Assembly (NCBI GenBank): GCA_003152315.1
Contig: PLZV01000040.1
Coordinates: 1-41,439, forward strand
Source: Verrucomicrobiota bacterium
GTDB taxonomy: Bacteria > Verrucomicrobiota > Verrucomicrobiia > Palsa-1439
Length of the DNA: 41,439 nucleotides
Reading direction: 5' to 3'
The translations under genes were made by a program, and so were the position numbers. Under the pieces are notes generated by a model that made no database searches, was not told where the DNA came from, and saw only the letters and a program-made list of their open reading frames with translations. Shown here piece after piece: positions 1-41,439 of this stretch (its first letter is position 1; every line of letters begins with the position of its first letter).

Positions 1-83
1 GCGCCGTCGGCCTGTTTGGCGAGCTTGCCGGTTTCGATGATGAGTTCTTTGTCTCCGATGGGGACGCGTACAGTGTGCTGCAT
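1..83 (-). CDS. pnp: Polyribonucleotide nucleotidyltransferase, N-terminal fragment
   Basis: Only the first 27 codons lie in the window; the gene runs off the left edge. The peptide starts MQHTVRVPIGDKELIIETG and continues KLAKQADG, matching the start of the first RNase PH domain of bacterial PNPase, a phosphorolytic 3'-5' exoribonuclease of the RNA degradosome. It lies 123 bp downstream of rpsO on the same strand, the classical rpsO-pnp order, which supports the call despite the short fragment. The start is the ATG at 83-81; I see no strong Shine-Dalgarno in front of it. Confidence 0.85.
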   Translation of the reverse strand, partial: MQHTVRVPIGDKELIIETGKLAKQADG

Positions 84-206
84 ACTGGGGCTTCGAACGC
101 CCGGCAAGTATCGGATTAATGGAATGATGTCCGCCCGCGCCGCCTCGCGGTGTAAGCGGGCATCAATCCATCAATCCTCCAACGCCTGCCGAGCCAATCG
201 CCTTTC
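84..206 (-). other. rpsO-pnp intercistronic spacer with hairpin
   Basis: Non-coding spacer. A GC-rich inverted repeat (GCCCGC at 133-138, GCGGGC at 156-161) can form a 6-bp stem in the transcript. No T-run follows it on the minus strand, so it looks more like an RNA-processing or stability hairpin between rpsO and pnp than a terminator. In E. coli this spacer holds RNase III and RNase E sites; a similar role here is inference only. Confidence 0.3.
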
Positions 207-479
207 TTACTTTCTGAGGTTGAGTTTCTTGATAAGTTCCTGGTAGCGCTTCGTGTCGGTATCGCTCAAATAATCGAGCAACCGCCGCCGCTGTCCTACC
301 ATCTTCAGCAGACCACGCCGCGAACTGTGGTCCTTAACGTGGGTCTTCAAATGCTCCGTCAACTCGTTGATGCGCGAGGTCAGCAGGGCGACCTGCACGT
401 CCGCCGAGCCCGTGTCTTTCGGGTGCAGCTGAAATTGCTTCGTGACTTCCATCTTCTTAAGTGGGGCAATCGTTTCCAA
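207..479 (-). CDS. rpsO: 30S ribosomal protein S15
   Basis: A 90-residue protein, against 89 in E. coli. It is recognised by the S15 core [16 protein letters not shown], then [23 protein letters not shown] and the closing [10 protein letters not shown]15 binds the central domain of 16S rRNA early in small-subunit assembly. The start is TTG at 479-477; the alternative internal ATG (codon 10) would leave the protein short at the N-terminus. A GAGAAAGG motif about 10-17 nt upstream can serve as Shine-Dalgarno. A promoter at 512-540 and pnp downstream give the usual rpsO-pnp unit. Confidence 0.97.
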
Positions 480-511
480 TGGTATTACGCCTTTCTCATT
501 TGAACTCCGTC

Positions 512-540
512 AGTTTAACGACGGCGGGGAAGGGTGTAAA
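512..540 (-). promoter_or_regulatory. Sigma-70-type promoter of rpsO
   Basis: On the minus strand: -35 TTTACA (540-535), 17-bp spacer, -10 TAAACT (517-512). The predicted start near 505 leaves a leader of about 25 nt before the TTG start of rpsO. Box matches and spacing are good; no operator is obvious. Confidence 0.6.
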
Positions 541-615
541 GGAGATTTTGGCCTGTGTACCCGTGCGAATGTTGGTCAAGAGATCTGGTAGTCCCCTAAT
601 TTGAAATTCCTGCGC

Positions 616-939
616 TCACTTCTTCCGCGTCTTGATCCGGAAGGAAGCCTCAACTTTGATCTGCTGGTACGAAACCCCAACCTTGACCGCACTCTGGGCG
701 TCCGTAACAGGTGGAAGTTCTAGGATAATGATAAACTCCTCCGGCTCGCCATACGTCCAGCCGTAGCAGCGTTTGGCCAGTGGGTAGCGTATCATGTCGA
801 ATACGTCTACATTGCGTTGCCAGACGGTCTTACCCTGAAAAACCTCGTGCACAGGAACGGATTCAATGTGCTTTGAATCGCATCCGTGCAACTGAAAAAT
901 GACCATCAGCAATCGTTCGATGTACTTTTTATTCGCCAC
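616..939 (-). CDS. Hypothetical protein partnered with the IS1-like transposase
   Basis: A 107-residue protein whose first codons overlap the last 11 bp of the transposase gene, so the two are probably translationally coupled. It has no signal peptide or membrane segment. Visible features are a central stretch VPVHEVFQGKTVWQ followed by EVD/FDM-like acidic residues, and ILELPPVTDAQSAVKV near the C-terminus; the end is basic (RIKTRKK). From memory, small proteins of this type occur next to IS1-like transposases in other genomes, which would make it an accessory ORF of the element, but I cannot name a function. An unrelated host gene is the alternative. Confidence 0.6.
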   Translation of the reverse strand: MANKKYIERLLMVIFQLHGCDSKHIESVPVHEVFQGKTVWQRNVDVFDMIRYPLAKRCYGWTYGEPEEFIIILELPPVTDAQSAVKVGVSYQQIKVEASFRIKTRKK

Positions 940-1771
940 AGTTTTTTAACAAGTCCTCAATAGTCCACGCGCTGCTTTCGACGCCTGCTGCCTGTGCCGG
1001 TGTCATGCGTAGCGCCTTGTGCGTCTTGCAGAAGTTATAGTAGGCAAAGTTCAAGGAAACCGCAGCCTCAAAATTCTCAAACTTCTTACTGAAAGCGTTG
1101 GTCAACCGCGTCAGGCGTCGGCAGTGCATCCGCAGGGTGTGATTCTGCTTCTCGACGTGCGAGGTTGTGATTCGGGCAACCACTGGGTTGCCATGGATAA
1201 TTTTCCTTTCGACCTCGACGACCTCTGCCGGGCTGTAGCGTACCGCCGCTTCTTTCGAGAGTTGAGTGACGGAATAGGTTTTTACAATCTGGCCGTAGTC
1301 GATCTTGCCGCCAAAGCCGCGCTCAACCGCCTCCGGGTAGGCGTTCATGGCATCGGTTGAAAGCTGGATTTGCCGCGATAGACGGCCTGCCAAGTCCTCC
1401 ATGAAGGCCCGCGTGTGGTACATATCGCGCCTGCCAACAAGGAATGACGGAATCAATTTGCTTTGCGAGTCCAGCGCGATGTACGTCCAGACATCGCCAT
1501 AAGCCCCGGCGCGTTCTGCGTTCTTTCGCTTGGCTCCGATGAATCCCCAAATCTCGTCCACCTCGATATGCTGGCAATTAAGGTTCTGCATCTTCTCATC
1601 CATGATTTGCTTACACGCCTGACCAACTCGCAAGGCCAGTCTGCCAATGGTGTCCTCGTGGATGCCGGTAATGCGTTCGACGGCGAGGATGGACGACCCT
1701 TCGCACAGCATTGAGATTGCCGTGAGGTGTTGTTCCCGCTTCGGCTGGATACCCTCGTCGGACTCAGGCAT
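929..1771 (-). CDS. IS1-family-like DDE transposase
   Basis: A 280-residue transposase. An N-terminal helix-turn-helix (about residues 15-55, LTAISMLCEGSS...ITGIHEDTIGRL) is followed by the catalytic core: D72 in HIEVDEIWGF, D140 in STDAMNAY and E207 in HVEKQNHTLR fit the DDE triad of IS1-like enzymes, and the C-terminal YYNFCKTHKALRMTPAQAAG block is typical. The reading frame is intact. The first ten residues (MPESDEGIQP), including the ATG at 1771-1769, are encoded by a REP palindrome, so the native start has been replaced; family similarity appears to begin only at about residue 11. Activity is uncertain for that reason. Confidence 0.85.
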   Translation of the reverse strand: MPESDEGIQPKREQHLTAISMLCEGSSILAVERITGIHEDTIGRLALRVGQACKQIMDEKMQNLNCQHIEVDEIWGFIGAKRKNAERAGAYGDVWTYIALDSQSKLIPSFLVGRRDMYHTRAFMEDLAGRLSRQIQLSTDAMNAYPEAVERGFGGKIDYGQIVKTYSVTQLSKEAAVRYSPAEVVEVERKIIHGNPVVARITTSHVEKQNHTLRMHCRRLTRLTNAFSKKFENFEAAVSLNFAYYNFCKTHKALRMTPAQAAGVESSAWTIEDLLKNCGE

Positions 1772-1783
1772 CCAGCCCTACAA
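1743..1783 (+). repeat. REP palindrome, family A, copy 1
   Basis: A 41-bp element with arms GGCTGGAT/ATCCAGCC and conserved tail CCCTACAA. It is identical over its 41 bp to the copy at 2458-2498. It contains the start codon of the IS1-like transposase (minus strand). Confidence 0.8.
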
Positions 1784-1795
1784 GCCCGCATGGAC

Positions 1796-1836
1796 GGCTG
1801 GATACACCCGCAGGAACGGGGCATCCAGCCCTACAA
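1796..1836 (+). repeat. REP palindrome, family A, copy 2
   Basis: A 41-bp element with the same arms (GGCTGGAT/ATCCAGCC) and CCCTACAA tail but a different loop (acacccgcaggaacggggc). The stop codon of the decayed RAYT gene lies in its tail (1831-1833). Confidence 0.8.
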
Positions 1837-2321
1837 TCCGGTACCGATCCGCCTCAATATCTCTTCTGGTGTGCCACTCCATGCGTAATTTTCCGGCCGG
1901 TCACATAATCCCGCTCGCACAGGATTTTGCCGCACGTATTCCCATTTCTGCTCCGCGCTCTCGTCAGACCTCAACAAATGATCGAAAAACCCGGCCTGCC
2001 AGATTCTGCCGCGCCCCAGCCGCAACGTCACGCAGCTCTTCCAGGCCCGCAGGAACTCCGCCAGAGATTGCTCCCGTTGACGTAGTGGCACATGGCCAAC
2101 AGATGCACGTGATCGGGCATCCAGCAGGCTTGGGAGACATCCCAGCCGTGACGTTCTTGGCACCGGCGCAAACATTCAGCGGCCACGCGCACCAGGTCGT
2201 CCGCGATAAAAATGCGCTGGCGGCGGTAGCAGCAGGCGGTGACGAAATAGACAACCGGCGAGTCGATCGGCAACCAGACTGGGACGCGATGAAGATGCCG
2301 GCGGTTCGGCAGATCAGCCAT
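1831..2321 (-). pseudogene. REP-associated (RAYT / Y1 HUH) transposase, frameshifted
   Basis: Two minus-strand frames together make one RAYT. The first, from ATG at 2321 (MADLPNRRHLHRVPVW), carries the membrane-like strand VVYFVTACCYRR and the HUH metal motif in WMPDHVHLLA. The second, from about 2085 to the stop at 1831, carries EQSLAEFLRAWKS, FFDHLLRSDES and the tyrosine motif WEYVRQNPVRAGL. The switch falls around 2080-2090, just after the HUH motif, and is explained by loss of one base (or gain of two). RAYTs are single-strand endonucleases of the IS200/IS605 superfamily thought to mobilise REP sequences. Flanking by two REPs on each side fits this; the frameshift should leave it inactive unless it is a sequencing error. 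Confidence 0.85.
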
Positions 2322-2395
2322 CGGGTGAATGTAGCAAGCAGAGCGTAGCGGGCAAGCCGGATTGTCGCGGCTCGGTGTTTTGGCAGGGCGCGGAC

Positions 2396-2435
2396 GGCGG
2401 GATACACCCGTCGGACGGGGCATCCCGCCCTACAA
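2396..2435 (+). repeat. REP palindrome, family A, copy 3
   Basis: A 40-bp element with compensated arms GGCGGGAT/ATCCCGCC and tail CCTACAA, same orientation as the other three. The paired change in both arms (T to G, A to C) preserves the stem, so selection seems to act on the hairpin rather than the sequence. Confidence 0.75.
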
Positions 2436-2457
2436 ACAACAGACAACCCGGGCGGAC

Positions 2458-2498
2458 GGCTGGATACCCTCGTCGGACTCAGGCATCCAGCCCTACAA
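2458..2498 (+). repeat. REP palindrome, family A, copy 4
   Basis: A 41-bp element identical to copy 1 (1743-1783), on the opposite side of the decayed RAYT gene. Confidence 0.8.
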
Positions 2499-2530
2499 TC
2501 CGGTTTGAAGCTGCATGTTGATGGTTTTGC

Positions 2531-2692
2531 CGAGTATCGTCAATCGATAAGTTTGCTGGACAGGGTGCGTTGGGAGGGGTATAGTCGGGGCATGCGGAAA
2601 GTTAGAAGGAAAAAGGCAGAAGGAAGAAAGATAGCGCGGTTTGTTTTGACGGGGGAGGAGAGCCGCAAAAACATGTGTTTCTGCGAAACGAA
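2531..2692 (+). repeat. Dispersed ~160-bp element, copy A, with promoter-like front
   Basis: Matches 22697-22866. The conserved front contains -35-like TGGACA (2557-2562), a 17-bp spacer and -10-like TATAGT (2580-2585). The conserved end is a 28-bp sequence (2665-2692) identical in both copies, built on the near-palindrome GCAAAAACA/TGTTTCTGC. The middle differs: here it is purine-rich (agaaggaaaaaggcagaagg). It could be a mobile promoter, a small RNA gene or a non-autonomous element; no ORF is shared. Confidence 0.55.
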
Positions 2693-2799
2693 GCCAAATC
2701 AATTTATGTCAAATAGGACTTGATATCATTGGTAGTGAACTTGTTATACAGATTACAAGAAAATGACAAATGGCTTCGTTTTTTGGCGGAACGGGGTTA

Positions 2800-2931
2800 T
2801 TCACCACGAAGGCACGAAGGGCACGAAGATCCACAGGAGGACGGATGGAAGAGCGGGGCACAATTGCGAGAACACGGGCGGGACGCCCGCGCCACTACGG
2901 AGGGCGCGGCTCGCCGGGAGGCTCGCCCTCC
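2800..2931. repeat. Iterated CACGAAGG motif plus two GC-rich palindromes
   Basis: At 2800-2830 the unit CACGAAGG is iterated imperfectly; translated it gives the HEGTKGTK-like peptides often seen as filler in environmental genomes. Then come a palindrome GGGCGGGACGCCCGC (2876-2890) and a longer hairpin with 8-bp perfect arms GGAGGGCG (2899-2906) and CGCCCTCC (2924-2931). Confidence 0.5.
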
Positions 2932-3077
2932 AATTTAGATGCAATAACACGTACGGCGCGATGAGGACGACTGATAACATGGTCGCGACGGCGCTATCCG
3001 TTCGATGGTCACGGCCACGATCCTTCGGCCTGGCTCAGGACAGGCTCCGCGTGGCTATCCAAGCGGGACGCTCCTCG

Positions 3078-3106
3078 TTGACACACCCCTCGGTGCGTGA
3101 TACTTT
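3078..3106 (+). promoter_or_regulatory. Sigma-70-type promoter of ileS
   Basis: Perfect -35 TTGACA (3078-3083), 17-bp spacer, -10 TACTTT (3101-3106). The predicted start near 3113 gives a leader of about 17 nt. The upstream GTG at 3097 lies inside the promoter, which argues for the ATG at 3130 as the ileS start. Confidence 0.7.
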
Positions 3107-3129
3107 TGCCCGCTCTTGGCGGGGCGTAT

Positions 3130-5922
3130 ATGGCAGAAACCCAAGCAAATTACAAAGACACGCTGAACCTTCCGCAGACGGACTTCCCGATGAAGGCCAA
3201 CCTGCCGTCGCGCGAGCCGGAGATGTTGGCGCGCTGGGATTCTACCCGGCTTTACGAGAAGATCATGGCGGCCCGCGCGGGTGCGCCGTTGTTCGTTCTG
3301 CATGACGGTCCGCCATTTGCCAATGGCGATGTGCATATCGGCCATGTGCTCAATAAAACCCTCAAGGACGTCGTGGTGAAGTACAAGACGATGAGCGGTT
3401 ATTGTGCGCCGTACGTTCCCGGCTGGGACTGCCACGGATTGCCGATTGAATTCAAGGTCACCCAGGAGATGCGCAAGGCAGGCGACACCACGGCGGATGC
3501 GGCGACGATCCGCCACGCGTGCGACGCCTATGCGCGCAAGTACGTCGACATCCAGCGCACGCAATTCAAGCGCCTCGGCGTGTTGGGGGACTGGGAGCAT
3601 CCGTACCTCACGCTCAACAAGGAATATGAGGCGGACGAATTGCGGTTGTTCGCGGACATCGTAGAGAAGGGTTTCGTTTATCGCGGCAAGAAGCCGATCT
3701 ACTGGTGCGCGACGTGTCGCACGGCGCTGGCGGAAGCCGAAGTCGAATATGCCGACCATGTTTCCCCGTCAGTGTACGTGAAGTTTCCCGTGAAAGGACG
3801 GGACAAGGAGTTCGCGGTCATCTGGACGACAACTCCCTGGACGTTGCCGGCCAACCTGGCGATTGCGGTGAAACCTGAGTTGACCTACGTCCGCGTGAAA
3901 GCTCCCAACGGCGAGACGTGGATCCTGGCGGAAGGACTCGTTGAGCGGGTCGGGCAGGCCTGCGGGGTGGAGTTGGTCGTGCAGCAGAAGGTTACCGGCA
4001 GCGAACTGGAAGGGCTGGTGACGCGCCATCCGTTTGTCGAACGCGATTCACCCATCGTCTTTTCGCCGCATGTGACGTTGGAGGCGGGGACGGGTTTGGT
4101 GCACACGGCGCCAGGCCACGGCGCGGAGGACTACGAGATCGGCCAGAAGTATGGGCTGGAAACACTCGCGCCCGTCGATGACGGTGGTGTCTTCACGAAA
4201 GAGGCGGGCCAGTTCGCGGGTCAATTTGTTTTCAAGGCCAACAAGTCCATCGTCGAGCATCTCCAGGCGATCGGGGCGCTGGCGGGATACACCGAGGTAA
4301 CCCACTCGTATCCGCACTGCTGGCGTTGCAAGAACCCGATCATCTTCCGCGCAATGGAACAGTGGTTTATCGCGCTCGATCATCAGAATTTACGCCAGCG
4401 CGTCCTCGAAGAGGTGGGCAAGGTGAAGTGGGTGCCCATGTGGGGCGAGAACCGCATCGCGGCCACGATCGAACAGCGGCCCGATTGGTGCATCTCGCGG
4501 CAACGCGCGTGGGGCGTACCGATCCCGGCGTTCTACGATGCCCAAGGCGGGCCGATTCTCGACGCGCAGATTGTCCGCGCCACGGCGGACCTGGTTGAGA
4601 AACACGGCTCGAACGTGTGGTTTGAGAAATCCGTCACGGAACTTTGGTCGGCATTGAGGCCGAAGGATTGGAAGGGCGCCGAGGCGGCCACCCGGTCCAA
4701 CGACACGCTCGACGTCTGGATCGATTCCGGCTCGTCTTCGCGGGCGGTGTTGATGCGGCGGCCGGAACTAAGGCACACGGTGGCTGACCCGAAACACCCG
4801 GCGTGGCAGGCGGACTTATATTTGGAAGGCAGCGACCAGCATCGCGGCTGGTTCCAATCTTCCCTGCTGCTATCCGTGGCGGGCAACGGTATCGCGCCAT
4901 TCCAGACGGTGGCGACGCATGGTTTTCTCGTGGTGCAGGTCGTGGAAACCGGGAAGAAGCAGAAGGTTTCGAAGTCGGCCGGCAAACCGGCGAACTCGGA
5001 AGACTACGTCAAGCGGTACGGGGCGGATGTGTTGCGGCTCTGGGTGGTCTCGGAGGACTACCAGGGAGACGTACCGTTGTCGGACGAAATTTTTGACCGC
5101 GTTTCCGAAACGTATCGCAAGGTGCGCAACACGTTGCGGATCCTGCTGGCGAACCTCTATGACTTCGACCCGGCAAAGCACGCGGTGCCACACGAAAAAC
5201 TGGCGGAGATCGACCGCTGGTTGCTGTCGCGTCTGCAGGCGCTGATCGCTGATTTAACTGCGGCGTACGAGAACCTGGAATTCCATCGGGTCTACCATTT
5301 GGTGAACGCGTTTTGCGCCGTGGAAATCTCGTCCTTTTACGTTGACGTAATGAAAGACCCGTTGTATACGCTTGCGCCCAATTCGGCGGAGCGGCGGTCG
5401 GCGCAGACCGCGATTTTTGAGACGGTGGCGGCGCTGGCGAAGGTGCTGGCACCGATCCTGCCGTTCACGGCGGACGAAGTGTGGAACTCCCTGCCGGGGC
5501 GGGAGACGGAGTCGGTGCATTTGGCGAAGTTTCCGGTGGCGGACGCCCGGCGGCGCGACAAGGAGTTGGAAGCGCGCTGGGAGCGATTGTTGGAAGTTCG
5601 GCGGGTCGCCTCGCTGGAGTTGGAGAAGGCGCGCCAGGGCAAGACGATTGGCAAGTCGCTCGAAGCGCAGGTGGAGATCGAGGCGAACAACGAGGCGACA
5701 CGCGAGTTGCTGTCGACGCTCGGGTCGGTGCTGGAAACGGTGTTGATTGTGTCGCAGGTTCGAGTCGCGCCAACGACGGGTGGCGAACTGAGCGCGAAAG
5801 TCAGCCCCGCTTCCGGCAGCAAGTGTGTACGCTGCTGGCGGTGGACGGAAGATGTGGGCGTCGACGCGGCGCATGCGGAGTTGTGCGGGCGCTGCGCGGA
5901 AGTCGTGAAACAGCGGGCGTGA
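3130..5922 (+). CDS. ileS: Isoleucyl-tRNA synthetase
   Basis: A class I aminoacyl-tRNA synthetase of 930 residues (bacterial type), which charges tRNA-Ile in the cytoplasm and edits valine. The N-terminus ANYKDTLNLPQTDFPMKANL is the IleRS signature; HIGH is at residues 69-72 (DVHIGHVLNK), the KMSKS loop is KVSKS at about 612-616, and the CP1 editing domain lies between (WTTTPWTLPANLAIAV). The C-terminal zinc finger CVRCWRW...CGRC is present. The ATG at 3130 fits family length and the promoter; a longer GTG start is unlikely. It leads a unit with the DksA-like gene and lspA. Confidence 0.98.
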   Translation: MAETQANYKDTLNLPQTDFPMKANLPSREPEMLARWDSTRLYEKIMAARAGAPLFVLHDGPPFANGDVHIGHVLNKTLKDVVVKYKTMSGYCAPYVPGWDCHGLPIEFKVTQEMRKAGDTTADAATIRHACDAYARKYVDIQRTQFKRLGVLGDWEHPYLTLNKEYEADELRLFADIVEKGFVYRGKKPIYWCATCRTALAEAEVEYADHVSPSVYVKFPVKGRDKEFAVIWTTTPWTLPANLAIAVKPELTYVRVKAPNGETWILAEGLVERVGQACGVELVVQQKVTGSELEGLVTRHPFVERDSPIVFSPHVTLEAGTGLVHTAPGHGAEDYEIGQKYGLETLAPVDDGGVFTKEAGQFAGQFVFKANKSIVEHLQAIGALAGYTEVTHSYPHCWRCKNPIIFRAMEQWFIALDHQNLRQRVLEEVGKVKWVPMWGENRIAATIEQRPDWCISRQRAWGVPIPAFYDAQGGPILDAQIVRATADLVEKHGSNVWFEKSVTELWSALRPKDWKGAEAATRSNDTLDVWIDSGSSSRAVLMRRPELRHTVADPKHPAWQADLYLEGSDQHRGWFQSSLLLSVAGNGIAPFQTVATHGFLVVQVVETGKKQKVSKSAGKPANSEDYVKRYGADVLRLWVVSEDYQGDVPLSDEIFDRVSETYRKVRNTLRILLANLYDFDPAKHAVPHEKLAEIDRWLLSRLQALIADLTAAYENLEFHRVYHLVNAFCAVEISSFYVDVMKDPLYTLAPNSAERRSAQTAIFETVAALAKVLAPILPFTADEVWNSLPGRETESVHLAKFPVADARRRDKELEARWERLLEVRRVASLELEKARQGKTIGKSLEAQVEIEANNEATRELLSTLGSVLETVLIVSQVRVAPTTGGELSAKVSPASGSKCVRCWRWTEDVGVDAAHAELCGRCAEVVKQRA

Positions 5923-5948
5923 AAAATGCAATGGGATGAGTGATGTTT

Positions 5949-6587
5949 ATGAAGAAACAAGCCAAGAAAACCAGGGTGGACAAACCAAAAGCGGTTGGAA
6001 AAAAGGGGACCATGGGGACGATTTCAAAGACCAAGGCGGCGCCGAAAGAGAAGGAGTCGAAAATCGAGGCGAAGAAGCGCGCGGCTGAGGCGGCGGCCGT
6101 TGCGGAGGCCGAGCGTCCGGCGAAGACCTTGAAACTTTCCAAGGATGACGGGACGAAGTACAAGAAACTGCTTCTCGATTTGCGCGATCATCTTATCGAT
6201 GGTGTGAATTTCCTGGCGAGTGATAATCTCAAGCGCACCCAGCGGGAGGCCTCGGGGGAATTGAGCGGCTACAGCCTGCACATGGCGGATGCCGGGACCG
6301 ACAATTTTGACCGCGAGTTTGCCTTGAGCCTCGTGTCGAATGAACAGGAAGCGCTGTATGAAATTGAGGAGGCCCTCAAGCGGCTTGAGCACAGCACCTA
6401 CGGGGTCTGTGGTAATTGCGAGAAAAACATCATGAAGGCGAGATTGGAAGCGGTGCCGTTTGCGCGCCTGTGCGTGGACTGCCAGTCCGACATCGAGAAA
6501 GACCATCGCCGGCCGGCGCCGCAAGGACCGATGTTCACCGAGGCCACCGACGAAGACGGCGGCGAGGCGGAAGAGTCCGACGAGTAA
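5949..6587 (+). CDS. DksA/TraR-family zinc-finger protein
   Basis: About 212 residues. A long Lys/Ala/Glu-rich N-terminal tail (first ~60 residues, probably disordered) precedes a helical region and a DksA-type zinc finger: CGNC and CVDC separated by about 17 residues, in GVCGNCEKNIMKARLEAVPFARLCVDC when read in order. DksA-type proteins bind the RNA polymerase secondary channel and act with ppGpp, but many C4 family members have other or unknown roles, so the gene name is withheld. Starts at 5940 (GTG), 5943 or 5949 (ATG) are all in frame; GGGATGAG at 5933-5940 is best spaced for 5949. It lies between ileS and lspA. Confidence 0.85.
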   Translation: MKKQAKKTRVDKPKAVGKKGTMGTISKTKAAPKEKESKIEAKKRAAEAAAVAEAERPAKTLKLSKDDGTKYKKLLLDLRDHLIDGVNFLASDNLKRTQREASGELSGYSLHMADAGTDNFDREFALSLVSNEQEALYEIEEALKRLEHSTYGVCGNCEKNIMKARLEAVPFARLCVDCQSDIEKDHRRPAPQGPMFTEATDEDGGEAEESDE

Positions 6588-6601
6588 CATCGGGTTGTGC
6601 C

Positions 6602-7084
6602 ATGCAATGGGTTGCGCTCATCGCCGTCGCGGTAGCCGCGCTCGATCAACTGACGAAGTGGCTCGTGGTGCGCTCGCTCAGTGAGGAAGAGAGCCGCGTC
6701 ATAATCAGCGGCTTCTTTAGTCTCGTCAATTGGCCCAACACCGGTACCGCGTGGAGCATTCTCAAGGACTGCAATCTGGTACTGGTTGTCGTCTCACTCC
6801 TGGCGCTCCTGGCGATGTATCTTTTCCGGCACAACTTTCAACTGCGTCGCCGGGGTTGGCGTATCGCACTCGGACTGATTACGGGTGGGATTATTGGCAA
6901 TCTCATTGACCGCGTGCGCGTCCATCACGTGACGGATTTTCTTTTCTTTTACGTCGGCCAATACCACTGGCCCGCGTTCAACGTGGCCGACAGCGCGATT
7001 TGCGTCGGCGTGGGGTTTTACATCATCCTCTCGTGGCGCAACGACGTCGCGGCCCGAAAGAGCCAGCCGGCGGTTTCATCCTAG
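6602..7084 (+). CDS. lspA: Lipoprotein signal peptidase (signal peptidase II)
   Basis: A 160-residue inner-membrane aspartic protease that cleaves the signal peptide of diacylglyceryl prolipoproteins. Four hydrophobic segments are visible (about 3-15, 58-75, 87-103, 131-145). Conserved blocks are LDQLTKW, NTGTAWSIL (usually N-x-G-x-A-F/W), GGIIGNLIDR, HVTDFL and FNVADS; the catalytic aspartates are D112 and D130. A substrate appears in this window: the M28 peptidase with its CGC lipobox. The TAG stop forms the left end of a hairpin shared with the convergent hisJ. Confidence 0.96.
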   Translation: MQWVALIAVAVAALDQLTKWLVVRSLSEEESRVIISGFFSLVNWPNTGTAWSILKDCNLVLVVVSLLALLAMYLFRHNFQLRRRGWRIALGLITGGIIGNLIDRVRVHHVTDFLFFYVGQYHWPAFNVADSAICVGVGFYIILSWRNDVAARKSQPAVSS

Positions 7085-7105
7085 GGCAGCGTTGCTTGCG
7101 CCCTA
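7082..7105. terminator. Hairpin shared by convergent lspA and hisJ ends
   Basis: Arms TAGGGC (7082-7087) and GCCCTA (7100-7105). The first three bases of the left arm are the lspA stop codon and the last three of the right arm, read on the minus strand, are the hisJ stop codon. It lacks a clear U-run on either side, so it may act as a bidirectional pause or barrier; its GCCCTACA end also recalls the REP tails. Confidence 0.4.
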
Positions 7106-7906
7106 CAGCGCGTACATCGTACGCTTCCGCTGGTCAAACTTCGCCAACTGCCCGCAGGTTTTGCGCTTCAGAAACGTTTCCATCTCACGAAACTTGAACC
7201 CGACTTGATCCGGCGCATGCGCGTCAGAGTTAACCGTGAGTGGGATTCCCAGCGTCAGCGCTTGCTCGACAATGGAGAGCATCGGGTAGGGCTGCGGATC
7301 GGGAAGTTCGGAATGGCGATAACCCGAGGTGTTGATTTCCATGCAGATTCCCGCCGTTTTGATTTCCTGCAGCGTGGCGGTGACGTCTTCGGCTTCGCTC
7401 TCGCCGGGCAGGTGTCCCGAGCGTTTGGCGACATCGAAATGCGCGATGATGTCACAGAGGCCGCTACGGGCCAATTGCTGCATCCGCTCGAAATAGCGGG
7501 CATAGAGGGCGTGGCCATCGCCGGCGTATTTGCGCGGCCACGACGGCTCGCGGCAGGCGTTATCGAGAAAGTGGATCGAGCCGATGACATAATCCCAAGG
7601 ATATTTCGCGAGCTGTCGTCCCAGGTAGTCTTCAAGGCCCTCGATGTAGTCCATTTCCAAGCCCAGCATCACGTCAATCTTGCCGCGATAACGGAACCGC
7701 AACTCGGTCACGCGCTCCACATAGTAGTCGAGTTCGGCTTCTTCCATCCGCACGTTATTGCTGAGACGGTTGGGTAGGGGATTATGGTCGGCGAAGCCGA
7801 TCTCGCGCAGCCCGAGTTCAATGCCGTGCTGGACGTAGTCCTCCATCGGTCCCGTGGCGTGTTTGCACAGGGGCGTGTGCATGTGATAGTCGCACTGAAT
7901 GGGCAT
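7103..7906 (-). CDS. Histidinol-phosphatase, PHP type
   Basis: A 267-residue PHP-domain phosphoesterase of the HisJ/HisK type, which would dephosphorylate L-histidinol phosphate in histidine synthesis. The first metal motif is DYHMHTPLCKHA at the N-terminus; further PHP motifs are FADHNPLP, GLEMDYIEG, VIGSIHFLDN, IAHFDVAK, MEINTSGYR and the closing NSDAHAPDQVG. Length and motif order fit the family. No other his gene is nearby, so the substrate is inferred from the family. The ATG at 7906 has no Shine-Dalgarno and sits 8 nt after a good -10 box, suggesting a leaderless mRNA. Confidence 0.88.
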   Translation of the reverse strand: MPIQCDYHMHTPLCKHATGPMEDYVQHGIELGLREIGFADHNPLPNRLSNNVRMEEAELDYYVERVTELRFRYRGKIDVMLGLEMDYIEGLEDYLGRQLAKYPWDYVIGSIHFLDNACREPSWPRKYAGDGHALYARYFERMQQLARSGLCDIIAHFDVAKRSGHLPGESEAEDVTATLQEIKTAGICMEINTSGYRHSELPDPQPYPMLSIVEQALTLGIPLTVNSDAHAPDQVGFKFREMETFLKRKTCGQLAKFDQRKRTMYAL

Positions 7907-7914
7907 GGCCGTTG

Positions 7915-7965
7915 ACTGTAGCGGCGGAGCGCCGCGTTGACAATGACTTTGGCCGCTTCTACTAT
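7915..7965. promoter_or_regulatory. Divergent promoters for hisJ-type gene and hydrolase, sharing a -35
   Basis: Plus strand: -35 TTGACA (7937-7942), 17-bp spacer, -10 TACTAT (7960-7965), then 8 nt to the ATG at 7974. Minus strand: -35 TTGTCA (7943-7938), 17-bp spacer, -10 TACAGT (7920-7915), then 8 nt to the ATG at 7906. The two -35 boxes are the two strands of the same 7 bp (TTGACAA). The minus-strand spacer is nearly palindromic (GCGGCGCTCCGCCGC), a possible operator. Confidence 0.65.
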
Positions 7966-7973
7966 CGCGCCGC

Positions 7974-8747
7974 ATGGAAACGCCCGTTGTCTTTGAATCC
8001 AAGGGCCAGCAGGTGGTCGGGATGCTGCATTTACCTGAAGGCCAGGGTCGTTTACCCGCAGCCCTGTTGCTCCATGGATTCACCGGCACGAAGGTCGAGC
8101 CCCACCGCATGTTTGTGAAAATTTCGCGCACCCTCGCCGAGCACGGCATCGCCAGCCTGCGTTTCGATTTTCGCGGCTCCGGCGACAGCGCGGGCGACTT
8201 CGAAGACATGACGATCCGGTCGGAAGTGGCCGATTCATTGGAGGCGATCAAGTTTCTGGCGCGCCACAAACACATCAACTCGCGACGGCTGGCGCTCATC
8301 GGGCTCAGCATGGGCGGCGCGGTCGCGGCCCACGTTGTGGCTCGCGAGAAGCACCGCATCAAATCGCTGGTGCTGCTGGCTCCTGTGGCGGAAGGCGAGG
8401 GCATTCTCGACGAGTTGTCGACGCCCGAGGCGGTCTCCTCCCTGGCTGAAACCGGCATCACGGACCAGGATGGCAATCTGGTCGGCGTGCCCTTCATCCG
8501 CCAGTTCGCGGACATGCGACCATTGCGCGAGGTGGTAAAATCCCAGTGTCCCGTGCTTCTCATTCACGGCTCGAAGGATCAAACCGTCCCCGCCCTTCAC
8601 ACGGACATGTACGAGCGTGTGCTCCAGGCGCACAAGCGCGTGGTTAAGAAAGTGATCATTCCCGGGGCCGACCACACGTTCAACAAGCACATTTGGGAAA
8701 CCCGCGTCATTACCGAGACAGTCGATTGGCTCGGCGAGACGATGTAA
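7974..8747 (+). CDS. Alpha/beta hydrolase (esterase/acyltransferase-like)
   Basis: A 257-residue cytoplasmic alpha/beta hydrolase. The oxyanion segment is LLLHGFTGTK, followed by RFDFRGSGDSAG; the nucleophile is S112 in GLSMGG, the acid probably D202 (HGSKDQTVP) and the base H234 (GADHTF). The pattern resembles Est1E/cinnamoyl-esterase-like and lysophospholipase-like hydrolases, but the substrate cannot be told. The start ATG at 7974 follows the -10 box by 8 nt and has no Shine-Dalgarno. It is transcribed divergently from the histidinol-phosphatase gene through overlapping promoters. Confidence 0.88.
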   Translation: METPVVFESKGQQVVGMLHLPEGQGRLPAALLLHGFTGTKVEPHRMFVKISRTLAEHGIASLRFDFRGSGDSAGDFEDMTIRSEVADSLEAIKFLARHKHINSRRLALIGLSMGGAVAAHVVAREKHRIKSLVLLAPVAEGEGILDELSTPEAVSSLAETGITDQDGNLVGVPFIRQFADMRPLREVVKSQCPVLLIHGSKDQTVPALHTDMYERVLQAHKRVVKKVIIPGADHTFNKHIWETRVITETVDWLGETM

Positions 8748-8778
8748 CGGCGCGACTTGTATACCCGAAAACTTCCGG

Positions 8779-10218
8779 TTATTTCCACGTGAGCGTCATG
8801 ACAGAATCGGCCGGCAAGTCGACCTTGACCGCGCTCGATCCGTTGCGCAATTGCACGGTGGTCGGGACTTTGCCACTGTTTGTCAAAATCACCGCGTACT
8901 GACCGTCAGGATTGACCACCGTCACGTGCTGCACGTTGGCCACTTCTCCCTCCGAGCCAATCACCACGGCGTTGCGCTGCATGGCGCGTGTGTAATGGGC
9001 GAATGCCCAGAATTGCCCACTGCGGACGACTTCATTCGTCTGCGAGTGAATCGTTACCAGACCGGCACACTTATATGGGCCGATGTTCGGCTTTCCAGTC
9101 TCATCCAGGGCCATGTTCCAGGCGATGATGCAGCGCATGCCGTTGCGCAGGATTCCGGTAAACTTTGAGCTCCACTTCGACCAGCAGTTTGCGTAGTCCT
9201 CCTCGTCGAAGTGCTGCCCGCCTTCCGTCCAGTACATTTCAGCATCCGGATGTGCCGCCAAAACCTTCTCGACCCATTCTGGTTTCCCAATGTATCCGTG
9301 CCAGGCGATTGCCTTTGTGTATTTGCTCACCTCCGGTTCGTCGAGTTCGGCTGTAGCGCGACCCCAAAGATTGTAATTATGGTCAAGGAGCCAGATCTTC
9401 GTTTTGAGGCCGGCGAGTTCCAGTGCCGGTCCGAGATTTTCGCCCACATAGCGAACTTCTATTTCCTGTGGAAAGAGGCACGCGGGCATTCTGCTGTCCT
9501 GGTCGGTGTCCACCTCGTTTTGAGAACTGACGGCATTGACTTCCACGCCTTCCGCCTGATACGCCTGCAGGAACTTCACGAAATAATTCGCGTAAGCGCC
9601 GAGGTAGTGCGCGCGGATGGTGCCGCCGAACATGGAATTATTATCCTTCATCCAACCCGGTGGACTCCACGGTGACGCGAACAGAAACAGATCCGGATTT
9701 ATCTCCCGCGCACGACGAACAATTGGCAGGATGTACGCGCGGTCATGCTCAATCGAGAAGCGCTCGAGTTGAGGATCGGGCTCGCCTTCATCGAAACTGT
9801 ACATGGTTTTGGCGTAGTCGCTCGATCCCATAGCAAGGCGGCACACGCTGAAACCCATCTGCTTCGGGTCAAAAAGCTCATGGAGCAGTTTGTCGCGATC
9901 GGCTTCGGGCATCTGGTTGATCATGTAACAGGCGGCATCCGTTAACGCCGCGCCAAAGCCGAGGATCGGTTGCTGTTTTCTGGCGGGCAGAATTACGATC
10001 GTGTTCGTGCCGGCTTTACCGGATGCACGACGCCAGCGTAGCGGATCAGCGAAAGCGTAACGCTTATCGGCGGCTGTGACCCGTACGATTATGTTTCCCT
10101 CGGGCTGCGATTCCTTTGCCTGAGCGAAAGCGGTGGCAGCGAATTTTCCGGCCGGCGATAAAGCCATCACGGAGGCAGCGATCATCTTCAGGAAATCATG
10201 CCGAGTGTATGTGAACAT
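8779..10218 (-). CDS. Glycoside hydrolase family 30 enzyme, exported
   Basis: A 479-residue GH30-type (glucosylceramidase-like) retaining beta-glycosidase. The N-terminus TRHDFLKMIAASVMALSPAG is a signal peptide with a Tat-like, single-arginine motif. The GH30 landmarks are ILGFGAALTDAA, RLAMGSSDYA, ASPWSPPGWMKDN, the acid/base E235 in SSQNE and the nucleophile E332 in YWTEGG. A short beta-rich domain closes the protein (VQLRNGSSAVKVDLPADSVMTL). The likely target is a beta-linked glucan, xylan or glycosphingolipid; sequence alone does not decide. GGGGAG lies 7-12 nt before the ATG. It stands alone, divergent from uvrB. Confidence 0.93.
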   Translation of the reverse strand: MFTYTRHDFLKMIAASVMALSPAGKFAATAFAQAKESQPEGNIIVRVTAADKRYAFADPLRWRRASGKAGTNTIVILPARKQQPILGFGAALTDAACYMINQMPEADRDKLLHELFDPKQMGFSVCRLAMGSSDYAKTMYSFDEGEPDPQLERFSIEHDRAYILPIVRRAREINPDLFLFASPWSPPGWMKDNNSMFGGTIRAHYLGAYANYFVKFLQAYQAEGVEVNAVSSQNEVDTDQDSRMPACLFPQEIEVRYVGENLGPALELAGLKTKIWLLDHNYNLWGRATAELDEPEVSKYTKAIAWHGYIGKPEWVEKVLAAHPDAEMYWTEGGQHFDEEDYANCWSKWSSKFTGILRNGMRCIIAWNMALDETGKPNIGPYKCAGLVTIHSQTNEVVRSGQFWAFAHYTRAMQRNAVVIGSEGEVANVQHVTVVNPDGQYAVILTNSGKVPTTVQLRNGSSAVKVDLPADSVMTLTWK

Positions 10219-10363
10219 TTTTCATCTCCCCAGCTTGCTCGAAGTTCAGTTGCGACGCAGCTTATCCGATGGCCCGTCTGATGGATATCGAGAATGCGCC
10301 AAGATCGGTACCGCTGCCAGCGTTTTCTGGTGGGCGTGACCAGGAAAGTACAATGTAGCGAGA

Positions 10364-10391
10364 TTGCGGATCGCCATGACTGTGTTAGATT
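10364..10391 (+). promoter_or_regulatory. Putative promoter of uvrB, leaderless layout
   Basis: -35 TTGCGG (10364-10369), 16-bp spacer, -10 TAGATT (10386-10391). The -10 box ends 8 nt before the ATG at 10400, so transcription should begin about 2 nt before the start codon. No Shine-Dalgarno is present. No SOS-box-like CTGT-N8-ACAG sequence was seen. Confidence 0.5.
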
Positions 10392-10399
10392 CGTGTTCG

Positions 10400-12465
<2,066 letters not shown>

Positions 12466-12469
<4 letters not shown>

Positions 12470-13347
12470 ACACTCTGCCGCAAGAAACCATCCATAATCT
12501 CGTCAGCGCGGCGCTGGCGGAGGATATTGGCGCTGGCGATATCACGACCGATGCGGCGATTCCTGCCGACCAGCGGGCGGAAGCTTCTATCATTGCAAAG
12601 GAAGCATGCGTTGTAGCTGGCTTACCGCTGGTTGAGGCGGTGTTTACGCAGATCGACCGGGGTATTGCTGTAAAGTTGTTGGTTGATGAAGGCGATGTGG
12701 TGAAGGAAGGGACGCGCGTATGTGTTCTCAAAGGTCCGGCGCGCGGGATTTTGACCGGCGAGCGGACGGCGCTCAACTTCCTGCAGCGGCTTTCCGGGAT
12801 CGCGACGCTGACGCACCAGTTCGTTGCCAAGGTGGCGCAGGCTTCCACACGCGTGAAGCCGAAGATTCTGGACACGCGCAAGACGACACCTACGCTTCGC
12901 ATTTTGGAAAAATACGCCGTCGCCGTCGGCGGAGGGACCAACCATCGCATGGGTCTTTTCGATGCCGTGATGATCAAAGACAATCATCGCGTCGTCCTTG
13001 CGCGCCTCGGTCTGAAGGCGCTTGGCGATGCTGTCGCTTTAGCGCGCAAGAAACACCCGAACGCGCCAATCATTATCGAGGCGGACAATGTGGAGCAGGT
13101 GGAAGAAGCGTTGGCCGCTGGCGCCAATCACATTCTGCTCGATAACATGACGCCTGACGAGCTGCGCGAAGCCGTAGCGCTCATTGGCGGGCGCGCGAAG
13201 ACCGAGGCCAGTGGCGGAGTCCGCCTCGACACCGTCACGGCCATCGCCAGCACCGGTGTCGACTACATTTCCGTCGGTGCGCTCACGCACTCGGCGCGGG
13301 CGGTGGATTTTTCGTTGGAGATCCGGGACGTGGAGATGAATGGATAG
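12466..13347 (+). CDS. nadC: Nicotinate-nucleotide pyrophosphorylase (carboxylating)
   Basis: A 293-residue quinolinate phosphoribosyltransferase, which makes nicotinate mononucleotide from quinolinate and PRPP in de novo NAD synthesis. It shows the N-terminal LAEDIGAGDITTDAAIP, the catalytic-site segments GERTALNFLQRLSGIAT and LDTRKTTPTLRILEKYAVAVGGGTNHRMGL when read in order, MIKDNH, and the barrel strands IIIEADNVEQ, ILLDNMTPDEL and EASGGVRLDTV. Its ATG overlaps the uvrB stop (ATGA) and its last 8 bp overlap the next gene, so it is likely translationally coupled on both sides. Confidence 0.97.
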
Positions 13348-14533
13348 CCAAGGCCAAGGTGTGCCACCCGTTATCGGTCAAGTACGACGCGGGCCGGGGA
13401 GAATGCGATTGTGGTTGGTTCGATCCCTGATCGTTTTTCTGGCGATCACTGCGGGGTTCTTATACTGGCACCCGTGGAATGATTGTTTGGCGTGTGCCGC
13501 CAGTCGTGGCAGCGCCGTCCTGGTGCGCTACTATCTGCTAAGGGGTTCCGACGTGAACGAACGTCGTTGTGGATATACGGCGGTCATGGAAGCCGTTTGG
13601 AACGGACATTTGAACATTGCGGATGTGCTCGTGCGTCATGGAGCGAATCTCGACGTGGCGGACGATGGCGGAGACACGCTGCTTATTTGGGCGGCGAGAC
13701 AGGGGCGGGAGAAAGTCGTGGCCTACCTCATTCGCAAGGGCGCGTCGTTAAATCTCCGCAGCGCAACGGGGGATACGGCAATCATTTGTGCCATGAGAAG
13801 TGGCTATCCCGCCGTTGCCCGTCTTCTTTTGGAAGCGGGCGCGGACATCAACCTCGAGAATACCAACAGTGAGACGGCTTTGGTGGTAGCTGGCCAGCGT
13901 GGTTACGGTGACATGGTGGAATTGTTCAAGCAACACGGGGCGATCAAGACGAATGTCTTCATCGGTCGGAGCCCATACCCCACAAAGCCGTTGGCGGCAG
14001 CCCGGCTGTGGGCGCTGGCCACGAGAGCCTTGCTCATCCAGTACAACGGGGAAAGCCATGAGACGATCGAACCGAAGACGGAATCGGACCGCGCTTGGGC
14101 GCGGCGCAGTCTGCGTGACTGGTGGGGTGTTGAGAATCACCAGCAGGTGGTCAAGATGCTCGACTGGCTGCAGGATTCCGGACACCGCGAAGGGTTCCAA
14201 GTAGAAGACAAACGACCTCGTCGAAAAGGGGAACGGCAAACGCGGTATTTGGCCTGGGATTACTGTCGGCTGGTTTGGGTGGCCGGTACTTCGTACGTGG
14301 CGGGGTACCTAACAGAAGAAGAGGCCTGGCAGAGGATTATGCCGGCGGCGCGGACGATCCAGGAAAGTTACTCGTCATGGCGGGAAATGGGCGAAGATTA
14401 TCTACGGGGACGGGAGCGTTGGAATCATAGTCGCGATCCACGATTCGATTACGTGTTTCAGTTGCTAACAAATCCAGACGACCCCAATAGTCCGTGGAAC
14501 AAAAACAAGTGGAACACGGACTTGTCCGAGTGA
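13340..14533 (+). CDS. Membrane-anchored ankyrin-repeat protein with DUF1266-like domain
   Basis: 397 residues. A basic N-terminus is followed by one membrane segment (about 24-42, LWLVRSLIVFLAITAGFLYW), then about five ankyrin repeats (about 50-205, with motifs such as GYTAVMEAVWNGHLNIADVLV and DTLLIWAARQGREKVVAYLI). The rest resembles DUF1266: WWGVENHQQVVKMLDWL, LAWDYCRLVWVAG and GYLTEEEAW. Topology suggests the soluble part faces the periplasm. The function is unknown; ankyrin repeats indicate protein binding. The ATG at 13340 overlaps the nadC stop by 8 bp with GGAG in place; ATG 13403 is an alternative. It sits oddly among housekeeping genes. Confidence 0.85.
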   Translation: MDSQGQGVPPVIGQVRRGPGRMRLWLVRSLIVFLAITAGFLYWHPWNDCLACAASRGSAVLVRYYLLRGSDVNERRCGYTAVMEAVWNGHLNIADVLVRHGANLDVADDGGDTLLIWAARQGREKVVAYLIRKGASLNLRSATGDTAIICAMRSGYPAVARLLLEAGADINLENTNSETALVVAGQRGYGDMVELFKQHGAIKTNVFIGRSPYPTKPLAAARLWALATRALLIQYNGESHETIEPKTESDRAWARRSLRDWWGVENHQQVVKMLDWLQDSGHREGFQVEDKRPRRKGERQTRYLAWDYCRLVWVAGTSYVAGYLTEEEAWQRIMPAARTIQESYSSWREMGEDYLRGRERWNHSRDPRFDYVFQLLTNPDDPNSPWNKNKWNTDLSE

Positions 14534-14606
14534 ACAAGGATGCCGGTTGGGCTGCGCCTCTATTATCTGGACGACCCGCGCGCGGCCTCGGTACAGTTGT
14601 TCAACC

Positions 14607-15584
14607 ATGAAGGCGGGCACGGCGATTCTCGAGGCGTTTTATCAGGCGGCGGGGCAGTTTGTCCGGGTGGATGATCTGGGGCGGCGCTTGAAGTTGCCGG
14701 CGACGGCGGTGAACGCCGAGATCGCGGAGTTGGAGAAGATCGGTTACACGATCGAGTCGCATCCGCATTTTGGGTATCGCTTGCTCGGCACTCCCGATCG
14801 TTTGACCGCGGACGACGTTAAGGCGCAGTTGAAAAGCCCGCTGATTGGTTCCGAGATCCTGGTCTTTGAGGAAACGGCCTCGACGAACGAGGTGATTGAG
14901 CATCTGGCGAAGTCCGGAGCGCGGGAAGGTTTGGTGGTGTTTGCGGAATCGCAGACGCGCGGACGCGGGCGGCGCGGGCGGGCTTGGGCTTCGCCGCGTG
15001 GGAAGGGACTGTGGTTTTCGGTCTTATTGCGGCCGACATTGCCGACGAGTGCGGCCAGTCGCATCACGGTGGCGGCAAGCGTGGCGGTGGCGCGGGCGAT
15101 CCGTCAGAATTGCGGCGTGGACGCGCGCATCAAGTGGCCGAATGACGTGATGGTGAATGGGAAGAAACTGGCCGGCATTTTGACGGAGTTGCGGGCGGAG
15201 GCTGATGAGATTCTGCTCGCGATCCTCGGGATTGGGATCGATGTGAATTGCTCGCGGGAGGATTTCCCGGGTGAGTTGGGGGACATTGCCACATCTTTGG
15301 AGTTGGAAACGGGGAATGCGCAGGATCGGGTGGCGCTGGCGGCGCAGGTATTGACGACGTTCGACGAATGCTACCAGGCGGCGCTCACGAATTTCGAGAC
15401 GGTGGTGGATGAATGGGCCAAGCTTTGTACCACGCTCGGCCGGCAGATCGTGGTGACGATGGGGCAGAACCGCATCGAAGGTTATGCGCAGGCGTTGGAC
15501 AGTGACGGGGCGTTGTTGCTGCGGCGTGACAGCGGGCAAATCGAGAGGATTTTGGGTGGCGACGTGGTGGTGGAGCGAACATGA
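14607..15584 (+). CDS. birA: Biotin-[acetyl-CoA-carboxylase] ligase, probably also repressor
   Basis: 325 residues. An N-terminal winged-helix-like domain (about 1-65, ILEAFYQAAGQFVRVDDLGRR) is followed by the biotin protein ligase core: EETASTNEVIEHL, the biotinyl-AMP loop GRGRRGRAW (with SPRGKGLWFSVLLRP after it), IKWPNDVMVNGKKLAGIL and GIGIDVNC, then a C-terminal SH3-like domain. It attaches biotin to the carboxylase carrier protein; the HTH domain suggests it also represses biotin genes, though none are in the window. A 20-residue longer open frame upstream (start 14547) does not look homologous; ATG 14607 fits the family. It overlaps coaX by 4 bp. Confidence 0.95.
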   Translation: MKAGTAILEAFYQAAGQFVRVDDLGRRLKLPATAVNAEIAELEKIGYTIESHPHFGYRLLGTPDRLTADDVKAQLKSPLIGSEILVFEETASTNEVIEHLAKSGAREGLVVFAESQTRGRGRRGRAWASPRGKGLWFSVLLRPTLPTSAASRITVAASVAVARAIRQNCGVDARIKWPNDVMVNGKKLAGILTELRAEADEILLAILGIGIDVNCSREDFPGELGDIATSLELETGNAQDRVALAAQVLTTFDECYQAALTNFETVVDEWAKLCTTLGRQIVVTMGQNRIEGYAQALDSDGALLLRRDSGQIERILGGDVVVERT

Positions 15585-16315
15585 AGAAGGAACATCCTTT
15601 TTTGTTGGTGAACATCAATAACACCAACACCAGTTTTGCGCTGGCGAACGCCACGCGTATTCTGCGCGTCGTCAAAGTTCCAACGGCTTCGGTGCGGAAG
15701 ATTCCTTTTAGTGACGCGGGGATTGAGGGGATCGTGTTGGGGTCGGTTGTACCGGCGATGACGAAGCGTGTCCGGCGCTTGTTGCCGATGCGGCCGATCA
15801 TCGTCAATGCCAACATCGATCTGGGCGTTGGCGTTCGTTATCCCAGCAAGAAACAGATCGGGGCTGACCGTCTGGCGAACGCGGTGGGTGTTGCGAAACT
15901 TTACGGCACGCCGGCCATCGTGGTGGATTTCGGCACGGCGGTGACATTTGATATTGTGAATTCTTCGCGTGAATACGTGGGCGGTGTAATCGCGCCGGGG
16001 TTGGCGTCGGTGACGGATTATCTCTACCAGCGCACGGCGCTGTTGCCGCGCATCAAGCTGGCCGAACCGGCTTCGGTGATTGGCAAGAGCACGGTTGCGG
16101 CCATGCGCGTGGGCGCGGTGATTGGGTATCGCGGGTTGGTGAAAGAAATCCTGAGCGCCCTGAAGCGCGAGCGCGGCATGAAGAAAGCGGTGGTCGTGGC
16201 AACGGGGGGCTACGGCGAACTCATTGCGAAGAAGATCCGTGAAATCGACCATGTAAATCCGTTGTTGACCCTCGAAGGTCTGCGGTTTATCTACCTGCGG
16301 AACCGCGCTGCGTAA
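15581..16315 (+). CDS. coaX: Type III pantothenate kinase
   Basis: A 244-residue ASKHA-fold kinase for the first step of coenzyme A synthesis. Recognised by GADRLANAVGVAKLYG, VVDFGTAVTFDIV, YVGGVIAPGL and the C-terminal VVVATGGYGELIAK. The first phosphate-binding motif, normally DxGNT, reads N11-I-N-N-T here (LVNINNTNTSFA): the conserved Asp is Asn and the Gly is Asn. The other two acidic motifs are intact. Activity may be reduced or the substitution tolerated in this lineage. The ATG overlaps the birA stop (ATGA). Gene order birA-coaX is common in bacteria. Confidence 0.93.
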   Translation: MKKEHPFLLVNINNTNTSFALANATRILRVVKVPTASVRKIPFSDAGIEGIVLGSVVPAMTKRVRRLLPMRPIIVNANIDLGVGVRYPSKKQIGADRLANAVGVAKLYGTPAIVVDFGTAVTFDIVNSSREYVGGVIAPGLASVTDYLYQRTALLPRIKLAEPASVIGKSTVAAMRVGAVIGYRGLVKEILSALKRERGMKKAVVVATGGYGELIAKKIREIDHVNPLLTLEGLRFIYLRNRAA

Positions 16316-16337
16316 GATCACGCAGGCGGCAAGAACA

Positions 16338-17147
16338 ATGAACCGAATCGACATCAAGTTTCGCGCGTTGCGTGCGGCCCACCAAAAGGGTTTCGTAGCG
16401 TACATTTGTGCGGGCGATCCCAACCTGCGCGCGACGGCGGCGCTGGCGCGTGCGTTCGAAAGTGTGGGTGTGGACGTGTTGGAACTCGGCGTCCCGTTCA
16501 GTGATCCACTGGCCGATGGGGTGGTGAACCAGTTGGCCGCCGAGCGCGCGTTGCGGAGTGGCACGACGCTGCATGGCGTGTTGAAGATGGTGGCCGAGTT
16601 GCGATGCGATGGTTGCAAGGTCCCGATTGTTTTTTACGCGTACTACAATGTGGTACACCACTACGGGTTGAAGAATTTCGTTCGCGATGCCGTGGCCGCC
16701 GGGGTGGACGGCGTACTGGCGCTGGACTTGCCGCCGGAAGAGGCGGGAGAGTATGAAGCGGCGATGAAGCGCGGGGGATTGCATCCGATATATTTGGTCG
16801 CTCCGACGACGCCCTCCGCACGCATTGGCAAGATTGCCCGGCACGCGAGCGGTTTCATCTATTATGTGTCGCGCGAGGGTGTGACGGGCATGCAGAAGAA
16901 ACAGGCGCCGGCCGCGATGGCGCATGTGAAAATCATTCGTAAGCATTCTAAGTTGCCGGTGGCCATCGGCTTTGGGATTTCGAATCCGGCGCAGGCGCGC
17001 GCGGCGGCGCAGGCAGCGGATGCCGTGGTGGTGGGCAGCGCGATTGTGAACCAGATTGCGAAGCATGACAAAGACCGACAATTGGCGGCCAAAGTGGCGC
17101 GCTTTGTTGGCGCGATGGTGCGGGCGGTCAAGAAAGAGGGAAAGTGA
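16338..17147 (+). CDS. trpA: Tryptophan synthase alpha chain
   Basis: A 269-residue TIM-barrel lyase that cleaves indole-3-glycerol phosphate to indole and glyceraldehyde-3-phosphate. E49 and D60 in LELGVPFSDPLADG match the E. coli catalytic residues and numbering. GFVAYICAGDP, YYNVVHHYG, GVLALDLPPEEA, YYVSREGVTGM and VAIGFGISNPAQ follow. The usual DGPVIQ is DGVVNQ here. The partner trpB is not in the window, so it is an orphan alpha chain in a mixed operon. The gene starts 22 bp after coaX and ends 1 bp before the next start codon. Confidence 0.97.
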   Translation: MNRIDIKFRALRAAHQKGFVAYICAGDPNLRATAALARAFESVGVDVLELGVPFSDPLADGVVNQLAAERALRSGTTLHGVLKMVAELRCDGCKVPIVFYAYYNVVHHYGLKNFVRDAVAAGVDGVLALDLPPEEAGEYEAAMKRGGLHPIYLVAPTTPSARIGKIARHASGFIYYVSREGVTGMQKKQAPAAMAHVKIIRKHSKLPVAIGFGISNPAQARAAAQAADAVVVGSAIVNQIAKHDKDRQLAAKVARFVGAMVRAVKKEGK

Positions 17148-17148
17148 A

Positions 17149-18222
17149 ATGAATTGGGCAGTCGTCATGGCGGGTGGATACGGCGAACGGTTCTGGCCGC
17201 GAAGCCGGCGCAAGCAACCGAAGCAATTGCTGCCGATTGTCGGCGACAAGACGATGATCCAGCAGACGGTTGAACGGGTGCGGCCGCTGGTGAGCGACGC
17301 GCGGATCGTGGTGGTGACGAACCAGGAGCAGGCGGCGCTGGTGCGCAAGCAGCTTCCGCGCGTGAAGCATATCATTGCCGAGCCGATGGGACGCAATACC
17401 GCGCCGGCCATTGGAGTGGCGACAGCGGTGATAGGCAAGCAGGACCCGAATGCGGTGATGGCGGTCCTGCCGGCGGATTCGTACATCAAAGACACAGAGG
17501 GTTATCGGCGCGTCGTTGGTGATGCGTTGAAGCTGGCGGCGGCGCGGGATGTTCTCGTCACGATTGGGATCAAGCCGACCGGGCCGCAGACCGGGTACGG
17601 CTATATCCAGGTCGGCGAGGAACTTTCCAACAAGTCGGCGACGAAATTCTGGAAAGCCCGGCGCTTTGTGGAGAAGCCGGACCGCAAGACGGCGGAGGAA
17701 TTTGTGTCCAGCGGCGATTATCGTTGGAATGCGGGGATGTTCGTCTGGTCGTATCGCGCGGTCGCGGAGGCTTTTCGCCAGTATCAGCCGGTGCTCTGGG
17801 ATGCTTGCGAACGGATTCAGAAGTCGGCTGGAACGAAGACATTTGCACGGGTCCTGGCGCGTGAGTACCCCAAGATGGAAAAGATCGCGGTGGACTATGC
17901 GATCATGGAGAAAGCGAAGAACGTGATTGTCGCCAACGGCGATTTCGATTGGGACGATGTGGGCGACTGGCCGGCGATTGGGCGGCATTACGAGAAGGAC
18001 GCGGGCGGCAACGTCGCGCGCGGTGAATTCGTGGAAATCGATTCGGCCAATTGCATTGTGCTGAGTGACAAGAAGCATTTGGTGGCGACGGTCGGTGTGC
18101 GAGACCTGGTGATTGTGCATACCGACGATGCGACGCTGATCTGCCACAAAGACCAGGCGCAGAAGGTGCGCGATGTGGTGAAGAAGTTGGCGGCGGAGAA
18201 GAAGTACAAACGACTGTTGTGA
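17149..18222 (+). CDS. Mannose-1-phosphate guanylyltransferase
   Basis: A 357-residue nucleotidyltransferase that makes GDP-mannose for polysaccharide or glycan synthesis. The N-terminal signature is VVMAGGYGERFWPRSR followed by KQPKQLLPI; then AEPMGRNTAPAIGVA, LPADSYIKD, GYGYIQVG, FVEKPDRKTAEEF, YRWNAGMFVWS and DFDWDDVGDW. It has the length of the short form, without the C-terminal isomerase domain of bifunctional ManC/AlgA. The ATG at 17149 follows the trpA stop by 1 bp, with GAGGGAAAG upstream as Shine-Dalgarno. Confidence 0.94.
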   Translation: MNWAVVMAGGYGERFWPRSRRKQPKQLLPIVGDKTMIQQTVERVRPLVSDARIVVVTNQEQAALVRKQLPRVKHIIAEPMGRNTAPAIGVATAVIGKQDPNAVMAVLPADSYIKDTEGYRRVVGDALKLAAARDVLVTIGIKPTGPQTGYGYIQVGEELSNKSATKFWKARRFVEKPDRKTAEEFVSSGDYRWNAGMFVWSYRAVAEAFRQYQPVLWDACERIQKSAGTKTFARVLAREYPKMEKIAVDYAIMEKAKNVIVANGDFDWDDVGDWPAIGRHYEKDAGGNVARGEFVEIDSANCIVLSDKKHLVATVGVRDLVIVHTDDATLICHKDQAQKVRDVVKKLAAEKKYKRLL

Positions 18223-18226
18223 TGGG

Positions 18227-18664
18227 ATGCGAGTTCTCGGCGTTGATTTCGGTAACAAGCGTGTCGGGCTGGCACTCAGCGATGAGACCGGCACGGTCGC
18301 GTCTCCACTGACTTACATTGACGGCGGTGGGATCGCTACTGTCAGCCGCGAAATCGTGAGAGTCTGCACCGAACGCCAAGTGGGGAAGATCGTGGTGGGA
18401 GTTCCCGTGCGTCTGGACGGAACGCGCAGCGAACAGACCGAGCGGACGCTGGCGTTTATCGAGGAGTTGGAGCGAACGACGACGCTCCCTGTGGCGAAAT
18501 GGGACGAGCGGCTGACGAGCGTGCAGGCGAATCGCGCGTTGCTCGAAGGAAACATGCGGCGCAGCGACCGCAAAGAGAAGATCGACAAGCTGGCCGCGCA
18601 AATCATGTTGCAGAGTTATCTTGATGCGACAAACCTCCCTCCAACCGAAGCCCAGACACTTTAA
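18227..18664 (+). CDS. ruvX: YqgF/RuvX family nuclease (pre-16S rRNA / Holliday junction resolvase-like)
   Basis: 145 residues with an RNase H-like fold. D7 in VLGVDFGNKRVGLA, then VGVPVRLDGTRSEQT, and the C-terminal DERLTSVQANRALL and KIDKLAAQIMLQSYLD are the family motifs. In E. coli YqgF is implicated in 16S rRNA 5'-end maturation; the Holliday-junction role is by structural analogy. It starts 4 bp after the preceding stop, and its last 41 bp overlap the start of truA. Confidence 0.95.
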   Translation: MRVLGVDFGNKRVGLALSDETGTVASPLTYIDGGGIATVSREIVRVCTERQVGKIVVGVPVRLDGTRSEQTERTLAFIEELERTTTLPVAKWDERLTSVQANRALLEGNMRRSDRKEKIDKLAAQIMLQSYLDATNLPPTEAQTL

Positions 18665-19388
18665 GCTGACCGTCACTTACGACGGGACGCAATATGTCGG
18701 CTGGCAGTTGCAGCCGAACGGCGAGACAGTCCAGGAAGTTGTCGAGCTTGCGCTGGCGAAGATTGACGGGCGTGCTGTGCGGGTGCATGGGTCGGGTCGC
18801 ACCGATGCCGGGGTGCATGCGCGGGGACAAGTGGCGAACTGCACGTTGCGGACTCACCTTCCAACGGCAACCCTGTTGCGGGCGCTGAATGCGAATTTGC
18901 CCAAGGACGTGCGCGTGGTGCGGGTGCAGGAGACGGACACGAAGTTCCATGCGCGTTTCTCCGCAAGAGGTAAGGAATATCATTACCAGATCGATTGCGG
19001 CACGGTTACCGACCCATTTCTTCGTCTCTATGCATGGCATCATCCGCGACCACTGAACGTGGCTGCGATGCGACGGGCTGCGAGATTATTGAAAGGACGG
19101 CATGATTTCTCGGCGTTGTCGGCGAATCCGATGCGGCCTGTGGAGACCAACGTGCGGACGATTTCGAAGTTGTCGATTATCAAGGAAGGCAATGTGATCA
19201 CGATCGCAGTTGCTGCAGACGGGTTTCTTTATAAGATGGTGCGGTCGATTGTTGGCGCGCTCGTGAAGGTGGGCGAGGGGAGACTGACGGTTGAGGAGTT
19301 GCGGGCGGTGGTGAAGGCCAAGAAGCGGAGCGCGCTGGTGGAGACTGCGCCGGCGCATGGCTTGTTTCTCTGGCGGGTGTTTTACTGA
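18624..19388 (+). CDS. truA: tRNA pseudouridine(38-40) synthase
   Basis: About 254 residues. TruA converts uridines 38-40 of the tRNA anticodon arm to pseudouridine. Motifs: LTVTYDGTQYVGWQLQP, the catalytic D61 in HGSGRTDAGVHARGQV, NANLPKDVRV, FHARFSARGKEYHYQI, GRHDFSALSAN, and DGFLYKMVRSIVGALVKVG read in order. An in-frame TTG at 18621 precedes the ATG at 18624. The gene begins inside ruvX (41-bp overlap, different frame) and its TGA shares one base with the trmL ATG, so all three are probably coupled. Confidence 0.97.
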   Translation: MRQTSLQPKPRHFKLTVTYDGTQYVGWQLQPNGETVQEVVELALAKIDGRAVRVHGSGRTDAGVHARGQVANCTLRTHLPTATLLRALNANLPKDVRVVRVQETDTKFHARFSARGKEYHYQIDCGTVTDPFLRLYAWHHPRPLNVAAMRRAARLLKGRHDFSALSANPMRPVETNVRTISKLSIIKEGNVITIAVAADGFLYKMVRSIVGALVKVGEGRLTVEELRAVVKAKKRSALVETAPAHGLFLWRVFY

Positions 19389-19933
19389 TGAACGTCGTCC
19401 TCGTTGAACCGGAAATTCCGCCAAACACGGGAAACGTGGCGCGGTTGTGCGCCGCGACGCAGTCGACCTTGCATTTGGTCGGGCCGTTGGGTTTCCGTCT
19501 GGACGACAAGACTCTCAGGCGGGCGGGGATGGATTACTGGGAGCAGGTGACGTGGAAGTGCTGGGAGAGTCTCGAATCGCTTCAGGCGGCGATTCCAAAG
19601 GCAGAAGGCAAAAGGCAGAAGGATGAAAGTGGAGCGGCGCGAGGGGAAGTGGGAGGAGTGAAGGGGGAAGGGCGACCAACGTTCTACTATGTCACTACGA
19701 AGGCGAAGCGGCCTTATACGCAGCCGCGGTATCGGGTAAATGATTATCTGGTGTTCGGACGAGAGACGGCGGGTTTGCCGAAGGCGTTGCTGGATGCGAA
19801 TCCGGAGACGACGATCACGATCCCGATGTTCAATCCGCAGGCGCGGAGCCTGAATCTGGCGACGGCAGTCGCCATCGTGCTTTTTCATACAATCTGGCAG
19901 ATAGGCTCAAATGACGGCACATGGCCCGCGTAG
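19388..19933 (+). CDS. trmL: tRNA (cytidine/uridine-34-2'-O)-methyltransferase with inserted repeat
   Basis: A SPOUT-fold methyltransferase of 181 residues; the family usually has about 155. MNVVLVEPEIPPNTGNVARLC, LHLVGPLGF, DYLVFGRETAGLP and the knot region IPMFNPQARSLNLATAVAIVL are all present, so the enzyme core is intact. The excess is a block at about residues 70-97 (KAEGKRQKDESGAARGEVGG onward), encoded by an almost pure purine stretch (19598-19674) that matches dispersed filler repeats (compare 2603-2630). The insert is in frame and lies between the first subdomain and the RPTFYYVTTKAKRPY strand, probably as a surface loop. Last gene of the operon before a terminator. Confidence 0.92.
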   Translation: MNVVLVEPEIPPNTGNVARLCAATQSTLHLVGPLGFRLDDKTLRRAGMDYWEQVTWKCWESLESLQAAIPKAEGKRQKDESGAARGEVGGVKGEGRPTFYYVTTKAKRPYTQPRYRVNDYLVFGRETAGLPKALLDANPETTITIPMFNPQARSLNLATAVAIVLFHTIWQIGSNDGTWPA

Positions 19934-19935
19934 GC

Positions 19936-19972
19936 AAAAAAGAGCGGCGTTCAATTTAACGCCGCTCTTTTC
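19936..19972 (+). terminator. Rho-independent terminator of the uvrB-trmL run
   Basis: A long stem formed by AAAAGAGCGGCGTT and AACGCCGCTCTTTT around a short CAATTT-type loop. The stem is followed by T residues on the plus strand, and its symmetry would also work for transcription from the right. Confidence 0.92.
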
Positions 19973-20420
19973 AAAGTTGGCTGCCTGACATCGTCCTCGC
20001 TTACACTGTCTAGTCTGAGTACCCGCCTCCGGCACTTGCCTTCAACGACGGATCGAACGAAACAGTTAGCCTGACAATCGATGCCGGTTACGCAATTCTA
20101 AAAGCAATTATCCGAATCGGTCGCTCAACCGACTCGGACGCTGAAGATGGGCCGGCGGTCCCCGACCGTCACGCCGTGTTTTACTTCAGTCACTTCACCT
20201 CGGCAGCCGAGAGGTTCCGTATAGTCAGATTATCGGTCGTGAGCGCGACCGAAGCAAAGAACGGAAGACCAAAATCTTGGTGAACATACTGACCTCCATT
20301 TTGGACTGTTTACCTCCTATGGGGGCGTCGTGCCCCCAAATTCAAAGAGCAAATACAACAGGGCATTTAATAGATGAACTGACTTTCCTTGTCAAGATTG
20401 CGATATGACTCAGAGCGGTC
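19973..20420. other. Intergenic stretch with an open frame lacking a start
   Basis: No convincing gene. A plus-strand frame stays open for 89 codons between TAG 20011 and TGA 20281 (including the stretch HAVFYFSHFTSAAERFRIV) but contains no usable start. At 20311-20336 there is a GGGGGC/GCCCCC-type inverted repeat. It may be the remnant of a gene. Confidence 0.35.
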
Positions 20421-20448
20421 TTGAAGCGGCAACCCCCCATGCTAGTAT
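20421..20448 (+). promoter_or_regulatory. Putative promoter of the 210-aa secreted protein
   Basis: -35 TTGAAG (20421-20426), 16-bp spacer, -10 TAGTAT (20443-20448) preceded by TGC, as in extended -10 promoters. It leaves a leader of about 18 nt containing AGGAAGGGG. Confidence 0.5.
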
Positions 20449-20472
20449 ACCGTCTAGGAAGGGGAATACTCT

Positions 20473-21105
20473 ATGCGTGCTAGTCTATGTGCAGCGGCTC
20501 TACTGGTTGTCTTTTCATTCTCTCTTTTGGCTGATGAATCGACAACCAATTCTGTCAGCCTAACCGTTGACGGTCAGACCTACCAAAATGTAAGGTGGGG
20601 GCGTGTTACGGCTGAAACCGTGACGATTTTTCACAGTACCGGCGTGGCGACGCTCCCCCTTTGGAAACTGCCGGTTGATTTACAGACCCGGTTTCACTAC
20701 AACCCTGAAGCCATAGCAGCACAGAAGCAACTCCAACAGAAACAGGCTGCGTTGGTGAAAGCCTCCAAAGTGATAATGGGCAATATCATTCAGGTGGTGC
20801 CAGAGGGGATATTGGCGAGTACCTACTACTTTATGAGTTCCAGCCAATCTGCTGTTGTCCCCGATGGTCATGGCGGTAATACATATTACACCACACCCGG
20901 ACCATCGCAGAGATCGGAAGGGCCAATCATATTGGCAACCGGATGCCCAAAGAAAGACCAGCGGGCAGAGGGTGAATTTGTCACATTTTTCGGGTATCAG
21001 GATGGCACTTGGTCATATCGCGATCCGCTCGGGGTAGAGCATACCGTTCAAAAGTGGGTGTATCTCAGGGAGCCGAGAATAGTCAATGGCGCTTTGGATG
21101 AATGA
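20473..21105 (+). CDS. Secreted protein of unknown function
   Basis: 210 residues. An N-terminal signal peptide (MRASLCAAALLVVFSFSLLA, cleavage after about residue 20) is followed by a compact domain, SLTVDGQTYQNVRWGRVTAETVTIFHSTGVATLPLWKLP when read in order, of a type I associate with Verrucomicrobiota secreted proteins, then a Gln-rich helix (AAQKQLQQKQAAL). The C-terminal half (GNIIQVVPEGILAS..., ATGCPKKDQ, EFVTFFGYQDG) has OB-fold-like spacing but I cannot assign it. AGGAAGGGG lies 8-16 nt before the ATG. The gene is AT-richer than the operon before it and stands alone. Confidence 0.8.
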   Translation: MRASLCAAALLVVFSFSLLADESTTNSVSLTVDGQTYQNVRWGRVTAETVTIFHSTGVATLPLWKLPVDLQTRFHYNPEAIAAQKQLQQKQAALVKASKVIMGNIIQVVPEGILASTYYFMSSSQSAVVPDGHGGNTYYTTPGPSQRSEGPIILATGCPKKDQRAEGEFVTFFGYQDGTWSYRDPLGVEHTVQKWVYLREPRIVNGALDE

Positions 21106-21125
21106 TGGTACTAAAGAGTTTGAAT

Positions 21126-21156
21126 GTAGACCACTGCCGTGGCAGTGGTGCTCTAC
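21126..21156. repeat. Palindromic hairpin, REP-like
   Basis: CCACTGCC (21131-21138) and GGCAGTGG (21141-21148) form a perfect stem, extended by outer GTAGA and TCTAC with a small bulge. It follows the 210-aa gene and could end its transcript, but lacks a U-run; the GTAG/CTAC edges recall the REP tails elsewhere in the window. Confidence 0.45.
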
Positions 21157-21224
21157 GAGGCGGTGCGACAGGTGAAGGGATTCTGACCGTGATCTTGCCA
21201 CTGCGGAGACCTTGAAAGAAGTAG

Positions 21225-22148
21225 TCAATCTTGGTCGAAGTAATCGCTGTCAACGTGCTTGATTTCGTACGAATGAGATTTCGCGACACCGATGTTGTGC
21301 TTGATCATGAGATCAGCGAGACGCTCACCGTCAATCAATATCACTTTTTGCTGCACATCTTTCGCATACTCAATGGCGGTGTCTCTGAAACCACTCGTCG
21401 TTATAAAAACACCTTTCTGCGCTTTCTTTCCTGCGAGCGCTCCGACGAAACTCTGAATCTCTTTTCGTCCAACTGTGTCTTGCCAGCGCTTCGCCTGCAC
21501 ATAAATAACATCCAAACCAAGCCGATCCTCATTGATCACGCCGTCAATCCCTTCATCTCCTGACGCTTTTGTAACGTGGGCAGCCTCTTCCCTTGAACCG
21601 CCATAGCCCATTTCAACTAGCAAATCGATGACAAGGTGTTCAAAACGGAACGGATCCATTTTCTTAACCAGATCCAGTACCTCTTTGCGCAGCGCAGCAT
21701 GAAGCTGCTCATAAGCCGTACCAATCAGCTCTTCTGGGGTCTTATTCTTGACCGTCGATTCGCTTTCTTGATCCAACGCCTTCCCAGTTGTCTTTTTTGT
21801 GCCCGTAGCTTGGAGAAATTCAACAAACTGGGGGAATTGCATTAGAAAATCTCTATCAATAATCTTTGGCTTCTGTTCAGCTACCTTTTTGCCGCTTTCG
21901 GTAATTATGTAGAGTCCCCTCTTGGGCCGGTCGAGCAGACCAGCGCGGAATAGATCGTAGCAAGCCCAATTGGCTCGATTATGCCACCGGCGCTGAGTGC
22001 CGCTCGGCAATACCTCGTTACGTTCTTCTTCAGTTAGATTGAAATGCATGGCGAGAACGTCGTAGATTTCTGAGACCTTGTGCGGCTTACCATCCGCAAA
22101 GAATTGCATGGCTGGCGCTTTGATCTCATTAAACTCGGGGATAGGCAC
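21225..22148 (-). CDS. Mrr-type restriction endonuclease
   Basis: A 307-residue protein with an N-terminal winged-helix Mrr_N-like domain (about 1-95, with RRWHNRANWACYDLFRAGLL) and a C-terminal Mrr_cat PD-(D/E)xK nuclease: FEHLVIDLLVEMGYGG, GDEGIDGVI with D202, and VIYVQAKRW with Q218-x-K220. Mrr enzymes cut DNA bearing foreign methylation (type IV restriction), so this is a likely phage or plasmid defence gene. The start is GTG at 22148. No methyltransferase is nearby. Its AT-richer composition and repeat-filled surroundings suggest acquisition. Confidence 0.9.
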   Translation of the reverse strand: MPIPEFNEIKAPAMQFFADGKPHKVSEIYDVLAMHFNLTEEERNEVLPSGTQRRWHNRANWACYDLFRAGLLDRPKRGLYIITESGKKVAEQKPKIIDRDFLMQFPQFVEFLQATGTKKTTGKALDQESESTVKNKTPEELIGTAYEQLHAALRKEVLDLVKKMDPFRFEHLVIDLLVEMGYGGSREEAAHVTKASGDEGIDGVINEDRLGLDVIYVQAKRWQDTVGRKEIQSFVGALAGKKAQKGVFITTSGFRDTAIEYAKDVQQKVILIDGERLADLMIKHNIGVAKSHSYEIKHVDSDYFDQD

Positions 22149-22153
22149 ACTGC

Positions 22154-22183
22154 AACGTAGCCGGATTGCTCACTTATTGACAA
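22154..22183 (-). promoter_or_regulatory. Possible promoter of the mrr-type gene
   Basis: Minus strand: -35 TTGTCA (22183-22178), 18-bp spacer, -10 TACGTT (22159-22154), only 5 nt before the GTG start. If real, the mRNA would be leaderless; the -10 match is modest. Confidence 0.35.
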
Positions 22184-22250
22184 TGCAAAAATGCGGACGT
22201 TACTTTCCATATTTGTTCTCCTGATGGTCTGGTGGATGAAAGGCGGAAGC

Positions 22251-22289
22251 ACGACAGAGACCCTTCGACAAGCTCAGGGTGACAAACTG
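22251..22289. repeat. 39-bp direct repeat, copy 1
   Basis: Identical to 22524-22562; built around the core CCCTTCGACAAGCTCAGGG, a filler motif I recognise from many environmental genomes. Confidence 0.75.
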
Positions 22290-22523
22290 GGGGATTGGCG
22301 GAAGGCAATGATGGCGGCTGGCGTGTTATTTGCAGCAGGGATTTATCCATCTCGGCCTTCACCACATCCAAGTATTTCCGGAGCGTGGTCATGTTTGCCA
22401 GCGGAGATTAGTATTAGCGCGGATTCGTGTAAGGGGCGATAGGGAAAAATGGTCATGCCAAGAAGAACGACGGCAAGCGGAACCCTCGCCCTGCAATAGG
22501 CGTAGAAGCGGGACAGACGGAGT

Positions 22524-22562
22524 ACGACAGAGACCCTTCGACAAGCTCAGGGTGACAAACTG
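22524..22562. repeat. 39-bp direct repeat, copy 2
   Basis: Identical to 22251-22289, same orientation, 273 bp apart start to start. Confidence 0.75.
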
Positions 22563-22696
22563 AAGATCGGGGAGGGAATTGCGGAATCGGGTGAAAGTAC
22601 AAGGTGTGGCAGACAGAGGCAACAGGCGAGACGCCTATTCAACGAGGTGGATACATCACAAGAGTGCGGCAAATGAGATTCGCGACAACAAAACAT

Positions 22697-22866
22697 TCGT
22701 GTATCGCACGCCGATAATTATGCTGGACACGGTGGTGCGAACGGGGTATGGTCGGTGCGGTTCTTTGACAATGGGTTTGCCTTCGCCAAGGCTACGGCGG
22801 ACGAGGGAGGGGCGGTGTTTGTAAGGGGAGGAGGGGGTGCAAAAACATGTGTTTCTGCGAAACGAA
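22697..22866 (+). repeat. Dispersed ~160-bp element, copy B, with promoter-like front
   Basis: Matches 2531-2692. -35-like TGGACA (22724-22729), 17-bp spacer and -10-like TATGGT (22747-22752) are at the same spacing as in copy A; the terminal 28 bp (22839-22866) are identical. The middle carries a different filler (TTCGCCAAGGCTACGGCGGA). Confidence 0.55.
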
Positions 22867-23076
22867 CCCGATTTGAAAACAGTGATTTGCGACGGCATCC
22901 ATCAGGGTGGCAACGAGTTAGGACGCGCGAATGAATTATTACAATCGGGTTCGTTTGGCGCGCCGCGGTCGTCGCCCACGGCTCCAGCGCCGCTTAATTG
23001 GAGATGGACTGGAGACCTTCGGTCCTTATTTGCGGCGCGGTCGGGAGACCGGCGCCGAACATCAAGAGAACCACTT

Positions 23077-23805
23077 CTATTTCTTGTCCTGTTGTGGGAG
23101 GGCTTTTTTGAGGTTGTCGAAGAGGCCTTTGGTCTGTTCGGTGACGCCCTTGAGGACCTGGCCGACCTGGTTGGTGACGGTGCCCAGGCCTTTTTTGAGG
23201 TCGTCGGGCTTGATGCCGATGTCGGGCAGTTTGACCTGGCTCATGACGGTGAGCAGGATGAGTCGGGTGATGTCGGTGGAATCGGTGATGTTGGGGTACG
23301 TGACGTCGATGTCGAGAGGGGTATTGCGCTCGGTCGGTTTGGGGTGGCTGTAGTCCTTGAGGGTGACGGTGCCGATGTGGAGGCGGAGTTTGTCGATGGT
23401 GTATTTGCTGGAACTCTTACCGGAAAAGACGACGCCTTTGAGTTTCATGGCGTTCGAGTCGCCCTTGTCGGTTTTGACGACGACGAGCTGCTTGATGTTG
23501 ATGAGCATGTCGTTGAAGTGCGGCGCGCCGCGGAGCAGGGAGCCGAGGCGGTAGTCGATGTAGAGCTGCGGCATATCGACGAACATTTTCTCCTGGAACT
23601 CCGGTGGGTTCATGAGCGTGAGATTGCGCACATCGACTTTGCTGGAGAAAAGGCCGACGTCGACGGAGCCGATCTTCAGCGGGAACCCCGTGATCTTTTT
23701 GGCGCCGATCTCGACGGAGACGCGGGCGATGAAGTTGCGGGCAAGGAAGATGGCCACCAGAAGAACAACGAACCCGGCAAGAGTCCCCCAGAGGAGCTTT
23801 TTCAT
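23077..23805 (-). CDS. AsmA-like envelope protein
   Basis: 242 residues. A single N-terminal membrane segment (about 5-23, LWGTLAGFVVLLVAIFLA) anchors a periplasmic part with an AsmA/DUF748-like pattern: FIARVSVEIGAKKITGFPLKIGSVDVGLFSSKVDVRNLTLMNPPEF read in order, then TVTLKDYSHPKP. The C-terminal 55 residues are amphipathic and Lys/Gln-rich (LKKGLGTVTNQVGQVLKGV). AsmA-like proteins are linked to lipid transport and outer-membrane assembly, but members this small are uncharacterised. ATG 23805; it lies 115 bp downstream of the frameshifted BACON-domain gene, beyond a terminator. Confidence 0.72.
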   Translation of the reverse strand: MKKLLWGTLAGFVVLLVAIFLARNFIARVSVEIGAKKITGFPLKIGSVDVGLFSSKVDVRNLTLMNPPEFQEKMFVDMPQLYIDYRLGSLLRGAPHFNDMLINIKQLVVVKTDKGDSNAMKLKGVVFSGKSSSKYTIDKLRLHIGTVTLKDYSHPKPTERNTPLDIDVTYPNITDSTDITRLILLTVMSQVKLPDIGIKPDDLKKGLGTVTNQVGQVLKGVTEQTKGLFDNLKKALPQQDKK

Positions 23806-23861
23806 GCTCCAGTGTTAACGCGTTTTGGCCGCGCAATCAAGCCGCTGGTTCGGTGGAGGCG

Positions 23862-23900
23862 AAAAGGCCTGCGCCACCGGAGCCGATGGCGCAGGCCGAC
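23862..23900 (-). terminator. Rho-independent terminator of the BACON-domain gene
   Basis: An 11-bp perfect stem, GGCCTGCGCCA (23866-23876) with TGGCGCAGGCC (23887-23897), an inner CGG/CCG pair in the loop, and TTTT following on the minus strand (23865-23862). It lies 20 bp after the stop at 23920. Confidence 0.88.
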
Positions 23901-23919
23901 AAGCTTTAAACGCGCGAAC

Positions 23920-24774
23920 TCACTGGCAGTTCGGAGTCTGGCGGACACGATAGAAAGCGCCCGGTTTGTTTGTGCCCCCGAGTGTATCGGTTTGTGTGAT
24001 GATCCCGCCGGTGCCGGGGATGAAGCCCGAGAGCGGCACCCAGATTGAATTGGTCGAATAGTTACCCGTTATGCGCTCCACCCGGTACAGCAGGTTTGTA
24101 TTGTTTTCTGTAAGGAAGCTGACGTTGACGTTGTTGTTGGAAACCCCGACGCTCGTCATGCGCATCTCCGGGCCGACGTAGAAATAGTGTTGCCCCGGAT
24201 AGTTGCTGAGTACGACGTAGGGCATATTGGTGGTTTTACCGGGAGCGATCGTGCAGAACGTTGGATCGTTATTTCCGAAAGGACCAAGGATCTGGTCAGA
24301 CATCTGCAGCCCGTTGCCATTGTTACCGATGAACGCGCAGATGGCAATCGTACCCGTCGGGCTGCCGAGGGCAGCAAGCGGGATGGCCATTTCAATGCCG
24401 TTGGTGACGGTTGACGCCTGGACGGCATTGGCCACACCCAAATGGTTCGTGTAGCAACCCGTGCTGATGCCGCTTGGATTCTTGTTAGCGTTATCAACAC
24501 CATTCGTGTTGCTGTTATTGACGGTGGCCTGGATGAGGAACGGATTTGTGCCGCCGGTGAGCGTGCCATTGGTGGAGCCGGTCCTGCCCAGGAAATAACC
24601 GTTCGTGGCGATACCGCTGGCGTTGGTGCCGCCCGGCCACAACTGCGCGTAATTAAAGGAGCTCGTTAATACAGTCCCGACATTCATGTTGATGTAGTAA
24701 TTGGGTGCAAAACCGGGGTCGAACGTCAGACCAGGGCCAGGGGGGTTGTTCGTGGGCCCCATAGCGTTCAACAC
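23920..24774 (-). CDS. C-terminal part of a secreted BACON-domain protein, out of frame
   Basis: 284 open codons continuing the gene at 24768-26285 in another frame. They contain the rest of the second copy of the repeated domain (GLTFDPGFAPNYYINMNVG, TNGIEMAIPLAALGSPTGTIAICAFIGNN in order, LSNYPGQHYFYVG), and a C-terminal module with RVERITGNYSTNSIWVPL and the ending AFYRVRQTPNCQ, typical of Verrucomicrobiota secreted proteins. Adding one T to the T6 run at 24803-24798 joins the frames and gives NPNGFFDPAIGSESVLNAM, matching the first domain copy in spacing. It is therefore not a separate gene; either a sequencing error or a true frameshift splits it. Confidence 0.8.
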   Translation of the reverse strand: MLNAMGPTNNPPGPGLTFDPGFAPNYYINMNVGTVLTSSFNYAQLWPGGTNASGIATNGYFLGRTGSTNGTLTGGTNPFLIQATVNNSNTNGVDNANKNPSGISTGCYTNHLGVANAVQASTVTNGIEMAIPLAALGSPTGTIAICAFIGNNGNGLQMSDQILGPFGNNDPTFCTIAPGKTTNMPYVVLSNYPGQHYFYVGPEMRMTSVGVSNNNVNVSFLTENNTNLLYRVERITGNYSTNSIWVPLSGFIPGTGGIITQTDTLGGTNKPGAFYRVRQTPNCQ

Positions 24775-26285
24775 CGACTCGCTCCCGATGGCGGGATCAA
24801 AAAACCATTCGGATTCACATTGGTGAGAGTATTCTGGCCGCCGGGGCCGGTCATGAAGAAAATGTGCACCCGGTTATTGTTGGCCTGGATATTTCCCGCC
24901 AGCAGGAGGAACAGGGTATTATTCAATACCAAGCCGTATGCCGCATCGAGTTCGGAGCCACCAGCATTGATAATGTTGGTGCTGGTATTCTTGCCATAGG
25001 TCGTGGAGAGCTGCTGCACGGCAACCGGACAGCCGTAGCCCGGGTCCACCGTGCCATCGACGATAATGCTGCCCAAGGGAGGTAAAATGATGCCGTTTTG
25101 TGCAACGGTGACACTCTGGGTCACGATTTGCCCGGCGATGGTGATATTCCCTGTCCTTGCGTTGATCGATGTATTTGAGCTGACGGAGTAGGTAACGGCG
25201 CCATTGCCCACACCGCTGCCGCCCGCAGTAATCGTCACCCACGACACACCGCTGGTCGCGGTCCAAGAGCAACCACCGAAATCGACCACCGCTACATTAC
25301 TCGCGCCACCGCTGCTGCCGTAGGAAGCGCTGGCGGGACTGAGCTGGAAGGCGTTGCACGGAGGTACCGACACCGTGAAATGATGTTGTCCCGGAATCGT
25401 GCTGAAATCCACCGCACTGGACTCGCCAAAGCTGCCCTGACAGACGTTGCTGGTGATGGTACCGAGAATCTGATTGTAGACGGTCACATATTGATCGTCT
25501 GTGATGAACGCGCAAATGGAAACCTGGCCGGTCGGACTGCCAATCGCCGATAGCGGAATGGCCAATTCAACGCCCGTCGTGACGCTTTCTGGGTGGCTCG
25601 TAGCGCTCGCGCCGCATCCCGAAGGGTCGACCGTGACACCGTTCGTGTTGCTGTTATTCAGGGCGGCTTGAATACCAAATGTCCCGTTCACGAGGATGTT
25701 GCCGGGAGGGGTGTTGGTCGGGAAAAACTTACCCAGAAAAGCACCCGCGCAGTTGGAGCAGACTACCTCGTAGTTCACGTTTCCCGTCGGACTCGAACCC
25801 AAGCCGCCGATGTTCACGCCGATCCAATAATTCGCCGCGAATCCCGTATCGAACGTCAGCCCGGGTTGGCCAATGGCATTGGGGTCGCCGTTGCCGGCGA
25901 TGCCCATGCGATTCAAATGACCAAAATCAGCGGCAGCATTGTAATTCGTCCCGAGTGTGTGATCTCCGCCAGGACCGGTCATAAAGAAGATTTGGAGCTT
26001 GTCAAAAGTAATGTTGTCTGCGACGTCGTCAGAATCCAGGTTTCCCGCCAAAAAGAGATACAAGACGCCATTGGAGACGATCCCATAAGCCGCATCCAAC
26101 TCGGAGCCGTTGGCCCGGTCAATCAGCCCCTCGGTGTTGTCGGAGGTTGATGTATTGAGTTGTTGGGTGACAATCGCGGACCCATATTGGGCGTCCAGCA
26201 CGCCGTCGATGGTGAAGCCCTTTACTACGGTGGCAGCAAAAGCAAGCATCAGGGTGATGGAAACCGACCACGTAATTGTCTTCAT
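24768..26285 (-). CDS. Secreted BACON-domain protein, N-terminal part
   Basis: 505 residues to the premature stop. Signal peptide MKTITWSVSITLMLAFAATV, then a first repeated domain (about 25-305: FTIDGVLDAQYGSAIVTQQL, GSELDAAYGIV, IFFMTGPGGDHTLG, TTGVELAIPLSAIGSPTG), a BACON domain (about 310-397: FQLSPASASYGSSGGASN, GCSWTATSGVSWVTI, TQSVTVAQNG), and the start of a second copy of the first domain (about 406-505). BACON domains are mucin- or glycan-associated beta-sandwiches. The rest of the second domain is in another frame (23920-24774). AGAAGGA precedes the ATG at 26285; an upstream in-frame extension is not needed. Confidence 0.85.
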   Translation of the reverse strand: MKTITWSVSITLMLAFAATVVKGFTIDGVLDAQYGSAIVTQQLNTSTSDNTEGLIDRANGSELDAAYGIVSNGVLYLFLAGNLDSDDVADNITFDKLQIFFMTGPGGDHTLGTNYNAAADFGHLNRMGIAGNGDPNAIGQPGLTFDTGFAANYWIGVNIGGLGSSPTGNVNYEVVCSNCAGAFLGKFFPTNTPPGNILVNGTFGIQAALNNSNTNGVTVDPSGCGASATSHPESVTTGVELAIPLSAIGSPTGQVSICAFITDDQYVTVYNQILGTITSNVCQGSFGESSAVDFSTIPGQHHFTVSVPPCNAFQLSPASASYGSSGGASNVAVVDFGGCSWTATSGVSWVTITAGGSGVGNGAVTYSVSSNTSINARTGNITIAGQIVTQSVTVAQNGIILPPLGSIIVDGTVDPGYGCPVAVQQLSTTYGKNTSTNIINAGGSELDAAYGLVLNNTLFLLLAGNIQANNNRVHIFFMTGPGGQNTLTNVNPNGFLIPPSGASRC

Positions 26286-26362
26286 GGAACCGTCCTTCTG
26301 TGTTCCTGCGTTTCGATTAAGCCTAACAATATATAAGAAGCTGCGAACCCAACCTTGCAGAA

Positions 26363-26391
26363 AAAGTACCAGATTCACTGCGGTAAATCAA
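26363..26391 (-). promoter_or_regulatory. Promoter of the BACON-domain gene
   Basis: Minus strand: -35 TTGATT (26391-26386), 17-bp spacer, -10 TACTTT (26368-26363). It predicts a leader of about 70 nt before the ATG at 26285, AT-rich with a TATATATTG stretch. Confidence 0.55.
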
Positions 26392-26506
26392 GAGAATGGT
26401 ACCCTTAAATGGGGACGAGTAGATTAACAATTTCGGCCATAACCTTGCCTTCCTCAAATAGAGTGCACTGGCAAATGAGCTGGACGAACTTATGCAGGGC
26501 GGATGC

Positions 26507-29690
<3,184 letters not shown>

Positions 29691-29699
29691 TGGGATTGC

Positions 29700-29727
29700 A
29701 GTGTACCACAACCCCGGCGCGTGACAA
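29700..29727 (-). promoter_or_regulatory. Promoter of kdsB-pyrG-kdsA, leaderless layout
   Basis: Minus strand: -35 TTGTCA (29727-29722), 16-bp spacer, -10 TACACT (29705-29700), then 9 nt to the ATG. The predicted start is about 2-3 nt before the ATG, and no Shine-Dalgarno is present. Confidence 0.6.
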
Positions 29728-29736
29728 GGCCCGCCG

Positions 29737-30309
29737 TCAGCGTTGCACTTCGCGGTGGCGGAAACAGGTGACGAGGTGGTCGTTGACCAGCCCGGCCGCC
29801 TGCATGAAGGCATAGCAAATGGTTGAGCCGCAGAAGTTGAACCCGCGCCGTTTCATGTCCTTGCTCATCGCGTCGGATTCTTTTGATGCGGCGACGATTT
29901 CCTTCATCGACTGAATGCGAGTGATAAGTGGTTTACCGCCGACGAATTGCCAGATGTAGCGGTCGAAAGATCCGAATTCATCGCGCACCTTCAGGAATGC
30001 CTTCGCGTTCGTCACCGCTGAACGCATCTTCAACCGATTCCGAATGATGCCCGGGTTTGCCAGCAACTTCTCAATGCGCTTCTCGGTATAGCGCGCCACT
30101 TTCTCCGCATCGAAATTGTCGAACGCCTTTCGATAGTTCTCCCGCTTCAGCAAAACCGTCTGCCAACTCAGGCCTGCCTGCGCGGCGTCGAGCACAAGAA
30201 ACTCGAAGAGTTTACGGTCATCATGTACCGGCACGCCCCACTCGGTGTCATGATATTCAATCATCAGCGGATGGTTCATGGACCAGCCGCAGCGAATTGG
30301 ATCAAGCAT
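29737..30309 (-). CDS. tag: DNA-3-methyladenine glycosylase I
   Basis: A 190-residue HhH-type glycosylase removing 3-methyladenine from alkylated DNA. Motifs: RCGWSMNHPLMIEYHDTEWGVP in order, FEFLVLDAAQAGLSWQTVLLKRE, LLANPGIIRNRLKM, and the C-terminal GFNFCGSTICYAFMQAAGLVNDH followed by CFRH, which with the N-terminal Cys/His form the zinc snap. ATG 30309. It lies 46 bp upstream of kdsB on the same strand, but kdsB has its own promoter in that gap. Confidence 0.96.
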   Translation of the reverse strand: MLDPIRCGWSMNHPLMIEYHDTEWGVPVHDDRKLFEFLVLDAAQAGLSWQTVLLKRENYRKAFDNFDAEKVARYTEKRIEKLLANPGIIRNRLKMRSAVTNAKAFLKVRDEFGSFDRYIWQFVGGKPLITRIQSMKEIVAASKESDAMSKDMKRRGFNFCGSTICYAFMQAAGLVNDHLVTCFRHREVQR

Positions 30310-30378
30310 ACCGCCAATCTACCAGATTGGCTGCGCGCAGCGCGAGGCTCTTTCAAGAGCGACAGGCTGTTAATTCGA

Positions 30379-30780
30379 TCAATGATTGGGGACGACGATA
30401 GTCCAGAGGACCCAATCCGGCGGAATTACGTCCGTGCAATCGAAGCCGGTTGTCCACTCGATCACATTGGCGAGAATCCACAAAGCTGCGAGTGGCAGCA
30501 GGACGTTGCGAAACAGGAAATTCGCGCGTCGGTTGGAAGCGGCCCGAGATTGCGCGGGGGTCGCTTCGCGAGGCATGTAAGCGAGTTTCCAGTTCGGATA
30601 GTGTTTTGCTCTCCAGTCGTACAAGGCGGTAGGGAGGCCGATATCGCGGCCTGCCTTTTCGCTTTCGAGCCACTTGTGCCGAAGGATTTCTTCGGTCGGC
30701 GGCGTCGGTTTTCCGAACGCGATGACTAACAATTCGTCTAGGTTTTCAACTGGATGTGTCACATCCTGTATCGTATTCAT
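30379..30780 (-). CDS. Small membrane protein of unknown function
   Basis: 133 residues. The N-terminal soluble part has acidic and Trp-rich motifs (LDELLVIAFGKPTPPTEEIL, KWLESEKAGRDIGLPTALYDWRAKHYPNWK in order). One clear membrane helix (about 91-109, RNVLLPLAALWILANVIEW) and a hydrophobic C-terminal end (PPDWVLWTIVV) follow. I do not recognise a family. CAGGAAG lies directly upstream of the ATG at 30780; a longer start adding MGGRK is possible. It lies 69 bp upstream of tag on the same strand, with an unconvincing promoter in between. Confidence 0.65.
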   Translation of the reverse strand: MNTIQDVTHPVENLDELLVIAFGKPTPPTEEILRHKWLESEKAGRDIGLPTALYDWRAKHYPNWKLAYMPREATPAQSRAASNRRANFLFRNVLLPLAALWILANVIEWTTGFDCTDVIPPDWVLWTIVVPNH

Positions 30781-31038
30781 CTTCCTGCCCCCCACTGTTG
30801 GTTGTTACTTTCTCCTTGACGTACATACCCCCAACATTTTCCATGCCGGACGCGATTTCCAAGCATAGACACGGTTGTTTTTGGCCGAACCACTGGCGAA
30901 ATCCGGACATGTTGGATGGCTTTAGCCAATGGCGACCCTGTCCGGTGATGTTTGTTTTTGATGGGACGAATGAAACCAATCCGATGGAATGACTTTGGAG
31001 GAACGATCGAAAGCAGTGCGCCGGTCAATGATTTCTGC

Positions 31039-31067
31039 TCGACAGGTCGGTCCTTTCCAGCTAAATA
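31039..31067 (+). promoter_or_regulatory. Putative promoter of parB
   Basis: -35 TCGACA (31039-31044), 17-bp spacer, -10 TAAATA (31062-31067), about 29 nt before the ATG. The leader holds AAGGAGGT (31077-31084), partly paired in a small GGTGG/CCACC hairpin (31082-31096) right before the start, which could temper translation. Confidence 0.5.
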
Positions 31068-31096
31068 CAGCCGCATAAGGAGGTGGGATTTCCACC

Positions 31097-32074
31097 ATGA
31101 CAAAGAAGGCGTTGGGCAGGGGACTGGATTCACTGATTAGTGGCGGGGTCGTTCGTAGCGTGGCGGCCGAACCTCCTCACGTGGAAGTCGCCACCGCGTC
31201 TCCCGCGACGAACGTAGTTCAACCACTTGGTTCGAGACTGGCCAGCACCGATGGCGAGAGCGACCGTAATGCGGTTCGCTACCTCGGCATCGACACGATT
31301 GAACGCAGCCGCTTTCAACCGCGCACCGATTTTGATCCGGAGCAACTCCGCGAGTTGGCCGATTCCATCAAACAACGCGGCGTCATCCAGCCGTTGCTGG
31401 TACGGCCGTTGGGTGCGACCGATGGCACGCGTCGCTACGAACTGATTGCCGGCGAACGCCGCTGGCGGGCCGCGCGAGAAGCGGGGCTGGCAACGATTCC
31501 CGCCATCGTGCGCGAGGCGAATGACCAGGAAGCGCTCGAAATCGCACTCATCGAAAACCTGCAGCGCGAAGATCTCAATGCGGTTGAAGAAGCGCGGGCG
31601 TACGAACAGCTTTCCACGCAGTTCAAACTGACCCAGGAGCAAATCGCCGAAAAAGTCGGGCGCAGCCGCGCGGCGGTAGCGAATTCGATGCGTTTGCTCG
31701 GTTTGCCGGGGGAAGTGCAGTCGTGGATTGCCGATAACCGGCTCAGCGTCGGCCACGCCAAGGCGATTCTGGGGCTGGCTAATCCGTCGGAACAGCGGCT
31801 GGTTGCGGAGCGCGTGCTAAAGCGTAATCTCACGGTGCGTGAGACGGAGCAACTCGTAGAACAGCTCAAGGGTGAAGCGAAAGTCCGCGCCCGCACATTG
31901 GGCGGGGTGGCGAAATCGACGCACGTTCTGGCCGTAGAAGAGCGACTACAGCAGAAGCTTGGAACCCACGTCAGCGTTTATCACGGCAAGAAAAAGGGCC
32001 GCATCGAGATTGAGTATTACGGGAACGACGATCTCGCGCGCCTGCTCGGCATCCTCGGCATTGACAATCTCTAG
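31097..32074 (+). CDS. parB: ParB-family chromosome partitioning protein
   Basis: 325 residues. The N-terminal tag KKALGRGLDSLISGG normally contacts ParA; the ParB/Srx CTPase domain follows (RSRFQPRTDF, LADSIKQRGVIQPLLVRP, ELIAGERRWRAAREAG, and the HTH segment TQEQIAEKVGRSRAAVANSMRLLGLP in order), then a dimerising C-terminus. ParB binds parS sites and CTP and loads SMC. No parA lies upstream in this window, although the ParA-binding tail is kept, and no parS-like TGTTTCACGTGAAACA was seen. It is followed after 21 bp by the M48 protease. Confidence 0.95.
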   Translation: MTKKALGRGLDSLISGGVVRSVAAEPPHVEVATASPATNVVQPLGSRLASTDGESDRNAVRYLGIDTIERSRFQPRTDFDPEQLRELADSIKQRGVIQPLLVRPLGATDGTRRYELIAGERRWRAAREAGLATIPAIVREANDQEALEIALIENLQREDLNAVEEARAYEQLSTQFKLTQEQIAEKVGRSRAAVANSMRLLGLPGEVQSWIADNRLSVGHAKAILGLANPSEQRLVAERVLKRNLTVRETEQLVEQLKGEAKVRARTLGGVAKSTHVLAVEERLQQKLGTHVSVYHGKKKGRIEIEYYGNDDLARLLGILGIDNL

Positions 32075-32095
32075 CGGCGCTCGCCGAGTGCCGAA

Positions 32096-33211
32096 ATGGA
32101 CGAACCCAGCCAACAGCAACGCGCCAAACGCTACGAGGCGATCCACAACCTTCTCTTCGTCGTGGAGACGGTGTACACCGTCCTGCTGCTGGTCGCCCTT
32201 CTCTACTGGGAAGGTTCGGACTTTCTTGCGAACGTGGTGCAATCCATCTCGCCGAACCCGTGGATCCACGTCGCCATTTACGGCGCCGTGGTCGTCATCG
32301 CGACGAAGCTGCTGTTTTTGCCACTCAACTATTTGGGGGACTATCATCTCGAACATAAGTTCGGGCTCTCCAACGAAACTCTCGGTGGGTGGGCATTCGA
32401 TGAACTTAAGTCCCTAGGGTTGAATTTGCTCCTGAGTGTCGCGGTGCTGGACGTGTTGTATTTCGTCCTCCGACGCGTCGGGGACTGGTGGTGGATTGGC
32501 GCGGGACTTTTCTTCCTGGTGTTTGGCGTGGTGATGTCGGCCCTCTTTCCCGTGCTGATTCTGCCGCTGTTCTACAAGTTGCAGCCCCTGGAAAACGAGC
32601 CGCTGCGCGAGAAGCTCACAGTGCTCGCGCAACGGGTCGGCGCGAAGGTTCTCGGTGTGTATCGGATGGGGATGAGCGAGAAGACAAAGAAAGCGAATGC
32701 GGCCTTTGCCGGACTTGGGAGCACCAAACGCATCATTCTCGGCGACACGTTGCTCGACAAATTTGCGGAGGACGAAATTGAAGTCGTCATGGCGCACGAG
32801 ATGGCGCACTACCAGCATGGTGACATCACGAAAATGATCGCCTGGGGAGCCGTGACGACCTTCGTGGGGCTCAAGGTCGCTGATCTTGGGTTGCATTGGG
32901 GCATGGCCAGACTCGGCTACGAGTATGTGTGGGACATCGCGGCGTTTCCACTGTTGGCTTTGTGCCTGTTTGTGTTCGGGCTGTTGGCGATGCCATTGAA
33001 TAATGCCTTCTCCCGTTCGCGTGAATGGAAGGCCGATGCCACGGCGCTGGAGTTGACCGCGAATCGTGACGCTTTCATTCGCGCCATGCGCAAGCTCGCG
33101 GAGCAGAACCTCGCCGATCTTTCGCCGCATCCGGTTGTCGAGTTTCTCCTGCACGATCACCCGTCACTTGCGCGACGCATTGCCTGGGCGGAACAATGGC
33201 AAAGCGACTAG
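32096..33211 (+). CDS. M48 (Ste24-type) membrane zinc protease
   Basis: 371 residues with several membrane helices (about 20-40, 62-80, 100-125, 125-150, 258-280, 283-305). The zinc motif HEMAHYQHGD is at about 232-241 and the third ligand is probably E in SREWKADATAL. The N-terminal part (FLPLNYLGDYHLEHKFGLSNETLGGWAFDELKS in order) is the CAAX-protease/Ste24 N-terminal domain. Bacterial members process or degrade membrane proteins; bacteria lack CAAX prenylation, so the substrate is unknown. It overlaps the next gene by 16 bp. Confidence 0.92.
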   Translation: MDEPSQQQRAKRYEAIHNLLFVVETVYTVLLLVALLYWEGSDFLANVVQSISPNPWIHVAIYGAVVVIATKLLFLPLNYLGDYHLEHKFGLSNETLGGWAFDELKSLGLNLLLSVAVLDVLYFVLRRVGDWWWIGAGLFFLVFGVVMSALFPVLILPLFYKLQPLENEPLREKLTVLAQRVGAKVLGVYRMGMSEKTKKANAAFAGLGSTKRIILGDTLLDKFAEDEIEVVMAHEMAHYQHGDITKMIAWGAVTTFVGLKVADLGLHWGMARLGYEYVWDIAAFPLLALCLFVFGLLAMPLNNAFSRSREWKADATALELTANRDAFIRAMRKLAEQNLADLSPHPVVEFLLHDHPSLARRIAWAEQWQSD

Positions 33212-34107
33212 GCCTGGTTCTCATCGTCGGGGTCGTTTGCGGCTGCGGTGGATCGCGACCACCGCCGCCAATTCCCTGGCAACAATACAGCGGAGAGCGG
33301 GCTTACCAGCATGTCGAAAAGCTCGTCGGGTATGGACCACGCCCCAGCGGAAGCGATGGGTTGGGACGCGCGGCCACGTACATTAAGGCGCAGTTGGAGG
33401 AATACGGGCTGACGGTTGAGGAACAAGTCTTCATCGAGCAAACGCCCCTGGGCCCGAAGCAATTTCGGAATATTGTGGCCAAGACGCGGGCGCAACCGAG
33501 TGGCCCCAATCGCGTGATCATCATCGGCTCGCACTACGACACGAAGTTCTTTACGAACATCACGTTCGTCGGCGCCAACGACGGCGGCTCAAGCTCGGGC
33601 GCGCTACTGGAGATTGCGCGCATTGCCGCCGAGCAACCGAGCCTGTGGTTCGTCTTCTTTGACGGCGAGGAGGCTGTGCGGCAGTACAGCGACCAAGACG
33701 GTTTATGGGGGAGCAAGTTTTTCGTTGAAGATCTTAAGGGCAAGAATCAACTCAGCCAGGTCAAGGCGATGGTGTTGCTCGACATGATCGGCGACAAGAA
33801 CTTGAATGTCACAGTCAACGGTTCACTCATCCCGCAGGCCTTCGATGCTTCGCGCGCCGCCGGCTTCCGCGACTATTTCGCCTACGGGGGGAACGGGATG
33901 CTTGACGACCACGTGCCCTTCATGCGCGCGGGGATTCCGGCGGTTGATCTGATTGATTTTGAGTTCGGCAGCGGGCCGGGACTGAACGATTACTGGCACA
34001 CAGAGAAAGACACGCTCGACAAGATCAGTTCGCGCAGCCTGGAAATCGTCGGCAAGACCACGCTGCGGCTTATCGAACTCCTTCAGAATCAAGCAACTGG
34101 CCATTGA
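33196..34107 (+). CDS. M28-family metallopeptidase / glutaminyl-cyclase-like lipoprotein
   Basis: 303 residues. The N-terminus MAKRLGLVLIVGVVCGCGGS is a lipoprotein signal with a CGC lipobox. The M28 fold follows: GPRPSGSDG, VIIIGSHYDTK (first zinc ligand His), GANDGGSSSGALLEIAR (Asp), FVFFDGEEA (Glu), VLLDMIGD and MLDDHVPFMRAGIPAVDLIDF. The arrangement resembles glutaminyl cyclases as well as aminopeptidases; sequence alone does not decide. It would face the periplasm, anchored by lipid after LspA cleavage. It overlaps the M48 gene by 16 bp. Confidence 0.9.
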   Translation: MAKRLGLVLIVGVVCGCGGSRPPPPIPWQQYSGERAYQHVEKLVGYGPRPSGSDGLGRAATYIKAQLEEYGLTVEEQVFIEQTPLGPKQFRNIVAKTRAQPSGPNRVIIIGSHYDTKFFTNITFVGANDGGSSSGALLEIARIAAEQPSLWFVFFDGEEAVRQYSDQDGLWGSKFFVEDLKGKNQLSQVKAMVLLDMIGDKNLNVTVNGSLIPQAFDASRAAGFRDYFAYGGNGMLDDHVPFMRAGIPAVDLIDFEFGSGPGLNDYWHTEKDTLDKISSRSLEIVGKTTLRLIELLQNQATGH

Positions 34108-34197
34108 TTCGGCCCACGGCTTGCTTTACTGTAGGTGTAGCGGGACTGAGCGGCAGCGCCCCGGTTGAGATCGTGCGTTGGTGGGAAGGATTGCGAC

Positions 34198-36180
34198 ATG
34201 GAGGACAAGCTCCAAGTACTTGAGAACGTGCCAGTTCTGGCCAGCCTTGGCGAGGAGTTGATGAAAGGCCTGGCCGAGCGCGCTGAATTTGTCGCGGTCA
34301 AGAAGGGCGACCTTGTTGTGCGCGAAAATGACCCTGGTGACGCGCTTTACGTTGTCGTTTCGGGTCGACTGCAGGCCTACACGCGGCTCAAGAGCGGACG
34401 GGACCGCATTTTTGCCACTTACTGTGACGGCGATTGTTTTGGCGAGATGCCGTTGCTGAGTGGTGAAACGCATTGGGCGAATGTGCGCGCGCTCAACGAT
34501 TCGATGCTCCTGAAGATCCCGCGTGAGGATTTCGATTCCGTCGTTAATCGCGACCCCCGCGTGGCGATCAGTTTCAGTCAACGGCTCGGGCACCGCATCA
34601 AGGAACTTCGTGAAGAGAAGCATCGTGCCAAGCGGAGCACGATCATCTCACTCTACGGCTCCCTGCCCGACACTGGGAAAACGACCCTTGCGCACAATCT
34701 GGCCGCCAGCCTCGCCCACGAAACTCGCGAGCCCGTATTGCTCCTCGATTTTAGCGGCAAACAGCGCGGCGTGCCGCTTTCGAAATGCGAGCGGCTCGAT
34801 TTTCGCAGTGGTCTCGGGTTGCAGGACATCACGGTGCATTCCCCGCTTGGTTACGACCGCTTGAATCTCGACCTCGTGGGTGACGAGCGCGAGATCGCGC
34901 TCATCGCGCCGGTATTCGGCCACCTGGTGAAGCACTACGACTACGTGATTTGTGATCTTCCCAATGCAGTCTCCGCGTCCGTGTTCGCCTGCCTCGTACA
35001 ATCAGACCAGGTATTCGTCATCGCCAAGTACGACGATGAACACCTTTACCGCACGAAGCTGTTGCTGGAGGATTTTCGTTCCCACGCAGCGGCGCGCGAG
35101 CCGCAGGTGCGGGTGATCCTCACGGCGGTCGGGGACGCCAGTGCGCCCTATGTGGAGGAAGCCGAGAGGAAAGTTGGACAGCCGATTGCGTATCTCTTGC
35201 GCTGGATTCCTGAGTCCGAGGTCGTCGAGGCGGTCGACGGGACTCCCTACGCGATTCGGAAGCCGATGGAGCCGTACAGTCTGGTGGTGCGTCGGATGGC
35301 GCGCGAACTGGGCAACGTGCTGGTTGGGTTGGCGCTGGGCACGGGTGGCGCGCGCGGCCTGGCACACATTGGCGTCATCCGCGTGTTGGAACGAGAGGGG
35401 ATTGCCATCGACATGGTGGCGGGCAGTTCGATGGGCGCCCTCATTGCGGCGGCGTGGGCTGTTGGAAAGAATGCTGACGAGATGGAGGAGATCGCCAAGC
35501 AGATACGCAACAAGCGGACGTTTCTGAAATTGCTGGACCCGATGTTTCCCGGCGCGGGCATCTTTCGCGGTATCAAGGTGTACAATTTCCTGCAATCGAT
35601 CGTGGACGGGTTGACGTTTGCCGATACGCTCATTCCCCTGAAGATCGTTGCCAGTGACATCAACACGCTTGAAGAAATTGTGTTTGAAGACGGCAAGCTC
35701 ATCGATGCGATCCGCGCCAGTATCACGATTCCCGGTATCTTCCGTCCCGTGGTGACCAACGGACATACGCTGATCGACGGCGGCATCACCGATCCCGTGC
35801 CCGTGCAAGTGCTCGCGCACGCGGGCGTTGCGAAGATCATTGCCGTGAACACCATTCCCAATGTCGACGAGATGAAACAGCGCGAGCGCTACCGCAACGA
35901 GAGGTCGCTGGCGTCCCGGAAGGAACGCAAGGACGGGATGCGTGAGACGGGGCCGGTCGTCGACACCCCGACCAGCCTCATCAATGTTTACATGCGCTCC
36001 ATGCACGCGATGCAATCGCGGATGGCGGAAGTTGCCTGCACCAACGCCGACGTGGTGATTCGCCCGATCCTCGCCGACAGTGTGTGGTACGATTTTTATC
36101 ATCCCGAGCGCTACATTCGGTGCGGGGAAGAGGCGGCGCAGGCTGCGTTGCCTCTGCTGAAGGGGCTGGTGGGACGATGA
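34198..36180 (+). CDS. cNMP-binding / MinD-like / patatin phospholipase fusion (NTE-like)
   Basis: 660 residues in three parts. About 5-130 is a cyclic-nucleotide-binding domain (VVRENDPGDALYVVVSGRLQ, GDCFGEMPLLSGE). About 147-370 is MinD/ParA-like: P-loop GSLPDTGKTT (154-163, without the deviant-Walker signature lysine), LLLDFSG and YDYVICDLPN. About 375-650 is a patatin domain: GTGGARG oxyanion loop (381-387), nucleophile S411 in GSSMG and D527 in DGG. The order matches eukaryotic neuropathy-target-esterase-type lysophospholipases, where the middle part is degenerate. The start at 34198 follows GGGAAGGA. Its stop overlaps the downstream ligase (ATGA). Confidence 0.9.
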   Translation: MEDKLQVLENVPVLASLGEELMKGLAERAEFVAVKKGDLVVRENDPGDALYVVVSGRLQAYTRLKSGRDRIFATYCDGDCFGEMPLLSGETHWANVRALNDSMLLKIPREDFDSVVNRDPRVAISFSQRLGHRIKELREEKHRAKRSTIISLYGSLPDTGKTTLAHNLAASLAHETREPVLLLDFSGKQRGVPLSKCERLDFRSGLGLQDITVHSPLGYDRLNLDLVGDEREIALIAPVFGHLVKHYDYVICDLPNAVSASVFACLVQSDQVFVIAKYDDEHLYRTKLLLEDFRSHAAAREPQVRVILTAVGDASAPYVEEAERKVGQPIAYLLRWIPESEVVEAVDGTPYAIRKPMEPYSLVVRRMARELGNVLVGLALGTGGARGLAHIGVIRVLEREGIAIDMVAGSSMGALIAAAWAVGKNADEMEEIAKQIRNKRTFLKLLDPMFPGAGIFRGIKVYNFLQSIVDGLTFADTLIPLKIVASDINTLEEIVFEDGKLIDAIRASITIPGIFRPVVTNGHTLIDGGITDPVPVQVLAHAGVAKIIAVNTIPNVDEMKQRERYRNERSLASRKERKDGMRETGPVVDTPTSLINVYMRSMHAMQSRMAEVACTNADVVIRPILADSVWYDFYHPERYIRCGEEAAQAALPLLKGLVGR

Positions 36181-37631
36181 AATGGGACCGTCTGACGCCG
36201 GCGGAGCAACGCCGCACCCAGAATGAGAAGCTTCATCACTATTTTACGGAAGTCATCGGCCCGTTCAGTCCCTACTACAAGAAGCTCTTCGCCGAGCATA
36301 AGATCGACGCGCGCCACATTAAAACGGTCGATGACTTGCGGCGTCTGCCGTTCACCAGCAAAGCTGATTTGCTCCCAACTTCCGAACAACCGGAGAAATT
36401 TCGCGAGTTCATCATCACGCCGGACATCTCAGTGCTCAAACATCGCCCGCGTATCGTCGCGGAAGCGCTCTTACGCGGTCGAAGCGCGGTGGAGCGGCGC
36501 TTCGAGCGCGAATATCGCCCGATTTTTCTGACTGCCACCACGGGCCGTAGCGCCGCACCCGTCGCCTTCACGTACACCGATTACGACATGCGCAATCTTC
36601 GCACGGCAGGCGCGCGGATCATTCAAGTGTTCGGCGCCACGACGAAGATGCGCGGCGTGAATATGTTTCCTTACGCGCCGCATCTCGCGTTCTGGCAGGT
36701 GGTGTTCGCGGGACTGGAGTTTGGCATGTTGCTCGTCAGTTCGGGCGGCGGCAAGGTGATGGGCACTGAGGGCAACATCAACCTCATCGAGAAGATCAAG
36801 CCCGAGGCGATTGTCGGTATCCCGACGTTCGTGTATCACGTTATCCGCGAAGCACACGCCCAAGGCCGCAAATGGCCGCAGGTCTGCAAGATCGTACTCG
36901 GCGGCGAGAAGAGTCCGCAGGGTATCCGCCGCAAGATGGTTTCCATGCTGCAGGAGATGGACGCGGGCGAGGTACGCGTTTGCGGGACGTACGGTTTTAC
37001 GGAGGCGCGGCTGGCATGGGGCGAATGTCCAACACCGCCGGGTGAATGGAGCGGCTATCATTTGCTTACCGATCTCGGCATCATGGAGGTGATCGATCCC
37101 GAAACGGGCGAAGTCAAGGGCGAGGGCGAGCCGGGCGAACTGGTGTACACGCCGCTCGACGCACGCGGTACGGTTGTGCTGCGTTATCGCACGGGCGATT
37201 ATGTGGATGGCGGGGTGACCTGGGAGCCGTGTCCGTATTGCGGACGCACGGTGCCGCGCATTGTCGGCAAGATCGGGCGGGCATCCAGCACGAAGGAATT
37301 GCAACTGGAAAAACTGAAGGGGACACTCGTCAATTTCGATACACTCCAGCAGATTCTCGACGACACGGCGGAGGTCGGCGAGTGGCAATTGGAGATTCGC
37401 AAGGTCCACGACGATCCGCATGACGTGGATGAACTGATTTTGCATATCGCGCCCGAGAATGGCGCCGATGTGGAACGACTCAAGGAAAAGATTCGGACGC
37501 GTTTCCAAACCGAGATCGAGATGACGCCCAATCGCATCGAGATCCATTCGCTCGGCGATATACTGAAGCGCATCAAACTGGAAAGCTCGTTGAAGGAAGT
37601 CCGTGTCCTGGATGCGAGGCCGAGGGAGTGA
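36177..37631 (+). CDS. Phenylacetate-CoA-ligase-like (PaaK-type) adenylate-forming enzyme
   Basis: 484 residues of the acyl-adenylate-forming superfamily, PaaK branch. Motifs: an ATP-binding loop variant in FLTATTGRSAAPVAFTYTD, VGIPTFVYHVIREA, ILGGEKSPQG-like KIVLGGEKSPQG, YGFTEARLAWGECP, VLRYRTGDYVDGG, a CPYCGR zinc-like motif and the C-terminal IGRASSTKELQLEKLKGTLV in order. It would activate an aromatic or fatty acid to an acyl-AMP, usually then the CoA thioester; no paa genes are nearby, so the substrate is open. ATG at 36177 overlaps the stop of the patatin fusion, suggesting coupled production. Confidence 0.88.
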   Translation: MKWDRLTPAEQRRTQNEKLHHYFTEVIGPFSPYYKKLFAEHKIDARHIKTVDDLRRLPFTSKADLLPTSEQPEKFREFIITPDISVLKHRPRIVAEALLRGRSAVERRFEREYRPIFLTATTGRSAAPVAFTYTDYDMRNLRTAGARIIQVFGATTKMRGVNMFPYAPHLAFWQVVFAGLEFGMLLVSSGGGKVMGTEGNINLIEKIKPEAIVGIPTFVYHVIREAHAQGRKWPQVCKIVLGGEKSPQGIRRKMVSMLQEMDAGEVRVCGTYGFTEARLAWGECPTPPGEWSGYHLLTDLGIMEVIDPETGEVKGEGEPGELVYTPLDARGTVVLRYRTGDYVDGGVTWEPCPYCGRTVPRIVGKIGRASSTKELQLEKLKGTLVNFDTLQQILDDTAEVGEWQLEIRKVHDDPHDVDELILHIAPENGADVERLKEKIRTRFQTEIEMTPNRIEIHSLGDILKRIKLESSLKEVRVLDARPRE

Positions 37632-37656
37632 TAGCAAGAGCAGTTTGCAGGTGAGA

Positions 37657-38223
37657 TTATTTCTTCGGTATAGGAAACTGCTCGTCCGCCGGCTTTAGTA
37701 GGGACCGCGACCACTGGAACGCGGCAAGCAGGTCGGTGGCAGACGAATCTAGTGCTTCTCTGTAATGATGTTGGTGTGGGTCGGGTACTTGTGGCACGCC
37801 GTTGCTGAAACCAAGAGTGCGCAGCTCTGATGAGAACTTGTCAAGCGGCCCGTAGGCGTAGAGCAGGTTGTGCCGGTCCCAGACAACTGTCGCGTTTTCG
37901 CTCCGCGAATGCGCCCAAAGATCGAAGCGTGCGTCTGCAGAGAGATAACTCTTGAATTGGCCAATGAATGCGTGAAATGTTTCGGACGATAGTTCAGGAC
38001 TTTGGTAGCGTCCTGGCTCCCCCTCGCCTCGGGGCGTGTGAAGCACATATAGCAAGGAATATGGTGCCTCTAGGGAGGAAACCAGTCGTTCGAATACTTC
38101 CGCATCGCCATGAGGCACGCCAGCTACAATACGACTCGTGGCTTTCAGCACAGACACCGAGAATATAGGAGGGAAGGAGTACTCCACCCATTCATTGCCC
38201 AACTTGTGTGAGAGTTTATGCAT
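37657..38223 (-). CDS. Protein of unknown function
   Basis: 188 residues, apparently soluble, no signal peptide. Visible motifs are EAPYSLLYVLHTPRGEGEPGRY, SPELSSETFHAFI, ARFDLWAHS, VVWDRHNLLYAYGPLDKF and PDPHQHHY. I do not recognise the family. The predicted fold is mixed alpha/beta with many aromatic residues. A -10-like TACAAT (38242-38237) lies 13 nt before the ATG, with no Shine-Dalgarno. The gene stands alone between a convergent operon and a REP/RAYT locus and could be accessory. Confidence 0.65.
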   Translation of the reverse strand: MHKLSHKLGNEWVEYSFPPIFSVSVLKATSRIVAGVPHGDAEVFERLVSSLEAPYSLLYVLHTPRGEGEPGRYQSPELSSETFHAFIGQFKSYLSADARFDLWAHSRSENATVVWDRHNLLYAYGPLDKFSSELRTLGFSNGVPQVPDPHQHHYREALDSSATDLLAAFQWSRSLLKPADEQFPIPKK

Positions 38224-38310
38224 CTGCGATCCAACTATTGTAATTGAGAAAACACTGTGTATATAGGGTGCAATCGCGGCTCTTATAGCCGTTTCACCAA
38301 ACCGACTTTA

Positions 38311-38334
38311 TGAAAACAGACCTGTAGGTTTTCA
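38311..38334. repeat. Short perfect inverted repeat
   Basis: TGAAAAC (38311-38317) and GTTTTCA (38328-38334) with a 10-nt loop. It lies upstream of the unknown 188-aa gene and 24 bp from the REP pair; a small operator or a hairpin are both possible. Confidence 0.3.
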
Positions 38335-38358
38335 TCAAGGATGATCGCTGTCGGGGAG

Positions 38359-38448
38359 TTTGGTAGGGCGGGCTGGCCCAGCCCGCCGCAGTTGTTGGCG
38401 GGATGTGTTGACGCGGCGCGGCGCGGTGGGCCACCGCGCCCTACCAAA
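38359..38448. repeat. Paired REP element (BIME-like), family B
   Basis: Two GC-rich palindromes face each other: GGGCGGGCTGGCCCAGCCCGCC (38366-38387, arms only quoted in part: GGCGGGCTGG and CCAGCCCGCC) and GGCGCGGTGG/CCACCGCGCC (38419-38440). They are enclosed by an 11-bp perfect inverted repeat TTTGGTAGGGC (38359-38369) and GCCCTACCAAA (38438-38448). The structure ends 6 bp from the stop codon of the RAYT gene. Confidence 0.8.
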
Positions 38449-38454
38449 TGACAT

Positions 38455-38907
38455 TCAGCTTGTCGTCGGCTGCCATACGTATGGCCAATCTTCGGGGCAA
38501 TTCACTAAACCTGCACGCACGGGGTTCATGCGAATGTAATCCTCTTTGTCGCGGAGACTCTCATCGTTACTTAAACGGTGGTCAAAGAAGTCGCGTTGCC
38601 AGCGGATTCCGAAATCGCGAGCCACGTATTTCTTCCATTCTGTCACGACAACTTTCATGTCTTTGTTTTCCGGGAAGTTTACCAGGGCGTGCAGATGGTC
38701 CGGCATCAAGAGAACAAAGTGCTTCCACCAATCGCCACGGTTGTGACGGAATGCGATGGATTCAAAAAGTTTTGCGGCGATGAGAGTCTCGCAGAGTTGA
38801 TTCTGACCACGGGGTTGGCAGCAGATGGTGATAAAGAACACAGCGTCTTCCTCGCGCACCCAAGAAGGTGCAACATGGGGCAATAGTTTCCGCTGCGGCT
38901 TGGTCAC
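38455..38907 (-). CDS. REP-associated tyrosine transposase (RAYT), intact
   Basis: A 150-residue Y1/HUH single-strand nuclease. DAVFFITICCQPRGQNQLC is the first strand region, MPDHLHALV carries the HUH metal pair (H-L-H), FFDHRLSNDESLRDKEDYIRMNPVRAGLV in order carries the catalytic tyrosine (DYIRMNP), and PEDWPYVWQ closes the protein as in other RAYTs. The start is GTG at 38907 without clear Shine-Dalgarno. It is flanked by REPs of family B on both sides and is a paralogue of the decayed copy at 1831-2321 (shared FFDH-L-DES and NPVRAGL blocks). RAYTs are vertically inherited, domesticated relatives of IS200/IS605 transposases. Confidence 0.92.
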   Translation of the reverse strand: MTKPQRKLLPHVAPSWVREEDAVFFITICCQPRGQNQLCETLIAAKLFESIAFRHNRGDWWKHFVLLMPDHLHALVNFPENKDMKVVVTEWKKYVARDFGIRWQRDFFDHRLSNDESLRDKEDYIRMNPVRAGLVNCPEDWPYVWQPTTS

Positions 38908-38970
38908 GTGGAATGCTTAGCAGTGGGTGCGAGAATAATCGAGAGGAGAAACACTGAGGAAGGACGAAGC

Positions 38971-38997
38971 GGCGCGGTGGGCCACCACGCCCTACCA
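38971..38997 (+). repeat. REP palindrome, family B, single copy
   Basis: GGCGCGGTGG/CCACCACGCC with tail CTACCA; one mismatch in the arm compared with 38419-38445. Same orientation as the right half of the paired element, on the N-terminal side of the RAYT gene. Confidence 0.8.
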
Positions 38998-39073
38998 CAG
39001 CGGTTTGGCGCGCGGGCTTCGTCGCGGCTAACGCGTTGCATTGGTGGGGAGTGCGTGTTAGCGTGAAGGCGTT

Positions 39074-39847
39074 ATGAGAACGCAATTGACAATTCTTTTC
39101 GCAGGACTGTTTGCCATGAACTCTTATGCCGCACTGCACACCGAGACCATCGAGTACAAACAAGGTGACACGACGCTGGAAGGCTATCTCGCGTACGACG
39201 ACGCGGTGAAGGGGCCGCGGCCGGGAGTGCTTGTCGTGCACGATTGGTTGGGGTGCGATAGCTACGCCAAAATGCGTGCCGATATGATTGCCAAGCTGGG
39301 TTACGTCGCGTTCGCGGCTGACATATACGGCAAGGGCGTGCGCCCGAAGAATCCGCAAGAAGCCGGCGCGCAGGCAGGCAAGTACAAGGGTGACCGCCCA
39401 TTGCTCCGCGCCCGCGTCAATGCCGCGCTCGACGTGCTGGAGAAGCAACCGCAGGTCGATACGAAACACGTCGCGGCCATCGGTTATTGCTTCGGTGGTA
39501 CCACGGTGCTCGAACTGGCTCGCAGCGGGGCCGATATTGCCGGCATCGTCACGTTCCATGGCGGACTCGACACGCCGACGCGCGACGCGAAGAACATCAA
39601 GTGCAAGGTGCTCCTCTGCCATGGCGCGGACGATCCGTACGTGCCGGCAGCGGATGTGGCCGCGCTGCAGGATGAACTCCGCTCCGCGAAAGTGGACTGG
39701 CAGATGATTTATTACAGTGGCGCCGTGCACAGCTTCACGCGGCCTGATTCTGGCAACGACAACTCGAAGGGCGCGGCCTACAACGAACACGCCGACAAAC
39801 GGTCGTGGGAAGCGATGAAGGAGTTTTTCGCAGAAATCTTCCGATGA
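39074..39847 (+). CDS. Dienelactone hydrolase family protein, exported
   Basis: 257 residues. A signal peptide (MRTQLTILFAGLFAMNSYA) is followed by a DLH-type alpha/beta hydrolase: GVLVVHDWLG, ADIYGKGVRP, the nucleophile C139 in GYCFGG, an acid at D186/D187 in HGADDPYVP and H219 in GAVHSFT. Cys-nucleophile DLHs open lactones such as dienelactone; many exported members have unknown substrates. GAAGG lies just before the ATG, and a weak TTGCAT/TAGCGT promoter-like pair (39036-39064) overlaps this region. Its stop overlaps the thiolase start (ATGA). Confidence 0.9.
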   Translation: MRTQLTILFAGLFAMNSYAALHTETIEYKQGDTTLEGYLAYDDAVKGPRPGVLVVHDWLGCDSYAKMRADMIAKLGYVAFAADIYGKGVRPKNPQEAGAQAGKYKGDRPLLRARVNAALDVLEKQPQVDTKHVAAIGYCFGGTTVLELARSGADIAGIVTFHGGLDTPTRDAKNIKCKVLLCHGADDPYVPAADVAALQDELRSAKVDWQMIYYSGAVHSFTRPDSGNDNSKGAAYNEHADKRSWEAMKEFFAEIFR

Positions 39848-41085
39848 CCCGACTGGCGATCATCGATGGGATTCGGACGCCGTTCTCCAAGGCCGTGACG
39901 GATTTGAAGTCCCTCCCCGCACAGGAACTCGGGCGCATCGTTGTGAGCGAGTTGCTGGAACGGACGGGATTCGATCCCCACAGGATTTCGCAGGTGATCT
40001 TTGGGTGCGTCGCGCAACCGCCGGAGGCGGCAAACATTGCGCGGGTCATTGCGCTTAATGCGGGACTACCGCAGGAGATTCCCGCCTACACCGTGCACCG
40101 CAACTGCGCGAGTGGTTTTGAGGCGATCACCAGCGCCTACGAGAAAACGGCCGCGGGCCAGGGGGATGCGTTTGTGGTTGGCGGCACCGAGAGCATGTCG
40201 AATATCCCGCTGCTGTTTTCGACGGCGGCGGCGGATAAGTTTGGGACGCTCGCGCGAGCGAAGTCGTCCCTGAAAAAGCTCGGCGCGATACTCGCTTTTC
40301 GCCCGCGCGATTTCAAACCGCGCATCGGGGTGATGCTCGGGCTGACGGATCCGGTGTGCGGTCTCAACATGGGCCAGACGGCGGAGGTCCTCTATCGCGA
40401 TTACGGCATCACCCGCGAACAACAGGATGCGTTTGCCCTCGACTCGCACCAGAAAGTGGTGAAGGCGCGGGGGAAACTGGCGGAAGAGATTGGCACGGTT
40501 TATCTGCCGAAGGGGCAGTATGTGGACAAGGACAATGGGGTGCGCGAGAACCAGACCATGGAAGCGCTCGCCAAGTTGCGGCCGGTGTTCGACAAGCACA
40601 ACGGGACCGTAACCGCCGGCAACTCGTCGCAACTCACCGACGGTGCGGTGGCGTTGTTGGTCATGGAGGAGGAGAAGGCGCGTAAGCAGGGTTTTCAACC
40701 GCTGGGGTATCTTCGGGGCTATGCCTTTGCGGGGGTTGATCCGCGGCGGATGGGGATTGGACCGGCCTACGCGATACCGAAGGCGCTGGAGAAGTCGGGC
40801 GTGAAGTGGAAGGACATCCAACTGCTGGAGATCAATGAAGCATTCGCAGTGCAGGTGCTGGCGGTGGAGTTGGTGCTGCGCAAGGAATTCGGCATGGAAA
40901 TCAACCGCGACCTGCTCAACGTCAACGGCGGGGCGATCGCGCTCGGTCATCCCGTGGGTGCCAGCGGCGCACGACTCGTGCTCACGCTGCTGAAGGAAAT
41001 GAAACGTCGCAACCTGAAAACGGGTCTCGCGTCCGCCTGCGTCGGCGGGGGACAAGGTGCGGCGCTAATCATGGAACGCGCCTGA
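39844..41085 (+). CDS. Thiolase (3-ketoacyl-CoA thiolase / acetyl-CoA acetyltransferase)
   Basis: 413 residues. The nucleophile C88 is in HRNCASGFEA; GGTESMSNIPLLFS, MGQTAEVLYRDYGI, GNSSQLTDGAVALLVM, EINEAFAVQV, GGAIALGHPVGASGARLVLTLL in order and SACVGGGQGAALIME with the second Cys complete the thiolase motifs. The long central insert (DKFGTLARAKSSLKKLGAI) resembles FadI-type thiolases of fatty acid oxidation, but no fadJ partner is in the window, so biosynthetic use is also possible. ATG 39844 overlaps the dienelactone hydrolase stop. Confidence 0.95.
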   Translation: MTRLAIIDGIRTPFSKAVTDLKSLPAQELGRIVVSELLERTGFDPHRISQVIFGCVAQPPEAANIARVIALNAGLPQEIPAYTVHRNCASGFEAITSAYEKTAAGQGDAFVVGGTESMSNIPLLFSTAAADKFGTLARAKSSLKKLGAILAFRPRDFKPRIGVMLGLTDPVCGLNMGQTAEVLYRDYGITREQQDAFALDSHQKVVKARGKLAEEIGTVYLPKGQYVDKDNGVRENQTMEALAKLRPVFDKHNGTVTAGNSSQLTDGAVALLVMEEEKARKQGFQPLGYLRGYAFAGVDPRRMGIGPAYAIPKALEKSGVKWKDIQLLEINEAFAVQVLAVELVLRKEFGMEINRDLLNVNGGAIALGHPVGASGARLVLTLLKEMKRRNLKTGLASACVGGGQGAALIMERA

Positions 41086-41328
41086 GACGAAACGACGGGG
41101 CACCGTCAGGCTGCGTCCGTGATAATATATTACCGAGAACATTCCGTCAGGGATGACTGACTTGCGGGCCTTATATTTACTTGGCCAGAAGCCTTCAACA
41201 AGCTTATCCCCCTTACGCTGAGCGATTTCTGCCTTGACAACAGGCGGTGGAAATGTAACAAACAGCCCAAGCGAGACAAGTGTTTCCCGTGCTCTAACGA
41301 GGCTTGTGGAAGTGGGAAAGGTGGGAGT
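41086..41328. other. Intergenic stretch before the last gene
   Basis: No convincing gene on the plus strand. A minus-strand frame (with RKGDKLVEGFWPSKYKARK) is open across it but has no good start and overlaps the neighbouring genes; I leave it unannotated. Confidence 0.35.
41234..41261 (+). promoter_or_regulatory. Possible promoter of the last gene
   Basis: Perfect -35 TTGACA (41234-41239), 16-bp spacer, weak -10 TAACAA (41256-41261). It would give a leader of about 65 nt before the ATG at 41329. Confidence 0.3.
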
Positions 41329-41439
41329 ATGCGAGGGTTTATGATTTCGGCAGTATGGAGATTTGGAATCCTGACGTGTGTGTGTATGTTGGGGATTCTG
41401 TGCGCACCCGGTTCGGCGATGGCGCAAGTGACTATCACC
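41329..41439 (+). CDS. N-terminus of an exported protein, cut by the window edge
   Basis: 37 codons to the edge. MRGFMISAVWRFGILTCVC continues MLGILCAPGSAMAQVTIT: a basic start, a hydrophobic core and a typical SPase I site (AMA-Q). AAAGGTGGGAG precedes the ATG by 2-12 nt. The mature protein is not visible, so its function is unknown. Confidence 0.6.
   Translation, partial: MRGFMISAVWRFGILTCVCMLGILCAPGSAMAQVTIT

Follow-up and report, generated by a model that had tools for sequence, protein, structure and literature searches.

Genes and features of the locus

The window is the whole stretch of DNA analysed here, 41,439 nucleotides of a contig from a draft Verrucomicrobiota genome (62 contigs), and its near relatives are Verrucomicrobia MAGs. 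A patatin gene overlaps a ligase gene, and two further genes of interest lie downstream. The features are as follows, all on the forward (+) strand.

34198..36180, +: gene of a patatin phospholipase like neuropathy target esterase (NTE), 660 aa (ATG start, open reading frame; cyclic-nucleotide-binding, P-loop-fold and patatin domains)
34294..34554, +: cyclic-nucleotide-binding (CNB) fold, residues 33–119 (cNMP_binding PF00027, 84.9 bits, E 3.8e-24)
34636..35232, +: middle domain of MinD/ParA fold (SIMIBI), residues 147–345 (AAA_31, Soj sequence match, model)
34657..34686, +: P-loop GSLPDTGKTT, residues 154–163 (translation; kept intact by the window's family alone)
34942..34965, +: Walker B-like strand, residues 249–256, with DLPN (253–256) at its end (translation, alignment)
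35323..36171, +: patatin domain and C-terminal extension, residues 376–658 (PF01734, E 1.1e-34)
36177..37631, +: PaaK-like AMP-forming acyl-CoA ligase gene, 484 aa (ATG start, open reading frame; ATGA overlap with the patatin gene)
39074..39847, +: dienelactone-hydrolase-family (DLH) protein (PF01738; a placement specific to the window's family, L096–L098)
39805..41085, +: FadA-type thiolase, third in the conserved operon described below (PF00108/PF02803, conserved order)

The contig stops at 41439, before fadB, and the thiolase is the only fad-type operon gene on it. Between the ligase and DLH genes, about 1.4 kb (37632–39052) is absent from the same place in the sister genome G002. This segment contains a Y1/IS200-like transposase ORF (38455–38907, minus strand, below the Pfam cut-off) flanked by REP-like palindromes (38359–38448 and 38969–38997), and resembles a REP/RAYT-type insertion interrupting the operon. 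Three genes upstream of the patatin gene, a ParB-like protein is encoded (31097–32074), and no ParA gene was recognised beside it among the ORFs read. Its position near a protein with a ParA/Soj-like middle domain is probably a coincidence.

Domains of the patatin protein

The order of the domains, CNB, P-loop-fold domain and patatin, is that of NTE (PNPLA6/7, SWS and yeast Nte1) and of the bacterial NTE-like proteins (PF24179). The sequence-only reading had described a cNMP sensor, a MinD-like domain and a patatin in this NTE-like order, and both the Pfam matches and the modelled fold of the middle domain agree with it. The patatin match covers residues 378–539 (120.8 bits). The nucleophile Ser411 is present in GSSMG and Asp527 in DGG, so that the Ser-Asp dyad is intact, and both residues are invariant among the Verrucomicrobiota proteins aligned over both positions. 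The orthologues of the 660-aa protein are 96, 88 and 65% identical to it. Read from the sequence, the N-terminus shows neither an obvious signal peptide nor an obvious membrane segment. Searches of plasmids with the patatin and ligase proteins detected no close relatives (all below 60% identity).

The CNB domain is the most conserved part of the protein, with 81% identity between the window and G006, the 65% orthologue. In the phosphate-binding cassette, Glu83 is present, and the canonical arginine for the cyclic phosphate is replaced by His92 in the window's family. The position is His or Tyr in the other Verrucomicrobiota three-domain copies, and the canonical arginine is found in two planctomycete three-domain proteins. 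Thus the 660-aa protein has only the Glu of the Glu and Arg pair which marks a canonical cAMP- or cGMP-binding CNB domain.

The middle domain and its P-loop

The AAA_31 match over the middle domain is weak (29.2 bits against a cut-off of 27.0; 32.9 bits for the domain alone), and the middle-domain sequence also matches Soj (E 1.1e-5). The full-length AlphaFold model was discarded with a mean pLDDT of 39 in favour of a model of the middle domain by itself, which has a pTM of 0.66 and a mean pLDDT of 63 (moderate confidence). The alignments behind both models had three rows each. According to the structure search, the middle-domain model matches the folds of MinD, ParA/Soj, FlhG and the nitrogenase Fe protein. 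The best Foldseek match is 3ea0 (E 1.2e-9), and the model aligns with MinD 1hyq over 177 residues with a VIA Z of 12.0 and an rmsd of 3.5. The MinD/ParA fold expected from the sequence was thus recovered in the model.

A full P-loop and a Walker B-like DLPN had also been claimed. Both motifs are present, but the intact P-loop is limited to the window's family: GKTT is found in all four members and in none of the 16 other Verrucomicrobiota relatives which keep the middle domain (L080, L081, L155–L166, L171 and the L082 fragment). The expected conservation of the P-loop in orthologues therefore ends at the family. By hhalign, the degenerate middle domains are homologous to the intact ones (99.7%). 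In the P-loop SLPDTGKTT, Leu156 occupies the position of the signature lysine and Ser155 that of the first glycine, so the domain does not have the deviant Walker A motif of MinD with the signature lysine (KGGxGKTT). Presumably, this P-loop reads more like those of BY-kinases.

Between the window and G006, the P-loop domain is 44% identical and the patatin domain 76%. GKTT is unchanged throughout the window's family despite synonymous codon changes (GGG/GGC, AAA/AAG and ACC/ACG/ACT). Asp184 is likewise kept between the window and G006, and Asp253 of DLPN is replaced by Glu in G006. These comparisons indicate that the P-loop is held by selection within the window's family, and the pattern fits a nucleotide-binding function retained in that lineage. 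The middle domain of this family can plausibly still bind ATP. On an unrooted ligase tree, GKTT may have been retained rather than regained.

PF24179 (NTE_Ploop) does not match the 660-aa protein, and the best match of the genome to this profile lies elsewhere (E 0.69). The middle domain aligns remotely to PF24179-positive alphaproteobacterial proteins (hhalign 94.7%, E 5.8e-8; reversed control 0.1%).

The ligase and the beta-oxidation operon

The ligase belongs to the AMP-binding superfamily (PF00501, 37.6 bits against a cut-off of 29.9) and has the motifs TTG, YGFTE and YRTGD and a Cys-containing loop. According to the family profile, its nearest solved relatives are phenylacetate-CoA ligases (4r1l, E 9.8e-35). 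None of the named NCBIfam equivalogs is matched; the best is FlxY (147 bits against a cut-off of 520), and the PaaK equivalog TIGR02155 gives 90 bits against 646. The family is discrete, since a profile search of 388 sampled Verrucomicrobiota genomes gave more than 600 bits in 21 of them and 122 bits for the next best. The window's genome also encodes a second, ordinary FadD-like ligase, so the PaaK-like ligase need not be the main fatty-acid ligase. At another place in this genome (G000, C31:26792-27286, L127), a LuxC-like long-chain acyl-CoA reductase match adjoins an AMP-binding match.

Profiles of both proteins were searched across Verrucomicrobiota, and 41 ligase loci and 37 loci of this patatin type were fetched. 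The ligase is directly downstream of the patatin on the same strand in 36 of the 37 patatin loci, the sole exception being the three-domain patatin of G448 (L171), which has no adjacent ligase. Conversely, 36 of the 41 ligase loci have the patatin directly upstream in the same orientation. Of the 36 paired loci, 28 have a ligase match that starts no later than the stop codon of the patatin. For comparison, 14 patatins from this phylum with lower scores (L066–L079) served as a control, and none of them has such a ligase within about 1.5 kb. The proposed coupling of the patatin to the ligase is thus stronger than had been suggested, and co-occurrence of the pair across genomes is far from rare.

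Clustering of the neighbours gave a recurrent gene order of patatin, ligase, thiolase, a protein of about 700 aa and a protein of about 600 aa. By Pfam, these last three are a FadA-type thiolase, a FadB-type enoyl-CoA hydratase/3-hydroxyacyl-CoA dehydrogenase and a FadE-type acyl-CoA dehydrogenase. The complete five-gene order is found in loci from many families, and fadA, fadB and fadE follow the pair in most loci, so that most relatives have a beta-oxidation operon in one gene run. In G001 and G002, of the same genus as the window, fadB follows the thiolase. In the window's family fadE does not adjoin these genes, and in the family member G006 the 13 kb downstream contain neither fadA nor fadB. 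In the clustered neighbourhoods, the fad and ETF genes are the only catabolic set to recur from family to family. In the literature searched, which covers only part of the field, no description of a patatin–ligase–fad operon was found.

In one family (f12), five genomes carry the ligase together with the fad genes but have no adjacent patatin, so the operon can do without the patatin. Pfam matches near patatin-less copies include ETF alpha and beta, an Fe-S oxidoreductase and an XRE/IrrE-type regulator. The patatin-less copies L111–L113 and L115 adjoin this type of regulator, and DUF4442 thioesterase-like and ETF genes are nearby in several.

The N-terminal half among relatives

The N-terminal half of the patatin protein is found in both classes where the operon occurs. 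Three-domain copies are present in the window's class in the four genomes of the window's family and in G647, G706 and G562, and in another class in G212, G066, G448 and G158. The middle domain and patatin without the CNB domain are found in nine genomes. At 17 loci in the ligase tree, the whole N-terminal half is missing and the pair is kept. In G158, a two-contig genome, the three-domain patatin and the ligase are both broken by frameshifts or stops (L063/L082), which reflects either a decaying operon or sequencing errors.

A rooted ligase tree was rejected with end branches of 8–10; the outgroups are too distant, so only unrooted groupings were used. The window's family forms one clade (100/100), and the deep branches are unresolved. 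The patatin-only state occurs in more than one place, and L168 groups with two-domain copies (99/95). Apparently, the N-terminal half has been repeatedly eroded: three-domain proteins were reduced to a pseudo-P-loop with patatin, and these to patatin alone.

Two three-domain proteins of Planctomycetota (L201 and L203) were rejected as members of the same system. Neither a P-loop nor, within the stretch fetched, a neighbouring ligase is present, and Asn replaces Ser at the Ser411 position (GTNVG/GANVG), so these patatins are likely pseudo-enzymes. Both keep the canonical CNB arginine.

Comparison with known systems

Degenerate P-loops are common to the alphaproteobacterial NTE-like proteins and most Verrucomicrobiota copies. 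The window's family differs from NTE and NTE-like proteins in the intact P-loop, the single CNB domain instead of three, the missing PF24179 match and the beta-oxidation operon. The patatin domain is shared with RssA-type patatins, and NCBIfam RssA is the best whole-protein match (139 bits); however, the 660-aa protein is below the cut-off (272) and has the N-terminal extension and the operon partner. The ligase shares the AMP-forming core (TTG, YGFTE, YRTGD and the Cys loop) with PaaK phenylacetate-CoA ligases, FlxY and F390 synthetases, but it is far under every equivalog cut-off and forms a separate fad-linked family. The middle domain has the fold, GKTT, the Walker A' Asp and the Walker B-like DLP in common with MinD/ParA/Soj and the bacterial tyrosine kinases (Wzc/Etk), whereas it has neither the signature lysine nor the C-terminal Tyr cluster and is fused between CNB and patatin.

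Proposed function

The patatin and the ligase probably form an entry module, heading a Verrucomicrobiota operon for fatty-acid beta-oxidation. As judged from the Ser-Asp dyad and the family, the patatin would hydrolyse acyl esters of membrane or storage lipids to free fatty acids. The ligase, by its family, would convert these to acyl-CoA via acyl-AMP, and FadE, FadB and FadA, which are encoded downstream in most relatives, would oxidise the acyl-CoA. The substrate of the ligase is the weakest step of this pathway. The sequence-only reading had proposed that the ligase re-activates the released acid; the activation stands, but the purpose becomes activation for oxidation, because the pair heads a beta-oxidation operon. 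The NTE-like N-terminal half would be an accessory regulatory or positioning element.

A nucleotide-gated module for lipid turnover had been proposed as well. In the window's family, binding or hydrolysis of ATP by the P-loop domain, or else a ligand of the CNB domain, would switch the lipase, and lipid would be burned according to the energy state. The survival of GKTT through synonymous changes in a domain which has fallen to 44% identity makes a lineage-specific ATP role possible, and the kept Asp184, the strong conservation of the CNB domain and the modelled MinD/ParA fold point in the same direction. As a general purpose, gating is unsupported, because GKTT is absent from all 16 copies outside the family and the canonical CNB arginine is absent. 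The signature lysine is also missing, G006 has Glu in place of the Walker B Asp, and many operon copies have lost the CNB domain or the entire N-terminus. We regard gating as unlikely even for the window's family.

The pair could also make acyl-CoA mainly as a signal or for membrane repair, the operon disposing of the excess. In E. coli, fatty acids which PldA frees and FadD activates increase LPS production, an effect that does not need beta-oxidation (fadAB) (PMC5874903). This precedent resembles the present pair in that phospholipase-freed fatty acids are made into acyl-CoA, and the patatin, as an optional first gene, would suit a signalling or repair role. PldA and FadD are not encoded in an operon, however, and belong to unrelated enzyme families, and the role demonstrated in E. 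coli is signalling (PMC5874903). PldA is an outer-membrane enzyme, whereas the 660-aa protein, as noted above, has no obvious N-terminal signal peptide or membrane-spanning part. The conserved genes downstream of the present pair are all catabolic; we consider this explanation improbable.

Equally improbable is a role in the breakdown of some other acid (aromatic, branched or dicarboxylic), which the patatin would free from an ester as an esterase, the ligase would activate and the operon would degrade. The relationship of the ligase to phenylacetate-CoA ligases and the separate FadD-like ligase of the genome speak for this reading. Against it stand a score far below the PaaK equivalog cut-off and clustered neighbourhoods in which fad and ETF genes are the only recurrent catabolic set.

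Returning to the entry module for beta-oxidation, the gene order ties NTE-like proteins to a defined pathway, from lipid to fatty acid, acyl-CoA and beta-oxidation, where the ligand and purpose of the NTE regulatory half are unsettled. A 2019 paper reported no evidence of direct cAMP binding to NTE (PMC6995513). It is rather doubtful that the P-loop domain of the window's family is a working ATP switch, lost elsewhere, which couples energy charge to the release of membrane or storage fatty acids into a dedicated beta-oxidation operon; if true, this would reveal the former role of the dead P-loop domain in eukaryotic NTE. The unnamed PaaK-like family is a candidate fatty acyl-CoA ligase. The relatives provide a natural series from three-domain proteins down to patatin alone, plus one lineage keeping the ATP site, and therefore the role of the N-terminal domains may be tested by comparing the natural forms.
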